Source: Acorus gramineus (Eukaryota; Streptophyta; Magnoliopsida; Acorales; Acoraceae). Taken from it: a DNA stretch of 64,000 nucleotides. Below, piece after piece: positions 1 through 64,000 of this stretch. The DNA lies in NCBI GenBank assembly GCA_030737835.1, contig CM060849.1, positions 4,960,001 through 5,024,000 of the forward strand, in the 5' to 3' direction. Within the stretch, counting starts at the first letter, position 1. Each line of letters begins with the position of its first letter. Below the pieces are notes generated by a model that saw only the letters and a list, made by a program, of their open reading frames with translations, did not search any database and was not told the DNA's origin. The position numbers and the translations under genes were made by a program.

Positions 1-1720
1 TGTTTTACATAATATATCCAACTTCTTGTGTCCTCAATTTTTTTTTCGTCACAACTTGGGTCCGATTGTGTTAATCGACTCGAACAATATTTAAAATCAG
101 TTCACTGAGGAAACCACCACCTGGTTCAAGATTCCAATATGTCAAAAAAAATAAAAAATAAACATCTAGCCATGAATAACATATAGGACATACATTGAAA
201 AATTCTAGCCCAGTTTGATTTGGGCATTCATCATGAATTGTTTATATTGCACATAGCTTACATTGCATTACTAGTCTCATGATTTTTTCTGAATCCATAT
301 ATAAATATAGTTTGGCATGTGATCCTAGTGAAATGCAACAAAGCTCACCTTTGTGAATTTACATCTTCAAAAAAATATCATATAAAATAGTAAGATCCAT
401 ATCAGATTATATCCATTGTACATTGCAAATCCTTTATAGTAAACCATCATAATACTCTACAGTGGACTAATCACTCAGAAAAGTGAAAGACTCCTCTACA
501 GTGGACTATCATGGACTCTTTAGATGATGGAGAAAGAATTGGTAATGAACGCACAACAATAGATTGATGCAACATCATTTACAGAAGCACAAAACATATT
601 ATTTAAACAATCTCACATGCAACATCACTTATAGTAAACCATCATACTACTTTGAATAATAGAACCAGTGATGCTTTATATAGCAATAATCAGTAAGATA
701 ATCAGGTAAGGTCCATATCAGATTATATTATGTGTAATTGCTTATTCCTACTAACAATGACAAATCTATGAGACTTGAAGTAACTCTGCCTAGGTACAGA
801 ACTGGAGAACATGTGGGATCCTAAATCAGGCCTAATAATTACACAAGATGGGGCTTAATCACAATAAAACACACTTCAACACAGGAAAAAATGACTTATT
901 CCTATTGTCTCATGGATTTCCGCCCATTAATTTCAACCAGAAAATCCATTCAAAGACACCCATTCACCTATTCCACAAAAAACTCCCATTTCTGTTAAAG
1001 CACCCTATAAATGCTCAATTGTGATTGCGTTAAGCCCTCAATGTATCATTTAAATGCATTGTCTATGTAGCTCATTTTCTTCTTGGAAGATTTTTCATCT
1101 CTCATCACCCAAGTTATCCAGAAAACAACAGCATGTGCAATAAGTTAGACAAATTGCCCTCCCACAATTTTTTTCACTCTTTAGTATTAGCCTGTAGACA
1201 AATTCTAACAATTTCATAAATGTCTCAAACTCCACATAAAGATGAAAAAACTCTTGTTTTGAAACAAATCTGGAAAAAAAAAAAAAACACAGATAAAACC
1301 CTAGATTTTAAAACCTACATATACTAATCTAAAATCTAAACCTACATATAGATCAAGACATACAGATATAACCCTAGATTTGAATACAAAAATGAAAAAA
1401 AACTCACAAAATCGCGCACGGGGAGGGGGTGTTGGCCACAGCAGGTGGTGGAAGTGGAGGGGGTTCACAGGAGGTGGTCGAGGGAGACGAGAGAGGTGAG
1501 AAAAATTTCGATCTGGTGAGAGAGCAATAAAGGGTTTTTCAAAATAGGGAGTCACTCAGTGAGAGAGAGAAACAAAAATTTTCGATGGGGATGGTCGCCG
1601 GTTGACCTGGTGAGTGGGTTTCAGTGTTTTTTTATCTCCACCGTCAGATCTGAGACTATATGATCGGGCGGCTCTAATTGAATCCGCACCCGCCTCACCG
1701 CCTCACTCAATCAGTTCTCT
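1..1720. other. AT-rich intergenic DNA, no gene recognised
   Basis: I find no convincing coding exon, RNA gene or complete transposon here. A minus-strand open frame at 1301-1555 is proline-rich and low in complexity, with no recognisable domain. The 3' part (about 1400-1600) is more GC-rich and purine-rich, and may be the edge of an old element. Confidence 0.5.
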
Positions 1721-2020
1721 ATATATATATAGTGAAATGATAAGATGCGGTCACCATATCCTCTTCTTTAAGTGTGGTCATCATGTCATTATCATCCGAT
1801 TAAATGAATTTTAATCAGACGGTTAAAATAATTACCCCATAAAATCACATATATCCCTATAAATTGTGATCCCTCTTTTTTCTCCACACAATCTCCCTAA
1901 TTTTCTCTTGTGATTCTTTTATAGAATATCTTCTCACCATCCGATTAAATGCACCCCAATTGCACGGTGATTATAAGGTGACTGCATATTAAAATGAGGT
2001 ATGATGTCCGCACCATATCG

Positions 2021-2035
<15 letters not shown>
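1721..2035. mobile_element. Small inverted-repeat element (MITE-like) inside TA repeats
   Basis: The two ends are imperfect inverted copies of about 33 bp. The left end reads GATAAGATGCGGTCACCATA and the right end, reverse-complemented, reads GATATGGTGCGGACATCATA. Both sides abut runs of TATATA, so the target-site duplication cannot be defined. There is no coding capacity, so this is a non-autonomous element. The terminal sequence resembles that of the larger element at 5549-9190 (ATGATA, then TGCGGACAT), which suggests related families. Confidence 0.5.
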
Positions 2036-2053
<18 letters not shown>

Positions 2054-3049
2054 CTGATGTGCTACAGTGAGCATGTCACCCTTTATCATGCGGTCAGTTA
2101 GATTTAGTCCGTTGGATCTGGGTTCACCAGATCAAATGGACACCAACTAAAAAAAAAACAAATCGGTAGACGCCCATCGACTCACCCAATCACCTCTTCT
2201 CTCTCCTCATTTTCTTCTCCCTCTTTGACTTCTTCTCCCCCTTTTCACTCAGCCCCACCAAAACTTGAAGAAAACAAAAACCAATCGAATCAGTGGATCC
2301 ACCGTCGACGTCGACACCGACGCGCTCTCCTGACCAGACATCGACGATGACACGCTCTCCCGACCCGACGCCGACGACGGGATGCGTAGGGTTTGTAATT
2401 TTTTAAAAATTTAATTTTGATTTGTTATAGGGTTTCTTGATTTGGGATTGTTAAAACCCATTTTGTTCTAGGGTTTCTTGAATTTTGAAGGCTTTTGTGC
2501 TTTTTTTATTTATTTTGAAAGGATTTCACAAGTGTTATTAAAGTTCCTTTCATGTAAGATCAGAATTGTTTCTTTTTCTTGTTAATTGTATTAGTTTTGA
2601 TGCATATTAATATAACAATGTTATTCTTCAGGTTAGCACGAGATGATGTGAATGGGGCGTTTAACGAGATATGAAATGTTGTAGCTGATGTTGTCTGGTG
2701 ATGATGATGTTCATTGTTGTTCATATTTGTGGTGGCTGGTTGTAGTTGCTATTGTTCATGTAAATAAATAAATGAAACTTGTTGCTGTTACGTGAATAAA
2801 TGAATGAAAACTTCTTCTTGTTGATATTGGACTTTGTATGTTCAGAATTTATTTTATTTATATACTGTCCCAAACATTAAATAAGGGCTATGGATGTTAT
2901 ATGCTAGTATGTATATGCCACAAATAATTTAATAAATGTAGAATGACAGAACAGTGTATATGCATGCATATATAATTAAAAGATGAAATCAAGAAAGCAT
3001 CTAAAGAGATTAAACACACATTAATTTCTGGTTATCCCTGGTGATCACG

Positions 3050-4282
3050 AAATGGAATAGCTGCTGGAGTTGGCAAGCAAAATGTCCTAATCTGCAAAAA
3101 TTACATTTTGGTGATTCACCCCAGTAAACGGTGCAAAAATTAATGAATACTGGTTGGTGCATAAGTTGTGTCAAATACAACTACATCACTAAAGAGAGCA
3201 TAAGCTTTTCTTGCACTTCCATCTGCCAAAAAACAATGTGTTCTCTTCATCCGTCTCATATGCAAAGTAAAATGAGGGATTCATTGAAGCTTTTTCTTTG
3301 AAAGAAGTAATAAACATTTGAGCATCATAATCTCTCATTTCATTGTGAATTTTTCCTTGGTAGTTTCGAATATCTCTTTCAGTGCATCCAACTTTGTCAT
3401 ATCCTCCGGAATCCATAGCTAGTATGGTCATTGTTTCTGAAGAGCCAATATTTGCATCTTGAAATGTGTCAATTAAAGACTTTTGTGCACATGTTACCTC
3501 CTATAGAACCTCAACAAATGGTTTTTCCGAGGAGTGGCCAATACATTGTTACGATTTCGGATCTTGGGATGCAATCAATCAAAAGAAATAAACAAACAAA
3601 TCGAAGCAAAGACACAAAAATTTACGTGGTTCGGCAAATCTTGCCTACGTCCACGGAGCACACCAGAGATCAATCCACTATCAATGAGAAGTTTTTACAA
3701 TGGTCACACCGAAGATAAAAACCCTAGAACCTAATGAAAAATATGAGATGTCCTTTTATACTGACATCTCATTAAGGGCAAAAAAGTCAATACACGAAAG
3801 ACACGAAAGAGCTCGACCCCCGTCCAACCCTGCGTAGCGCCAACAATCCTCTGCGCACATCATCAGGCTCCACAATATATAACATACATGAATATGACCC
3901 TCACTAAAACCGTCTATTTTCCATTTCCATCTTCTTCTTTTAAGAACTTTATTCTAGCCTTACACCCCACCCTTACATGTCCTTGATTTCTTATCCGGAT
4001 TTTGTTTTTATCTTGTGATGTGTTTTTGAATCCTTCTTTTGCACATATAAGCTCTCTTCTATAGATTTTTTTTGAACCAACACGATATCTTGTTGATGAT
4101 TTTTGAACACCAAATCCTCCAAATCTAGCATAACGGATGTAAAAACTCTCTGCTTCGTCAAGTGTATCAAAACACATTCCAACAACCGGTTTAATATTTT
4201 CATCAACATCTAGAATCCAAACCCCTTTCTCTACAAATATTTGTTCAATATCTTTCACATTCTCCCCCTCATTAATATCCAT
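3050..4282 (-). pseudogene. FAR1/FHY3-type (MULE) transposase, broken
   Basis: On the minus strand the first exon-like frame (4282 down to 3914, 122 codons) has the N-terminal FAR1 DNA-binding region, with FDTLDEAESFYIRYARFGGF followed by a basic cysteine-containing stretch. The frame resumes after the solo LTR at about 3500 with QKSLIDTFQDANIGSSE, MRDYDAQMFITSF and NPSFYFAYETDEEN, the linker before the MULE transposase domain. The catalytic-domain start is visible only by changing frame: DVVVFDTTYAP, then FAPFTGVNH. Frameshifts, stops and the LTR insertion make it non-functional. A domesticated FAR1-related host gene is less likely because the sequence sits inside matching TIRs. Confidence 0.75.
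3547..3874 (-). mobile_element. Solo LTR, probably Copia-type
   Basis: Read on the minus strand this 328-bp block starts TGTGGAGCC and ends CGTAACA. It has a TATAAAAGG promoter-like box near 3757 and, near the 3' end, GTGGACGTAGGCA followed by GCCGAACCACGTAAAT, a motif pair I associate with plant Copia LTR ends. It interrupts the FAR1-type transposase. No second LTR or internal region is present, so it looks like a solo LTR. The flanking 5-mers do not match perfectly. Confidence 0.6.
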
Positions 4283-4618
4283 CTATAATATAAAAAAATT
4301 GTAAAACATAATTATCTAATTGATAATAAAACACATCAAAAACTATCTAGAATGTTGAAAGCAGCATTCATAAAAAAAACCTTTCATAAAAAAAAAAAAT
4401 AACACAAAAAAAAGCATAAATAGAAAAAATATAAAAAATTGTAAGGGCACAAAAATTTTGGTGGGGCTGAGTGAAAAGGGGGAGAAGAAAATGAGGAGAG
4501 AGAAGAGGTGATTGGGTGAGTAAATGGGTGTCCATCGAATTTTTTTTTTTTTAGTTGTTGTCAATCCCATCTGGTGAACCCAGATCCAACGGATTAAATC
4601 TAACTAACCGTATGATAA

Positions 4619-5548
4619 CAATTTACAATAAAAAAAAATTATCAAAGAAATTAGATGAAGCATTTTCAATATATAAACTTTTACAATTCCCTCCAGATTT
4701 TGTATTTGCAAGGTCAATGATGATAGCACTAGTAGTTTCAATTGTCTATTTTTTTTATAAAAAAAAATTAATAGTTTCAATTGGGGTTGCATTTAAATGT
4801 CCTTTTGGTAAGATAACATAGCTTGTTATTTTTTGGAGTATTTTACAACACAATTTCATTTATAGATTCATTATGATAAGCTAAAAACTGAAGAAACTCT
4901 AGAAAATTCCCCTTATTAGTTGACTCATCAAATTCATCATAACCACAAAAAACTAACCCTTGCTGCAAAATGAATCTTACGCGATCAGCTAAAGCATTTA
5001 AACGAGTCTGATATTGAATCTTCATTTATTCTGATTGTTTAAAAAAATCAAATCCCAATTCCACTCTTACATGCTTTGATAGAAAATTAATAAGGCATAT
5101 ACTCACATGAACGAGGTATATGTGCCGATAGATTTTTTTAACATTTTCTATAAATACACTCTTGCAATTTATTGGAGCATATGCTTCATTTCTTATAAAA
5201 GTATATACCTCAATAGATAAGGTATACTATTTTAAAAAAATTCAAAACACGTGTAGACTGGAATTGTGGTTGAAAATAGGATTGTACGTAACATAATCCT
5301 TCAGTTTTGGATTAATGTGGGGATAGCCGGATAAATTTATTTAAAAAATATTGATGGACCCACTAGGCCATCACAACATATTATATATGTGTCACCCACT
5401 CTACCACTCACCCCAACCAGTCCACGTTATATCTTTTTTTAAAGTGGGGTTTTGAATGTGGTAATGATTTTTATTTTTTTTTATGGGGTTAACATAGGAG
5501 TACTGTTTGATGTTATTTAGAATTTGGATGGGGTTAACCTCTCTGTTA
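4619..5548. other. AT-rich intergenic DNA, no gene recognised
   Basis: Only short low-complexity open frames are present, on both strands. I see no splice-bounded exons, RNA genes or paired inverted repeats. Confidence 0.5.
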
Positions 5549-5929
5549 TATATATATAGAGTAATGATACTCTGCGGACATGCGGGCCGTTGTTACGTGC
5601 GGACTCATTTTCGACCGTCCGATCGTGCGCGATCGGACGGTCAAAAAAAAAAAAAAAAAAAACAGTCAGAGTCACTAACAAAAGGACCACCATAACACAC
5701 GACCGTCCGATCAGATTTGATCGGATGGTTCAAAACAAATCAATAAAAACCTTACAATCACTCTCTCTCTCAACTCTCTCTCGACTCGAATCACTCTCTC
5801 TCTCGACTCTCTGCGATCTCTCTGCACTCTCTCTCAAACTCCCTTTGACCACCGACCCCCGGCGACCATCGGCGACCCCCCGCGACCCCGATTCCAGGTT
5901 GAGCTCTCTCTCTCTCTCTCTCTCTTATG

Positions 5930-6085
5930 ATTAGGGTTTTTATCTAGGGTTTTTTATGTTTAGGGTTTTATTATCTAGGGTTTGTGATGATTGGGGTTTT
6001 TTATCTAGGGTTTTTGGTGATTGAGGTTTTTCATCTAGGGTTTTTGATGATTGGGGTTTTTCATCTAGGGTTTTTGATGATTGGG
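5930..6085. repeat. Minisatellite of ~30-bp units containing CTAGGGTTT
   Basis: Units of the form ATCTAGGGTTTTTGATGATT followed by GGGGTTTTTC repeat with small variations. The inverted arm at about 8685-8815 carries the same array with one unit fewer. The unit contains a telomere-like TAGGGTTT core, but the period is too long for telomeric DNA. Confidence 0.7.
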
Positions 6086-6219
6086 GGTTTTTTATTTTAG
6101 GTTTCATTATTGAGTTGGTGGTAGAAATTTTGTAATTTTTTATACCTGTTTGGCACATTTTATTGCTTTTGTAAGGTTGGCTATTTATTTATGGGCTTTT
6201 ATATATATTCTGAACAGGT

Positions 6220-6298
6220 TGATGGAATGGATGAGCTTACTGTGAAGTAGACGTGTAAATTTGCTAAGGAGTATGCTCTGAAGAATGTTTGGCAGGTT
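6220..6298 (+). other. Exon-like block between AG and GT inside the inverted arm
   Basis: The block is preceded by a pyrimidine-containing stretch ending CTGAACAG and followed by GTTGTTC. It reads GMDELTVK, stop, TCKFAKEYALKNVWQ in one frame, with an in-frame TAG. The inverted copy in the right arm (about 8489-8571) is almost the same. It looks like an internal exon captured from a host gene and duplicated when the arms formed. I do not recognise the source gene. Confidence 0.35.
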
Positions 6299-8180
6299 GT
6301 TCTACAAAATATTTTTGTTGTATCTGTGTTGATTGTGTGGTTTGAGTTGATGGCTACTGAAGTGTTGGGGTTGTGGGGATTTTTTTTTTTTTGTACAAGA
6401 TATTTGTGTCATTAAACTTTTGGATATGAAGTGATTGGTGGGCTTGCAAAGCCTGTTTTCAGATTGAAAATTTTCATTAGTGCATGTACTGTTAATTTTG
6501 TTGGTGCATGTATTGTTAATTTTTCCAGTTCATAATCTGGATGCCCCTAGAAGCCCTATAGAGAAGAAGCTTGTTTGGCCTATGTGGTGACTACACTTAA
6601 TACAATGCTTTATGTCTACATTATTTGATGCATCATTTGAATGTGTTTTATTTTTAAAATGCATGAGTTCAACTCAACAGGATTTTAGATCTTGGAAGGC
6701 TCATTGAACTTTTGGTTAGAGCTGACATATCTTGTGTATAATAAAATAGAGAAGGAATAATAAGAAAGTTCAATAGAAATCTTTGACTAGCAGAGATATT
6801 ATGTCCAAGAATTATTAAATTCTTCAAAGCAGGAAACCTTAGATTTCCATGTGCATATCTCTATTGATTTTCATTTCTGTGGTCTTGAATCTTCAAGTGG
6901 TTCTATTGATTTGATTTTCTGTGTAGATTCTCTTGATTGCTGATTTCAAATCTTATACTTTCTTAAGCATCATTCGCATTTGTTGTTCACGATGGTTTTT
7001 TTTTTTTTTTTGGTAAGCACAATGTAATGTTTTTTTGGCTAGCTATTGATATTAGAAGTGCAGATCATTGTTTTCAATAAAACTTTGTAGAGTTGATATG
7101 ATTTTCAATTTTTATGTTTCCCAAATGTCTTGGAAAAAAATTCCATTTGGTTTCAAGTTAAATGTGCTAATGGATTTTAAGTCTTGAACATTGCTGTTAA
7201 TGTTAATGCTGTTAATGCTAGTGGTTTTGAATGGGTGTATCCATATGGTGCTGAAAATGCCAACAAGCATGAGGAATCTATATCAAATCGAGAAGAATCA
7301 CCAACAAGACAAGAGGTGAAGATTTTTCAAAACTGCAGAGCCAACTTATGGAATTGAAGACTGCCCAAGTTTTAATGAAGTCAACGACAGAAGATATAAG
7401 GAGCATGATGAAGCTTGTATTTTTGTTCTTGTTGTAATTTGTGCACTTTGATTTAGAACAAATGTGTAACTTTTGAATGATGGTTCAAATTATGTAATGT
7501 TGTTGGTTCAAATTTTGTAATGTACATTATTTGATCTGCACAATCTCATTGCTTGTCTCAACCAAAGCAAAGCACGATGTGGGACTATGTTACTATGTTA
7601 TACCATCCAGGAATTTGTATAATTTGTTTGTCCTGAACTATGAACCTTCAGTTTTGCAAAAACATGAGCTATTGTTCTGCCATGATCAAATGAAAATGCA
7701 AGCATAAATAAAGAGGAGCTGTGGGAACATGCGTTATTTTTGTGGAAGGCATTAGGTATAGCAGCACACTTTTTTTTTTTTTTTTTTACAAGTGACCATT
7801 TTTTTTTATTACAAGTGACCTATGTAGTTTAAACCTAACAAGAAACCATATGCTTGTTAAATATCCTAGTGCACAAAGAGCAAACAACACAGGCTCTCTA
7901 AGTGAACAACCAATGGAAAATGATTTCTGACCATAAATGCTATTAAGAAGAAATGGGTGGCTGAGCTCTGTTTGTCCAGAGAAGGTCTCGACAATTAAGG
8001 GCATTAAACAAGCCAGTGATTAGAAATGTATTACAAACATTTAGATTGATACCCAAGATGACTCTTTAGCCTTTTTTGAACACATGTTTAATATAGTTGA
8101 CTTCAGGTGGACATTTCAAAGAGGCCAAACAAATTATATATGTAAATCACATGTCTTGCTCAATTCCACAATTAGTTGGT

Positions 8181-9190
8181 TTATTAAGTGTAGTCACCAC
8201 ATAGGCCAAACAAGCTTCTTCTCTATAGGGCTTCTAGGGGCATCCAGATTATGAACTGGAAAAATTAACAATACATGCACCAACAAAATTAACAGTACAT
8301 GCACTAATGAAAATTTTCAATCTGAAAACAGGCTTTGCAAGCCCACCAATCACTTCATATCCAAAAGTTTAATGACACAAATATCTTGTACAAAAAAAAA
8401 AAAATTCCCCACAACCCCAACACTTCAGTAGCCATCAACTCAAACCACACAATCAACACAGATACAACAAAAATATTTTGTAGAACAACCTGCCAAACAT
8501 TCTTCAGAGCATACTCCTTAGCAAATTTACACGTCTACTTCACAGTAAGCTCATCCATTCCATCAACCTGTTCAGAATATATATAAAAGCCCATAAATAA
8601 ATAGCCAACCTTACAAAAGCAATAAAATGTGCCAAACAGGTATAAAAAATTACAAAATTTCTACCACCAACTCAATAATGAAACCTAAAATAAAAAACCC
8701 CCAATCATCAAAAACCCTAGATGAAAAACCCCAATCACCAAAAACCCTAGATAAAAAACCCCAATCATCACAAACCCTAGATAATAAAACCCTAAACATA
8801 AAAAACCCTGGATAAAAACCCTAATCATAGAGAGAGAGAGAGAGCTCAACTTGGAATCGGGGTCGCGGGGGGTCGCCGATGGTCGCCGGGGGTCGGTGGT
8901 CAAAGGGAGTTTGAGAGAGAGTGCAGAGAGATCGCAGAGAGTCGAGAGAGAGAGTGATTCGAGTCGAGAGAGAGTGGAGAGAGAGAGTGATTGTAAGGTT
9001 TTTATTGATTTTTTTTGAACCATCCGATCAAATCTGATCGGACGGTCGTGTGTTATGGTGGTCCTTTTATTAGTGACTCTGACTGTTTTTTTTTTTTTAC
9101 CGTCCGATAGCGCACGATCGGACGGTCGAAAATGAGTCCGCACGTAACAACGGCCCGCATGTCCGCAGAGTATCATTACTCTATATATAT
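8181..9190. repeat. Right inverted arm of the 3.6 kb element
   Basis: This is the inverted copy of 5549-6602, about 44 bp shorter, mainly because it has one unit fewer of the minisatellite. The long open frames seen across it on either strand come from simple-sequence composition and appear in both arms; they are not genes. Confidence 0.8.
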
Positions 9191-9202
9191 GTGTGTGTGT
9201 GT

Positions 9203-9597
9203 GTGCGCGCCCGTGCGCCCCCCTCGTCGACCGTGCGATCGACGTACTCGTCGATCGCCCCCGTCGATCGCCCCCGACGTCGATCGCCCCCTGTCGTCGC
9301 CCCCGTCGTCGCCCCCGTCGACGTCGTCGCCCCCCGTCGTCGCCCCCCGTGGTCGACCCCGTCGACGTCGTCGCCCCCCGTCGTCGACCCCCCGTCGACG
9401 CCCCCCGTGGTCGACCCCGTCGACGTCGTCGCCCCCGTCGTCGACCCCCCGTCGTCGCCCCCCGTCGTCGACCCCGTCGATGGTCGCACGAGGGTTTTTT
9501 TTTTCGTTTTTTTTTTTTTTTTAAAAAAAAACGTCGACCGTGCGATCGACGAGTACGTCGATCGCACGGTCGACGAGGGGGGCGCACGGGGGCGCAC
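9203..9597. repeat. GC-rich foldback with a GTCGTCGCCCC-type tandem core
   Basis: Outer arms 9203-9257 and 9544-9597 are inverted copies built around GTGCGCCCCCCTCGTCGACC and GTGCGATCGACG. Within the right arm, 9532-9575 is itself a palindrome with 19-bp arms and a 6-nt centre. Between the arms lies a run of CGTCG/CCCC tandem units (about 9260-9490) and then a T-tract facing an A-tract. Both borders are TA dinucleotide or TG repeats. In an AT-rich region this roughly 400-bp block is strikingly GC-rich. The long open frames across it on both strands are products of its repeats. Confidence 0.7.
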
Positions 9598-9639
9598 CCC
9601 ATCGCCCCTATATATATATATATATATATATGAAGTTAC

Positions 9640-10786
9640 ATATAGAACAAAAATTGAGGTTAGATGTACGAGGAGGTCTGCGTTCCACTTCCATCGAAAC
9701 CACTTGACGGGCTGAGTGATGGGCTGTGAGCTTAAAAGCATTGTGTGCTCAAAGGAAAATGATATGTCTAGCCCTTTATGCATCTCTAGTTGTAGTACAC
9801 ATCAGTTTTTTTTAAAAAAAAATTACACTCTTATTTAAATACACGTACTTATATATAATAAAGTATATACTGATATACATTAATATATATTTTTGTGTTG
9901 AAAAAATGATAAATTGTTTTGTGTCATGCACTATAATAAAACCGCATACACTATAATAACGCAGAATATACTATGTTATCATAGTGTATGGAGTTTCAAA
10001 ACGGGTAGCAAAACAGACTGAATGTATCATGCTGTCTGTTTCCGTGAATTATTTTTTCATATTAAAATTTAATCCAAAAATGATTTTTTTATGTCTCTTC
10101 CAAATTCCTTTATGTCAATTTTGATTTTTTTTTTTTTTTTTTTTTTGTTTCTGATCTATTTTATGTCTCTTGTGAAAATGTTTATAATATTGTAAGTAAT
10201 TTGGATGGAATTTTGATTTTAAAATTGTGGGTGATATTCCCCCCATCCAAAAGTAGCCACCCAGAAAGTAACATGGAAAAAAAAAAGTATAGGATTTTTC
10301 AATCTCCGATAAAATTTAACATTCCCGGATGGATTATGAAATCTCAGATCATGTAAATAGATCAAGGGCTCCATGAGTCATTTTTATCTCCTCTCGGAAT
10401 GAATAATGAATGAAGAGGTGATGAGTGCATTATTGTTGGGTTGTCTAACATGTCAATAAAGTTGTTTATTGACCTTAAGAAGATAAATAGATTCTTGCAT
10501 GATACTACAAGAGGTTAGTTTGTTTTATTTTTACTTATGAGCAATGTTACATGTGCCTCTTGTTCATTATTTTGAAATAGGATATGCGATTTTCGTGTAG
10601 GCAAGGTACCACATAGAGCATATGTCGTACACGAAAGTATATGCAATTTTATATTTTAAAGAAAATATATAATTTCTAACCATATCAAGATATATATTAA
10701 AGACATATATACAAATAATGCGTTAAAGACTTCAGGATGTTTCCATTTTAACAAAATTGTCCCAATACAAATAATATATCTTATAT

Positions 10787-10843
<57 letters not shown>

Positions 10844-13659
10844 AAGAATAACAAAATTACACCAAAAACTAAAACAAAAAAAAGAATAACAAATAAAAAT
10901 AACTAAAAAAATATCACCCAAAAGTGAAATAGTCAATGTCCCTATGTGAAGCATTCATTAAATACCCAAGACATGTGTCAAAATGGTGAGACTGTGAGAG
11001 TTTCCTTCATTCATAAAAGAATACACATTATACAAAGCATTTCTAATGAATCACTGATGTATATCTTTTCTTTACGCCCACTTTTTTATTTTGCACCTTA
11101 CATTGTAAGCAAAATAAAATAAATTGAAAAGGGAAAGGCACGATGAGAGAGCAAAAGATGATATTTGTTGAGAGAGATGAGAGAGCAGATGAGACTATGA
11201 GAGAGCAGAGAGAAATCAAAAGAGAAAGAGAGAAGACTTATTAAAGATGAAGAAGACGAGGCCGAGGAAGACGAAGAAGACATGAAGTCGAGGAAGTAGT
11301 GGTGGTCGCGGTTTCTGAAGAAGATCGAAGGAGAGAATCAATGGTCGCTGTGATCTGAAGAAGAAGATGTTCGAGAAGAAGATTGAAGCTGAAGAACCAT
11401 TTTCAAATGTTAGGGCCGGCTAAAATGAGTTGTTTCTTTTCTTCTTCTTTTTTTCTTTTTTTGTTAACCCATTTAAGAAATTCAAAACCTGTGCAAAGGC
11501 GGAATCGGCTCACATATGCGGGTCTTTCCAAAATTGGTTCCGTCAACCAATCGAACCGTCTGTGCAGCAGCAAAAAGACTGCTTTTCAAAACCCTGCTCC
11601 TGTTTATGGACCTGGACACTTATCTATTTATGGGGTCGGGTTTCTAAATATTTATACATGTTACATCAACATTTCACACCAACACGGGTATTGTAACACG
11701 CAGTCTTATACACAACCTCATGAGCTTTTTATTTTTATGAGGAGATAGATAATTTGATAGAAGAAGCATATTGACTATTTATTTTTGCATAAAGAAGGCT
11801 ATACAGTTCATTGGAGTAACGGTCCATGCTTTGTTACATGGAAAGTCTTGCATAATAACTGTTCCTAACATTATTCCACCATACAAGATAATAGTTTCAA
11901 AATCTTACCTCCTCTAACATCTACCTAGAGGCTTTTGGAGGCTTATTTCCATTTACTCCAAAATGTCCTCATGCAATCCTCTCCTCTGATCCCCAAATTG
12001 AGGTTAGCAGTATCATGTCGAGGAGAGCCCTAGCAATGACTGCCTCCATTGCTGCTGCGTGAAGTCTGTCGGTATTGCGTGCTTCTAATCTGGTACACAC
12101 AACAAACACCAGTTTTCATAATAAGACGTCATTTTGGTATGCAAATCATAATGAACAGTTCATATCCCAACTTATTTGAAAGACCAGTGATCCCAAATCC
12201 CAATGTCTATCAAAAAAGTTCAACTTGTCATGTCCATCTAAGCAGTGAAACATAAAGTTGATTTAATTATATAGGCTAAACAGTCAGTTTTCTATTATAA
12301 GCATTTCAGTAGATCATTTTTTTTTTGGCAAGTGCAATTCCGAAGTCAAGTGGTTTATCATACTTCATATTTTATATGCAATTCATATGAAATGAACAGA
12401 TTGATCAATAAGTTGAATACAATGATCATGGCTTATTTTTATGCATAAAAAGTTGATGATACATCTATTCAGAAACCAATCTTCGGATAATAATTTCAAT
12501 GACATGCAATGAACAACAATTAAATAAGTCTGTCAAATAAAAGAACATATGAGCTTATCAGTAAGAAACAAAATCAGGCATCATGGGAGTTGAGAGCTTT
12601 GTGCAAGAATAAGAGAAGGAACCAATATGAAAATAATGCAAAGACATCATCTACAAAAAAAATAAAATAATAATAATAAATAAATAAGACACTTGTATAA
12701 TTTAAAACTACAAAACTGATTATTCTCAGCTACAAAAGGGAAAACAAAATCAGTTTCCAAGTGTAAGATTCCACCAAAAAAATCCGACACAACAATGACA
12801 AATTATATTCTCCATTTCATAATATCTGGAAAGGAGAAAAAAAAAGACCACCAGAAGAACAATTTAAAATGGGCCCAACAGGCAAAATTCCTTCAAATGT
12901 CTTGGACTATTCTAATTCTGACTCAAGAATCAACAAGGTGAACAACCCCAAAATGAGTAGTTATCCAGACAGAAGCTTCAACCAACATATGAAATCAATC
13001 TATTTTCAGGTGCCTGGGAGGTAATTCCTGTCATACAATTACTAGGTTGTAAGATAGACTCCTCATGGATCACTCCATGATTTGACCAACTTAGGGAGAA
13101 CTGGGTTCTAAAATTAGGTGATGAGCATGGTAAAGTTCAGCATCACCCCTCAAATGACTGGTCAATTAACATCAACTCCATTCGATAATTAAATTCCATA
13201 ATCTATTGAAGATTCAGATATTTCAATGTAAAAAAAATGACTACCAAATATTTCAGAAATGTTACATGAAAGAACTCAAAAATTACTAGCCGTCTATTTA
13301 AAAAATCAGCAATGTCAAGGAGCACCAGTGGATCAAAATCATCAAAAGTTAGACATGGATGAACAATTGACCGTGTAGCATGTAAGCGAAGATAGGCGGT
13401 AGAATAAACTGAGAAATTCTGCTTCATATATCAAACTTTGGTAAGTAAAGGAAGGCTTTAACACATACCTGTTAGAGAAATATCTTTGAATAATGTTTCA
13501 ACAATCTGGAAGTTCCTTCACATGACAAAATTATAGTTCGTTATACACCAAATGATAAACCAAAAAATATGTCAATATGGGAGAAGAATATCAGGGTACA
13601 AACCCAAGACTTAACATGGTATTATCAACCAAATACTGCTGGAGGGGGTATTTACAGGA
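9640..13659. other. Intergenic DNA, no gene recognised
   Basis: The block is AT-rich with long A/T tracts (for example 10126-10147). I find no complete transposon or splice-bounded exon with a recognisable product. Open frames at 11383-11748 and 11098-11283 are serine- or phenylalanine-rich and low in complexity. The part just below 13660 is probably the 3' untranslated region and flank of the coiled-coil gene. Confidence 0.45.
10794..10838. repeat. (TA)n microsatellite
   Basis: An uninterrupted run of more than twenty TA dinucleotides. Similar shorter runs occur at about 2023-2049 and 9609-9631. Confidence 0.95.
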
Positions 13660-16600
13660 CTAGCTCCCACCAAGATTCAGTCGCTTGATTCTGGCAATCC
13701 TGTACCATTCAAAAAAATTTGAAGAGATTCAGAAGTCTTATAAGAAATAGGACAAGTGATCAAATAACAATTATTGTGAATTTATGATGATAGGTAAAAT
13801 GGTAAAAAGCTATTAATTGCCAGTCATGCTGATGGCTTGTCACTTAGTGGCACAAAGGTAGTATTACAAGCATAGGACAATGTCAGTTACATGATTGATT
13901 GCTAAAAATGAAAAAAATAATGTTAGAGACAATATGTAGGACAATCCTACATGAGAAATTACATTTTGATTTTTTTGAAAACAATAAACCCCATCTAATG
14001 AGGTATACACTTTTGTAAAAAATGTAAATACCTTCATGAGAAATTACATGGACCCATTAGATGAAAAATGTGAAAATTTACAAACGAAGTATATACCTCA
14101 TTGGATAGTTATCGAGGTATATGTACTGCCTGCTTGCATTGCGTGTAACAAAGCTCAAAATGAAAATATTCAACCAACTCACCTCTCTCTAGTTCCACGT
14201 AAATCATTAAGAATTTCTACCATCTGTTGCACCTTGGTGTTTTTCTGCTTTTCCTCAAGATCCATTACCAATGTTGACAAATTTAAAGTGGTGGACATGT
14301 ATGTTTCAATTTCCTGAAGTTGTTGATCAATATGTTCTAAAAATTCCTCGTATGACGATACACCCTGTAGTTCATGGATCTTGCCATCATCATACAAATT
14401 GCTTGCATGTAAGGCCCATTCGGGCTCCTGTTGCTGGCCATCAATGGGTTGCCCTATTTGATGCTTTTGATGCTCTGTCATCGCTTCCATCGTTAATGAC
14501 TCAGATACTGCAGATTCTTCAGAATTTTTTTCTGGTGTTTCATTCACAGAGAGAATTCGAACTTCACTAGACACATCTTGCTGGTCGCCTTCGAGATGTG
14601 AGGCAACATGGCCAATCAGTTGTGTCTCCTTTACAGCAATTGCCTGTAGCAATGACAGGTCTACTGTAAGATTTTTGGTCCTCAACCTCATAATTTGAAA
14701 AACACATAAGCAGTAGCAGTAAAATCACAATTTACAAAGTGTAAATTCAGATAATCAGGCTCTATTCAGATGTTGAAGCAAAAGTCTTTTAGTATTAAAC
14801 AGGGGTGGGGGAAGGGGTGGAAAAGAAAGAAGACATAAATCATCTTTATTATCATAAAAGTCCTCACAGTGCATTTTTTGACAAAATCCATGTTTCTGAG
14901 AAGAACACTCTAATTGTACATTTAGTATACTTCAAAAATTGAAATATATCTAGCCATTTAGAATGCCTTCTACACCCATCTGAATAAAATCTAGAAGCTA
15001 AAGTACTAAGAACCCCACCTCGTTAAGCTTTGCTAAAAGCTTATCAAATAACTCAATTCGGCTTTTTGATTTATCCAAAGCTTGCATCACCTTCCTCTTC
15101 TGTATAAGTAGCTCCCTTGCTTCATTTTCCTTGCCAAATCGAACATCTGCAGATGCCTGCCTTTGGAGTTTCTCAGCAGCCTCAGACAATCTCATAAGCC
15201 TTAATCTAACACCATTTGCTGAATCAACATTGGAAAACTCCTTGGGTAAACTCCTTCAGCAATAATCAATTAACAAAATCAGAGGACCACATCCTCTTTG
15301 TCTACCAATATTAAAATATTTAAAAATATAGAAAAAAATTGGACGGTTATATAACTCGTAAGAACTTCGAAAACAAAAAGGCCAATGCCGAAATCATTGG
15401 TTGCATATTGTATCTGGAATCCTATAACATAATGATGTCAGTGACACATCTACAACAAATTGGAAGGAAAAAACAAATAAAATGCTTAGGAACAGGAACA
15501 TAGGACGCACAAAATTCAGTTTAAGCTTGAATATAAAAAAATATAGCATTATAAACCTAACCAATGAAGCATTTAAAGGAAAATGTAAGAGGTGATGCAA
15601 CTTTAAGAGATGTGGCATTGACCATGTGAGAGAAGTGCATAAGATTTTCGAAGTTCTTCATATGGATAAATATTAGGCAAAGGGGACATCGATGTGCATG
15701 TTATATGTATCTAATCTGGTAGAAATTGACATATTCAAGCTGCAGAGTTCTCAAAATACTCTCTAAAGACAGGGATATAATCTGCATCATGCATTGGCCC
15801 TAGGTGTAACACATAAAATTAACTCTCATCCCATGCCCACCTCGCCCCACCACAAGCACAGTTCCACTCAATCACCTATTCTTTATTTGTTCATTTTAAT
15901 TGTTTTTGTTCACAATGGTAACAGTGAGGGGATAACTTGGTGGATTAAATTTTCTTCAGATATATAATAATTTGCCCGAAAAACTCAATTGCTGAAAGAC
16001 TACAGGTGTAAGATATTCATTAAATTTACAAATCAAATCAGAAAATGCTGAAAAAACTATCTACAACCTAATTTATATATATAAGATAAAGCCAAATAAC
16101 ATGAGAAACCGTTTTTCCTAAAATTCGGATAGGCAGTCTCAACCTTGCAAGGTGGATCTACGTTCTGTACTGTTTTTGGATTAAAGTTCAAAAAACAAGG
16201 CAGTTGTCTGAGTCAGAAATTCTAATGAATTAATAATCCAGGACGATACAAGTACACTAATGAGACCAAAAATATAGAAGAAGGATTAAGAAAAGAAGAA
16301 GAACAACAAAGTAAAATAAACTTTAGAAAGCACAGAAAGAGAGAACAAATTGATACTGTGAGCTATGCAGCTGTTGCAACCACAGCAACCTCTATTATTA
16401 CAAACTTCAGACCCTCTTCTTTTTTGAGTCTCTTCCTTCACATATCATGCTTTCCTTTTTGAGTCTCAGAATTCAACAAAAACCAGCATCCTATTTTCTC
16501 TCATCAGATTGGGAAGTATAAAACAGTTCCCCCACATCCATTATTATAAACAAGGTTGAATCATGTTCACTATCCAAATGATCACCAAAAGGTGGTGAAA

Positions 16601-17587
16601 TTTTGCTCAACAAAATTGTTGCAGCCACTGCCGTTTTCATGTTTTAACAGACCCATGACAGAGATTCGTGATTGAGTAAACAATCATTTCTGCCCATCCA
16701 ATAATAGTATTGAAAAATTAGAAGGTGATGACAATACCAGAAGGTCGAGAACTAGTATTGAGAGATGGTCTAGGATGGAGACTTGAGAAAAGTGGTAATC
16801 CCAACATCACCCATTGTCCCAAAGTTCATGTATGGCAAATATTCAACAAGAGTTCTGTTCAATACACTACATGTACATTTATAAATGATACATGACAAGT
16901 ACAGTAGAAGTACTCTAATTAATAAATTATTTTATAGAAGTATTTTGATAGAAATACATTAAAAACTTCCATGTCGAGTGTGAAAGCGGCGACGAGAATT
17001 GACGTAGTTTTTAAATTATAAAGAGAATTAAGTTAATCATTCAAACTAAATGGATACCCAGATCCTGAAGATACTAAAAGCACGGCTTGATGAATAGAAG
17101 TTTGCTCGATCAATATGTGTGAGAGTACTTTTTTTTTACCATGCCATCAGTCACGAAGAGATGATAACAATGCATGTTTTTTTGGTGTTGCTAATTCATA
17201 CGCAGACAAAATATAATTTGGACCATTTCGGCTGCCTGGGATTTGTTAGGAGTACATTTCCAAGGCGTACAATCCATTGAGTGCCCAAGAAGGATTATGG
17301 GGATGAATTGGGTTTCAGAGAAGTCGAAAACAATAGGTAGGGCTGATGAAATGTACAATTCATAAAATTTGGGAAGCCCAAACAAGAGGCAGAACGAAAA
17401 GAATAAATCTCCGAAAGGGAAGAGAAGAAGTGAGAGAAAGATAACCTTTGGAGCGGGTTTGTTCGGCTTCACGGTGAAGCACGTCGAGCTCGCGCCTTAA
17501 CTGAGACGGATTGGAGGCTGTCATTACTACCGTCGCAATTCCACGAGGTTTGTGAGAAACGAATGATGCGTTGCTCAATATCATCAT
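13660..17587 (-). CDS. Plant coiled-coil protein, four exons, function unknown
   Basis: Minus-strand exons: 17587-17446, 15218-15019, 14643-14183 and 13699-13660. All introns are GT-AG, and the joined frame is 843 nt (280 residues plus stop). The N-terminal part is a charged heptad-rich coiled coil (LRRELDVLHREAEQTR, LRLMRLSEAAEKLQRQA, FGKENEARELLIQKRKVMQA, SRIELFDKLLAKLNE). A polar, acidic middle follows, then a second helical region near YEEFLEHIDQQLQEIETYM and a basic tail, RIARIKRLN. The pattern matches a conserved plant family of unknown function; no enzyme motif or membrane segment is visible. Start choice: ATG at 17587, or the in-frame ATG at 17524 just before SNPSQLRRELD, which would give 259 residues. 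A further upstream ATG at 17722 lies inside a Mutator-like insertion and is rejected. Reading through the exon 3 donor gives an early stop and loses the basic tail. Confidence 0.8.
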
Positions 17588-17685
17588 CTTCTTCTTTTTT
17601 TCCCTCCCTCTTCTTCTTTTCAATCTATGTGCAAGGTTTTTCAGAAGAGATTGGGTACCCACCGAAGGACATCCAAATCTCAATT

Positions 17686-19243
17686 GGCTGTTGCTGTTTG
17701 CACCCCTATGTTTATTCTTCACACCCTTTTTAAATGAGTAAAGTTTTGAATATCCATTTATAAATGGATACTAAATACACTTATTTTTTACACACTCAAA
17801 GATCCATTTGTTTATTTCTTTAAATTCTGTTGCACACCCTCCACACTCTCTCCAAGTATATAATCACATATTCCCGCGCTCCCGCGCACGCGAGAGAAGG
17901 GGGGGAGGAGAAGAGGGGGAAGGGGAGAAGGACAGTCCGCCAAGACGGGAGGAGAAAAGGAGGAGGACGGTCGGCCGTCCGCCAAGACGAGAAGAGGAAG
18001 GGGAGGTGGAGGGTCGGCGGACTTGGTGTCGATGAGGTGTTACTGCATGGCATCTTCTTCTCCAAACAACAATGAGGTAAAAGATTTATGGAGGATTGAC
18101 TTTGATTTGGTTTTTTCTAAGGTTTGAGATATAGAAGCTTGTCTAGGGTTCTTCTAGGTTTGATGATTTAATGATTATGTCCATATCATTTTTTTTTTAT
18201 AACAATAGCTTTTATTTAAACTCACATATACATTTGAACTTCGATGAATTTTATTGTAATTTTTTTTATATATTTATGAAATTGTATGAGTCTTGTTTAC
18301 AATTTTTATGTTATGTGTGATATAGTTGAATGTGTGTATGAAAGAAAGTGCTCACTCATTTACAAAATTCCAAACGCTCATTCATTTGTCAAATAAATGT
18401 TCTCATTGATTGTTTATCTTTTGTAGGATCATGTTGTCGATACAAATCGTAAATCAATGAAGTCATTGACTCAACCGAGTAATTTATGACTTCTATGGTG
18501 AGAGCTGTTTTTATCATCATACTTTTTAAAATAATGTTAAATTTGAACTTCTGTTTTAATTGTAATTTGTATTTTTGTTGTAGATATTCAATCATCGGGA
18601 TGAAATGATTGAGTGGGCAAAGAAAGTTGGTAGGGACAATGGTATCGTCATTGTTGTTAACCGATAAGATTTTTCCAATCCTCGACATTTCCCACGTTTG
18701 TACTCTGGATGCAAGAGAGGAGGATATTATCGACCTCGTTGTCGTTGTAGCCTACTGAAAGAAACACGTTCAACATTTACAAAACGGTGTGGATGTCCTT
18801 TCAAATTGAAATGCATGAAGTTATCACTTCTTGAGGACCTATGGATCATTCAAGTGTTGAATGGAAAACACAACTACCCATTGATCAAACATATGGAGGG
18901 GCATTCATTTGCTGCAAGACTTCTGAATGACGAGTACGAGCTTCTTCGAGGCATGACGAAGAGTGGGGTGCATCCTTCTCTTGGAGCTTGAGGAGGCAGC
19001 GGCGGGAGGACTTGGACTCGAGCTCCGATTCCAATGGCAGAGGGAGAGAGAACCAAATGTGGGAGGGAGAAAGAGAAACACATTTGGAGGTTTTTATTTT
19101 TAGGGTTTAGATGAAAGGGGTGTACAGTGAAAAGTCAAATGTTAAATAAATATTGGGGTGTGTACAGAACCCAAGTCATTTGGGTTGGTGTGGTTAGACA
19201 AGGGGGGTGTGCAATAAACAAAGGGGTGCAAATAGCCCCACCC
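17686..19243. mobile_element. Mutator-like element with 9-bp target duplication ATCTCAATT
   Basis: The 9-mer ATCTCAATT occurs at 17677-17685 and 19244-19252. The ends are inverted: left GGCTGTTGCTGTTTGCACCC, right (reverse complement) GGGTGGGGCTATTTGCACCC, continuing through TTTATT and CACACCC. The 9-bp duplication and the TIR are diagnostic of Mutator-like elements. The 1.56 kb interior holds a GC-rich purine tract and a broken N-terminal transposase zinc-finger region. It is inserted about 100 bp upstream of the coiled-coil gene start (17587), within its 5' UTR or proximal promoter. Confidence 0.9.
18427..18991 (+). pseudogene. MULE N-terminal zinc-finger (FAR1/WRKY-GCM1-like) fragment
   Basis: A plus-strand exon-like block starts after TTTGTAG at 18427, and the main block starts after GTTGTAG at 18584. 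The latter reads DEMIEWAKKVGRDNGIVIVV, then an in-frame TAA, then GCKRGGYYRPRC, TFTKRCGCPFKLKC, GKHNYPLIKHMEGHSF. The C..C and H.H spacing and the order of blocks match the DNA-binding N-terminus of plant MULE transposases. The catalytic domain is absent and the frame ends at 18991, so the parent element is non-autonomous. Confidence 0.75.
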
Positions 19244-19372
19244 ATCTCAATTTGAGGTGGTATCCGAAAGAAGGGGTCAATTACATACAGTACTTTTTAC
19301 ACATTCTTGTATTCGTCTTTTAATGATGTATGTATCTCGTTAAATTTTTACACTTATTATATTTAAAATAAA

Positions 19373-20006
19373 GGGTTAAAGACATTTGAGTCGTTGTGAA
19401 TATCCATAAATCCATATAAGTCCTTTAAACTGTTATGGTTAGTCAATTTAGTCCCTGGGTTAGTTTTTTATTCAATTTAACGGTATATTCTCATAATATT
19501 CAATCTATGTGAAATTAAATACTAATATAAATCACTTAAAAAATAGAAAAAACAAATATATCCTTCAAAATGACTATTTTGCCCTCGATCAAACTCATTT
19601 TTACTTTCTTTTTCGTTTGCGGACTTTGACATTATTGTTGTGCACTACTCCATTTTTTTTTCTTTCTAAATCAAACATTAATTGTAATTGTGGGGATGAT
19701 TTTATTAATGTATTGTATTTAGTATATTATAGATATTATTTAGTTTTTATTTTACATTTTGATTAAGTGATTACACAAGTTAAAAAGCTCATGTTAATCA
19801 TCATGTTCTACATTGTGTATTGTGAAGGGCAAAATAGTAAAATAACAACTATGGTTAATTTTAACCATGGTAGGTTAATAATGATTTAACAGTAGGGATG
19901 TATTAGACATTTTCAATATTTCTAAGAATGTAATTGTCCAGCCCTCAGTTTACAAAAACTTATATGGGTTTATAGATGTTTATGGGGACTCAAATGTCTT
20001 TAACTC
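19373..20006. mobile_element. Small Mutator-like MITE, target duplication TAAAATAAA
   Basis: TAAAATAAA occurs at 19364-19372 and 20007-20015. The left end is GGGTTAAAGACATTTGAGTC, and the right end, reverse-complemented, is GAGTTAAAGACATTTGAGTC. The inverted similarity continues for about 55 bp (CCATATAAGT). There is no transposase inside the 634 bp. Confidence 0.9.
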
Positions 20007-20403
20007 TAAAATAAATCAGTTCAATTTGAAATAAAGCGACATACACTTTTTATTAAAGCATATACATTATCAGACGTGTTATTATTAAATATTTGTGAAC
20101 TATGAGATTGCATTTGAGGCTACACCTAACATTATGCCTGGAAAGATATAATATCGGATGAGCACTGATACACTCGGTACATTTTACAGCTCCGTGGAGA
20201 GATATAATAATAGAGTGTTATCATAATGTATTAAGGAAATTTTCTTTTCATATTTACAAAGAAAAATATACTAATATACATCGGTATACACTTTATTTTA
20301 TATAAGAGTATCTATTTTAGTGGAGGGCCATCAAGCAAGGGTAAGTCTATCCTCACCCGCCCAATTATTGATCCCCCAACAAAAAAAAGTGAGGAAATTA
20401 ATT

Positions 20404-21819
20404 AGGGGTCCTCACAGTTTTCCTCTATTATTTTTAGATCTTGATTTGTTTTAAGATATTTTTGGGTCCTTATTTCTCACTCATTATTTCTAGGACCAAC
20501 TTAACCTTTTATATTAGCAATCTTTCTTGACATTCAAAAATGCATTTTCAATAATCATATACCCAAATCATTCTCTCTTTCAAACACCTTTTTCAACCTT
20601 TTAAACCCTAGTTTTTTTTCTCCCTCTCAAAAACTCGCCCGTATCTCTTCCCCCTCTTTCCCCTCGATGAACAGCATTTGGATCCCCCTCTCTCTCTAAA
20701 ACCCTCCCCGTGTCTCCCTGCATCTCTCCCCTCTCCCCGTGCGTCTCTCCTCATCCCCCTCCTTGCGGCTACGTTATTTCGATCTGTCTCCCCTTCCCCG
20801 CGACAAACAGCATTTGGAGGTGTCTCTCCCCATAGTCTCCCCCCTCCCCTCCCCCCTCTCCCTTGCGGCATGGCCTCGATCCTCCCTCTCTCCTTTTCCT
20901 TTCAAATCTACCACCCTCAATTGTTCACCGCAGTGAGGTCTCCTCTCTCTGAATCCACCGTTCATCAACTGCGATCATTCTGTTGTTTTGTGGTCAATCT
21001 GTTTGTAAAAGGTTAAATATATAGTTATAAATGAGTTTTAGGGTTTGATTGAGCTTTTGAGGGACAATTGGGGAAGAAGGGCACTCCGTGCGTTGATTTC
21101 AATGAAAAATGTGGGAGAGATGTGACACCTGACCCATTGAGGAGCCCAACAGTCCCAAAAAGCTCATAGATTGAGTGAGGGTGATCAGGTGTTTAGTATA
21201 CATCATTTAATGGGAGGAGATAGTATGTGCTTATGTGTGAGTACATCTCTTACACACCAAGACGTGTTTTAATGCCATGAGCCTACTAAAGGGTAAAGTG
21301 GAAAATTTTTTTATGTGTAAGTGTAGAGCGTTACAATTGTATCAGAGTCAGTGCGGCCCCACACGAGAACGTGTGGCCCATTAGGGGTACCGTGAGCCCA
21401 ATAAAGAGCAAAGCAGATAATTTCATGTTGTGTAAGCGTGAGTATTATAAGAGATCTGGTGGGGAAATGATTTAGGGTTTCTATGAGGGAAGGGGACAGT
21501 TAGAGAAGAATAAGTACCTCGCTTGAGTCGATTTGAATGGAAAACATGGAAGAGATTTGGTGGGGAAAGATTTAGGCTTTAAGTGAGGAAGCAGGACAGT
21601 TGGGGAAGAACAGGGGCTCATGCATGAAAATGTCGGAGAGAAAGGATAGAGTGGGCAAAGGAAATTGTTAAAAGGGTATTTTTGGGATATACACGGAGGG
21701 TACTAATGGAAAATGTTAGATTGGGCTTAGAAATAATATAATTAAAAATTAGGGACCCGGAAAAATCTATAAACAAACCAGGGACTTAAAAATAATAGGA
21801 GAGTGATTGTGAAGATATC
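20404..21819. mobile_element. Mutator-like element, target duplication AAATTAATT, containing a TRIM
   Basis: AAATTAATT flanks at 20395-20403 and 21820-21828. Inverted ends of about 60 bp share TCCTCACAG (TCTTCACAA on the other side), CTATTATTTTTA and GGGTCC blocks. The left interior is a CT-rich stretch (20600-20960) open on both strands because of its composition; no domain is visible. A decayed TRIM sits at 21121-21445. The TIRs are less alike than in the neighbouring MULEs, so this is probably an older insertion. Confidence 0.8.
21121..21445 (+). mobile_element. Decayed TRIM retrotransposon nested in a MULE
   Basis: The 5' LTR runs 21121-21335 (TGTGACACC to GTTACA). It is followed by a primer-binding-site-like TTGTATCAGAG (initiator-Met type, one base missing) and a short internal piece with GCGGCCCCACACGAGAACGT. 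Only the last part of the 3' LTR remains (about 21391-21445, with AGCAAAGCAGATAATTTCAT). It matches the better copy at 62822-63300 almost throughout, and it is too short to encode any protein. Confidence 0.75.
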
Positions 21820-21828
21820 AAATTAATT

Positions 21829-24612
21829 GTAATATTTTTCCATGTTTTAGCGATCTCTTCTTTTTGAAAAATGTAATTACTATACATCGTATCTCAAGCG
21901 CTTTTTGTGTGATTGCTTATTATATTTTAAAATATTTATATATTCTCTAATATGAAAATTAATTAATTTATCAAAAATATTATTAATTATATTTGTAGTT
22001 ATCTTATTTCACGATCCGACATCATCAATGTGCATGGGATTACCTGACAATTATAATTTGTCTCCTTCACACACAAATCTTACAAAATAATCCATAAAAT
22101 ATTTTAAAATACTTTTTACAAGCGTGTAACGTGCACGTGGACCCCACCAATTTCTTTAATATACGAGCCTTGCTCTACGTGTCAAAAAATTTCAGGTGAC
22201 AGGATTAATACAGATTCGCAAATGTTTAAAGCTTGATTTAGGATTTCCACAAATAACTTTTATCACCCTATATACAATTTGGAGATGCATTATGTTTTTT
22301 TTTTGGGTTTCATCGATGGATTTTTAGATGTATATTAGGTTCATGAGCAGTGAGAGAGAAACAATCAAGAAGAACAAATCAACTTCTTTTGGTTGAAGGA
22401 CACAACAAGTGTGGTAACTCTTGTTACATGGTAATTTGAATTCAATATTTGTGTTCTTTACTTTCTTTTTATTATCATATAAATGTGTCATTTTTATTCT
22501 CAAGCTTTTATAGCAATTCAACAACCACATAGTCTGTTTTTCAATGTGATGTTTACTTTTGATTTCTCATGTGTATCAATTCAGTGAATGATTTCCTGAT
22601 ATGATATGTCATAAATATTCCATGAATATGGCAATCTTTTCTTCTATAGATGACATCATGTCCTAGCATCAAGCATGTGAGTGTCTCAACCACTAAAAAT
22701 TTATTTATATACTGAATGTCTAACTATATTATTTTTAATAACTCAATATTAGAAAATCACTTGTTTGAAATTAAAAGTTTCGCCTCGTATATTTGACAAA
22801 TAGATTATGAGACAAGGAAAACAAGTTTTCATTCATCTTTACAATTTAAGTTTGAATACTCCCTGAAAGTTATAATTTTTTGTATTTTTTCATATGATCT
22901 TTGTATCTTTTCATATGATCTTCTTGCAGGGTATCAATTCTTGATATTATTTGATTATATAACATCATATTAAAATAAGAAAATGTTTATATACATACCC
23001 ACAAAAATGCATTATATTTGAGAAGAACCCCCTATCTTTCACAATGTGTAAATCTCCCATGGAATACAAAATATGACAAAACAAAGCCCATTGTCATTTG
23101 ATTATACCACTCAAAACTAAACCCGTAGGGGTTTTCATCATATCCTGTAATTAAGAGATTTTTTTACACACGTCTCATATAGTTTTTTTTCAAAATTTAG
23201 AAGATTCATTAGGAATTACTAATGCAAAGTAGAAAATAATTATATACAAGATGTAAAGTAGAAAATTCCAGTTTGTTTTTATTAATTGTTTTTGGATCCC
23301 TAATCTCATGTTTTCTTTTATCACAAGCAGTATACAAATTTCATAATTTTATCTTGAATTGTGTATATCACCATATTATATAAAATGTATAAAAGGGAAA
23401 TGTCATTGGCAGTCCATATTTGTTTTGATTTTTTTTTAAACTAGTAAACATCATCTAATGAGATGCTTATTTTTATAAAAATTATGAAAAGTTTCAAATA
23501 ATTTCAAATAATGTATATACATCGCCCTGACGATATATATACATTGTTGGATAGCTATTAAAGCATATGAACTATCCGTAGGAGTCATGTTTTTATATGA
23601 AGTATACACCATTAAACAGGAGCCATGTTTTTATACGAAGTATACACCATTAAACAGGAGCCATGTTTTTATGATCCATCAAACTATAATATCATATCTG
23701 TTTTTGGCAGATCTAATTAGTTGCCATCCAAACAATTTTGTGTGATTGTTTAACCCAAGATGATATTATCGAAATCCATGTGTTATAACAACAAACACAT
23801 TCTATTCTTTCAACATGTTGATCATTAATTTTCTCCTTACCCACAAATATAATTCATCCAGTATCCAGTTTAATGGTGTATGTTTTTACTGTCATGCAAG
23901 ATAGCTGTTTAATTATGAAATGAATTACATATTATTTTGTACCATATGTGTAATATGTGGATATTAAATGTCATACCGATTGAATGCATTTCACATGTAG
24001 AAAAATGAAAACATTCTATTATTTTTCATCAACACAAGTTTATTAGATTGTTTCATCAATATGAAAGCAGATAAAATCAACTTGAATTAATGAAGTCACC
24101 ATTATACATTTTTTTATCTATATATTTGTTGTTGATGACCTTGGAATTATTTCGAAGGGCCTTACTCACAAAGGAGAAAAAGCATATAGGTGTCCTTGAA
24201 TTACCTGACTTTACTTGCAAGTGTGAAATATATTACATTTTTCTTCAAAATCCCAAACCACCTAGATGTTTATCAACAACAAGATCACCCCATTCTCCCA
24301 ACCTGCCTCAAATTATGTTTTGTTTTTTTCTTGAAAATATGTCATCTCTGTTTGCCTAAAACAAGTACAATTCTAATCATAAAAATTCATACATACATTC
24401 TACACATTTTCAAATATCTTAGGAACCACCAAAAATTTGTTTTAGAAGACAAATTTGTGATTAGACAATCTAGATAGTTTCAAACAAGATATGGATATGA
24501 AGAGTGACTTCTGTGAAGTGCCCAAGTAAGAATATCTTTTACTTATCTATGTTTAATTTAGTATTTATTTGATGCAGGTAGCTTAGCACGTCTTGTTTGA
24601 AGATTGAACTTA
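21829..24612. other. AT-rich intergenic DNA upstream of the F-box gene
   Basis: I see no recognisable exon or complete transposon. ABRE-like ACGTG cores occur near 22130. A frame at 24090-24359 encodes a hydrophobic, low-complexity peptide with no clear homology. The sequence just before 24613 may contain the 5' UTR of the F-box gene. Confidence 0.45.
23585..23670. repeat. Tandem duplication of a 38-bp unit
   Basis: Two 38-bp units (23585-23622 and 23623-23660) share GTATACACCATTAAACAGGA, followed by the first ten bases of a third unit. They differ by single substitutions. Confidence 0.85.
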
Positions 24613-26466
24613 ATGGACAGAATAAGCACCCTTCCTGATGAGATATTGTCATCCATCCTCTCTCGCTTGAACTTAATGGAAGCTGTGAGGACCTCTGTCC
24701 TCTGCAGGCGATGGGAACGCCTATGGACACTCGTTCCCTCTCTCAATTTTTTCTCACTACTACTAGCCATCCTCATGGGTGCCATCCCCTCTCGCTTCGA
24801 CCACAACCATTTCATCTCCATCATTCACCATTGGCTCTTGGCCGTCGAAGCCATCCTACATTCCATCCACCCTCCTATTAAGTCTTGCATCATTCCTATC
24901 TTCCTCCCTCAGGGTGTAGGCGCATACATCTTCTTTGCCCCGCTTTTCAACAGGTATGTCTGCTCTCAAATTCACTAGTGACTAGGTTGATGTCAAATTT
25001 GATAGTCTACTTAGAAAAATCATATTAAAAGTGCTTATACAATTAGTCTGCCATGAGAATATATTCAATTCATATGAATGTGTATTTCATTTTTATAAAA
25101 GAATGTGCTTCGTTAGCTAATAATATATGTAAAAAATCAAAACGTCTGAGGGCCACAAAAGGGGGCTGCAAAGAGTATTGAACGTACCATTTTCCTATTT
25201 TAAATCATACTTTAAGCCAACCCATAACCTCATCATGAATTTGCATGTAAGCTAAACAAAAAAATTTGTTGCTTTGTAGAATTCTTATCACAATGAAGGA
25301 GAAGTTCATAGAAAATCTCACAATATATGGCATCCAAGGAGCTCCATATATACTGCCAAGAGAGATCATCTCATGCCCTTCTCTCAAGAAGCTTGAATTG
25401 CATGGCTTCTCTCTGATCCTTCCTGGACTTTTCCCCCCACTCTCCGACCGCCTTGTGATGCTCACCCTCCAGCGCTTGACAATAACGCAGGAGCAGTTAG
25501 AGAGGATGATCTCCAATTGTGTCAACCTTCAGTACTTGAAGGTCTACTTTTGTCCTGGCATCACCCATATTAGGATTTCTACTCCAAGTTTGATTTTGCT
25601 AGAGATTGGCACATGCTGGGTAACCAACATAAGTTTCTTGCAAGGCATGTACTTCGCGGGGCACGTATCACTCAAATTGTATAGAGCGCAAGAGAGGGAT
25701 GAGGATAATGTGCTCATAAAGTTAGAGACAAGTTATTCACGAAGCCAACCTGAGCAGTTTAAGCTATGCTTAGGCCCAGCGTACATCCATGTGAGTTGTT
25801 TTCTTTGAAATTTGTGCGTTCAGTAAACATGTTATTTTATGATTCATAGTAGTGAATGTTTTGATTCAATTTAAACATTTTTTGTTGAATAACAGAGAGA
25901 GGAAACACAACTGCTAAGTGCCATGCATTTTGGGAGGCAAGTCAATTCACTAATGCTGCTTGAGTTAAGCATATGTTTATCTGATGTGTGCACCGCACCC
26001 ACCTTGTTATCACTCCTTGGGGCCTGCCCAAACCTTGTTCAACTTTCAATCATAGTCAGTTCTCTAACCTTAAATGCTTAATTTTGTGTCCAGCATGATT
26101 TGTTGTGATATGCAATGATATCAACATACATTAACATGACCTATTTTGTCAATTGATTAGGAATTGCAATGTCTAGGAGGTGGACACAAAAATCCAGATT
26201 TTTGGAAGAATCAAGAGACCGTTGAGTGCCTAGAGAGTAACATTCAAAGCATTCACTTGGACTTGATCAATGTGAACCGTGTCGATACATTCGAGTTCCT
26301 GAGGTTTTTGATGAGGACCGCTCGTGCTTTGAAGTTTCTAACAATTGATTACTGGAAGGGTCCCAAGAGAGTGTCAAAGTTCATAGAGCGTTTGTACGGT
26401 GAACTGGAGAGGGCTAATCCAGAGCTGATAATCCTTGTTAAGCGTTGCCCGAGAATCGAATTATGA
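24613..26466 (+). CDS. F-box/LRR-type protein, four exons
   Basis: Exons 24613-24953, 25280-25790, 25896-26054 and 26161-26466 join in frame across GT-AG introns to 1317 nt (438 residues plus stop). Residues 2-45 form a typical plant F-box (DRISTLPDEILSSILSRLNL, then TSVLCRRWERLWTLVPSL), which binds SKP1/ASK in an SCF ubiquitin ligase. The middle part has leucine-rich repeat-like blocks (CPSLKKLELHGFSL, LVMLTLQRLTIT, CVNLQYLKVYFCPGI), and the C-terminus resembles the end of F-box/LRR or FBD proteins (FEFLRFLMRTARALKFLTID, ANPELIILVKRCP). The LRR part presumably selects the substrate, which is unknown. The start is the first ATG of the F-box frame. The exon 3 donor GTCAGT is slightly weak; the alternative of reading through hits a stop soon after. 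Function is by family; target and expression cannot be seen. Confidence 0.85.
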
Positions 26467-27639
26467 TTCAGTTTCTATTTCCAGTTGTTTCCATTTGCAT
26501 TTTCTGGTGTTGTAAGACTTTGTTAATGTGAGAGGATCTCTGTATCCCTCAACTTTTTAAAAAGAATTGATATGGTAAGTGTTAGTTTGTTATATTGATT
26601 ATATATCAACCAAATATTTTAGTTTAATTACATTTTAGTTCTGTTTATAAATATCTTAACCTGTAATATTATTTGTACAGATTCTTGATACATCTATAGT
26701 GCATATTGTTCATATGAAAGTGCAGAAAAAGATCATCCACAATCTCCTCGATCATGTTTTGATGGGTCAATATAGGCTAAATATAAATTCATGGTATAAC
26801 AAATTTTGAATTAGATGTAGGTTTTTTTCCATCTTGCTTTGGAGATTGCATGTAATAATAATTTTTATATATATTCTCTCGTTTTTGTTTTGAGTCAAAA
26901 GTATCTTTGTCACATTAGTGTTTGATGCCTCGTGGAATTTGAATGGGCAATGGGCATCCTTATTACAATCTAATACATAGGTTATCGTGACATAGAATGG
27001 GGAATCAATAGTGTGATGGTGATTTCAATGCTCAAATACTCATTTGAAATTACATTTTGCTTTATTCCAAACACTTAGTTTAATGAAGAATATTGATTAG
27101 TGTGTGATGAATATGTCCATGCAGTACTACTTTGCCATCCAATGTCTTCTCTAATTTTTTAATTTATTTCAACAGTAACCTTAGAGCTTTAGCAGAATAA
27201 TTGAAGGATAGTAAGTCACCCATCCCCAGAAACAATAAACCATTTTAAGCCAATTAACCATTTTAAGCCAATTAATGGTGGCATGCAGATTCTCATTAAT
27301 TTAATTTAAGTCTTCCAAACATCAATTTTGAAGTTATTATGACTAAGTTTTACTTATTTCGAGCCATATTTTTAAACCATATGAAGGCAAATATTTTTAC
27401 CGAAGTAAATTTGAGGTTCTTGATAAAAAAATTACCCTCACCGTTGAAATATTTCATCGCTAAATATACCTTTACCGACGATAAATTCCTTGATAAAAAT
27501 TAACTTACCAACCAACAATATGTTTCCTCGGTAAAAAAAAAAAAATGCACAATTACCCACAAACTCTTTCTTAGGTAAAAGTTCATGATTTACTTATAGA
27601 CCTTTTGGGATGGTGAATATTGTGAGGGACCTAAAAGAT
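26467..27639. other. Intergenic DNA downstream of the F-box gene
   Basis: This is AT-rich and probably begins with the F-box 3' UTR. Two 20-bp copies of CCATTTTAAGCCAATTAA lie in tandem near 27240-27280. No gene is recognised. Confidence 0.5.
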
Positions 27640-27750
27640 TAGGAGTGCAACTTGGACGGATCGAATTCAACCCAACCTGAAATTTGGACGGAAATTTGGG
27701 TGAGTTTGAGTTAGGGTTTTAACATTCATGTTCAACCGGATTCGGAACCT
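27640..27750. mobile_element. End fragment of a hAT-like element (TAGGGGTGCAAC family)
   Basis: The sequence from TAGGAGTGCAACTTGGACGG onward, with AATTCAACCCAACC and TTCAACCGGATTCGG, parallels the left end of the complete element at 49913. No matching right end is seen, so only one terminus remains. Confidence 0.55.
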
Positions 27751-27829
27751 CGTCAATCAAGAACAAAAAAAAAATCAGATGTAGCGATCTACGTTGAGCG
27801 ACAGCAGGGAGGTTACTTCGATCCCCTTG

Positions 27830-28054
27830 CATACGGTGAGCACAACTCTCCCAATTCCTGAGCTGCTTCTGATATAGGACATCATTTCGCGAGAGAGGAG
27901 AGTTGCTATGTAATATTTGATGACCCTTGACAAATGCCAATAATGTGGGACTGATGATTTTCAGGAGGATGTTCTTAAAGCTGTTCACAATAATTTTGGT
28001 GAACAAGTACTTGTAAAAGGTATTGCAAAGAGAGATGGGCATGAAGTCTTCCAA
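27830..28054 (-). pseudogene. LINE reverse transcriptase fragment
   Basis: On the minus strand, DFMPISLCNTFYKYLFTKII followed by LKIISPTLLAFVKGHQIL corresponds to the conserved PISLCN...YKI..KI....L....P.IIS..Q.AFV.GR.I region of plant L1-type LINE reverse transcriptases. The catalytic YxDD region is absent and several consensus residues are altered, so this is a dead fragment. Confidence 0.7.
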
Positions 28055-28059
28055 TCGTT

Positions 28060-29453
28060 TCTACTTTCTTAATTTTGTGGGATGAGAGCAATGAATTTTG
28101 TGTCACTGCTGCTACTTTGTCATTTTTTATTACAAGCTAGGTAACCCACATTGGGGTATGATCATCTTTGAGGCTGAGAATGATGGATCAAATTTCCTCC
28201 TCTGAGGGAATGCTCCCCAAAATGAAAAAAAAATGCCATTTTGCATGGTAAACACCTCAATAAAAAGGGTTCTAGATTGATATCTACACTTCTTAGATAT
28301 GCTTCTATAGAAGTTACACAAGTCTGGGGAAAAAATTGGAATTTCAATAAAAATTAGTTTTATATATGAATCTGAGGAAACTATTTTATTCAGCTTCCAA
28401 GACTCTTATCTACATGTTTATACTCTGTTTCATCATACAACATGAAAAACAGATATCACCTGCGCATGAGGTGGGGGGGATCCAGGGTGGGTATAAAAAG
28501 ATCGATTCACTTGTTTTTTATGCTGTCGTGGTGAGAATTTTACCTCCAAATCCAAGATAATGTGCGCGTGCCATGATTACTTGGATATGAAGCCGACATG
28601 ACAAATTATAGGATGGACGTAGCTACCCCTAGTAAGGGACTTCGGGAAATGGAGAACCGTAAAGGAGATGAACAATAATTAAAGAGTGATTCATTCAGAA
28701 TGACCACTCTCCGGGCTATTAACTCTAGCTAGTGCAACATAAACTAAACTTTTAATCAAAATATGATAAATTTTACTTGGCCCTACCCAATTTTGCAGCT
28801 CAAATTCAGTATTGACAGACAGTCTCTTGCAAATCTGTTTCATTTCTAACATGGGGAGTTCACTGAAGCACCTTCAAAATACATCCATTTTAGCTGTTGG
28901 GTTGAATTGATAACTTTTATATAGCAACTAATATTAAGAGTATGAACACACTATTTTCTTTGTTTTACATGCATGTTGACGTATTTTACATCGAGTATTC
29001 GTCAAACACAATTTTGTGAGGATGACAAATGTAGATCTGAGTTGTAGTTAGAGTTGCAGATCAAGATGTGCTGCAAATTTTGAAAGGGTACCATTTAAAT
29101 GACAAACTGCCACTTTCTCTTTCAGATGATGTTGCAGAAATCATTTATAAAACATCAGTCACTCTTAAATGTGATTATGCAAGTATCTAATCAATTAAAT
29201 AGTTCCTAGTCATACAACCTGGACATTATTTGACCTTCATGAACTGAGAAAAAGTCCATTGATAGTTGCCATGACTTTGCGTTCCGTGAACAAAATCTAA
29301 CAAAACTGCAAACCTCACAATAGTCAAGGCAAGCTTTGATATTTATCGAATTGTATAACATAACAAATGTATCAGATGTGTAAAAAAATTCTGCATTGAT
29401 ATATTTCTTCAAAATGAATTAAAAGCAGGTTTTGAGAATTTACAAATAGCGGG
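28060..29453. other. Intergenic DNA between the LINE fragment and the K+ channel gene
   Basis: No recognisable gene. Two overlapping minus-strand frames at 28130-28347 lie next to the LINE fragment and may belong to it, but I cannot match them to a LINE domain. Confidence 0.4.
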
Positions 29454-29666
29454 TTACAATTTATTACCACATGGAGCTAGCGGAAAAGAATTGGGGAACA
29501 GATATTCAACTGTACAGTATGACCCATGGTATTGCACCCGATCGAGCTCACGGTTATATCCTTTTGAGACCGATAAAGCATTCCGCTTTTCTCCTGCTTC
29601 TGGAAGGAATTCCCAAGAAGAATATTTCAATTCAGAGGGATCCCATTCAATCATCGTTGAAGAATC
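29454..29666. other. Block open on both strands next to the TPK stop codon
   Basis: On the plus strand, after an AG at about 29450, one frame runs GYNLLPHGASGKELGNRYS and on to a TAG at 29668-29670. On the minus strand, the frame continuing past the TPK stop stays open for about 70 codons, including an ATG at 29654. The composition is less AT-rich than its surroundings. It may be part of the TPK 3' UTR, a terminal exon of another gene, or inserted coding DNA. I do not recognise the protein in any frame. Confidence 0.3.
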
Positions 29667-32600
29667 TTAGTGATGACAATCTCCAAGTGTGATTTTTCCG
29701 CAGTTGCCCGTGTCTAGCCTATCAAATTGCTGGCAGATTGGCAGGATGTCCTTGTCAGCTATCTTCCCCATCTCCTTGAGTTTGTATATGACATATTCAG
29801 ACTTGCTGCATAGACAACCAATATTTAGTACAAGAGAAAGCTAGAATAGGCAATACACAAACACAAATAGTCAATTACGCTTTCAAGAGAAAGATTTGAT
29901 GCAGGTAGTAAAAAATGGACAGTGTGTGTCATCTATTACAAAACCTCCAAGCATTCTTTTATGAGTTTCATGGATGTCAACAGTTGGAAATGGGAATGAA
30001 AAAGGAAGCAAACAAAAGTACTTTAAATTTTTGTTCAGCAATTCCACCATCAGAGGCATACAAGTGAAATACAAGAACCTGTACTACTAAGCCATAAAAT
30101 ATATTGTATAACAATGTCAGCAAACATATTTCTCACTGTTTCCTGCCATTATACAACCTTTGTTTTTCTTTTTCTTTTTTTTTTTGAGGAAATGGTAGGT
30201 TTTCACACCCGTATGATTAATAGGAGAATGAAAACCCAAAGCACGGAAACCAAAGAACAGAACCCACGTGCCCTAACTATACCATTATACAACTTAAGGA
30301 CAGCTTTTCAGGAATATTTTGTGCTACATTAATTCAATGATATAAAGAGTGCACTATGTGTTTCTCATGAAGTTAGAACTACTGACTAGAAATAATATTG
30401 AAAGGAAATTCTATGGGACAGCACTTTTGGTATGAAAGTAGTTACCCGTCATGTGCTGGTTGGATGAACTATCATGCAATTAGGATGAATGTAGCTGGAT
30501 GGAATGTGAATCTTCAGATGAATATAGTATATCCAACATAGGTAGAACTGAAGATTAGTGCATGATAGGAAACCTAGGAGTTCAATAAGGGAAAAAAAAA
30601 CTAAGGTGAAAATTAATTGTAATGTTCAGTACCGCAACAAGCCAACCATTGCTGGGGACCATATAGAAGCAGGAAGGATGAGCAGATCATTGTCGATGGT
30701 AATAGAAGAAAGGAAGACGAGTCTTGACATGATTTGGATGGAAGAACCCAGTGCATATATTCAAGGTCATTATGTTAGAGCAACATTGGATAACAGCGTA
30801 TGAAAAATTAGTTGCATTAATGCTGGCCTCCAATCCAAACATTGAGAAACAGGCTATGCAGAACTTGGAAATACATAGATAGACAAAGTGGAGAAATTCT
30901 TTGGCCATTTTAATCATGGACAATAATAGTTCTGGTAGGTGAAACAAAGATAGGCACAAATATTAGTTTGGAGATATGGAGCAATTTTATAAAGTCCCAG
31001 AATTTGAAGAAAATGGAGGAATACACAGAAAAATGACTAAGATGTGGTTTATTGATCATTAGAAATTAATAGATGGGTTTTTGGAAGGATAAATACATCA
31101 GTTTTCCAGCATTGCGAACCAACTACAAAGCTACTCTAAGAGGACAATAAAATTTAAATGAGGCCAACCATGTTTTATGGACCTAAATGGTCGGCTATCA
31201 GGAAGCAGCACATGAATAAAGTTTGGTGAGGCTGACATGAAGATCTAAGATAGACTTAAAGCATATAATAAGGATAGGACAAAAGATAAGTATTTGATGT
31301 CTGGCATGAATGCCAGGAGTGGATTGGGAGAACCAAATGAATTTGAAGAGAAGTACTTAATAAGAAAGAAAAGAATATCTGTTATGGGTATGGCCTTTCA
31401 TACAAGATTTATAACTAAAGAATATGAACCAACTCATTCGGTAACAAGTTATGTTGATGTTAATGTTGATTTTCATGACTGATAGCGTACCACACTTCAT
31501 TCACCCAAATCTAATCTGGCAGCAATCTGGTAAGAAACTCCAAGGTCTAGTGAATAATTAGATACTATTTTTCATAAAATCATAAGCGGATCAGCTGATA
31601 AAATGGATACATTATCAACATGATAAATCATCATTGTCAAACTAAGGTGGGCAATCATTTTTTTTTTTTTTTGAGATAAATTGTGGTCATTTTCTATTTC
31701 AAAAATTTCGAATTGACAATCCCAAAGGGGTGAGGGAAAACAGAGAAGAAGCAAAATACAAGATGGGCAATCATGTCATATGAACTCAGAATATTGGAGG
31801 AGATGACACTGCTAGAACTAGAAAAGACCACTCATCATTGAAAAGTTCAAGACTGCTTGGCTGCACAAATCCTTGTGAACAAGTAAATGGCTCAATTCTA
31901 TAAAATTCTTGTGTTTTTTAAGTATACATTAATATTATTGGTGTCTACTGTCATGTATGCATCATAGATAGCCTGCAAAATTCAAGAATTTTGTCAAACG
32001 AATTATTAAAAAATAACTAAAATTACTTCAAGACAATTAAGCAATGTTTTAAACCAAAAAAATGACATATCAATCTGAATTTTTTGTTACAAAATAATGA
32101 AAATATTGATAAAAAATAGGAAACAAGAAAATATAATGAAAAGAGATACAATGAGTGTAATTGATGATAGCAGACAGTTTACCCTCGTCATATTTTCTCA
32201 TTAGAAAAAAAACGATTTCTTTCAAAACCACACAACCATGTTACCAATAAAAGGCTGATTATGTAACAAAGAGCTCTTTAACAATTAACTCATTTATTTG
32301 AAGAATCAGCACAAGCACAACAGATTGTTTTAAGACAACCCAATAACGATCCTGAAAATACAACAAAAATGCCTTGGAAAATGTTGATCTTTCAAAGCAT
32401 TTTTGCAATGGAGGTCCTTAACTCAAAATGTCATAAGATTTTTACAAGAAGATCACATCACTTGTGTTCATAATGCTCATAGATAAATGCATTGTCAATT
32501 TGTAGGCCTTCCATCCTTTTTCCATTACATCTGCTAATCAGGAAAACAGGTTTACTCAAGATCAATTTGGCTGATAACCCCCCCTTTAACTCATAACATT

Positions 32601-34291
32601 TTCAAACAAAAGAAAGTTGCTATAGTGATTAGACCACTTTTCCTCACTGGTTACCATCATTTTCACAAGGTATGTCCATCAGCAGGTGAAAATGCAGGGG
32701 ATGAAGGGATTCTATCCGATGATGACCACTTATTTTATTATCACACACTAAACAACATGAAGCTTCACCTTATTTTTAAATCCCCGATACATATCGATCA
32801 AGCTGATTAACACTAACACTTGAAACTAAGATGTAAGCATAAATAATGTGGAATCTGGTCATATGTTGTCTCTAAAGCTGCTGCATCGGTATTAGATACA
32901 TCCAATTGGTCCATTAACATAATGGGTCAATATGCATACTTATATGACGAGCACCTCAATGTTAAGCCACATGTATGTGTTGCTCTTCTTATAGCTAAGT
33001 TTCTGATATCCTAATCTTCCACATTCCAATGCAGATCGGTATTACAAGGAAGAAAACAAAGTAAAGATGGATGACCTTCCAAACAAAAGGTTTATAAGTA
33101 CTTCTTCATTTATCATTTGCGCTTTCATGCACTAAAAATAAGCCTAACCAAACAATCAATGAAGAGCAGAGGATGAGCCTCGACGAACCTGACAAACCCA
33201 TTATTATCGATATCCGCGGCGAGAAACTCCGAAACAGTCATGTCTTTTGCCAACACCAACTTTGCAATCATCCTGTGCCGCTTATCGATCCTCGCCTCCA
33301 TAAGATAAAGAAACGCCCTTGCCACCGCCAACGTTGAGACCAACAACCACAGCGAAGCGAACAACCTCCCCGACAACGACTTGAACGCGCGGTCCCCGTA
33401 CCCGACCGTCGTCACCGACATCACCGACAGATAGAAAGAGTCGAGCCACCCGAGCCGCTCCACGAAGTGCATCAACATCGTCCCCGCCCCGATGCACAGC
33501 ACGACGACTCCAAGCGCGAGCCCCACCTTCATCCGGATCCTCATCCGCCCCTTCTTGACATCCACGATGTAGTCCAGCCTCCGCCGGTTCTTGACGGTGG
33601 AGAGGAGCAGATTCTCCTGAAGATCGAGCACCCGATTGACCATCCCGCTCAAGAGGATGTCGATGAACCCGAACCCGAAGAGCACGAAAGCGATGGAGAA
33701 GACCTTAGCGGAGTCCGTGCGAGGGGTGATGTCGCCGTACCCGATGGTGCACATGGTGACGATGCAGAAGTAGAGGGCGTCGACGATCGGGTGGGTCTCG
33801 ACGCCCGTGAAGTGCGTCCGGTTGAAGGAGTAGATGGCGACGCCGAGGGAGAGGTAGAGGGAGAGGAGGACGACCGCCTGACGGACGATGGACCAGGAGC
33901 CGCCGGAGGGCTTGACGGGGTGGTCGGAGTGGTCGACGTCGTTGATGGTGGACATGGCGGGGGCGGTCCGAGAGCGGTGGAGGTTGGTCTTGGTTCGGCC
34001 AAGACGAGTGGGAATGGCGGGGTTGGGGTCCTCATGAGATGATGATAGTGGGGGATTGTTGATTAGGGTTTCGGAGAGGTCGAGAGAGGTGGGGGAGCCG
34101 AAGAAGAGGCGGCCGAAGAGGGGGGAGGAGGAGGAGGGGATGGGGAGGGTGAACTCATCGTTCTCGGGGAGGGGGGATAGAGAGGGTGGTGGGGTTGAGG
34201 AGGAGGAGGAAGAGGGAATGAGGATTGAGGGGGGGAGTTTTTTTCTAGGGGAATTGCTGAAATAGGTTGGGAGGAGAGGATCACTTTCCAT
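29667..34291 (-). CDS. TPK: Two-pore K+ channel (TPK2/3/5-like), two exons
   Basis: Exon 1 is 34291-33189 and exon 2 is 29805-29667; the GT-AG intron splits a serine codon, restoring GFVSKSEYVIYKLKEMGK. The product is 413 residues, within the usual TPK range. The polar, serine/proline-rich N-terminus carries LHRSRTAPAM (about 105-113); RSRTAP fits a mode-1 14-3-3 site. Two pore modules follow with selectivity filters TIGYGD (182-187) and TVGYGD (295-300), each between hydrophobic helices. A C-terminal EF-hand loop DIDNNGFVSKSE (360-371) keeps its acidic positions; the second, DTGNCGKITLGD, has Gly and Cys where Asp and Asn/Ser are usual. Plant TPKs are dimeric, K+-selective vacuolar (sometimes other endomembrane) channels regulated by Ca2+ and 14-3-3. 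The start at 34291 is preferred over the in-frame ATG at 34396, which would add a lysine/glutamine low-complexity leader. Confidence 0.93.
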
Positions 34292-34504
34292 GTGTAAAAT
34301 TTTACCTTTTTTTTTTGTTGTTGTTGTTGTTGATTGTGAATGATTGGCTGAATTTTTTTTTTTTTTTTTTTTTTGATGATTGTGTGGGGGAAACAAGAGT
34401 CTTGAGCAAAAGTTTCTCTGTCAAAGATCCATGGTTTTCGCATGAGGGGTTGAATGGAAGGGGAAGGGGGAGGGGGTTAGGGATTGAGAGGAGTCTGGGG
34501 TTTT

Positions 34505-34511
34505 TTTTATA
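34505..34511 (-). promoter_or_regulatory. TATA-like box of the TPK gene
   Basis: TATAAAA on the minus strand lies about 215 bp upstream of the chosen TPK start and is followed by a C-rich stretch. The position suits a core promoter, but AT-richness makes chance matches common. Confidence 0.3.
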
Positions 34512-34599
34512 AGTTAATTAATTGGTTCTGAAGAAGGTGAAGGGAGTACTGCCGCCGTATTGGGCAGGTCCTACAGATGAACCTGTCAAACATATTCAT

Positions 34600-35970
34600 T
34601 TTCGTGTTCTAAATTTTTCCGCATCTTTTTCACATTCTCAGATAAAACGTTGTTGTTAGTCTAAAGGCGCTTGGAAGTTGGAATGGTGCGCTTGGAAGTT
34701 GGAATGGTTTCATTGGAATATCCGTAGACACTCGATACTAGTTAGTCCCTGTCCTAGCTGACTATACATTAATACACTCTACTGGTTGAGCATACATTAT
34801 CATGATATAATATATATTATATTAATATAGTATATGAAAATTTTAATTTTTTATATTTTTAATAAAAAAATGTATTGATTTATTGATTTCACTCTTAAAT
34901 ATTTCATTAGATGAATATATATTTTAAAAATAAACTACAATGGTTAAATACTACAAACAAGACTGGATGTATTTTTTTTATATAAAATAATAAAAAATAG
35001 ACAATGTGATACAAAAAAACTGAAAGATGACACATTAGAAAATGAATAAAAAAAATGAGAGTTCCAATTAGAGATTTTATAAATTCTAATTAATTTCACG
35101 TAAATGCAATAATAGAATAGACAAGTTATTTAGATTCTCACTATTATAACAATATAATTGAATTCAAACAATATATAATATATATCTATAATTTTATAAT
35201 GCATATCTTGACTTTGAATATTTTTAAGGATAATTTTTTAGTTAGATATTTGAATATCATATTATTCTTTTTTTTTATTATTTACATTTTAGTGGAACAT
35301 TCTTATTTTGGGCATTCTCATTTCCTGAATAAAATTAAGACCCAATGAAAAAAAAAAAAAAAAAAAGGAATTCCTTTTGGATAATTGTTCTTAAATCCAT
35401 TGTATTGGGGGTTTCTCATTGCATAAAGTGAGAAGATGATCACATTTTAGCCAATTTTGATTGGATGGATTGGAGGGCTAACACGTTCGTGGAGTGGGGG
35501 AGGGTAGAATAGTTCATTTAATGGGGGGGGTTTAATTTATATAGTCCTGGAGGGATGTGTCTTTTTGTTTTGATTCTGGATTGTGGTGGTGGGGGAGATC
35601 GAATTGTGTGGGGTTTGTACCGTTGATGATTCAACTTTTGTTGTTTTTATTTATGATTGATAGTGGGACAATCCGTGTTTAAAGTGCACAGTTGAGTTTG
35701 GGAGGGGGATGGATGACATCAGCGAAGTATGTGATAATGGAAATAATAATTTTAGAACTATGATTCTGTGGTGCACAAGGCCCGGCAGAAAGGGCTCCCT
35801 ATTACCCTTGAGAAGGCTTGGCTGGTGTCACTTTGCTTTCGTTTTCCACGTATGATGTAATTGTATGATGTAGTTAAAAGTGATGCTTTGACAATGAATT
35901 AGGGTTCAATTAAAATTTTATGTATCTTTTTCAATTTTGAATTTTTTTTATAATTAGAGATATGAAACAT
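34600..35970. other. AT-rich upstream region of the TPK gene
   Basis: No gene is recognised. A 22-bp tandem duplication (GCGCTTGGAAGTTGGAATGG, twice) sits near 34668-34709. A long A-tract lies at about 35348-35366. The region probably includes the TPK promoter. Confidence 0.5.
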
Positions 35971-36053
35971 TAATGCCATGTTTGAATACAGAATAACCCA
36001 GTGAATAAACTAGAATTATGCAAAATAAGTGATTTGTCATGTTTGGATGCCCA

Positions 36054-36929
36054 CAGGGGCGGATCTATAGGTAGACTGGGCCGGGCTATAGCCCGGCCCA
36101 GATTTTTGAAAAAAATCCTTATATTCCCCTTGAACTCATATCTTAATTAACTTGATATATAACAAACACATATTTTATATTATTTTGGTCCATTGGATCA
36201 GATTCTTGGGGGAGATGTTTTGTTGATTTTGAGAAGAAAAATGTGTTGAGACGTTATGATTGATGTGTGAAAAAGATTCGGTGGAGAAAAATAAAGGTGT
36301 GAGAGATATGGACAGCTAATTGTTTCCTATAATGATTGAATTAAAGTCTAAATTATTGTTTTTATATTTTAAATGGATTAATTAAGTGGAAATAAGTGTG
36401 ATACTTTGCTAAGTGCCGCTAATTAAATTATTTTTATATTTGTTTTTTATTTTTTTGTGGCATATAATAAAATTGCCATAACATTTAAAGGCATTTTTTT
36501 TTATTGTCACAAAAAAACTGCAGCTAAAATCACTTTTTTGTATGATTTTTTGTGATTTTATTTTCTCTTTCTAGAATATCTAAGTGTGACAGTGGTTTTG
36601 TTTTTTAAAATAAATAAGAAGGATTTTTATCATTTTTTTTAATGAAAGAATGGGTCAAGTTCTATTTTTATATGTATTTTCTATTTATTTTTAATGTCTC
36701 ATTATTAATTTTTTTAATAAAACAAAGGCGGTAGTTTTTTTATTGATTATTTATAGTAATGTTTATTTATATAATTTTTTATATATCTATGTGATTGTTG
36801 AGTAGATTTTGATTATAAATTTAATTTATTTATATAAAATTTTACTTAGTGCTTTTTATTAGGCATAAAAATTTTTTTATCAAAATTTAATTCAGCCCAC
36901 CCCAAAATTATTTTCTGGCTCCGCCTCTG
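36054..36929. mobile_element. Non-autonomous hAT element, target duplication GATGCCCA
   Basis: GATGCCCA occurs exactly at 36046-36053 and 36930-36937. Ends are CAGGGGCGGATCTATAGG on the left and CAGAGGCGGAGCCAGAAA (reverse complement) on the right, the CAGGGGCGGA-type terminus of plant hAT elements. GGGCCGGGCTATAGCCCGGC near the left end forms a local palindrome. There is no transposase in the 876 bp. The insertion is inside the PIF-like element. Confidence 0.92.
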
Positions 36930-37740
36930 GATGCCCAAGATACTCTTGCATATCTTATGCCATAATAATGTGTAATAACCTTGCATTGGAATTTCCTGTG
37001 TGAGCTTGAATACAGTAATTCCAAGATATTCAAAAACAAGTGAATATGTGGGCCCCACCTTAAATAAGGTTATTGAGAAATGCGAAACCCCATCTATCTC
37101 ATCTGAGGAACATTTTTTTACCAAACAATCGTCTCATGTGATCCTCTCTGCAGCGACTCAAAGAAGTTTTGAATGGGGTCTTCAATGGCTGATTGTGGTG
37201 CCGATCTCCAACGAATCTGCATCAACTCAAATTCTCTAGTGAATCTGTGACATGTCCATCATAACCTTTTTTGCATCGCCTCCCGTGATCCCAGTCTACA
37301 ACCACTCAAATCCTTCAATGGCTTTCTTGAATTGAGGAATGTTTATGGCTATATTAGGACCCCTGTGGTTTGAGGCTTCAATTTAATATACACGAGTAAA
37401 CAATGTTAGAGAAGTGATTTGGTTGTACAAGCCTGGTGTAATTGTAACACAAATTTTGGGTGCATGAAACATGTGTTGCTCAATGAAGAGGAAAGCAACA
37501 CAGCTCCCACATTGCACCGACCTGATCATGATACTTTGCTTACATTCTATCCACACAATTTTTTTATTATATGAATGTGAGTTAGGGGAAGCAATGTGTA
37601 GGAAAGACACAAAAAAAAGGAAGTCAGATTATTTATACATATGCAAGGTATTATTGAAGGAATTTTGGAATGAGGAGGTTCAAAGGCCGTGGGACATCCA
37701 GATGCATGGCGCCCTGTCGTCCGCCAAAATGGAGCGCTAT

Positions 37741-38360
37741 CTGGAGTTGATCAGCTGGCTAATCTCAGTTAGATTGAATGTGAGCAATGACGAAAGAGTG
37801 ACGTAGAGTAGACATGCGAGTAGGGTTTTCACGGTGAAAGCGGGATATGCTTGGTGGTAGCTGGAGCAGCCCCTCGTTGAGGCTACCGCCGACAAATGGA
37901 AAGAAACACGGAAGGTACGTGTCCCCGTGAAAGTACAAGTTTTTATGTGGCTCACTTTCCAAGAGGAACTCCTAACGTATGTATATCGGGCAAAAAGGAG
38001 ACCGGAAGACTGGACCCTATGTGCTTTATGCAACGCAGAACCCAAAAAGGTGAGTCACTTGATATGCGAATGCATCATGCCTCAACGGTAATGGGCGCCT
38101 TTGGGGACAGCGACCGAGCTTGCGCTCCCGTCTGGCAGATTGGAGTCCCTATGGAGCCGGGCAGCATCTGAGGAGGCTGGGGATATAAGTGCAACGGCAA
38201 AGATTTCACAAATGGTAGTTTCGGTAGAGGCGTGGGCTATTTGGCTAACGCGAAATCAGGCCATCTTCTAAAATTAAAGAGTCTATATTGAAAACTTGGT
38301 GGAGTTGGTGGAAGTGTTCAGTCTGTCCATTTTGTGGGAGGAGCGTTGGTGGTGATGGGC
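37741..38360 (+). pseudogene. LINE C-terminal fragment (zf-RVT region)
   Basis: One plus-strand frame with three in-frame stops reads RVFTVKAGYAWW, KVQVFMWLTFQEELLTYVY, TLCALCNAEPKKVSHLICEC and, further on, EAWAIWLTRNQAIF. This order (FSVKSAY, then FLWR.., then C..C......H....C, then WAIWKARN) is the zinc-binding tail after the reverse transcriptase in plant LINEs. No reverse transcriptase core is present upstream. Confidence 0.75.
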
Positions 38361-38801
38361 CAGCGTCGAAGCAGATGCGAGGCGAGGGCAAGGTGGAATG
38401 TTATTGGTTGGTAGTTACTCATCTACTCACCAACTCTTCCTAGTGAAAAGCCACCTTTTTTTATTCCCTTTTATGTAATTTTCTCAATCACATCTTCTCA
38501 GATGTATCTCTTTTGGACTTTGTATTTCGATGCTATTTATGCTTGCAATAGAATTTCTAACTTATCTAAAAAACTTAAATATTAAAAAAATCATCTATCA
38601 ATTTATTAACATCATATTCACATATTATTCATCAAACAATACACTACTTATTCCTAGTGAAAATATCTGAAAACATAACCAAACATAAAATCTCATATTC
38701 CACTGCTATACCCAGTTATGCAGGAATAACTATATACCCTAGCTTATGTCTTATCCTACATCCAAATGGGGGCTAACACTTTATATATAACATTAATATC
38801 A

Positions 38802-38880
38802 GGGTGTGGCTGAGTTGGCTAGAACATGCATGGATTTGTTCCACATGATTGCATGTCGATTCTCATCCCCTCGTGTCATA
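38802..38880 (+). mobile_element. tRNA-derived SINE-like head
   Basis: A box-A-like TGGCTGAGTTGG (38807-38818) and a box-B-like GTCGATTCTC (38855-38864) are spaced as in RNA polymerase III promoters, within a sequence that begins GGGTGTGGC. It cannot fold as a complete tRNA, which points to a SINE head rather than a functional tRNA gene. No clear poly-A tail or duplication was found. Confidence 0.4.
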
Positions 38881-39264
38881 GTAAAAATTCATTCCATGGT
38901 TTTTATTTGATCAATAATTATTCAGAAGCCCCATCTTATAAGCCTCATTAAAGGCCCCATGACATGGTATATACGTAATGTCTAATGTGCCCTTCAAACC
39001 ATTTTAGATAACTATCACCACAATTATGGGACGGTTAGTGATTCTCATATGGAACCATGCGAATTCAATTGACGTTTTTTTTTATTATTATTATCACAAT
39101 TGAATTGTTAATCATCCACAATAATCGATATTTTTTTATTGGACATTATAATTTTTTTTTAAGCACACTTTTGAAGAGCACATAAAAGCATATCAGAAGA
39201 TTTTTTTGGAGGTTTTTCAACCATTGATTTATCTTTTGGGAGGATTTTTTCATATATGATTTGA

Positions 39265-39990
39265 TTGGATATCACAATTGATCGATTTGACTATCGATTT
39301 TAATGTCTGTTGATTCAGGTGTGATTTTGTTTATTTGTTTGTCTCCACTTGCTACAAATTTTTTCTTGAATTTGGTGTTTGACGTTCAATCTAGCAGCAT
39401 ATGATGCATTTGTTTTACAATTTTTCTCTGAATCTGGTTTTTTTTATTTTAAATTTATTTTTTGGAGGATTTTTAGAGTCTTGATGTTATTTTGGACTTA
39501 TATGTATTACTTTTTCAAATGTCAGTTATATTTTCAAACTAATATGAACCTTTATGCATTAGTTTTTTATAAGCCAGTTACATTTATGAAAGTAACTGTC
39601 TTTTACTATATAAGCCATTACTTTGTGTAATGAAATTGATGTGTATAAGCCTTATATAGCCATTTTTGTGCAATTGATTGATTTGGTTATCATTTTCAAT
39701 GTTTGTCAATTCAGGTGTGACCTTCGTCGTTGTTTATTTTTGCATTTGTTACAATTGTTTTCTTGAATTTGGTGTTTGATATTAAATCTGGCAGCCTTTG
39801 ATCCGGCTTTTGTTTACAATTTTTTTTTAATCTAGTGTTTGATGTTAAATTTGTGTTTTGGAGGACTTTTAGAATTTTGATGTTGTATTGGCATGTGGTT
39901 GTGTAATATTTCAAACTAATCTGAACATTTATGCATTATATTTTATAAATCGGTTACATTTTTGAAATGTAACTGATGTTTATATGCCTT
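39265..39990. repeat. Direct duplication of a ~370-395 bp unit
   Basis: Shared blocks include TCAATTCAGGTGTGA, TTTTCTTGAATTTGGTGTTT, and TTGGAGGA followed by TTTTAGA, seen first from about 39265 and again from about 39665. The copies differ by scattered substitutions and small indels. No coding potential is evident. The surrounding 38932-40480 has weakly inverted ends (GAAGCCCCAT against CAAGCCCCAA), so it may lie inside an old Mutator-like element. Confidence 0.6.
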
Positions 39991-40078
39991 GTACAATAAA
40001 ATTCAGTTACATTCACAAATGTAACTGAACTTTTTGTGTAATATATTTCAACACTAAGTTACATTCAAAAATTGTAAC
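39577..40078. repeat. Recurrent small hairpins GTTACATT...AATGTAAC
   Basis: Four short palindromes of the form GTTACATTnnnnAAxGTAAC occur at 39577-39596, 39952-39973, 40006-40025 and 40059-40078, all in the same setting followed by TGA, TGT or TAAC. Such spaced hairpins could be protein-binding or structural motifs of a transposon. Confidence 0.55.
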
Positions 40079-40683
40079 TAACTTTTAATTTGATCTTAGT
40101 GATTCATCAAAAGTCAGTTATATTCATCAAAAGGTGGATGTGGAGGTTAGAAAATGTGGAGTCTAGAGGAGGACTAGAAAGGTAGTTGAATCATCTCTCA
40201 TATGATAAAGGGCAGCGAGAGGAATCCACGGGTGGTGACATTGGTCATCGGAGATGAGCAGGTTGACGGGAATGATTTTTTTTAAGTGACGGATGTATAT
40301 AAAAGAAATGGTTGAAATTTTTGAGATGTGTTTTGAGAGGAGAAAACGTGGGGTATTAGTTAGAAGTAGATTGTATTTTGTCTTTTTAACTTTTTGAAAA
40401 GATCAAACAAACAACCAATACGAAAATGCCACCTAATGGGACTTGTGAGTGGGGCCTAAATATTGGGGCTTGAGTCGTAAAACTCTTATTTGACATATTA
40501 CCCCTCAAATTCAATTTAAGACCAGTGAAGATAGAAATAAGAGGTAATTGTTTGTGTCCAATCCTAAAGGTCAAACTAACTTTGACAAATAAACCATGTT
40601 TGTTGTAACTTCATAGTATTGATTGATTGAAGTCCTACTACATTTAGTCCCACCATGTAGTCGACTTCAAGGGTGTTGTTGGC

Positions 40684-42030
40684 TGTCTACTATGATTGTT
40701 AACTGGTCGGGTCGGGTCTGAGTCGGGTGGACCCGGATTGACCAGAGCTTGGGTCCGTCAGATTGGACAAGCCAAACCTGTAAGAAGATAGCTGATGAAG
40801 ACCAGGCATCCCACTTTGACGGTTACATTGGAGTAGCCGACATGCACCTTAGCCCAAATCCATTGAAAACCTAGCCAAAACCCTGACAAGTACCCTAACC
40901 GTCTAACCCTAACGAGTACCTCTAATCAGCCGTCTCCCTATACCGGCTGACTTCAACCAACCGCCCCCTAATCGCTCCCCTGAAATGGGACATAAAGATC
41001 ACATTTATTGTCAGTGATGACAGCGGTTTATCCTGACCAATCGGCCCTCTCTAACAGCTCAATCCCAGTAACCACCCAAATCCATCACCAACTTGAGATG
41101 GGACTTAAAATTATAAATGATGACGAATGGCTAGTTGAAACTAGCCGGCCCTCACCTCGATAAATCCATAAAGTATAAAGTAATTTTACTTTGCTGTGAA
41201 GTTACTTAGCCTCATGCTCTTGTCCAATACATGCTATTACCCAATGGACCATTCAATACTATGTTTTGCAATCAAAGTTACTTAGCCACACCCTCTTGCC
41301 CAAGCTATTCTATTACCCAATGGATCCTTCAATGCATCTTTTCAACTATAAAAGGAGGAGTAGGGGTGAGAAAGAGGAGGTGGAAAAATTCATTTAGAGA
41401 GTAGGGTGTTTGAATTCAAAAGAGAGAGAGGTATTGGAAAAGGAAGTGGAGGAAATAGACATTTTGAGAGACCAAAGCGATAGGAGAATGCCAAACCTCT
41501 GTTCCTCCACTCTACCCCCACCATATTTCAAATTCTATACCCATATCTCACTTATCCATAAGCTTAAACTTATCCACCCACCACCTTAATCTGACAAATC
41601 AAAAGCCCATACTCAAGTTTTGGTTAGAAGTCTAGAAGCACTAAGCAAATTTGTTGAGAAAAGGTGTGCACGTGATGGCCGGTTAGTGCAAACCAGCCTA
41701 CAGTCAGTTGTCACCCAATCTCTTCAGAAACAGGTCAGCTAATACCTTTTAGCTAGCAGGCTTAGATGGCTGACATCAAGTAGCCGATGGGAACAAATGG
41801 CTAAGTTTTAGTAGTCGACCGTTTACTGCTTTATTTATCTTTTTATATTATATCTACAATTGGCATATTAAGATTAGCAAACGCATATTTACTTGCTTTA
41901 TTTGTCCGCTTTATTTATATATTTTCTTTTTTACCAATACTCAATGTTTCAACTCAAGGTGGCTAACACCCCTTGGTTGAATTCTGTACGGACCCGTGAA
42001 CTCTAGGTCGAGCTACCACTATAGACCATA
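40684..42030 (+). mobile_element. Probable LTR of a Ty3/gypsy-type element
   Basis: The sequence has a promoter-like TATAAAAGG box at 41347, a stretch GGGACATAAAG (40988) and CCG-rich motifs that recur in the same order in the LTR-like sequence at 55639 (TATAAATAGG at 56167, GGGACATAAAG near 55876). The 3' end has GTACGGACCCGTGAACTCTA. Exact LTR termini were not resolved, and no matching partner LTR in this window is close enough to date it. Confidence 0.5.
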
Positions 42031-42689
42031 ACCATTTGGATCCATCAATTACAAATCATGAGGCTTATCATCAGCGGTTGGTGTGGGAGGTTTACCTCCT
42101 CAAGGTCGAATAAATTGGTCTCAATCATGCCAACAACTCGTTTTTGGCAAGAGGGCATGTGAGGAGCCATACTCCAATGGGACATGCTAGTCTCCGAGTA
42201 ATCCAAGTTATTATCATTCCAATTAGGCCTCGTTGGTGTGTTTTCACCCAATACATTATTAGTGGCCTTCGTAATGACTTGAGCTTTTCCAGGGGCATGA
42301 CATGTGATGTAGTGAGCGAGCCTTCCATCACAGATCAATGCGTTGACCTGATCTAGGAGGCTCCAACACTCGTTGGTAATGTTGATGTAATCATTGTGGA
42401 AAGTGTACCTATTTCCACAATCCTAATCCTTCACAGAGGATCATATAAGCTACGAGAGCTTGAAGATGTCATTGTCCTTGTTCTTCTAGAAGATCTGTTG
42501 CAAGGAGAGGATCAAAGGGTGCTCTGGATCTCTGTCTCTTGAAGAGCGCTCATTGTTGCCTCATCCTCCATCCTTCTTTGATCCTGATGTGGTGGGCTTC
42601 TTTGACCCCTTCAAGCTAGAAGTCATGGTAACAAGGCACGTGGCCTTGCGAGAGGTGAAAGTTGTGCCCTCTTCAAGGTGAATGCACTC

Positions 42690-43600
42690 TTTGTGCAAGC
42701 GAGCACATCCACCATGCTTGTGGACGGTTTTCGAATGAGCAACTCATATAGTCTACCTTGGGTGAGAGCCCATCATGGAAAGCCATGGCTTGCAGCTCTC
42801 AACCGATATCATTATGTGCTAATCACTCTACGAATTCCTTGAGCCTCTCTCCTAAAACCTACATGTTGTATTCTGAAAAGGTTTGTGACATCCTTCTTCG
42901 AACAACAATGGTAAATGTAGTAGCCAATGAAGACCTCAGAACTATGAGAAGCTACAGGTCAATCCGACCAATAACTTCTAGAATCATGTCAATGCTAACC
43001 CATTGAGCCTATGTAGGAAGACTTTACACATAAGATTGTCATCCCTGGCTTGAAGCGACCTCTTTTGATGATAGTGGTAGATATGCTTGTTGGGGTATGT
43101 CTTACATTCATAAAGCTTGAACTTGGGTGACACAAACTTCGAGGCAACGAAGCCTCAAGAATTTCCAATGAAAGGAGAGAGATGAATGGTTTGGACTGAC
43201 TGCAGAGCCATTTTTGCATCTTCATGTTCTGAAGCCTCTCATCCATCTGCCAGGAGGTTCTCCTTCCACTCAAGGTCATCATCACAAGATTTCTTCAAAC
43301 TCCCCATCTTGGATGACCTCTCGGGTAGATCTTATGGCAAGGCCAAATTGTATCATTGCGGATCCTCTGGTTCTCGCTTTAAACAATCTCATAAGCCGCT
43401 CTAAGATGCTCGGAGTGGCTTCTGCAGCAACCCTCTTAGATTTTTCACATTGTTGCATTAGTTCGATAGGATCGATTGGAGGTTCCGACCCAATGCAACA
43501 ATAGAAGATCGGATGACCGATCACGCAAAGTTTATTTGTCTTGCCAACTGCTACTTCACACGAGCGTCGACCGAGATAATATAGCACTGGAAATATTGAG
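42690..43600 (-). pseudogene. Ty3/gypsy gag, heavily decayed
   Basis: Minus-strand frames read ILERLMRLFKAR, ILEASLPRS, FKLYECKTYPNKHIYHYH, DDNLMCKVFLHRLNGLALT and, further on, MAFHDGL. These correspond to the plant gypsy gag pattern: ...ILEAPLPRKF, FK.YDGT.DP..H, LMCKVFP.TL.G.A..W, and ...AAFHNGL. Multiple frameshifts and stops are present. The 5' side is cut by a Copia-like LTR at 43699. Confidence 0.65.
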
Positions 43601-43698
43601 CGGGTGCCTCTATTAAAGGCACTTCGACGATTAAGTCAGTAAAAATGAAAATATGTAAAGGCAGGAGCTAGGATCATATTACCCATTTACATTAGGTT

Positions 43699-43892
43699 TG
43701 TTAAATAGTTATTATTATGAAAATATTGTGTTATTATTATAATAATATTGAGTCATTATTGCTTTCTTCGTTTTCCTATTTTTTTGTTATGATATTTTAA
43801 GATTTTCTTTGTCTATCTATAAATAGAACTTTTGATTCTTCTAATATAATAAGAATAATTCTCTTCCTTTATTCTAGCATGGTATGAGAGCC
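43699..43892 (+). mobile_element. Short Copia-like LTR followed by a Met-tRNA primer-binding site
   Basis: A 181-bp LTR-like block (43699-43879) starts TGTTAAATAG and ends TCTAGCA, with TATAAATAG near 43818. It is immediately followed by TGGTATGAGAGCC at 43880-43892, a near match to the initiator-Met primer-binding site TGGTATCAGAGCC. A related LTR lies at 58806-58954. Sequence after the primer site (to about 44165) looks like an untranslated leader. No gag-pol is retained. Confidence 0.7.
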
Positions 43893-45287
43893 ACGTCAAA
43901 AACCCTGGATCCAAAAATATTTTCTCTTCTTCTTTTCCACTTCATTTGAGGAGTTTTCAATCGGAACGGGGCCGGGGAGGATTTGTTGTCTCCATACAAT
44001 TTTTTTTCTTTCGTTATGTTGTTTGCTTCTCGCACAAACTAGCACGCCGACCGCCATGCACCACTTGTTCGCATGCCCAAGCGCCCGTCCGTGCACTACC
44101 CATCGCATCCGTCTCCACGTGCCCGAGCTGTCTGTCCACGTGAGATCCCGAGAACCATCCGCCAATCACGCGTATCCGATTGCGTAATCGTAACTGAGGA
44201 GGATATTTTTCCCTTTAGTTAAACTATCGATTTTCAGAGCCTTCCTTCATGAACCTGGACCCGATTAGAAATAGGTCTTGCATTCACAAAGAAATCAGAG
44301 GGACACCGGTGTGGTGCTAGCGAAAGGGCCTCTGAAGAGATGTATCAGTAGGGGATTCAAAACAAGACTCACTTAAATTTTGGTGGCTTGAGAGTAGAAA
44401 ATTCGATTAGATTTGATTCGATACCTTAGCTTTTTGGATTACCTCCCTTTTTATAGGGTCAACTCGGCTAGATTGCCGCTTCCACTCTCCTTTGGCTGTT
44501 GTAACAGTTTCCTCACTAAACACTTAGTGGGCACTTTTCAGGGGAAACTGTACATGTTAATGAGGCACGTTGTGCCACTAATTGCCCATGTCCAATAAGT
44601 AATGGGCCTTCATTATCTCCCTGTTAGTTACGGACGTTACAGTCGTCTGATCATTTCCTTGGTTCTGCTCGTGTCCTTGGGCTTGATCGTGCTTCTGTTA
44701 TATCTTTGAGTGTGTGTCTTCGAGTTGAAAAGTCACCCGACGTCTGGTCATGTCTCTCCTGCTCGTTCACGAGAAGTAAGGTCATCCAATCAGACCTCTA
44801 ATCTGATCGTGCCCTCGAGGTGACATTCGCCCACGAGGTGTCTGACTGTCCGACTAAACCCTCGTTCTAGTTGTGCCAGCGTGCTCGGGAGTGTCATCAT
44901 GACATTTTAGATTCGGATCCGGATTTGTGGGCCCCAAGTGTGACGGCCCATATTCGTCTTGGCGTGGCACGTGTAATTTTCTAACATGGTACAGATTTTT
45001 ACCTCCACGGATGCCCCCTCTTCTGTTCTTTTTGTATTGTCTAGAGAGCAGGAGATTAGAAAAAATCACCTCGTCTCCGCTTTTTGGGAGGTCAAAGATA
45101 TGGTAGCCTGTCAACTCAGGATTTTCTGCTCTGTTGAGGATTTGACGGCTGATTTACTGTGTCAGCTTTAATGGCGCGTGGCCTCCATAATCCCCTTTTT
45201 AAAAACCCAAACGTCAGCGTCTCTTTGGATTTCATGAAACCCATTCTCGAGGCAATAATTTCACCTCAATATCTGCAGCGAATAAGT
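43893..45287. other. Retrotransposon leader/LTR remnants, no gene
   Basis: The first ~270 bp continue the Copia-like leader. From about 44200 the composition changes, and the block with GACATTTTAGATTCGGATCC (44899-44918), TGTGGGCCCCAAGTGTGACG and ATTTTCTAACATGGTACAG looks like LTR or flanking sequence of the Tat-type element. A 24-bp match to the 44.9 kb motif recurs inverted at about 57410. Termini are unresolved. Confidence 0.4.
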
Positions 45288-47502
45288 TACTACAACAAAA
45301 TAGGGTTTTGATGATGGACAAAAACTGTCACCAAAACCCTTATGTCTATCACGAAAGAGTTATAGCGATGCTCGGACTTATGTCGCTGCTGAACCAGTCA
45401 CCATAGTTTTTCGTGACGGTCAAAGCCTGTCTCTCACCGTACGTGGCATATGGTGACAGACACACCTGTCACCATATGTTGACAATAGGTGACGGACACA
45501 AATGTCTGTTTATTATTTACTAACATTCAATGACAGGCGGTGCATAAGTTTCAATGACGGTTGAAACTTGACCGTCACCATAGGTAGTATATGGTGACCA
45601 ACGAATTAGTCACCATAATCCGATATATAATGGATCAGTGGTCAATGTCAGTCACCTTTTGTAAACATTTAGCGACAGATTATCACTGTCATTATAGAAT
45701 ATATAATTACAATTAAAATTTTCTATAACAATCAATATTCATAGTTGCTATATCAATAATAAAACATTTTGATATAATAATTTATAAATAATTATTTAAA
45801 AAAATAAATTCATAACATGTACAATCATAATTTAAAAAGTAAAAATAATAAAAACTTTTCATATATAAAAGAATCTCAACAATTCATTACATATTTCAAT
45901 TAATATTCAATTACATTATTATAAGAGTTCCAATATGCAAAAATAAAATATCAACTTCCTTGAAGAACACTGTTCCTCTTCACTTTCGTCCAATCTATCT
46001 CCACCTACAAAATAATGATTATAAAGAATTGATTAATGAAACATCAATTAATTAAGATATAACAATTCCTTGAAAGAAGTAAAAATAATACCGTGATACA
46101 CAAATGCATAATTTGATATTCTATGAATAAACCCAAACACACTGACATGTCTGATGATAAAAACTATTTGTGGATAAAAATAAATAAAAAAATAAATTTA
46201 TTAGTGGGTGTTGCAACCGTTAGTCACAAATTCGAGATTCGGTAATAATTCGGTAAGGGTTTTGTTCAGTACAATTTGGATTATTCCGAAAAAAATACGG
46301 AAAAAAATTCATATAAATTTGAAGACTTAAAAACAGTCTATATATATAACATAAATCAAAATACACAAGTAAACATCGTAATCATAAAAAAAAACATTCA
46401 TTTTTAAGATGTCATAGTCATGAAATATCATGTAAACATAATCACTTAATTAAAAATAAATATTCATGACAATTTGACCATGCCTAAAAACATAAAAAAA
46501 AGTCATCCATGTTACAGACTTACAGTTTACCCCCTCAACAAACTAGAACCCACATGAGACTGAGAGAGAGATTTGACTCTAAAGAAGGCAAAACAAACGT
46601 ATCTCGCCACCTCCCTCACGACTCTCATTTGCTCCACCAATAAAAAAAAACAATAACCTTTTCAACTTCTCACAAGAAACCCAAAAAAAAAACAAAGCAT
46701 CCATTAAACAGACACACAGAGAGTGACTGACGGCATCAGACATGAAAGCTCGATCTGGATCTTCAACAATGGGAGACAGAATCCCATCATAGTCCATGAA
46801 TATCAAGAATTTGCAACAAGTCACAAATAAAAAAGAATTAAAAGAGAAGAGAAGGACCTCGTGGTTGTTTTGCCGCGCGTGATTGGAGCTCGCAGAGGAG
46901 ATGACGGAGACGTTTTATGGGACGTAGAGAAGAAAAGGAGATGGTGGGGGTTTAATTTCAGATTTATTTGAAGCTTTGGTGATGGTGGTGCCTTGGTGTA
47001 ATGTAAAACGGCAGAGAGAGAGAGAGTTCAACCCTTTTTTTTTTTTCTTGTTTTATGGGAGAGCAATCATGGCAGGGAATTGTAATAAATTAGGAGAAGA
47101 CACTGAGTTTTTTTTGTCTCTCTTGATTCTCATATATTTTGTAAGTCTATAATTACAATATGATTACATGGATACTAAATATAACTTTTAAATTTAATTG
47201 TGAATAGATTTTATGACATTCCATTAGTGTCTGTCACTTAATAAATACAAATGATAACATTCTAATTATGTTTGTCACCAATAAATACCATTTTTTACTT
47301 TTTTAACATGTGTGTCACAATAACCGGTATTTATATGACACATTTTAAGCAATTGTCATAAAAATAAAATTTTGTGATAAACAAATGTAACAGTCATCAA
47401 AAACTGTTTATTATGACATGCATTCTTGACTATTACCTAACAATAGTTTTAGGAAATAGCTATTCAAAATGTCTGTCACCAAAACCCTGTTATGTTGTAG
47501 TG
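45288..47502. mobile_element. CACTA element, target duplication AGT, carrying a gene fragment
   Basis: Ends are TACTACAACAAAATAGGGTT on the left (first base changed from C) and CACTACAACATAACAGGGTT on the right (reverse complement), flanked by AGT at 45285-45287 and 47503-47505. CACTACAA termini with a 3-bp duplication define the CACTA superfamily. Subterminal regions carry many GTCACCAT, GGTGAC and GTGACGG repeats in both orientations, as expected for transposase-binding repeats. No TNPA/TNPD genes are present, so the element is non-autonomous. It lies about 100 bp upstream of the antisense ORF at 47607. Confidence 0.92.
46732..46824 (-). pseudogene. Captured trehalose-6-phosphate phosphatase exon fragment
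   Basis: The minus-strand frame reads [20 protein letters not shown] followed by AFMSDA, then GTCAGT, a plausible splice donor. FLDYDGTLSPIV.DPD.AFMS is the phosphatase box A of plant trehalose-6-phosphate phosphatases (HAD superfamily; the Asp residues of DYDGT form the catalytic centre). Here the Thr is Ile. No adjoining TPP exons were found and the segment sits inside a CACTA element, so it is a captured fragment, not a gene. Confidence 0.85.
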
Positions 47503-47606
47503 AGTGCCGTCGTCATTTCAAAGCGTCGTCTCAACAATATTTAAAGGCCAAATGGGAAGTACTTTCTCATCCCATCTCGTCCCTTCTCTTGATTCTTGAA
47601 AATTCC

Positions 47607-48814
47607 ATGGATAGAATCGTTGTCACTGCAGCCCTCCACAGAGAGTTAGGTATTTCTTTTGAATATGTGGTGGATGAGTTGGCTGAGGATGAAGTCCCTG
47701 CCCTCTATTCTGACATCGTTCTCCTCCATCCAAGTTATTTCAAGGATGGGGGTCTTTCTCTCCCTCTACCACATTTGGTGACAGAGTTTCTTAATTTCTT
47801 TGGCCTCCACCCCATCTTGGTAGTCCCCAACGTGTACAGCATCCTGATGTGCGTGGTCGCATGGGGAGAGAGAACAAGATTTAAGCTTGGTTTGTCAGAG
47901 ACCCGCTGGATTTACCAGGTCAAGGCTTCAACCTCTGGTCGGTCTCCGTCCTTCTACATCTCCCACCGGGCCAGGGCGCCAAAGCTGATCATTGGCATGT
48001 CCCGGGGTGACATCTTCGACTGGCAGGATTGCCAGATCCGGGTCCGGGGTCCTTGGATACCAGATGGTTGGGACTCATCGCGCCACCACCTGTGTCATCC
48101 CTGAAAGCCAAAGGTGGATGCTCCCAGGCTGGAGATCGAGGAGGTCAAGATGGACGATATCTCCCGATTCATGGAGTATCAGAACCGATTATGGTGGGAG
48201 CTCCTTGGATTGAAAGAACCAAGAAGTGCGCCGCCGGTTGCAACATTTCTTGCCGATGTGGTTGAGTCTGCCGGTGGCCTCAATTCGGTTCCCACTCCTT
48301 CCGCTCCGTGAGGTGTATCACGGTGGCACTTGCAGAGGTTCCTCCGGTTGGGTTCTGGATCATGTTCCATTGCCCAACTAGTGGATCTTACTTCTTCACC
48401 ACCACCCTCTTTCTCCCCATCTCCATCGTCTTCTTCTTCTTCTTCTTCAGCCCATGCCTCTAGGGGTATTGCTCCTCCCACAATTGACTTAAATATTTAA
48501 TCCGTGCTCGTGGTGCTGGTCTAGATACTGCTCCAACTCTAGAATATCGTCTTCTTGATGTCGAACTCCCTCTGGCCGGTTCATCTAGGAACTTGCAAGC
48601 TTCAGCAGATGCTGCCTTTCTTTCCCTGAACCGCCAGATGTGAGACCTTCGTGAAGTTTATGCGGGTGCCGAGGAAGAACATATCCTAGAGTTCATCAGC
48701 GAATACCGCCTTGGCTACTCTGACCACTCATGTGGTTTTCAAGAGATGAGCAACGAGGAGCTGCCTGCGCTTCATCGAGCTGCAAGGGAGAGGAGATACA
48801 ACAAGAAGAACTGA
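47607..48814 (+). pseudogene. Antisense ORF of a Tat-type Ty3/gypsy element, copy 1
   Basis: From ATG 47607 the frame runs through ELGISFEYVVDELAEDEVPA, LPLPHLVTEFLNFFGLHPIL and PNVYSILMCVVAWGERTRFK, the 'putative gypsy-type transposon' domain often found in plant retroelement extra ORFs. In-frame stops at 48104 and about 48311 and a Ser-rich linker precede a C-terminal helical part (YRLLDVELPLAGSSR, EEEHILEFISEYRLGYSDHS) ending at 48814. An AATAAA-like signal follows near 48885. It resembles copy 2 at 49473 in domain order. Not a host gene. Confidence 0.7.
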
Positions 48815-49472
48815 GCAGGAGACAGAACAGAGGGCTGATTATCCTAGATAGGATTCCCTTTTTTTGTAATCTTTATCTAATCAATGAATAAAAAAAATTA
48901 CTTTTTGGTTCAACCTTGCTCTTATCTCGCTTAACCGCATACTTAGTCAAGTTCGTAATGAACATAGACTTAGCAAAAGTCGTATGTTCCCCTTCTCATT
49001 CCGTGGCCCTCAAAAAACTAAGGCACCTCGGTTTTCTTCACAAAGATCCGCGCTAGGTGAATAAGCAAATTTGTGATGAACGAGTAGAAGTGCCTCGTGA
49101 AATATCAACGAGCAGGACATCCCTGGTTGCGTCTAATCGGTCTGGTCGTGAAGATCTTCCTGACGACCTCATTTATCATGATGCCACGTGGAAAGCTTGA
49201 GATAACTGCGCAGTAAACCTGCCATGTTTGTCAAAACTGACGCCTTGTCTTCCACGCCAGTTGTCCCTCGATCTCTGTAGAAGATTACGGTGGCATATCT
49301 TCCTCAATTTTGATTTTTGCGCCTTCATCATGATTACGGGGGGTTCTCAAGGAGGAACATTCACCTTAAAGTAGGCCTCAACCCGCGAGGAGAGGAGAGA
49401 CAGAATACAAAAAAGAACACATTCCCTTTTCGTCTTCAACAATCACTTCTCGTTTTCTCCATTGTCGTCACC
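48815..49472. other. Spacer between the two antisense-ORF copies
   Basis: The first part looks like the 3' UTR of copy 1 (AATGAATAAAAAAAATTACT), and the second part is probably the 3' end or LTR region of the element carrying copy 2. No gene is recognised. Confidence 0.4.
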
Positions 49473-49912
49473 ATGTCCATGGATATCAATCAGAAGTTGC
49501 GGTCTTCCTTATCCATCCTTGATTCCATCACCATCACCCCTACACCTTACAAATCCTTGGTTGACTTGAAGGATCAGGGTCCCAACAAGCTATACATGTA
49601 TCCTTTTCAGATGTTGAGAAGTTCCCTTTCTTTTCCTCTCCCCCAACTGGTCAAGGATTTCATGTGCCGGTTTAAGCTTTATCTGACACAATGTTCTCCT
49701 AACCCGCTGAGAGTTCTGATGTGCATCGTCACCATCAACCGTTCACTGCGCCTCAACCTCGGAGTCAATGACATCTACCACATGTATGACCTGAGGAAGT
49801 CAGAGCACGCTTTCCTACTTGTGGGCCAGAAAAGACGCGGTCCCCCTCGTGAAGAGCCTTCCATCTTCTGACAGCAGGTGGAGAGAGGAGAACCTCATGT
49901 AGCTGTCCGGTC

Positions 49913-51054
49913 TAGGGGTGCAACTTGGGCGGATTGAACCCGACCCAACCCGGCTCGTGGGCGGGTTCGGGTTGGGGTTTTTTAGCGTCGGGTTCAACCC
50001 GACCCGAACCCGAACCAACCCGAACCCAATTCGGGTCGGGTTCGGGTTGGCGTCTCGGGTTGGCCGGGTTGAACCCGAACCCGTGTATTTTTTATAGAGG
50101 GGTTAAATACTTAAATCCCAACCCTCCATCTTTGATATGGAAAATCATAGCCCTCTATTTCAATTAAACCTAACTCATCCAAATATCCAATACCCCTTTC
50201 ACTCACTGCCGTCAAACACTCAAACCTCTCCAATCCTCACGGCCTCACCGACCGGGCGACCCTCACCGACCGCCCGACCCTCCCCGACTCTCGACGGCCC
50301 TCAGCCCTCGCCGACCGCCCGACGTTCACCGATCCACGCCGCCCGACCCTCCCCGACTCTCGACGGCCCTCAGCCCTCGCCGACCGCCCGACGTTCACCG
50401 ATCCACGCCGCCCGACCCTCCCCGACTCTCGACGGCCCTTAGCCCTCGTCGACGCAAAAAGAGAGGTTCGTTCAATCGTTCACTTTGTTGAGACTTGTTT
50501 GTGTGATATAGACCGACCATGGCTTCTAATGGAAAGATACAGAGAGGAGATCCAAAGCTTAAATGCCATTCAAGTATCCAAAGCTTAAGTTCTTTGATAC
50601 ACAGAAAGTATGACCTCGTTTCTTTTAGAAGATGGTCCTAGATTAGTTTAACAAAAAATTAAAATTTTTAAATATGGCTTATTTTAATTTTAACGGATGA
50701 AAAATTTATAATTTTTTTATTATTATTTACATTTGTGAAAATCAAGATAGAAGAAAAAATAAATGTTATCCTAATCTTTACATAAAACTAAATGTCCTTG
50801 AGGGTTATTTAATTAAGTTTTTATATTTTTTAATTATTCACAAAAATAACCCGAGCCCAACCCGAACCCGAGCCCGAGCCCGGGTTCAACCCGAACCCGA
50901 CCCGAACCCGCGGGTTGAGGTCGGGTTCGGGCTCGGGTTGCACCATTCGGGTTGAGGTCGGGTTCGGGTTCGGGTTCGGGTTGGGCACTGTATATCGTGG
51001 GTTGGGCTTGGACATGTCTTCAACCCGACCCGACCCGCCCGAGTTGCACCCCTA
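49913..51054. mobile_element. hAT-like element, imperfect 8-bp duplication GTCCGGTC/ATCCGGTC
   Basis: The left end is TAGGGGTGCAACTTGGGCGG and the right end, reverse-complemented, is TAGGGGTGCAACTCGGGCGG. The flanks GTCCGGTC (49905-49912) and ATCCGGTC (51055-51062) match at 7 of 8 positions. CCCGAACCCGA-type subterminal repeats fill the first and last ~180 bp. The centre holds a 66-bp tandem repeat and an AT-rich part; there is no transposase. Confidence 0.88.
50272..50445. repeat. 66-bp GC-rich tandem repeat inside the hAT element
   Basis: Units containing CCCGACCCTCCCCGACTCTC and CGACGTTCACCGATCCACG repeat about 2.5 times, nearly identical. The proline/serine-rich frame through it is a product of the repeat. 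It is a GC-rich patch in an AT-rich element. Confidence 0.85.
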
Positions 51055-53530
51055 ATCCGGTCTTTGGGCGTTTTTAACCTCTGGCCCACACGATGAGCCT
51101 AGGGTGCCTTTCACTTTGCGTCCGATGAGTCTGGAGCATAAAAGCGATAAACTTTTATATCTTTACCTCCTTCGACTTGGCTGATGAATTTCATCTCCTT
51201 CTCTTAGATGACTTTGAGCACGCGACTCCAGATCCATCGGTGGTGAAGTTCGATCAAATTGCTCGGACCCAAGAGCTGGAAGAAAAGGATTTTTGCTAAG
51301 TCCTCCACCTCCCTGCCCCAAGGGTAGCTGGTTCTTCTTCGATGGCTACTCGTACATCATCGGAGATCAGCGCAACTTCTGCTCCTTCTCCCGCTGTCAG
51401 TGAGGAGGTGGCTGAACAATTTACTGCCCTCAAGGCCAAATCCGCCTCCATTTCGAAGAAGAGGCCGAGGATGCTTCTTCCCTCAAAACGAAGGTTCAAG
51501 GTTTCTCGCACGATCTCAACGGCTGGCGAGGCAGAATTAGAAGATGGAGCAGTTGCTTCGTCAGATGTACTTCTGGCTTCTCCTTCCGAGAGTCTGGGCG
51601 ATCTACCAGCAAGTGCTGCTGTTGACCAAGAAGTGGGGCCTACTTTGCCTTCCATTGAAGAGGGACGTCCTCCAAGTCCTACCGTCAGCTTGTTGCTGGA
51701 TGCGGTAGTGGTTCCCTCTTCTCCAGAAGTTGAAGTGGTCATGGCTTCTTATTTCAATGTCTCGGTAGTGACAGCCGGATCGACAATCGATTCAGCCCGT
51801 GTTAAGCCATCCCCGACGGAGGTGGTGCACGTCACACCCCTTTGGTAGTTTTGCCAGAGATGCCCCAAGTCGCGGCGATGGATTCGGAACCTCCTTCAAT
51901 AGTCTCGTTGAAGGTGCCCCTTGCCGTTGTAGTGAAGACCACACCCTCCATAGTGCTTTCACCAAGGATGCCCCCAGTCGTTCCGACTGTGGTCGTCTCC
52001 TCGGTTCTTTCTTGTTTGGATGCACCCCCTACCAAGGTGTCAAAGGCCACCCCTTTTGCTGCCGTAGCAGCTGACGTACCTCGTTCGGCCTCCACAGAGG
52101 CTCCTCCGGCTATAGCCACCAGAATCTCCCATGCTGTAGCTCCTGCGACGGTGGCTTCAGCCTACGCTCCTTCTGGCGGTCCTTTTGCTAGGTGCACCAA
52201 CAAGGAGCTCGCCTGCACTCAACTCAGGGGTTGTCTTCTTGATGATGACCTAGACAACGCTCGCCGAGCTACAAGTGAGGCGCAGTTCAATTGGCTTGGC
52301 TGGTGCTTTTACAATATAAGTAACTTGACTCTTTCTTTCGAGTTTCTTTTTCAGTTTTTAAATAATTTGCTTCTCTGAACTCTGTCATCCTGTAAGTGCT
52401 CATCGAGCGAGATCTGGGAGTGAGGAGGTCTGAAGGTCTCTTGTGGGCGGCCCAAGAGCTTGCATAGCGCAGAGAGGAACAGCTGAAGGCTGCTGAAGAG
52501 CATATCGCAACTGTGAATCGAGCTCGTCTAGCTACGGAACTTGTCTGATGCTCAAGCTCGCGCTACTGCTACTGAGGAGGGAGTGAGAGAACTTCTAGAT
52601 CTAAAACTCTCCCAATCCTTCGACCAGGCCAAGCTCTCCTTGCGGATACAAAGTGCAAGAAGTGAATTGAGGCTTTGACACAAGAATCACGAGATCAGCA
52701 AGCTGTCATCTGCGGGCTTCGAGGTGATGTTATGGTTGCTTACGAGGACGGTTTGACGAAGGGTCATGATGAGGCCTCCGCGACGGTGAAAAATCAAATG
52801 AAAGAGATCTTAGACTCTCTGACGACTTGTGCTGAGAAGAACTACAATCTTGGATATCGTCAGGGATATGACGATAGATCCAATGACGTCACCCCAGTGT
52901 CCCCATTGTACCTTCTATGACTCAGGATTTGGCCCTGATAGTGGGACCCAGAATGGCTAGACATTTTTGTAAAGAACAATGTTTATCTAAACGACTTGTC
53001 TTTTTCATATCTGTTTACTGTTTTCTTGCATGATTCGAATGCTTGTGGTGGAAGTGCTATTCTTTCAGAATTTAAACCCATGTTTTTTAGTGGGCTAACT
53101 CTGTTTATCCTTTTGTCGCGTCGCGACCTCCCAAAGTTGGTCATAGAGTCTTGACTCTTTGCGACCTAGTGGGCATACGAGAAGTTTGCCTTCCTAACAA
53201 CCTCGTCACGTGAGTGTAACCTATGCATCCCACTTTTTCATGCCTTTTACTCAAGTGCTCAATCGATGGATGGGGCATCCCCAGCGCGACTTCTTTCACG
53301 AAGAGTGCTCATCCAGTGACCTGAACTAGGTTCATTCGCGTCCTCTTTTGTGAAAAGTTCTTACCTGGAACAAGGTTCATGCGCGACCTCGAACGGGCTT
53401 TCATTCACATGAAAGATACATAACGAGTAGAATTGAAGCCAAGTTATGAAAAAGCTTTATTTCAAAAGTAATACTTTTTTAAATGCATTACATTGCTAGG
53501 TCTGATGAGTGCCTCTCCATTCATTCACTC

Positions 53531-55638
53531 TAAATAATAAGCTCATTTAGGTCCCAACCCAGCGAATTTGTATGGTCCCTCCCAGTTGGGTCAGAGCTTA
53601 CCATCAAATCGCTTTTGGGATTCCGGGAATATCTCCTGTAAGACCCAAGTCTCCAACTTGAAAGCTTCGACGTGAAACCCTCTTGTTGTAGCTTCAAGCG
53701 ATCTGATTCCAATAGTTCACCATTCTGATAGAAGCTGCTTCCCTTCGCTCGTCCCTTAAGTCCAAGTCGGATGCGAGAACCTCCTCGTTTGCTCGGGGCT
53801 CATAGTTCTCGATCCGAAAGGTTGAGATTCCAAGCTCTATAGGAATCACGGCCTCTACCCCAAAGGCTAGGGGGAAAGAAGTTTCCCCTGTATGCCCATA
53901 ATACCAAGGGGAGTTCATCCACCTAGTTACCTTTGGCCGCATCGAGCCGCTTCTTGATCCTGTCCAGAATGGTGCGATTAGTGATCTCTACTTGACCATT
54001 CCCTTGAGAGTAAGGAGGAGAAGAAAAGAGATGTTTTATTCCCAGCTCCTGGCATAATTCCCTCATTGTGGCATTGTTGAACTGTGTTTCATTGTCAGAG
54101 ATTATAGTGTTTGGCACTCCAAACCTACATACAATCTCCTTCCAAAGGAAGCTTCGTACCTCGACATCCTGAATCCTTGCCAGGGCCACAGTTTCTACCC
54201 ATTTGGTGAAGTAGTCAGTGGCTACCAGGACGAACCGCTTATGAGATGTTGCCATGGGCATCAGTCTGATTATATCGAACCCCCATTGAGCAAACGGCCA
54301 GAGACTTTGAAGAGTATTCAAGTCCCCGGCGGGTCGATGGATCAACGAGCCGAATCGCTGACACTTGTCACACTTTCTCACCAGATCAAGCGAATCTTTG
54401 GCCAGGGTTGGTCAGAAATATCCGGCTGTTAATACAGGGCGAGCCAAAAACCTTGAGGCAGAATGGCTCCCGCATATCCTCGAATGCATCTCTTCAAGCA
54501 CTTCTTTGGCTTCCTCGAGGGTGATGCATCGTAGGAGAGGTCCGTTGAAACTCTGCCTGTATAAAATGCATTGATCAGAGATCAAGAACCGAGTGGATCG
54601 ATTCTTAATTTTTCTGGCTTCTTCCTAATCCGGCGGGAGGATATCGTCTTTCAGATAAGACTGAATGGGATCCATCCACGTCGCTTCTCAGGGTTCCGAA
54701 GCTATCGCCATGATATGCTCGAGACGAGCGAGGCTTGGTTCCCCCAAAACTCAACCTGAATTTCGCAAGATGGTTCTCCCTCCAGAGCACTAGCCAAATT
54801 CGCCAAGGCATCAGCTTGAGTAATTTGCTCATGATCAATGGAGTGGATCTACCAATCGCCAATTTGTGCGAGCAGAGTGCGTGCATAGCTCCGATAGGTA
54901 GTCATGCGCTCGTCTTTGGTCTGATACTCTACAATGCTCTGACATACCATGAGCTGAGAGTCGTTGTAGATCACCAACTTCCTCATGGCGAGATCTACAG
55001 TGAACTCCAAACCCGCAATCAAGGCCTCATATTCGGCTTCGTTATGAGAGGCCTTGAACCTAAGTTTGATCGCATGTTCGAACAAAAATCCATCTTAACT
55101 TTGCAAGATCAGCCTTGCTCCTGACCCTCTTCGGTTGAACGCCCCATCAACAAGGAGTGTCACAGAAATTAGTCTGAAGTCAGAGATAGAGCAGACTTGT
55201 TGCTCCGCGGGAGTGAGATCGGCAATGATGTCGGCTACGATTTGCCCTTCGATCACATTCTTGGGTTGATAGTGGATTTCAAAGGCTGACAATTCCACTG
55301 CCCATGTTAACAATCGTCCTGCGACGTCTGCCTTTCGCAGCACCGAGTCGGTGATGATGTGAAACGAATGGGCTTGAAAGTAATGGCACAGCTTCCGGAC
55401 AGAAACAAGCAAGGTAAACGCGAGTTTTTCAATGCGAGAATACCTGGTTTCTGCCCTGTTTAGCACCTTGCTTGCATAATAAATCGCCCTCTTTCCCCAA
55501 TCCATGTCCTTCAGCAGCGCAGAACTGACAGCATGCTCGGAAGCTACGATATAAATCGCCCTCTGTCCCCGGTTTTGACCATCATGTCGTCAATGTAGAC
55601 CTCCACGATCTTGCTGATCTGCTGTTGGAAGTGTAGAT
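53531..55638 (-). pseudogene. Ty3/gypsy pol remnant (RT end, RNase H, second RNase H, integrase)
   Basis: Read on the minus strand from 55638: VEVYIDDMMVK (reverse transcriptase active-site motif), then a jump to AIYYASKVLNRAETRYSRIE and HSFHIITDS (gypsy RNase H region). A second RNase H-like part follows (FKASHNEAEYEALIAGLEFT, IYNDSQLM), as in Tat-lineage elements. The integrase has its zinc-finger end CDKCQRFG and core FDIIRLMPMATSHKRFVLVA, TDYFTKWVE, SDNETQF and GNGQVEITNR. The last part (53942-53531) has NSPWYYGHTGETSFPLAFGV and a frameshifted C-terminal tail. About 150 residues between YIDD and RNase H are missing, and the 5' part is cut at 55639 by an LTR-like sequence. Confidence 0.85.
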
Positions 55639-57071
55639 ACCCCAATTTTGACCGTCCAAAGAGACAAAAATAATTCAAGTAATATTGGAAACAACCACAT
55701 TTGAACATCTAAAAGAAAACTCCTTCAAAAACCAAACCCGGAAAACCTAAGTCCAACACTTAGAAAAATCTAAGAGCCTAGACAGGGGTAGCTACTTACA
55801 GGTAGCCGCCCAATACCAGGCGGTTAGTTGGAACTAGCCACCCCCTGACCGACTCCAAACCGCCTTCCTGGATGGGACATAAAGCAAGCATGATTGCGGC
55901 GGATTGTCCATTCTAGCGGCTTCATCTTAGCCAGTTCATCCTTAGTAACCAACCCAAGCCACCGCTTGTCAGAGATGGGACGTTTGACAGGTTATGATGG
56001 GGGCGGCTACCTGAGAGTAGCCGCCCCTCACTGGGCGGCTAAACACAACTAGCCGCCCCTCACCTAGACATTGTCAGAGAACAAAGATCTAATGGGAGGT
56101 CAAATCAAGCATTTTATTACCCATTTTGATCTATTGTCTAGTGAGCACTCCCCTACACCTTTTTACTATAAATAGGGGGGTCTCTAAGCATTTATTCACA
56201 ATCAAAACCCACAACAACTCACATTCCCAATCATCAATACATACAAGCCTATACCCCCACACTACCATTTCAAAAACCCTTGAGAGAGAAAGAGAGAGAG
56301 AAACCCATTTCCTACACCAAATCACTCTCCAAATCTACTCTCCAAAACCCAGGTTAAACCTAGCTTAACATTTTCCAAACACCCAAATCAAACCCTACCC
56401 AGGTTCTGCCCAAATTGAACTAGACACCAGGCGGCTACCCACAACTAGCCGCCCCCCACCAGGCGGCTAAATCAGACTAGCCGACCCTTCCCTAGCCCAC
56501 CTTAGTCTTAATTCTCCTTTAGTCAGGTTCCCGAAGCAGAAGAGGACCCCTGTCTTCACCTTGTATATGGCATATCCGTGTCTCAGAGCGGAGACCCCCA
56601 CAAACTCTCTCACGAAGGCGATCAAATCCACCCTCAACTTTTTCTGCTTTTTTAGAAAAGCAGGTGGCGATCACAACAACCCCTGAATCGTCCTGAGGAC
56701 CCGTCGGCCGCCTCAGCCAGGAACGAACAACCAACCCACCACCACTTCCGAGAGACGATCCAATCGAGCCTGCCAATGCACAGCTCTCCGGATCCGAGCC
56801 TCCGAAGAACCCCCACACACGCACAACCACTGGAGGACCAGGAGGAGGAAGAGAGGGAGGAAGGCTTCCTGGAGCACGCCTTTCTTTCTTTTCCCGAAAT
56901 CCAATACTGACAGCCTGGCGATCACGGTAGGACCTCCCTCGTGAAAGACAACAAAAGGTAATCCTCTTCTGCTTCCTCACAATAACCTGACTAGAATGCC
57001 ATCACCCCTCTAGGAAAGCTAAGATTCCCCCACCCCTCAAGTCTGACCCTCCTCTACTTTGCATTACAACA
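55639..57071 (+). mobile_element. LTR-like sequence inserted into the gypsy pol
   Basis: It begins TGTAGATACCCCAATTTTGA, which abuts the pol remnant directly. It has TATAAATAGG at 56167 followed by a transcript-leader-like stretch, and repeated GGCGGCTA / TAGCCGCC motifs. These and the TATA context parallel the LTR-like block at 40684. The minus-strand frame at 56519-56980 is GC-rich and without a domain. The 3' terminus is not resolved; it runs into the hairpin at 57072. Confidence 0.55.
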
Positions 57072-57408
57072 TCCTTTACTGCTTTAAGCCGCACACAGCT
57101 GCACACCCCTTTACTGCTTTAAGCGGCACACAACTATGCACCCCCTTTTATTGCTTTAAGCCGCACACAGCTGCGCACCCCTTTACCGCTTTATTTACTG
57201 CTTTGATCTGCATTCATTCACACCTAGGCTTTTCCATATGGATGAATATGGAAAAGCCTAGGTGTAGATGAATGCAGATCAAAGCAATAAATAAAGCGAT
57301 AAAGGGGTGCGCAGCTGTGTGCGACTTAAAGCAGTAAAGGGGTGTGCAAGTGTGTGCGGCTTAAAGCAATAAAAGGGGTGCGCAACTGTGTGCGGCTTAA
57401 AGCAGTAA
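57072..57408. repeat. Long near-perfect hairpin with internal tandem units
   Basis: The left arm (about 57072-57232) and right arm (about 57245-57408) are inverted copies with only scattered mismatches, meeting at CCTAGGCTTTTCCATAT against ATATGGAAAAGCCTAGG with a loop of about 7 bases. Each arm has three to four ~36-bp units of the form TTTACTGCTTTAAGCCGCAC followed by ACAGCTGCGCACCCC. Transcription through it would give a ~165-bp-arm RNA hairpin. CTGCTTTA motifs also occur in the LTR-like sequence at 41826, so it probably derives from an LTR. Confidence 0.9.
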
Positions 57409-57429
57409 CCATCCGGATCCGAATCTAAA

Positions 57430-58200
57430 ATGTCATCTGAGAAAAAAAGGGGTGAAGGTCAAAGGTTCTTTGTTCATCATCATCACCACTTGTGGTTCTC
57501 TGTCCTCATCCAACATCATCAGCAAAACAAAGATTCATTGTGGCACTGGACAGAATTCGGGTTTCTTGAGCCAGGGCTACATTTATGTAGGTGATCGTGT
57601 TGTTAAGGATTAGGGTTTTTTTTATTGAAGCCACTAGACATCCACATCTCTCCTCGTGCCTCTGCGAGCCTCCACGTGCCTCTCCTCACACTCTCTACAC
57701 CCTTCGCGAGAGTCATCCTTGTTGTCCGCGAGTCCTTTGCGAGAGCATATCTTCACTCCTCTCGTCCTGCACTAATAGCTTCATGTTTTTTCTTCTTCTC
57801 CTTTAACGCTCCCCTCGTCATGCCATGAGCGTCGCATTTCTTCTTCTTCTTCTCTGTCCGCGCGCCTCCCATCGTGTGTCGTTCGTATTGTCGTTCGTCA
57901 TCGCACCATCGTTGTTCTTCTCTTCCTTGGATCTCCTTTCTTTGAGATCCACATTCGTCACGTCGTCATCTTCCCGTGTCGTCATCTCCGTCCTCATCGT
58001 CGTTCGCGTCGCATTTCTTCTCCTTCTCCGTCTTCATTATGCTTCGCCATCAGCGTTGTCAGTGTTGCAGAAAGGCCCCTTTACACTTCGCCATTAACAT
58101 TTGCAGTGTTACAGAAAGGCATCTTGACAAATCTGATCTATTAGACAACCAATTCCAACAAACTCAAGAAGAGCGAGAGCGACTTCAACAGACTCAAAGA
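57430..58200. other. CT-rich sequence, probably retrotransposon leader, no gene
   Basis: Short plus-strand frames (57591-57828, 57825-58221) are Leu/Ser/Phe-rich with no domain; composition explains them. The end, with CTTGACAAATCTGATCTATT and AGAGCGAGAGCGACTTCAAC, could encode a short Gln/Arg-rich helix, but nothing supports a gene. The style resembles the leader region after the Copia-like LTR at 43893. Confidence 0.4.
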
Positions 58201-58204
58201 GTAA

Positions 58205-58655
58205 GCCCCTGTTTAGAATAAGAATAAGCCCATAGATAACCTGGTATTGACTGGAATAGGGGTTTTAACCTGTTTGGACGCCTGGTATAATCTGGGATAT
58301 CTTATGCAGAATAAACATGTATAAAGTAATATATGGATTCCAACCAACCCCTAGAATTAAAGTTATCCTAGATTATTCTACCCAAAGAATATGTGAATCC
58401 ACTGTCAAATCAACTGCCATCTTCTCTTATAAATCACCCATCAAATCAACTATCATTATTTTTTCACTTTTTATAAATCTTTATCCATACTTTATTTACA
58501 TTTTACCCAAACAACAAAAATTTATTCTTACATTTACGAACGAGAATAATTCAAAACACAAACAAACACAAAATCACTTTATCCTTGTTTATACTCACTT
58601 ATGCGAGAATAAATGTATACCCAATAATAAATTCTATTCCCATTCCAAACGGGGC
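58205..58655. mobile_element. Tourist-like MITE (PIF/Harbinger), target duplication TAA
   Basis: TAA occurs at 58202-58204 and 58656-58658. The left end is GCCCCTGTTTAGAATAAGAA and the right end, reverse-complemented, is GCCCCGTTTGGAATGGGAAT. At 451 bp and without coding capacity it fits Tourist MITEs. The larger element at 35974 has similar ends. Confidence 0.85.
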
Positions 58656-58805
58656 TAAGAGCGACTCAAGAAGAGTGGTATCAAAGTGATGAAATCCAAA
58701 AGACAGACGGCGACTATTAATTCACACAATTCTTGGAAGTTCTTCGATGATTTGAGGTGTTTGTTATTTTTAGTGCTAACTCTTAGGGTTGAGTTTTGAA
58801 TTGGG

Positions 58806-58954
58806 CGTTAAAGAGTTATTATTATGACAAATTGTGTCATTATTATAACATATTGAGTCATTATTGTTTTTCTATTATAACCTTTGTGTATCTATAAATA
58901 GGGTTTTTAATTCATCTCATACAATAAAAAGAATTATCTTCCTTCGTTTTAACA
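58806..58954 (+). mobile_element. Second copy of the short Copia-like LTR
   Basis: GTTAAAGAGTTATTATTATG, CATTATTATAACATATTGAG, TATCTATAAATAGGG and TCTTCCTTCGTTTTAACA line up in order with 43699-43879. The following sequence does not keep a clear primer-binding site. It is probably a solo or truncated LTR. Confidence 0.65.
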
Positions 58955-60210
58955 AGGTTGATGATTTTCATAGCCCCATCAATTCGCATTCCTTTCCCTT
59001 GTTTATAGCGTCAAATCGACTTGATATTATCACGGGCGTTATGCGTAACGGCGATCAGACCTTGACAAGGACAAGTTCACATTTGAATTTAAAGGAGACA
59101 CATTAATACAACATTTATCTTAGCACCTATCAAAAAACGGGTTTGGATCATCTACTTGTTTTTTCCTGCTTGTATCTTATTTGACTTTTATTGTGAAGTT
59201 ACCACATCATCACAATTAAAATCAAACGGTTATAAATATATCAAATCATAAATGAATAAATGGATCCATTTTATTTGATGAATTTATGACCGTTTGATTG
59301 ATCAAAACACAAAACAATTACAGAAAAACAAGTAGAGAATCCAAACCTCAAAAAAACCATTTATTTTAGCAAAAGTGAATAAAGTCAGAATAATAAATTA
59401 TTCATTCTTTAAAACTGAAACAATTTATCTTTAAAATCTTTTCCCCTGCCAAATCAGACTTTGTGGAATTATAGTTTATCTTTTGTGCCCATTTAGCAAG
59501 AATTTACTCGTAATACATAAAGGTGGCCCCGAATTCTATCTGCTGAATTGGATTCAAGATATTCAATAAACTTCTTGGAAATTTTTGGGAGTTGATATCA
59601 ATCCATGTCTATTTGCCAAACTTGAGTGAAAAATATACCCGATATCAATAGATATTTTTTCGGTTGCTGCTTAAACAAATTTAGGCTCCCTTTGCCTTCA
59701 CGTCCTGGCACCGGCGTTCCAAAGCCATGAGGAGCGTTTGGGGGGGGAGAAATCAATGTTTTGGGGGAGTTGGAGGAACTCAAGAAAACCAACCAAAATC
59801 AGTAAACGACAATGTAATTTAATGTAATTGACGCAACGTTGAAATGGGTGTTTGTTTGCATGTTTGCGTTCATGGTGCTACGCTGACTCCACCACTCCTC
59901 TAACAGAGAAGCAAACGGATCCTTAATGGAAATGTTACATGGAATCTCCCCCCACCAATGTGTATACATTAGTAAGAAAATTTCACATTTTTTTTATTAA
60001 TGGCTCCATTCAATTAGTAATTAATGTAAATACACTGTTTATAAAAACAACTTAACCTGGCTACCGAAAGGGCCTTTGAGTAATATGCCATGGGTTCTCC
60101 ATTATTAATATTCTGTCGACTTCAAAAATCTAAAGACATGTCTTCCTTTCCATAATCAAACTCATGCAAATTGACTATTAACTAAAGATGGCAATGTCAC
60201 TTATAAAGAT

Positions 60211-60269
60211 AAAGAATGCATGATAACCACTGAAAGAGATAAAGAATGCATGATAACCACTGAAAGAGA
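60211..60269. repeat. Tandem duplication of a 30-bp unit
   Basis: Two near-exact copies containing AAAGAATGCATGATAACCAC and TGAAAGAGA lie side by side. Confidence 0.9.
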
Positions 60270-60539
60270 CTTGATGATCCCCAACACACAATATAATATA
60301 CCTTCACATCAACCTGTCATAAAGCCTGCTATAAATTTCATTATACCAGGATCAATGATTTAGCAATCCACAATTATTTTGTCACATACCATGCCAAATC
60401 TAAAAATCCGATCTGCATAAAATTGTCTAATTCTTTTAGCTGTTAAGCAAAAGTACATATGAAATGCATTACAGAGATCAGCAAAGATAGGATTTGAACT
60501 CAATATGCAAAATCAGACAAAAGAAAAAAATATAGCTGA

Positions 60540-60665
60540 ACCATCTCTGGATTCTGCTAATGCGATGCAAAAATGTGTGACTACTGGACCAAAGGCTTCA
60601 TTCCCTAGAACTAATGCATTTTGCCCTTCATTCAAGTATGCTCCCTCTAATGTCTAAAGTGCAGA
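60540..60665 (-). other. Possible internal exon of an unrecognised gene
   Basis: On the minus strand, after CACTTTAG, an open frame reads TLEGAYLNEGQNALVLGNEA followed by FGPVVTHFCIALAES. The amino-acid use looks protein-like in an otherwise stop-rich region. The plus strand is also partly open here, which weakens the call. I do not recognise the family. Confidence 0.25.
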
Positions 60666-61439
60666 ATCCTTCATGAGAAAACCTGAATGTTGGCACTCCA
60701 GGCTTTAACTTCTTCTTCGAATCTGGGAATGGAAGACATGTATGGTTAATGAAAGCTTTCTAATATATTATAAAGCGAGGAACTTTGTTAAAACATAAAA
60801 TGCTGATGCCACTCTGAACGGTAGAAGGTTCACAAGAGATTTAACTAGGAAAAATTGCCCACACATCGGTGAGCATTTCCTGGATTGAAGCTTGACCAAA
60901 ACAAATGACAAATTTTATTCTAAACCCTAGAAAAAGACCCTATTTTAAATAACTTGTATAGGTAACTTCAAAATGAGACAATCATTTCACTAAAAAAAAT
61001 CATGTCATCAATATTAAATTCATTATATGGTCTGTACTCAGGAACCAACAGATGAGGAACAAAAGTCAACCCCTATAGATATTACCATGTGGGACTAATC
61101 AACGTACAAGCCCAGATATGGAATTCCAGAGCTTTATTTCATCCCTTGAGTGACTAATGTCTGAGCTTTTGATTCTTTTAAAAAGTTTTACCATTTAACT
61201 TGGGCTAGGCCGTAAATAAAGCAGGAGTGTATTAAGTTAAAAAAAAACACCTAAACATCTAATCCACCGGTAATTATTTTTCTTTGATCTATATATGCTT
61301 CAAGTCCATTCATCAGAGAAACGTTTAAATGATAAAAATCCAACCTCATGTAATACAGTGCATCAAGTGGAATACCCAACATCCAAAACCCAAAAAACCA
61401 CTCTATTTATATTCAAGATTTCAAGTTCTCCTGTGAGTA

Positions 61440-61530
61440 ATGTTTATGCAACCAACTGCTTTTTTCCTGTTCCACGGTTTCGCCAGTTGCTCGGGAGAAG
61501 ATGCAACCAAAGCAGGTGCATTATTAATAA
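61440..61530 (-). other. Possible exon of an unrecognised gene
   Basis: A minus-strand frame reads APALVASSPEQLAKPWNRKK and continues AVGCINITHRR. It is more GC-rich than its surroundings. Neighbouring splice signals are only approximate. It might belong with the stretch at 60540-60665. Confidence 0.2.
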
Positions 61531-62821
61531 CGAAATAAAAGAAACAAGGCATTGTATTGGCAATCACCATTAAATGTTTAATCTAAAATTGTTGACTGGA
61601 GATGGCCACCTCCATTGTAATATAGGCAATAGCCTGCTAATCCTTCATCCCCAGAGAGGCACAGTTGTCGAAGCTATCATTTATGTAGAGTGCCAAGTGA
61701 GCATAGGGTAATCAATCAAAAATCAATTTACAGTTTTATAACTAGTATCACTTCTTCATAGCCTACCATCAATTTCTGGTTCTAAAAATGATCTTGTACG
61801 CACTAAGTTTCCAAGAGTAGAAAGTATAGATATTTAATATGCCAATTGGTTCGAGCTGTTACTTTTGTGTCTTCTGTTATAAAATGAGAAAGGTTCAGTG
61901 AAAATTTATTACAATAATTATAACAATGAATTATTAAAAAATACTTCATTGCTGAACAGTGAACCCTCCAGTCAGTGCTTTCTCTTATCCAAGAGTCAGC
62001 ATGTAGGATACATGATAACTAAATATGGTACTGCTTATTGATTTTCACTCATTCAGGCATTTAGAATAACATTAATTTAAAATGCAACAATATAGGCAAA
62101 CGCTTTTGTAAAGTATCAACCATCACTTATTGTCAATAAACCATGCAAAGAAATTGGCAGAAGAAATTAGTATCATCAGCATGACATGGAAGTGTTATTT
62201 AAATGTCTTGGACCACATCAAATAAGAAATAGTGTCTACATTAGCTAAATATGCAGCATTTAGTTTCATACTAGTTGAGACCAAAAGCAAGTCTACCAGT
62301 TTTACATCAATCGGCAGAAGAGAAAAAGGGAGAGATGAAGACCAGCCTCAAATATCCAGCCTTGCACAACCCGCCTCATAAGATGGAAAAATTCCTCATT
62401 TGCTCTTAAAACTTGTTTTCTCTAAGGAATAAAAGGCACTGCAGGAGACCAGCTGTCCCGATTCCTGTGAAACATCAATTCATCACCCAGTGTTGGTCAT
62501 CCTTCTTTTATGATCAACAACCCCTATGGAACATCCAGGGTATTCACAACTAAAGTTGGATTTCCTCATCAGTCATCACCAAAGAACAACCAATATGGAA
62601 GGTAATAAATATATACAATTTTCACCATTCTAATAGGTAAGAATCTAAATCTCCATCACCACTCCTCATTAGACCACTTCTAAAGTATTTACCATTGATA
62701 AAGTGAACTTCTCGCATGCTTGGGAGCCATTTTTCCCCTCAATCTCCTTTCAGCAATCAATTTCAATATTGGTCTCTTAATAACAGTTAAGGTGATGCCA
62801 ATTGATTATCTAAAAGTTGAG

Positions 62822-63300
62822 TGTGACACCTGACAAGCCCAACAGTCCCAAAAGGCCCATGGATTGAGTGAGGGTAAGGTATTTAGTCCTACATCGCCTA
62901 ATGGGATGAGATAGTCGGTATGTAGTTATATGTGAGCACAGCTCTTGCACACTAAGACACGTTTTAAAGCCGTAAGCCATTTAAGAGCAAAACGGACAAT
63001 TTCTTACTGTGTAAACCTGGAACGTTACAATTGGTTTCAGAGCCTGTCCATTACGCAATGGTGGGTGTGGCCCCACACGAGGATACGTGGACTATTTGGG
63101 GGGTGATTGTGACACCCGGTGGGCCCAACAATCCCAAGAGGCTTATGGATTTGGTAAGGGTGATGGTGAAGTGTTTAGTCCCACATCGTCTAATGGGAGG
63201 AGATAGTCTGTGAGCACAGCTCTTACACACCAAGACACGTTTTAAAGCCGTAAGCCCATTTAGGAGTAAAGTGGACAATTTCTTGTTGTGTAAGCATTTG
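62822..63300 (+). mobile_element. TRIM retrotransposon with two LTRs
   Basis: The 5' LTR (62822-63029) starts TGTGACACC and ends GTTACA. It is followed two bases later by TGGTTTCAGAGC (63032-63043), one mismatch from the initiator-Met primer-binding site TGGTATCAGAGC. The internal region is only ~65 bp and ends in a polypurine-like TTTGGGGGGTGA (63095-63106). The 3' LTR starts at 63108 (TGTGACACC) and runs to about 63300, where its last few bases diverge. This is the complete TRIM layout; such elements encode nothing and move using enzymes of other retrotransposons. Confidence 0.88.
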
Positions 63301-64000
63301 AAATAAATAATGAACATGATTCTTAACACTTACCTCACTTCACTATAATGCAACATCCTCGCCTGCCCATCTCATTGCAGGATGTCACCTTCCCTACGCA
63401 TCAGTCAGTCACCTGATGCATTGAACTAACTCTAAATAATATGAGTATATCTGAGATAGATTATAATGGTACAATCTGATATGGGCAATATACATATCTA
63501 CCCTATATACTAAAGATCATGCATATAAATCGTGAAATCAAAATCTTTGAGTTTCTAATATCATGCCTCTAGATTGTTAGGATGTTTATCTCAATAAAAT
63601 TTGTGGGCATATACATTTATGTGCCACTTATTAAAAAAACTCAATGAATTATACAATAAGTACACATTTAATTCCATGTTCATGTAGGCATAACAAAAAA
63701 AACAATGTTAATGACACAATTACTATATACCACAACAATGTCAAGCTGCTCCTACCAACTAATCATATCTCGTAATGAAGAAGGAAGGACACATTTAATA
63801 TAGGATCAACATAAACAACAAAAACTACTTGATACCACATCTTGTTCCAACATGGAAAATATGTGATCCTGAAGAAACATAAACATTTAGGAGTATGGAG
63901 CTTCCACAAAGCTAAACTATAAGAATTTTCTCTTCATTATATCCTTATAATGTGTAAATTCTTTTCGTCCAATTCAACTTATCAGTGATCATCACTTGAA
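63301..64000. other. AT-rich DNA to the window edge, no gene recognised
   Basis: No convincing exon, RNA gene or inverted repeat pair is visible. Confidence 0.5.

Follow-up and report, generated by a model that had tools for sequence, protein, structure and literature searches.

The inverted repeat at positions 57075-57408 of the window (the whole 64,000-nucleotide stretch of Acorus gramineus DNA that was analysed) is real and far beyond chance, and it looks like a one-off rearrangement of an LTR retroelement rather than a dedicated structure. In the reading that we favour, and hold to be reasonably probable, a Ty3-like element was rearranged in a single event, such that its 5' end, an inverted fragment of its tandem array and unrelated repeat DNA now lie side by side.

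The inverted repeat and its predicted fold

A repeat search of the window found an inner inverted repeat (57137-57239 / 57246-57348, 92% complementary and 6 nt apart), and outer repeat pairs extend the hairpin to 57075 and 57408. The left arm (57075/57076-57239, forward strand) is an array of 35-bp units native to the leader of the element described below, and it ends in CCTAGGCTTTTCCATAT; the right arm (57246-57408, reverse strand) is an inverted second array, in which the variant CATCTACACC is present. The two are separated by the loop GGATGA (57240-57245, forward strand). The tip is made of the inverted hexamers CCATAT / ATATGG, and CATCC is present at both outer ends of the hairpin (57070-57074 and 57410-57414). 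Folding of 57040-57440 as RNA gave -268.4 kcal/mol, against a mean of -107.8 (sd 5.59) for shuffled sequences (z -28.7; 0/100 as stable), with 152 pairs in 57073-57408, three of them G-U; the longest helix without interruption measures 24 bp.

The inverted repeat proposed in the sequence-only reading is thus confirmed by the fold, with arms at 57076-57239 and 57246-57408, but several of its details had to be adjusted. The arms are inverted copies of each other, as had been claimed, yet calling them near-perfect was a little generous, since 9.3% of the aligned sites differ between left and right. The loop, put at about 7 bases, measures 6 nt, and the tandem units, which do occur in both arms, have a period of 35 instead of ~36 bp according to Tandem Repeats Finder (3.4 and 3.3 copies in the two arms). 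As the whole 64-kb window gave 0 Rfam matches at the gathering score, and so no known MIR family, we ruled out that the hairpin belongs to a known microRNA family.

The window also contains a second, larger inverted repeat (5558-6602 / 8182-9182) with arms of ~1 kb, a spacer of 1.58 kb and ends AGAGTAATGATACTCTGCGGAC, whose blocks are 98-100% complementary (95% for the full-length, gapped arm). Ends related to AGAGTAATGATACTCTGCGGAC recur elsewhere at several places as opposite-strand pairs, separated by ~0.7-7 kb, and this repeat therefore looks like one member of a family of DNA transposons whose terminal inverted repeats are long. At 49900-51050, both strands are dense in CCCGAA / TTCGGG repeats, with tandem arrays at 50848-50982; this is possibly another inverted arrangement. 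An open frame of 431 codons at 33125-34420 (reverse strand) has two Ion_trans_2 stretches (PF07885) and presumably resembles a two-pore potassium channel.

Family copies carry one arm followed by a gag-like frame

We searched the 398.6-Mb genome with the hairpin as query and scored the best 40 of 417 candidates. At the 39 scored places outside the window, both arms match the same place on opposite strands, and therefore each of these places holds one arm only. Together with 20 copies chosen from a junction query, for which the best 40 of 183 candidates were scored, this gave 59 copies for examination. When these were read by eye, the arm was followed in 59/59 by TTCACAC-(A/C)ATGGAGGCC or a close variant, the junction form directly after the arm in family copies being TTCACAC-(A/C)ATGGA. 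The ATG of the gag-like start is intact in 58 of the 59, and a regular expression caught 57/59 of the junctions. A pattern search of the genome for the exact normal junction CCTAGGCTTTTCCATATTCACACNATGGA gave 117 occurrences (65 + 52). Since the gag-like start follows the arm in every copy examined, the arm, judging from these junctions, closes the leader on its 3' side, immediately before the gag-like frame, and is not part of the LTR. We accordingly ruled out an array inside the LTR; other DNA, as expected after a 3' or solo LTR, followed the arm in none of the copies. The earlier claim that the hairpin resembles an LTR family thus holds in that it matches a multi-copy family, but what it matches is the leader array just 5' of the gag-like frame.

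Array length differs among the copies, many of which carry extra units upstream. Below the cut-offs, the gag-like frame of one copy (L010) has a weak Pfam match to Retrotrans_gag (E 0.01), and a frame in L049 matches SH3_Tf2-1 (E 3.1e-5). We also note, in L048 (5122-5874, reverse strand) and ~7 kb downstream of the gag-like frame of L010, an open frame that matches the plant mobile domain (PF10536, E 2.3e-10), a possible case of gene capture in an LTR element. In L037 and L050, long direct repeats spaced ~2-3 kb from one another lie 3' of the gag-like start in one family copy.

The window retains the 5' end of a truncated element

Homology with the copies identifies 55632-57074 (forward strand) as the 5' end of the multi-copy element, comprising the LTR start TGTAGATACCCC, a TATA box and the leader. 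Homology begins exactly at 55632 in 19 of the 39 fetched copies; counting all starts within 55627-55636 gives 27 copies, and in the remaining 12 it begins further right. It runs to the arm end at 57239. The sequence-only reading had placed the hairpin 3' of an LTR-like sequence bearing a TATA box, and the box is indeed there (CTATAAATAGG, 56166-56176, forward strand). Its core word TATAAATAG is found in the fetched stretch of 45/59 copies, at a median of 1079 nt upstream of the gag-junction match in copies where both were found, and at least eight of the 14 copies that do not have the word have no homology spanning the TATA position. The family thus combines an LTR starting with TG, a promoter, a leader and a gag-like start, the last as read in the other copies. 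However, the window locus does not hold a complete element with two LTRs, and the gag-like frame is absent after 57239. On these comparisons, the window element is a truncated fragment of a Ty3-like LTR retroelement. The 10-kb stretches 3' of three copies (L048, L049 and L050) gave no match to 55600-57239.

The flanks belong to other repeats

On the left, the remains of the pol region of another element lie on the reverse strand at 53923-55589, where Pfam detects an integrase core (rve, 53923-54411) and a reverse transcriptase RNase H (RT_RNaseH, 55095-55589); they end abruptly, short of the LTR start at 55632. On the right, CCATAT is followed by GGATGA and then by the inverted array, which ends at the start of an array unit (57408). 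The neighbouring DNA at 57409-58200 is other dispersed repeat DNA, recognized by partial matches elsewhere. When 57409-59000 was compared with the 59 copies, the one match was an 83-base piece (58516-58595) in the flank of L041, and by this comparison the DNA right of 57408 is not the family's own continuation. A MITE-like insertion with the ends AGCCCCTGTTTAGAAT / ATTCCAAACGGGGCT and TAAG-like flanks splits a repeat at 58204-58656.

We did not find an empty or pre-rearrangement site; L075 and L076 each contain pieces resembling the right flank, but these border on other repeats. L075 gave no family match. In L076, a leader/LTR-like fragment of ~160 bases (1-160), which matches in 56/59 copies at up to 85%, lies ~0.85 kb from 61 bases (1014-1074) resembling the right flank of the window. 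This fragment stops near 160, possibly at an LTR end, and its proximity to the right-flank piece may be due to chance or may be a trace of shared history.

The head-to-head arrangement is found at one place

The exact patterns CCTAGGCTTTTCCATAT-N0-30-TATGGAAAAGCCTAGG and CACCTAGGCTTT-N6-36-AAAGCCTAGGTG, which hairpins with mutated tips could escape, each occur at a single place in the 398.6 Mb, namely the window. The genome check for other inverted copies that the sequence-only reading called for thus revealed none beyond the window by these two patterns, and none of the 59 fetched copies (0/59) has the arm tips in both orientations. The junction query (76 bases) aligned across the loop at five other places (L010, L039, L056, L057 and L065), over partial length and at 88-91%. 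All five are single-arm copies when read; in reverse, the beginning of their gag-like frame is similar to the hairpin loop.

Origin of the second array

The arms are about as different from each other as two members of the family. The median distance between copies is 6.7% in the first set (39 copies, 741 pairs), where 87% of the pairs are closer than the arms, and 7.5% in a set of 52 rows (1326 pairs; 7/59 copies whose match stopped short of the array start are omitted), where 71% are closer. The arms are therefore not unusually conserved, their pairing being preserved no further than likeness within the family would give, and this comparison lends no support to selection on that pairing.

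The variants that distinguish the arms point to two sources. The right-arm variant CATCTACACC is carried by five of the 39 first copies and by 11 of the 13 scored in the second set, a share to be read with the fact that similarity to the junction and the right arm decided which copies entered this set; the left-arm state CATTCACACC is carried by 29/39 of the first copies. The arms share no rare variant, and their single common departure from the majority letter is a common two-way polymorphism. Because the right arm has a family variant that the left arm is without, a different family copy is the probable source of the second array, and we put an origin from two copies ahead of one from a single copy. 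The full combination of variants in the right arm occurs in none of the fetched copies in the alignments. The five CATCTACACC copies do not fall into a single group on an LTR+leader tree, which is a rough one with three long-branched rows and 21/37 inner branches drawn open; the marker may accordingly move between backgrounds.

The rival that survives best, though we regard it as rather improbable, is an inverted duplication in place: at about the time of insertion, a template switch at the tip made an inverted copy of the array that the element already had, and the arms have diverged since. The AU test did not reject the arms as sisters (p 0.32 with 41 rows and p 0.40 with 54 rows), the end branch of the window in the LTR+leader tree (0.055) allows ~11% between the arms, near the observed 9.3%, and the inverted hexamers lie at the tip, all in agreement with this scenario. 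However, such a duplication does not readily account for a two-base family variant in only one arm and the sharing of no rare variant, nor for a right arm that stops at the array start and gives way to DNA unrelated to the family leader.

In the rearrangement that we favour, the window retains the 5' end of the element, with LTR, TATA box and a leader bearing the 35-bp array, and an inverted array fragment of ~163 bp was joined where the gag-like frame should begin. The fragment most likely derives from another family member and may have been copied or captured as filler in break repair; alternatively, a deletion between inverted neighbours could have produced the same junction. Unrelated repeat DNA would then have been joined beyond the inverted array. 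Should the LTR promoter fire at any time, its RNA would be expected to form a 152-bp hairpin, which Dicer-like enzymes could cut into siRNAs matching the family leaders.

Potential for double-stranded RNA and silencing

In plants, Dicer-like enzymes cut the hairpins of inverted repeats into siRNAs. The earlier suggestion that the locus would form long dsRNA if transcribed is mechanically sound, given the pairing and the upstream TATA box, and the hairpin shows the long, near-perfect stem-loop characteristic of endogenous inverted-repeat siRNA loci. Transcription driven by the LTR would yield dsRNA matching the family leader. Two AATAAA motifs are read on the forward strand in the right arm, at 57286 and 57368, and might terminate transcripts before the hairpin is complete. 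Among the 313 distinct 21-mers of the hairpin, 185 have an exact match in one or more of the 59 other copies, and all 59 are matched, although this sharing is partly expected because the left arm is part of a family leader. A match in trans to a multi-copy family, as in the Mu killer system of maize, is thus present.

Silencing of the Mu killer type is possible. The stronger proposition, that the locus is a functional silencer whose LTR-driven hairpin RNA is diced into siRNAs acting in trans on the leader-bearing family, seems to us unlikely. It gains from the TATA box, from the near-perfect duplex of 152 bp, from exact 21-mers shared with each of the 59 copies examined and from the use of long inverted repeats as DCL2, DCL3 and DCL4 substrates in plants (PMC4687873). 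Against it stand the restriction to one locus by the exact head-to-head patterns, an arm divergence no lower than that between family copies, and the right-arm motifs that might end transcripts early. Slightly more doubtful still is the version in which a hairpin of two members' leader arrays, driven by the LTR, fed 21-24 nt siRNAs and so helped to shut the family down, with the untranslated leader of >100 gag-bearing copies as the proposed target. If expressed, the locus would offer a compact natural test of whether inverted rearrangement of an LTR element leads to family-wide silencing, as proposed for Mu killer, and the arm-specific variants would set siRNAs of the hairpin apart from those of other copies. 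If silent, it would be a clear example of how the decay of nested retroelements gives rise to hairpin-capable sequence that is flagged by sequence scans.

Fold-back reads can produce palindromes with a short loop, and an artefact of this kind, in reads or assembly, would mimic the geometry seen here; it is very unlikely, because near-identical arms would be expected whereas these differ as much as two family members and carry arm-specific variants, one of which is known from other copies. Foldback elements combine a short centre with long inverted ends in which tandem units occur, an anatomy that the hairpin resembles down to CATCC at both outer ends, but a foldback or MITE-type DNA transposon with tandem units in its terminal repeats is hardly credible, as the left flank including CATCC is native leader in hairpin-less copies and the multiple copies with both inverted ends that define such a family were not found, neither among the 59 copies nor by the exact-tip patterns.

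Comparison with known systems

Our literature search found no report that joins tandem repeats of a retrotransposon leader, an inverted repeat and hairpin siRNAs, which is weak evidence on what has been published. A variable tandem array in a non-coding part is shared with the plant Ty3/gypsy element Ogre, where it lies in the 3' UTR (PMC9659126), whereas the array of the present family occupies the end of the 5' leader, with the gag-like frame immediately after it. Like IR71 and IR2039 of Arabidopsis (PMC4687873), the locus has a long stem-loop that could give dsRNA without an RNA-dependent polymerase; precursor RNAs of both Arabidopsis loci have been detected and IR71 gives siRNAs, whereas RNA from the window locus is hypothetical. 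The closest parallel is Mu killer (Muk) of maize, in which, according to PMC3440606, a transposon fragment was likewise turned into an inverted duplication, proposed to make a hairpin RNA against its own family. The same paper describes plants with effective silencing as expressing two short antisense transcripts that are unable to form large hairpins. Muk differs in that it arose by rearrangement of a DNA transposon, the duplicated part being ~1.3 kb of mudrA, and in that silencing has been demonstrated (PMC3440606), while the present case concerns 163 bp of leader array from an LTR element. The window locus is a rearranged, decayed retroelement, single by the exact-tip patterns, whose transcripts could form dsRNA.
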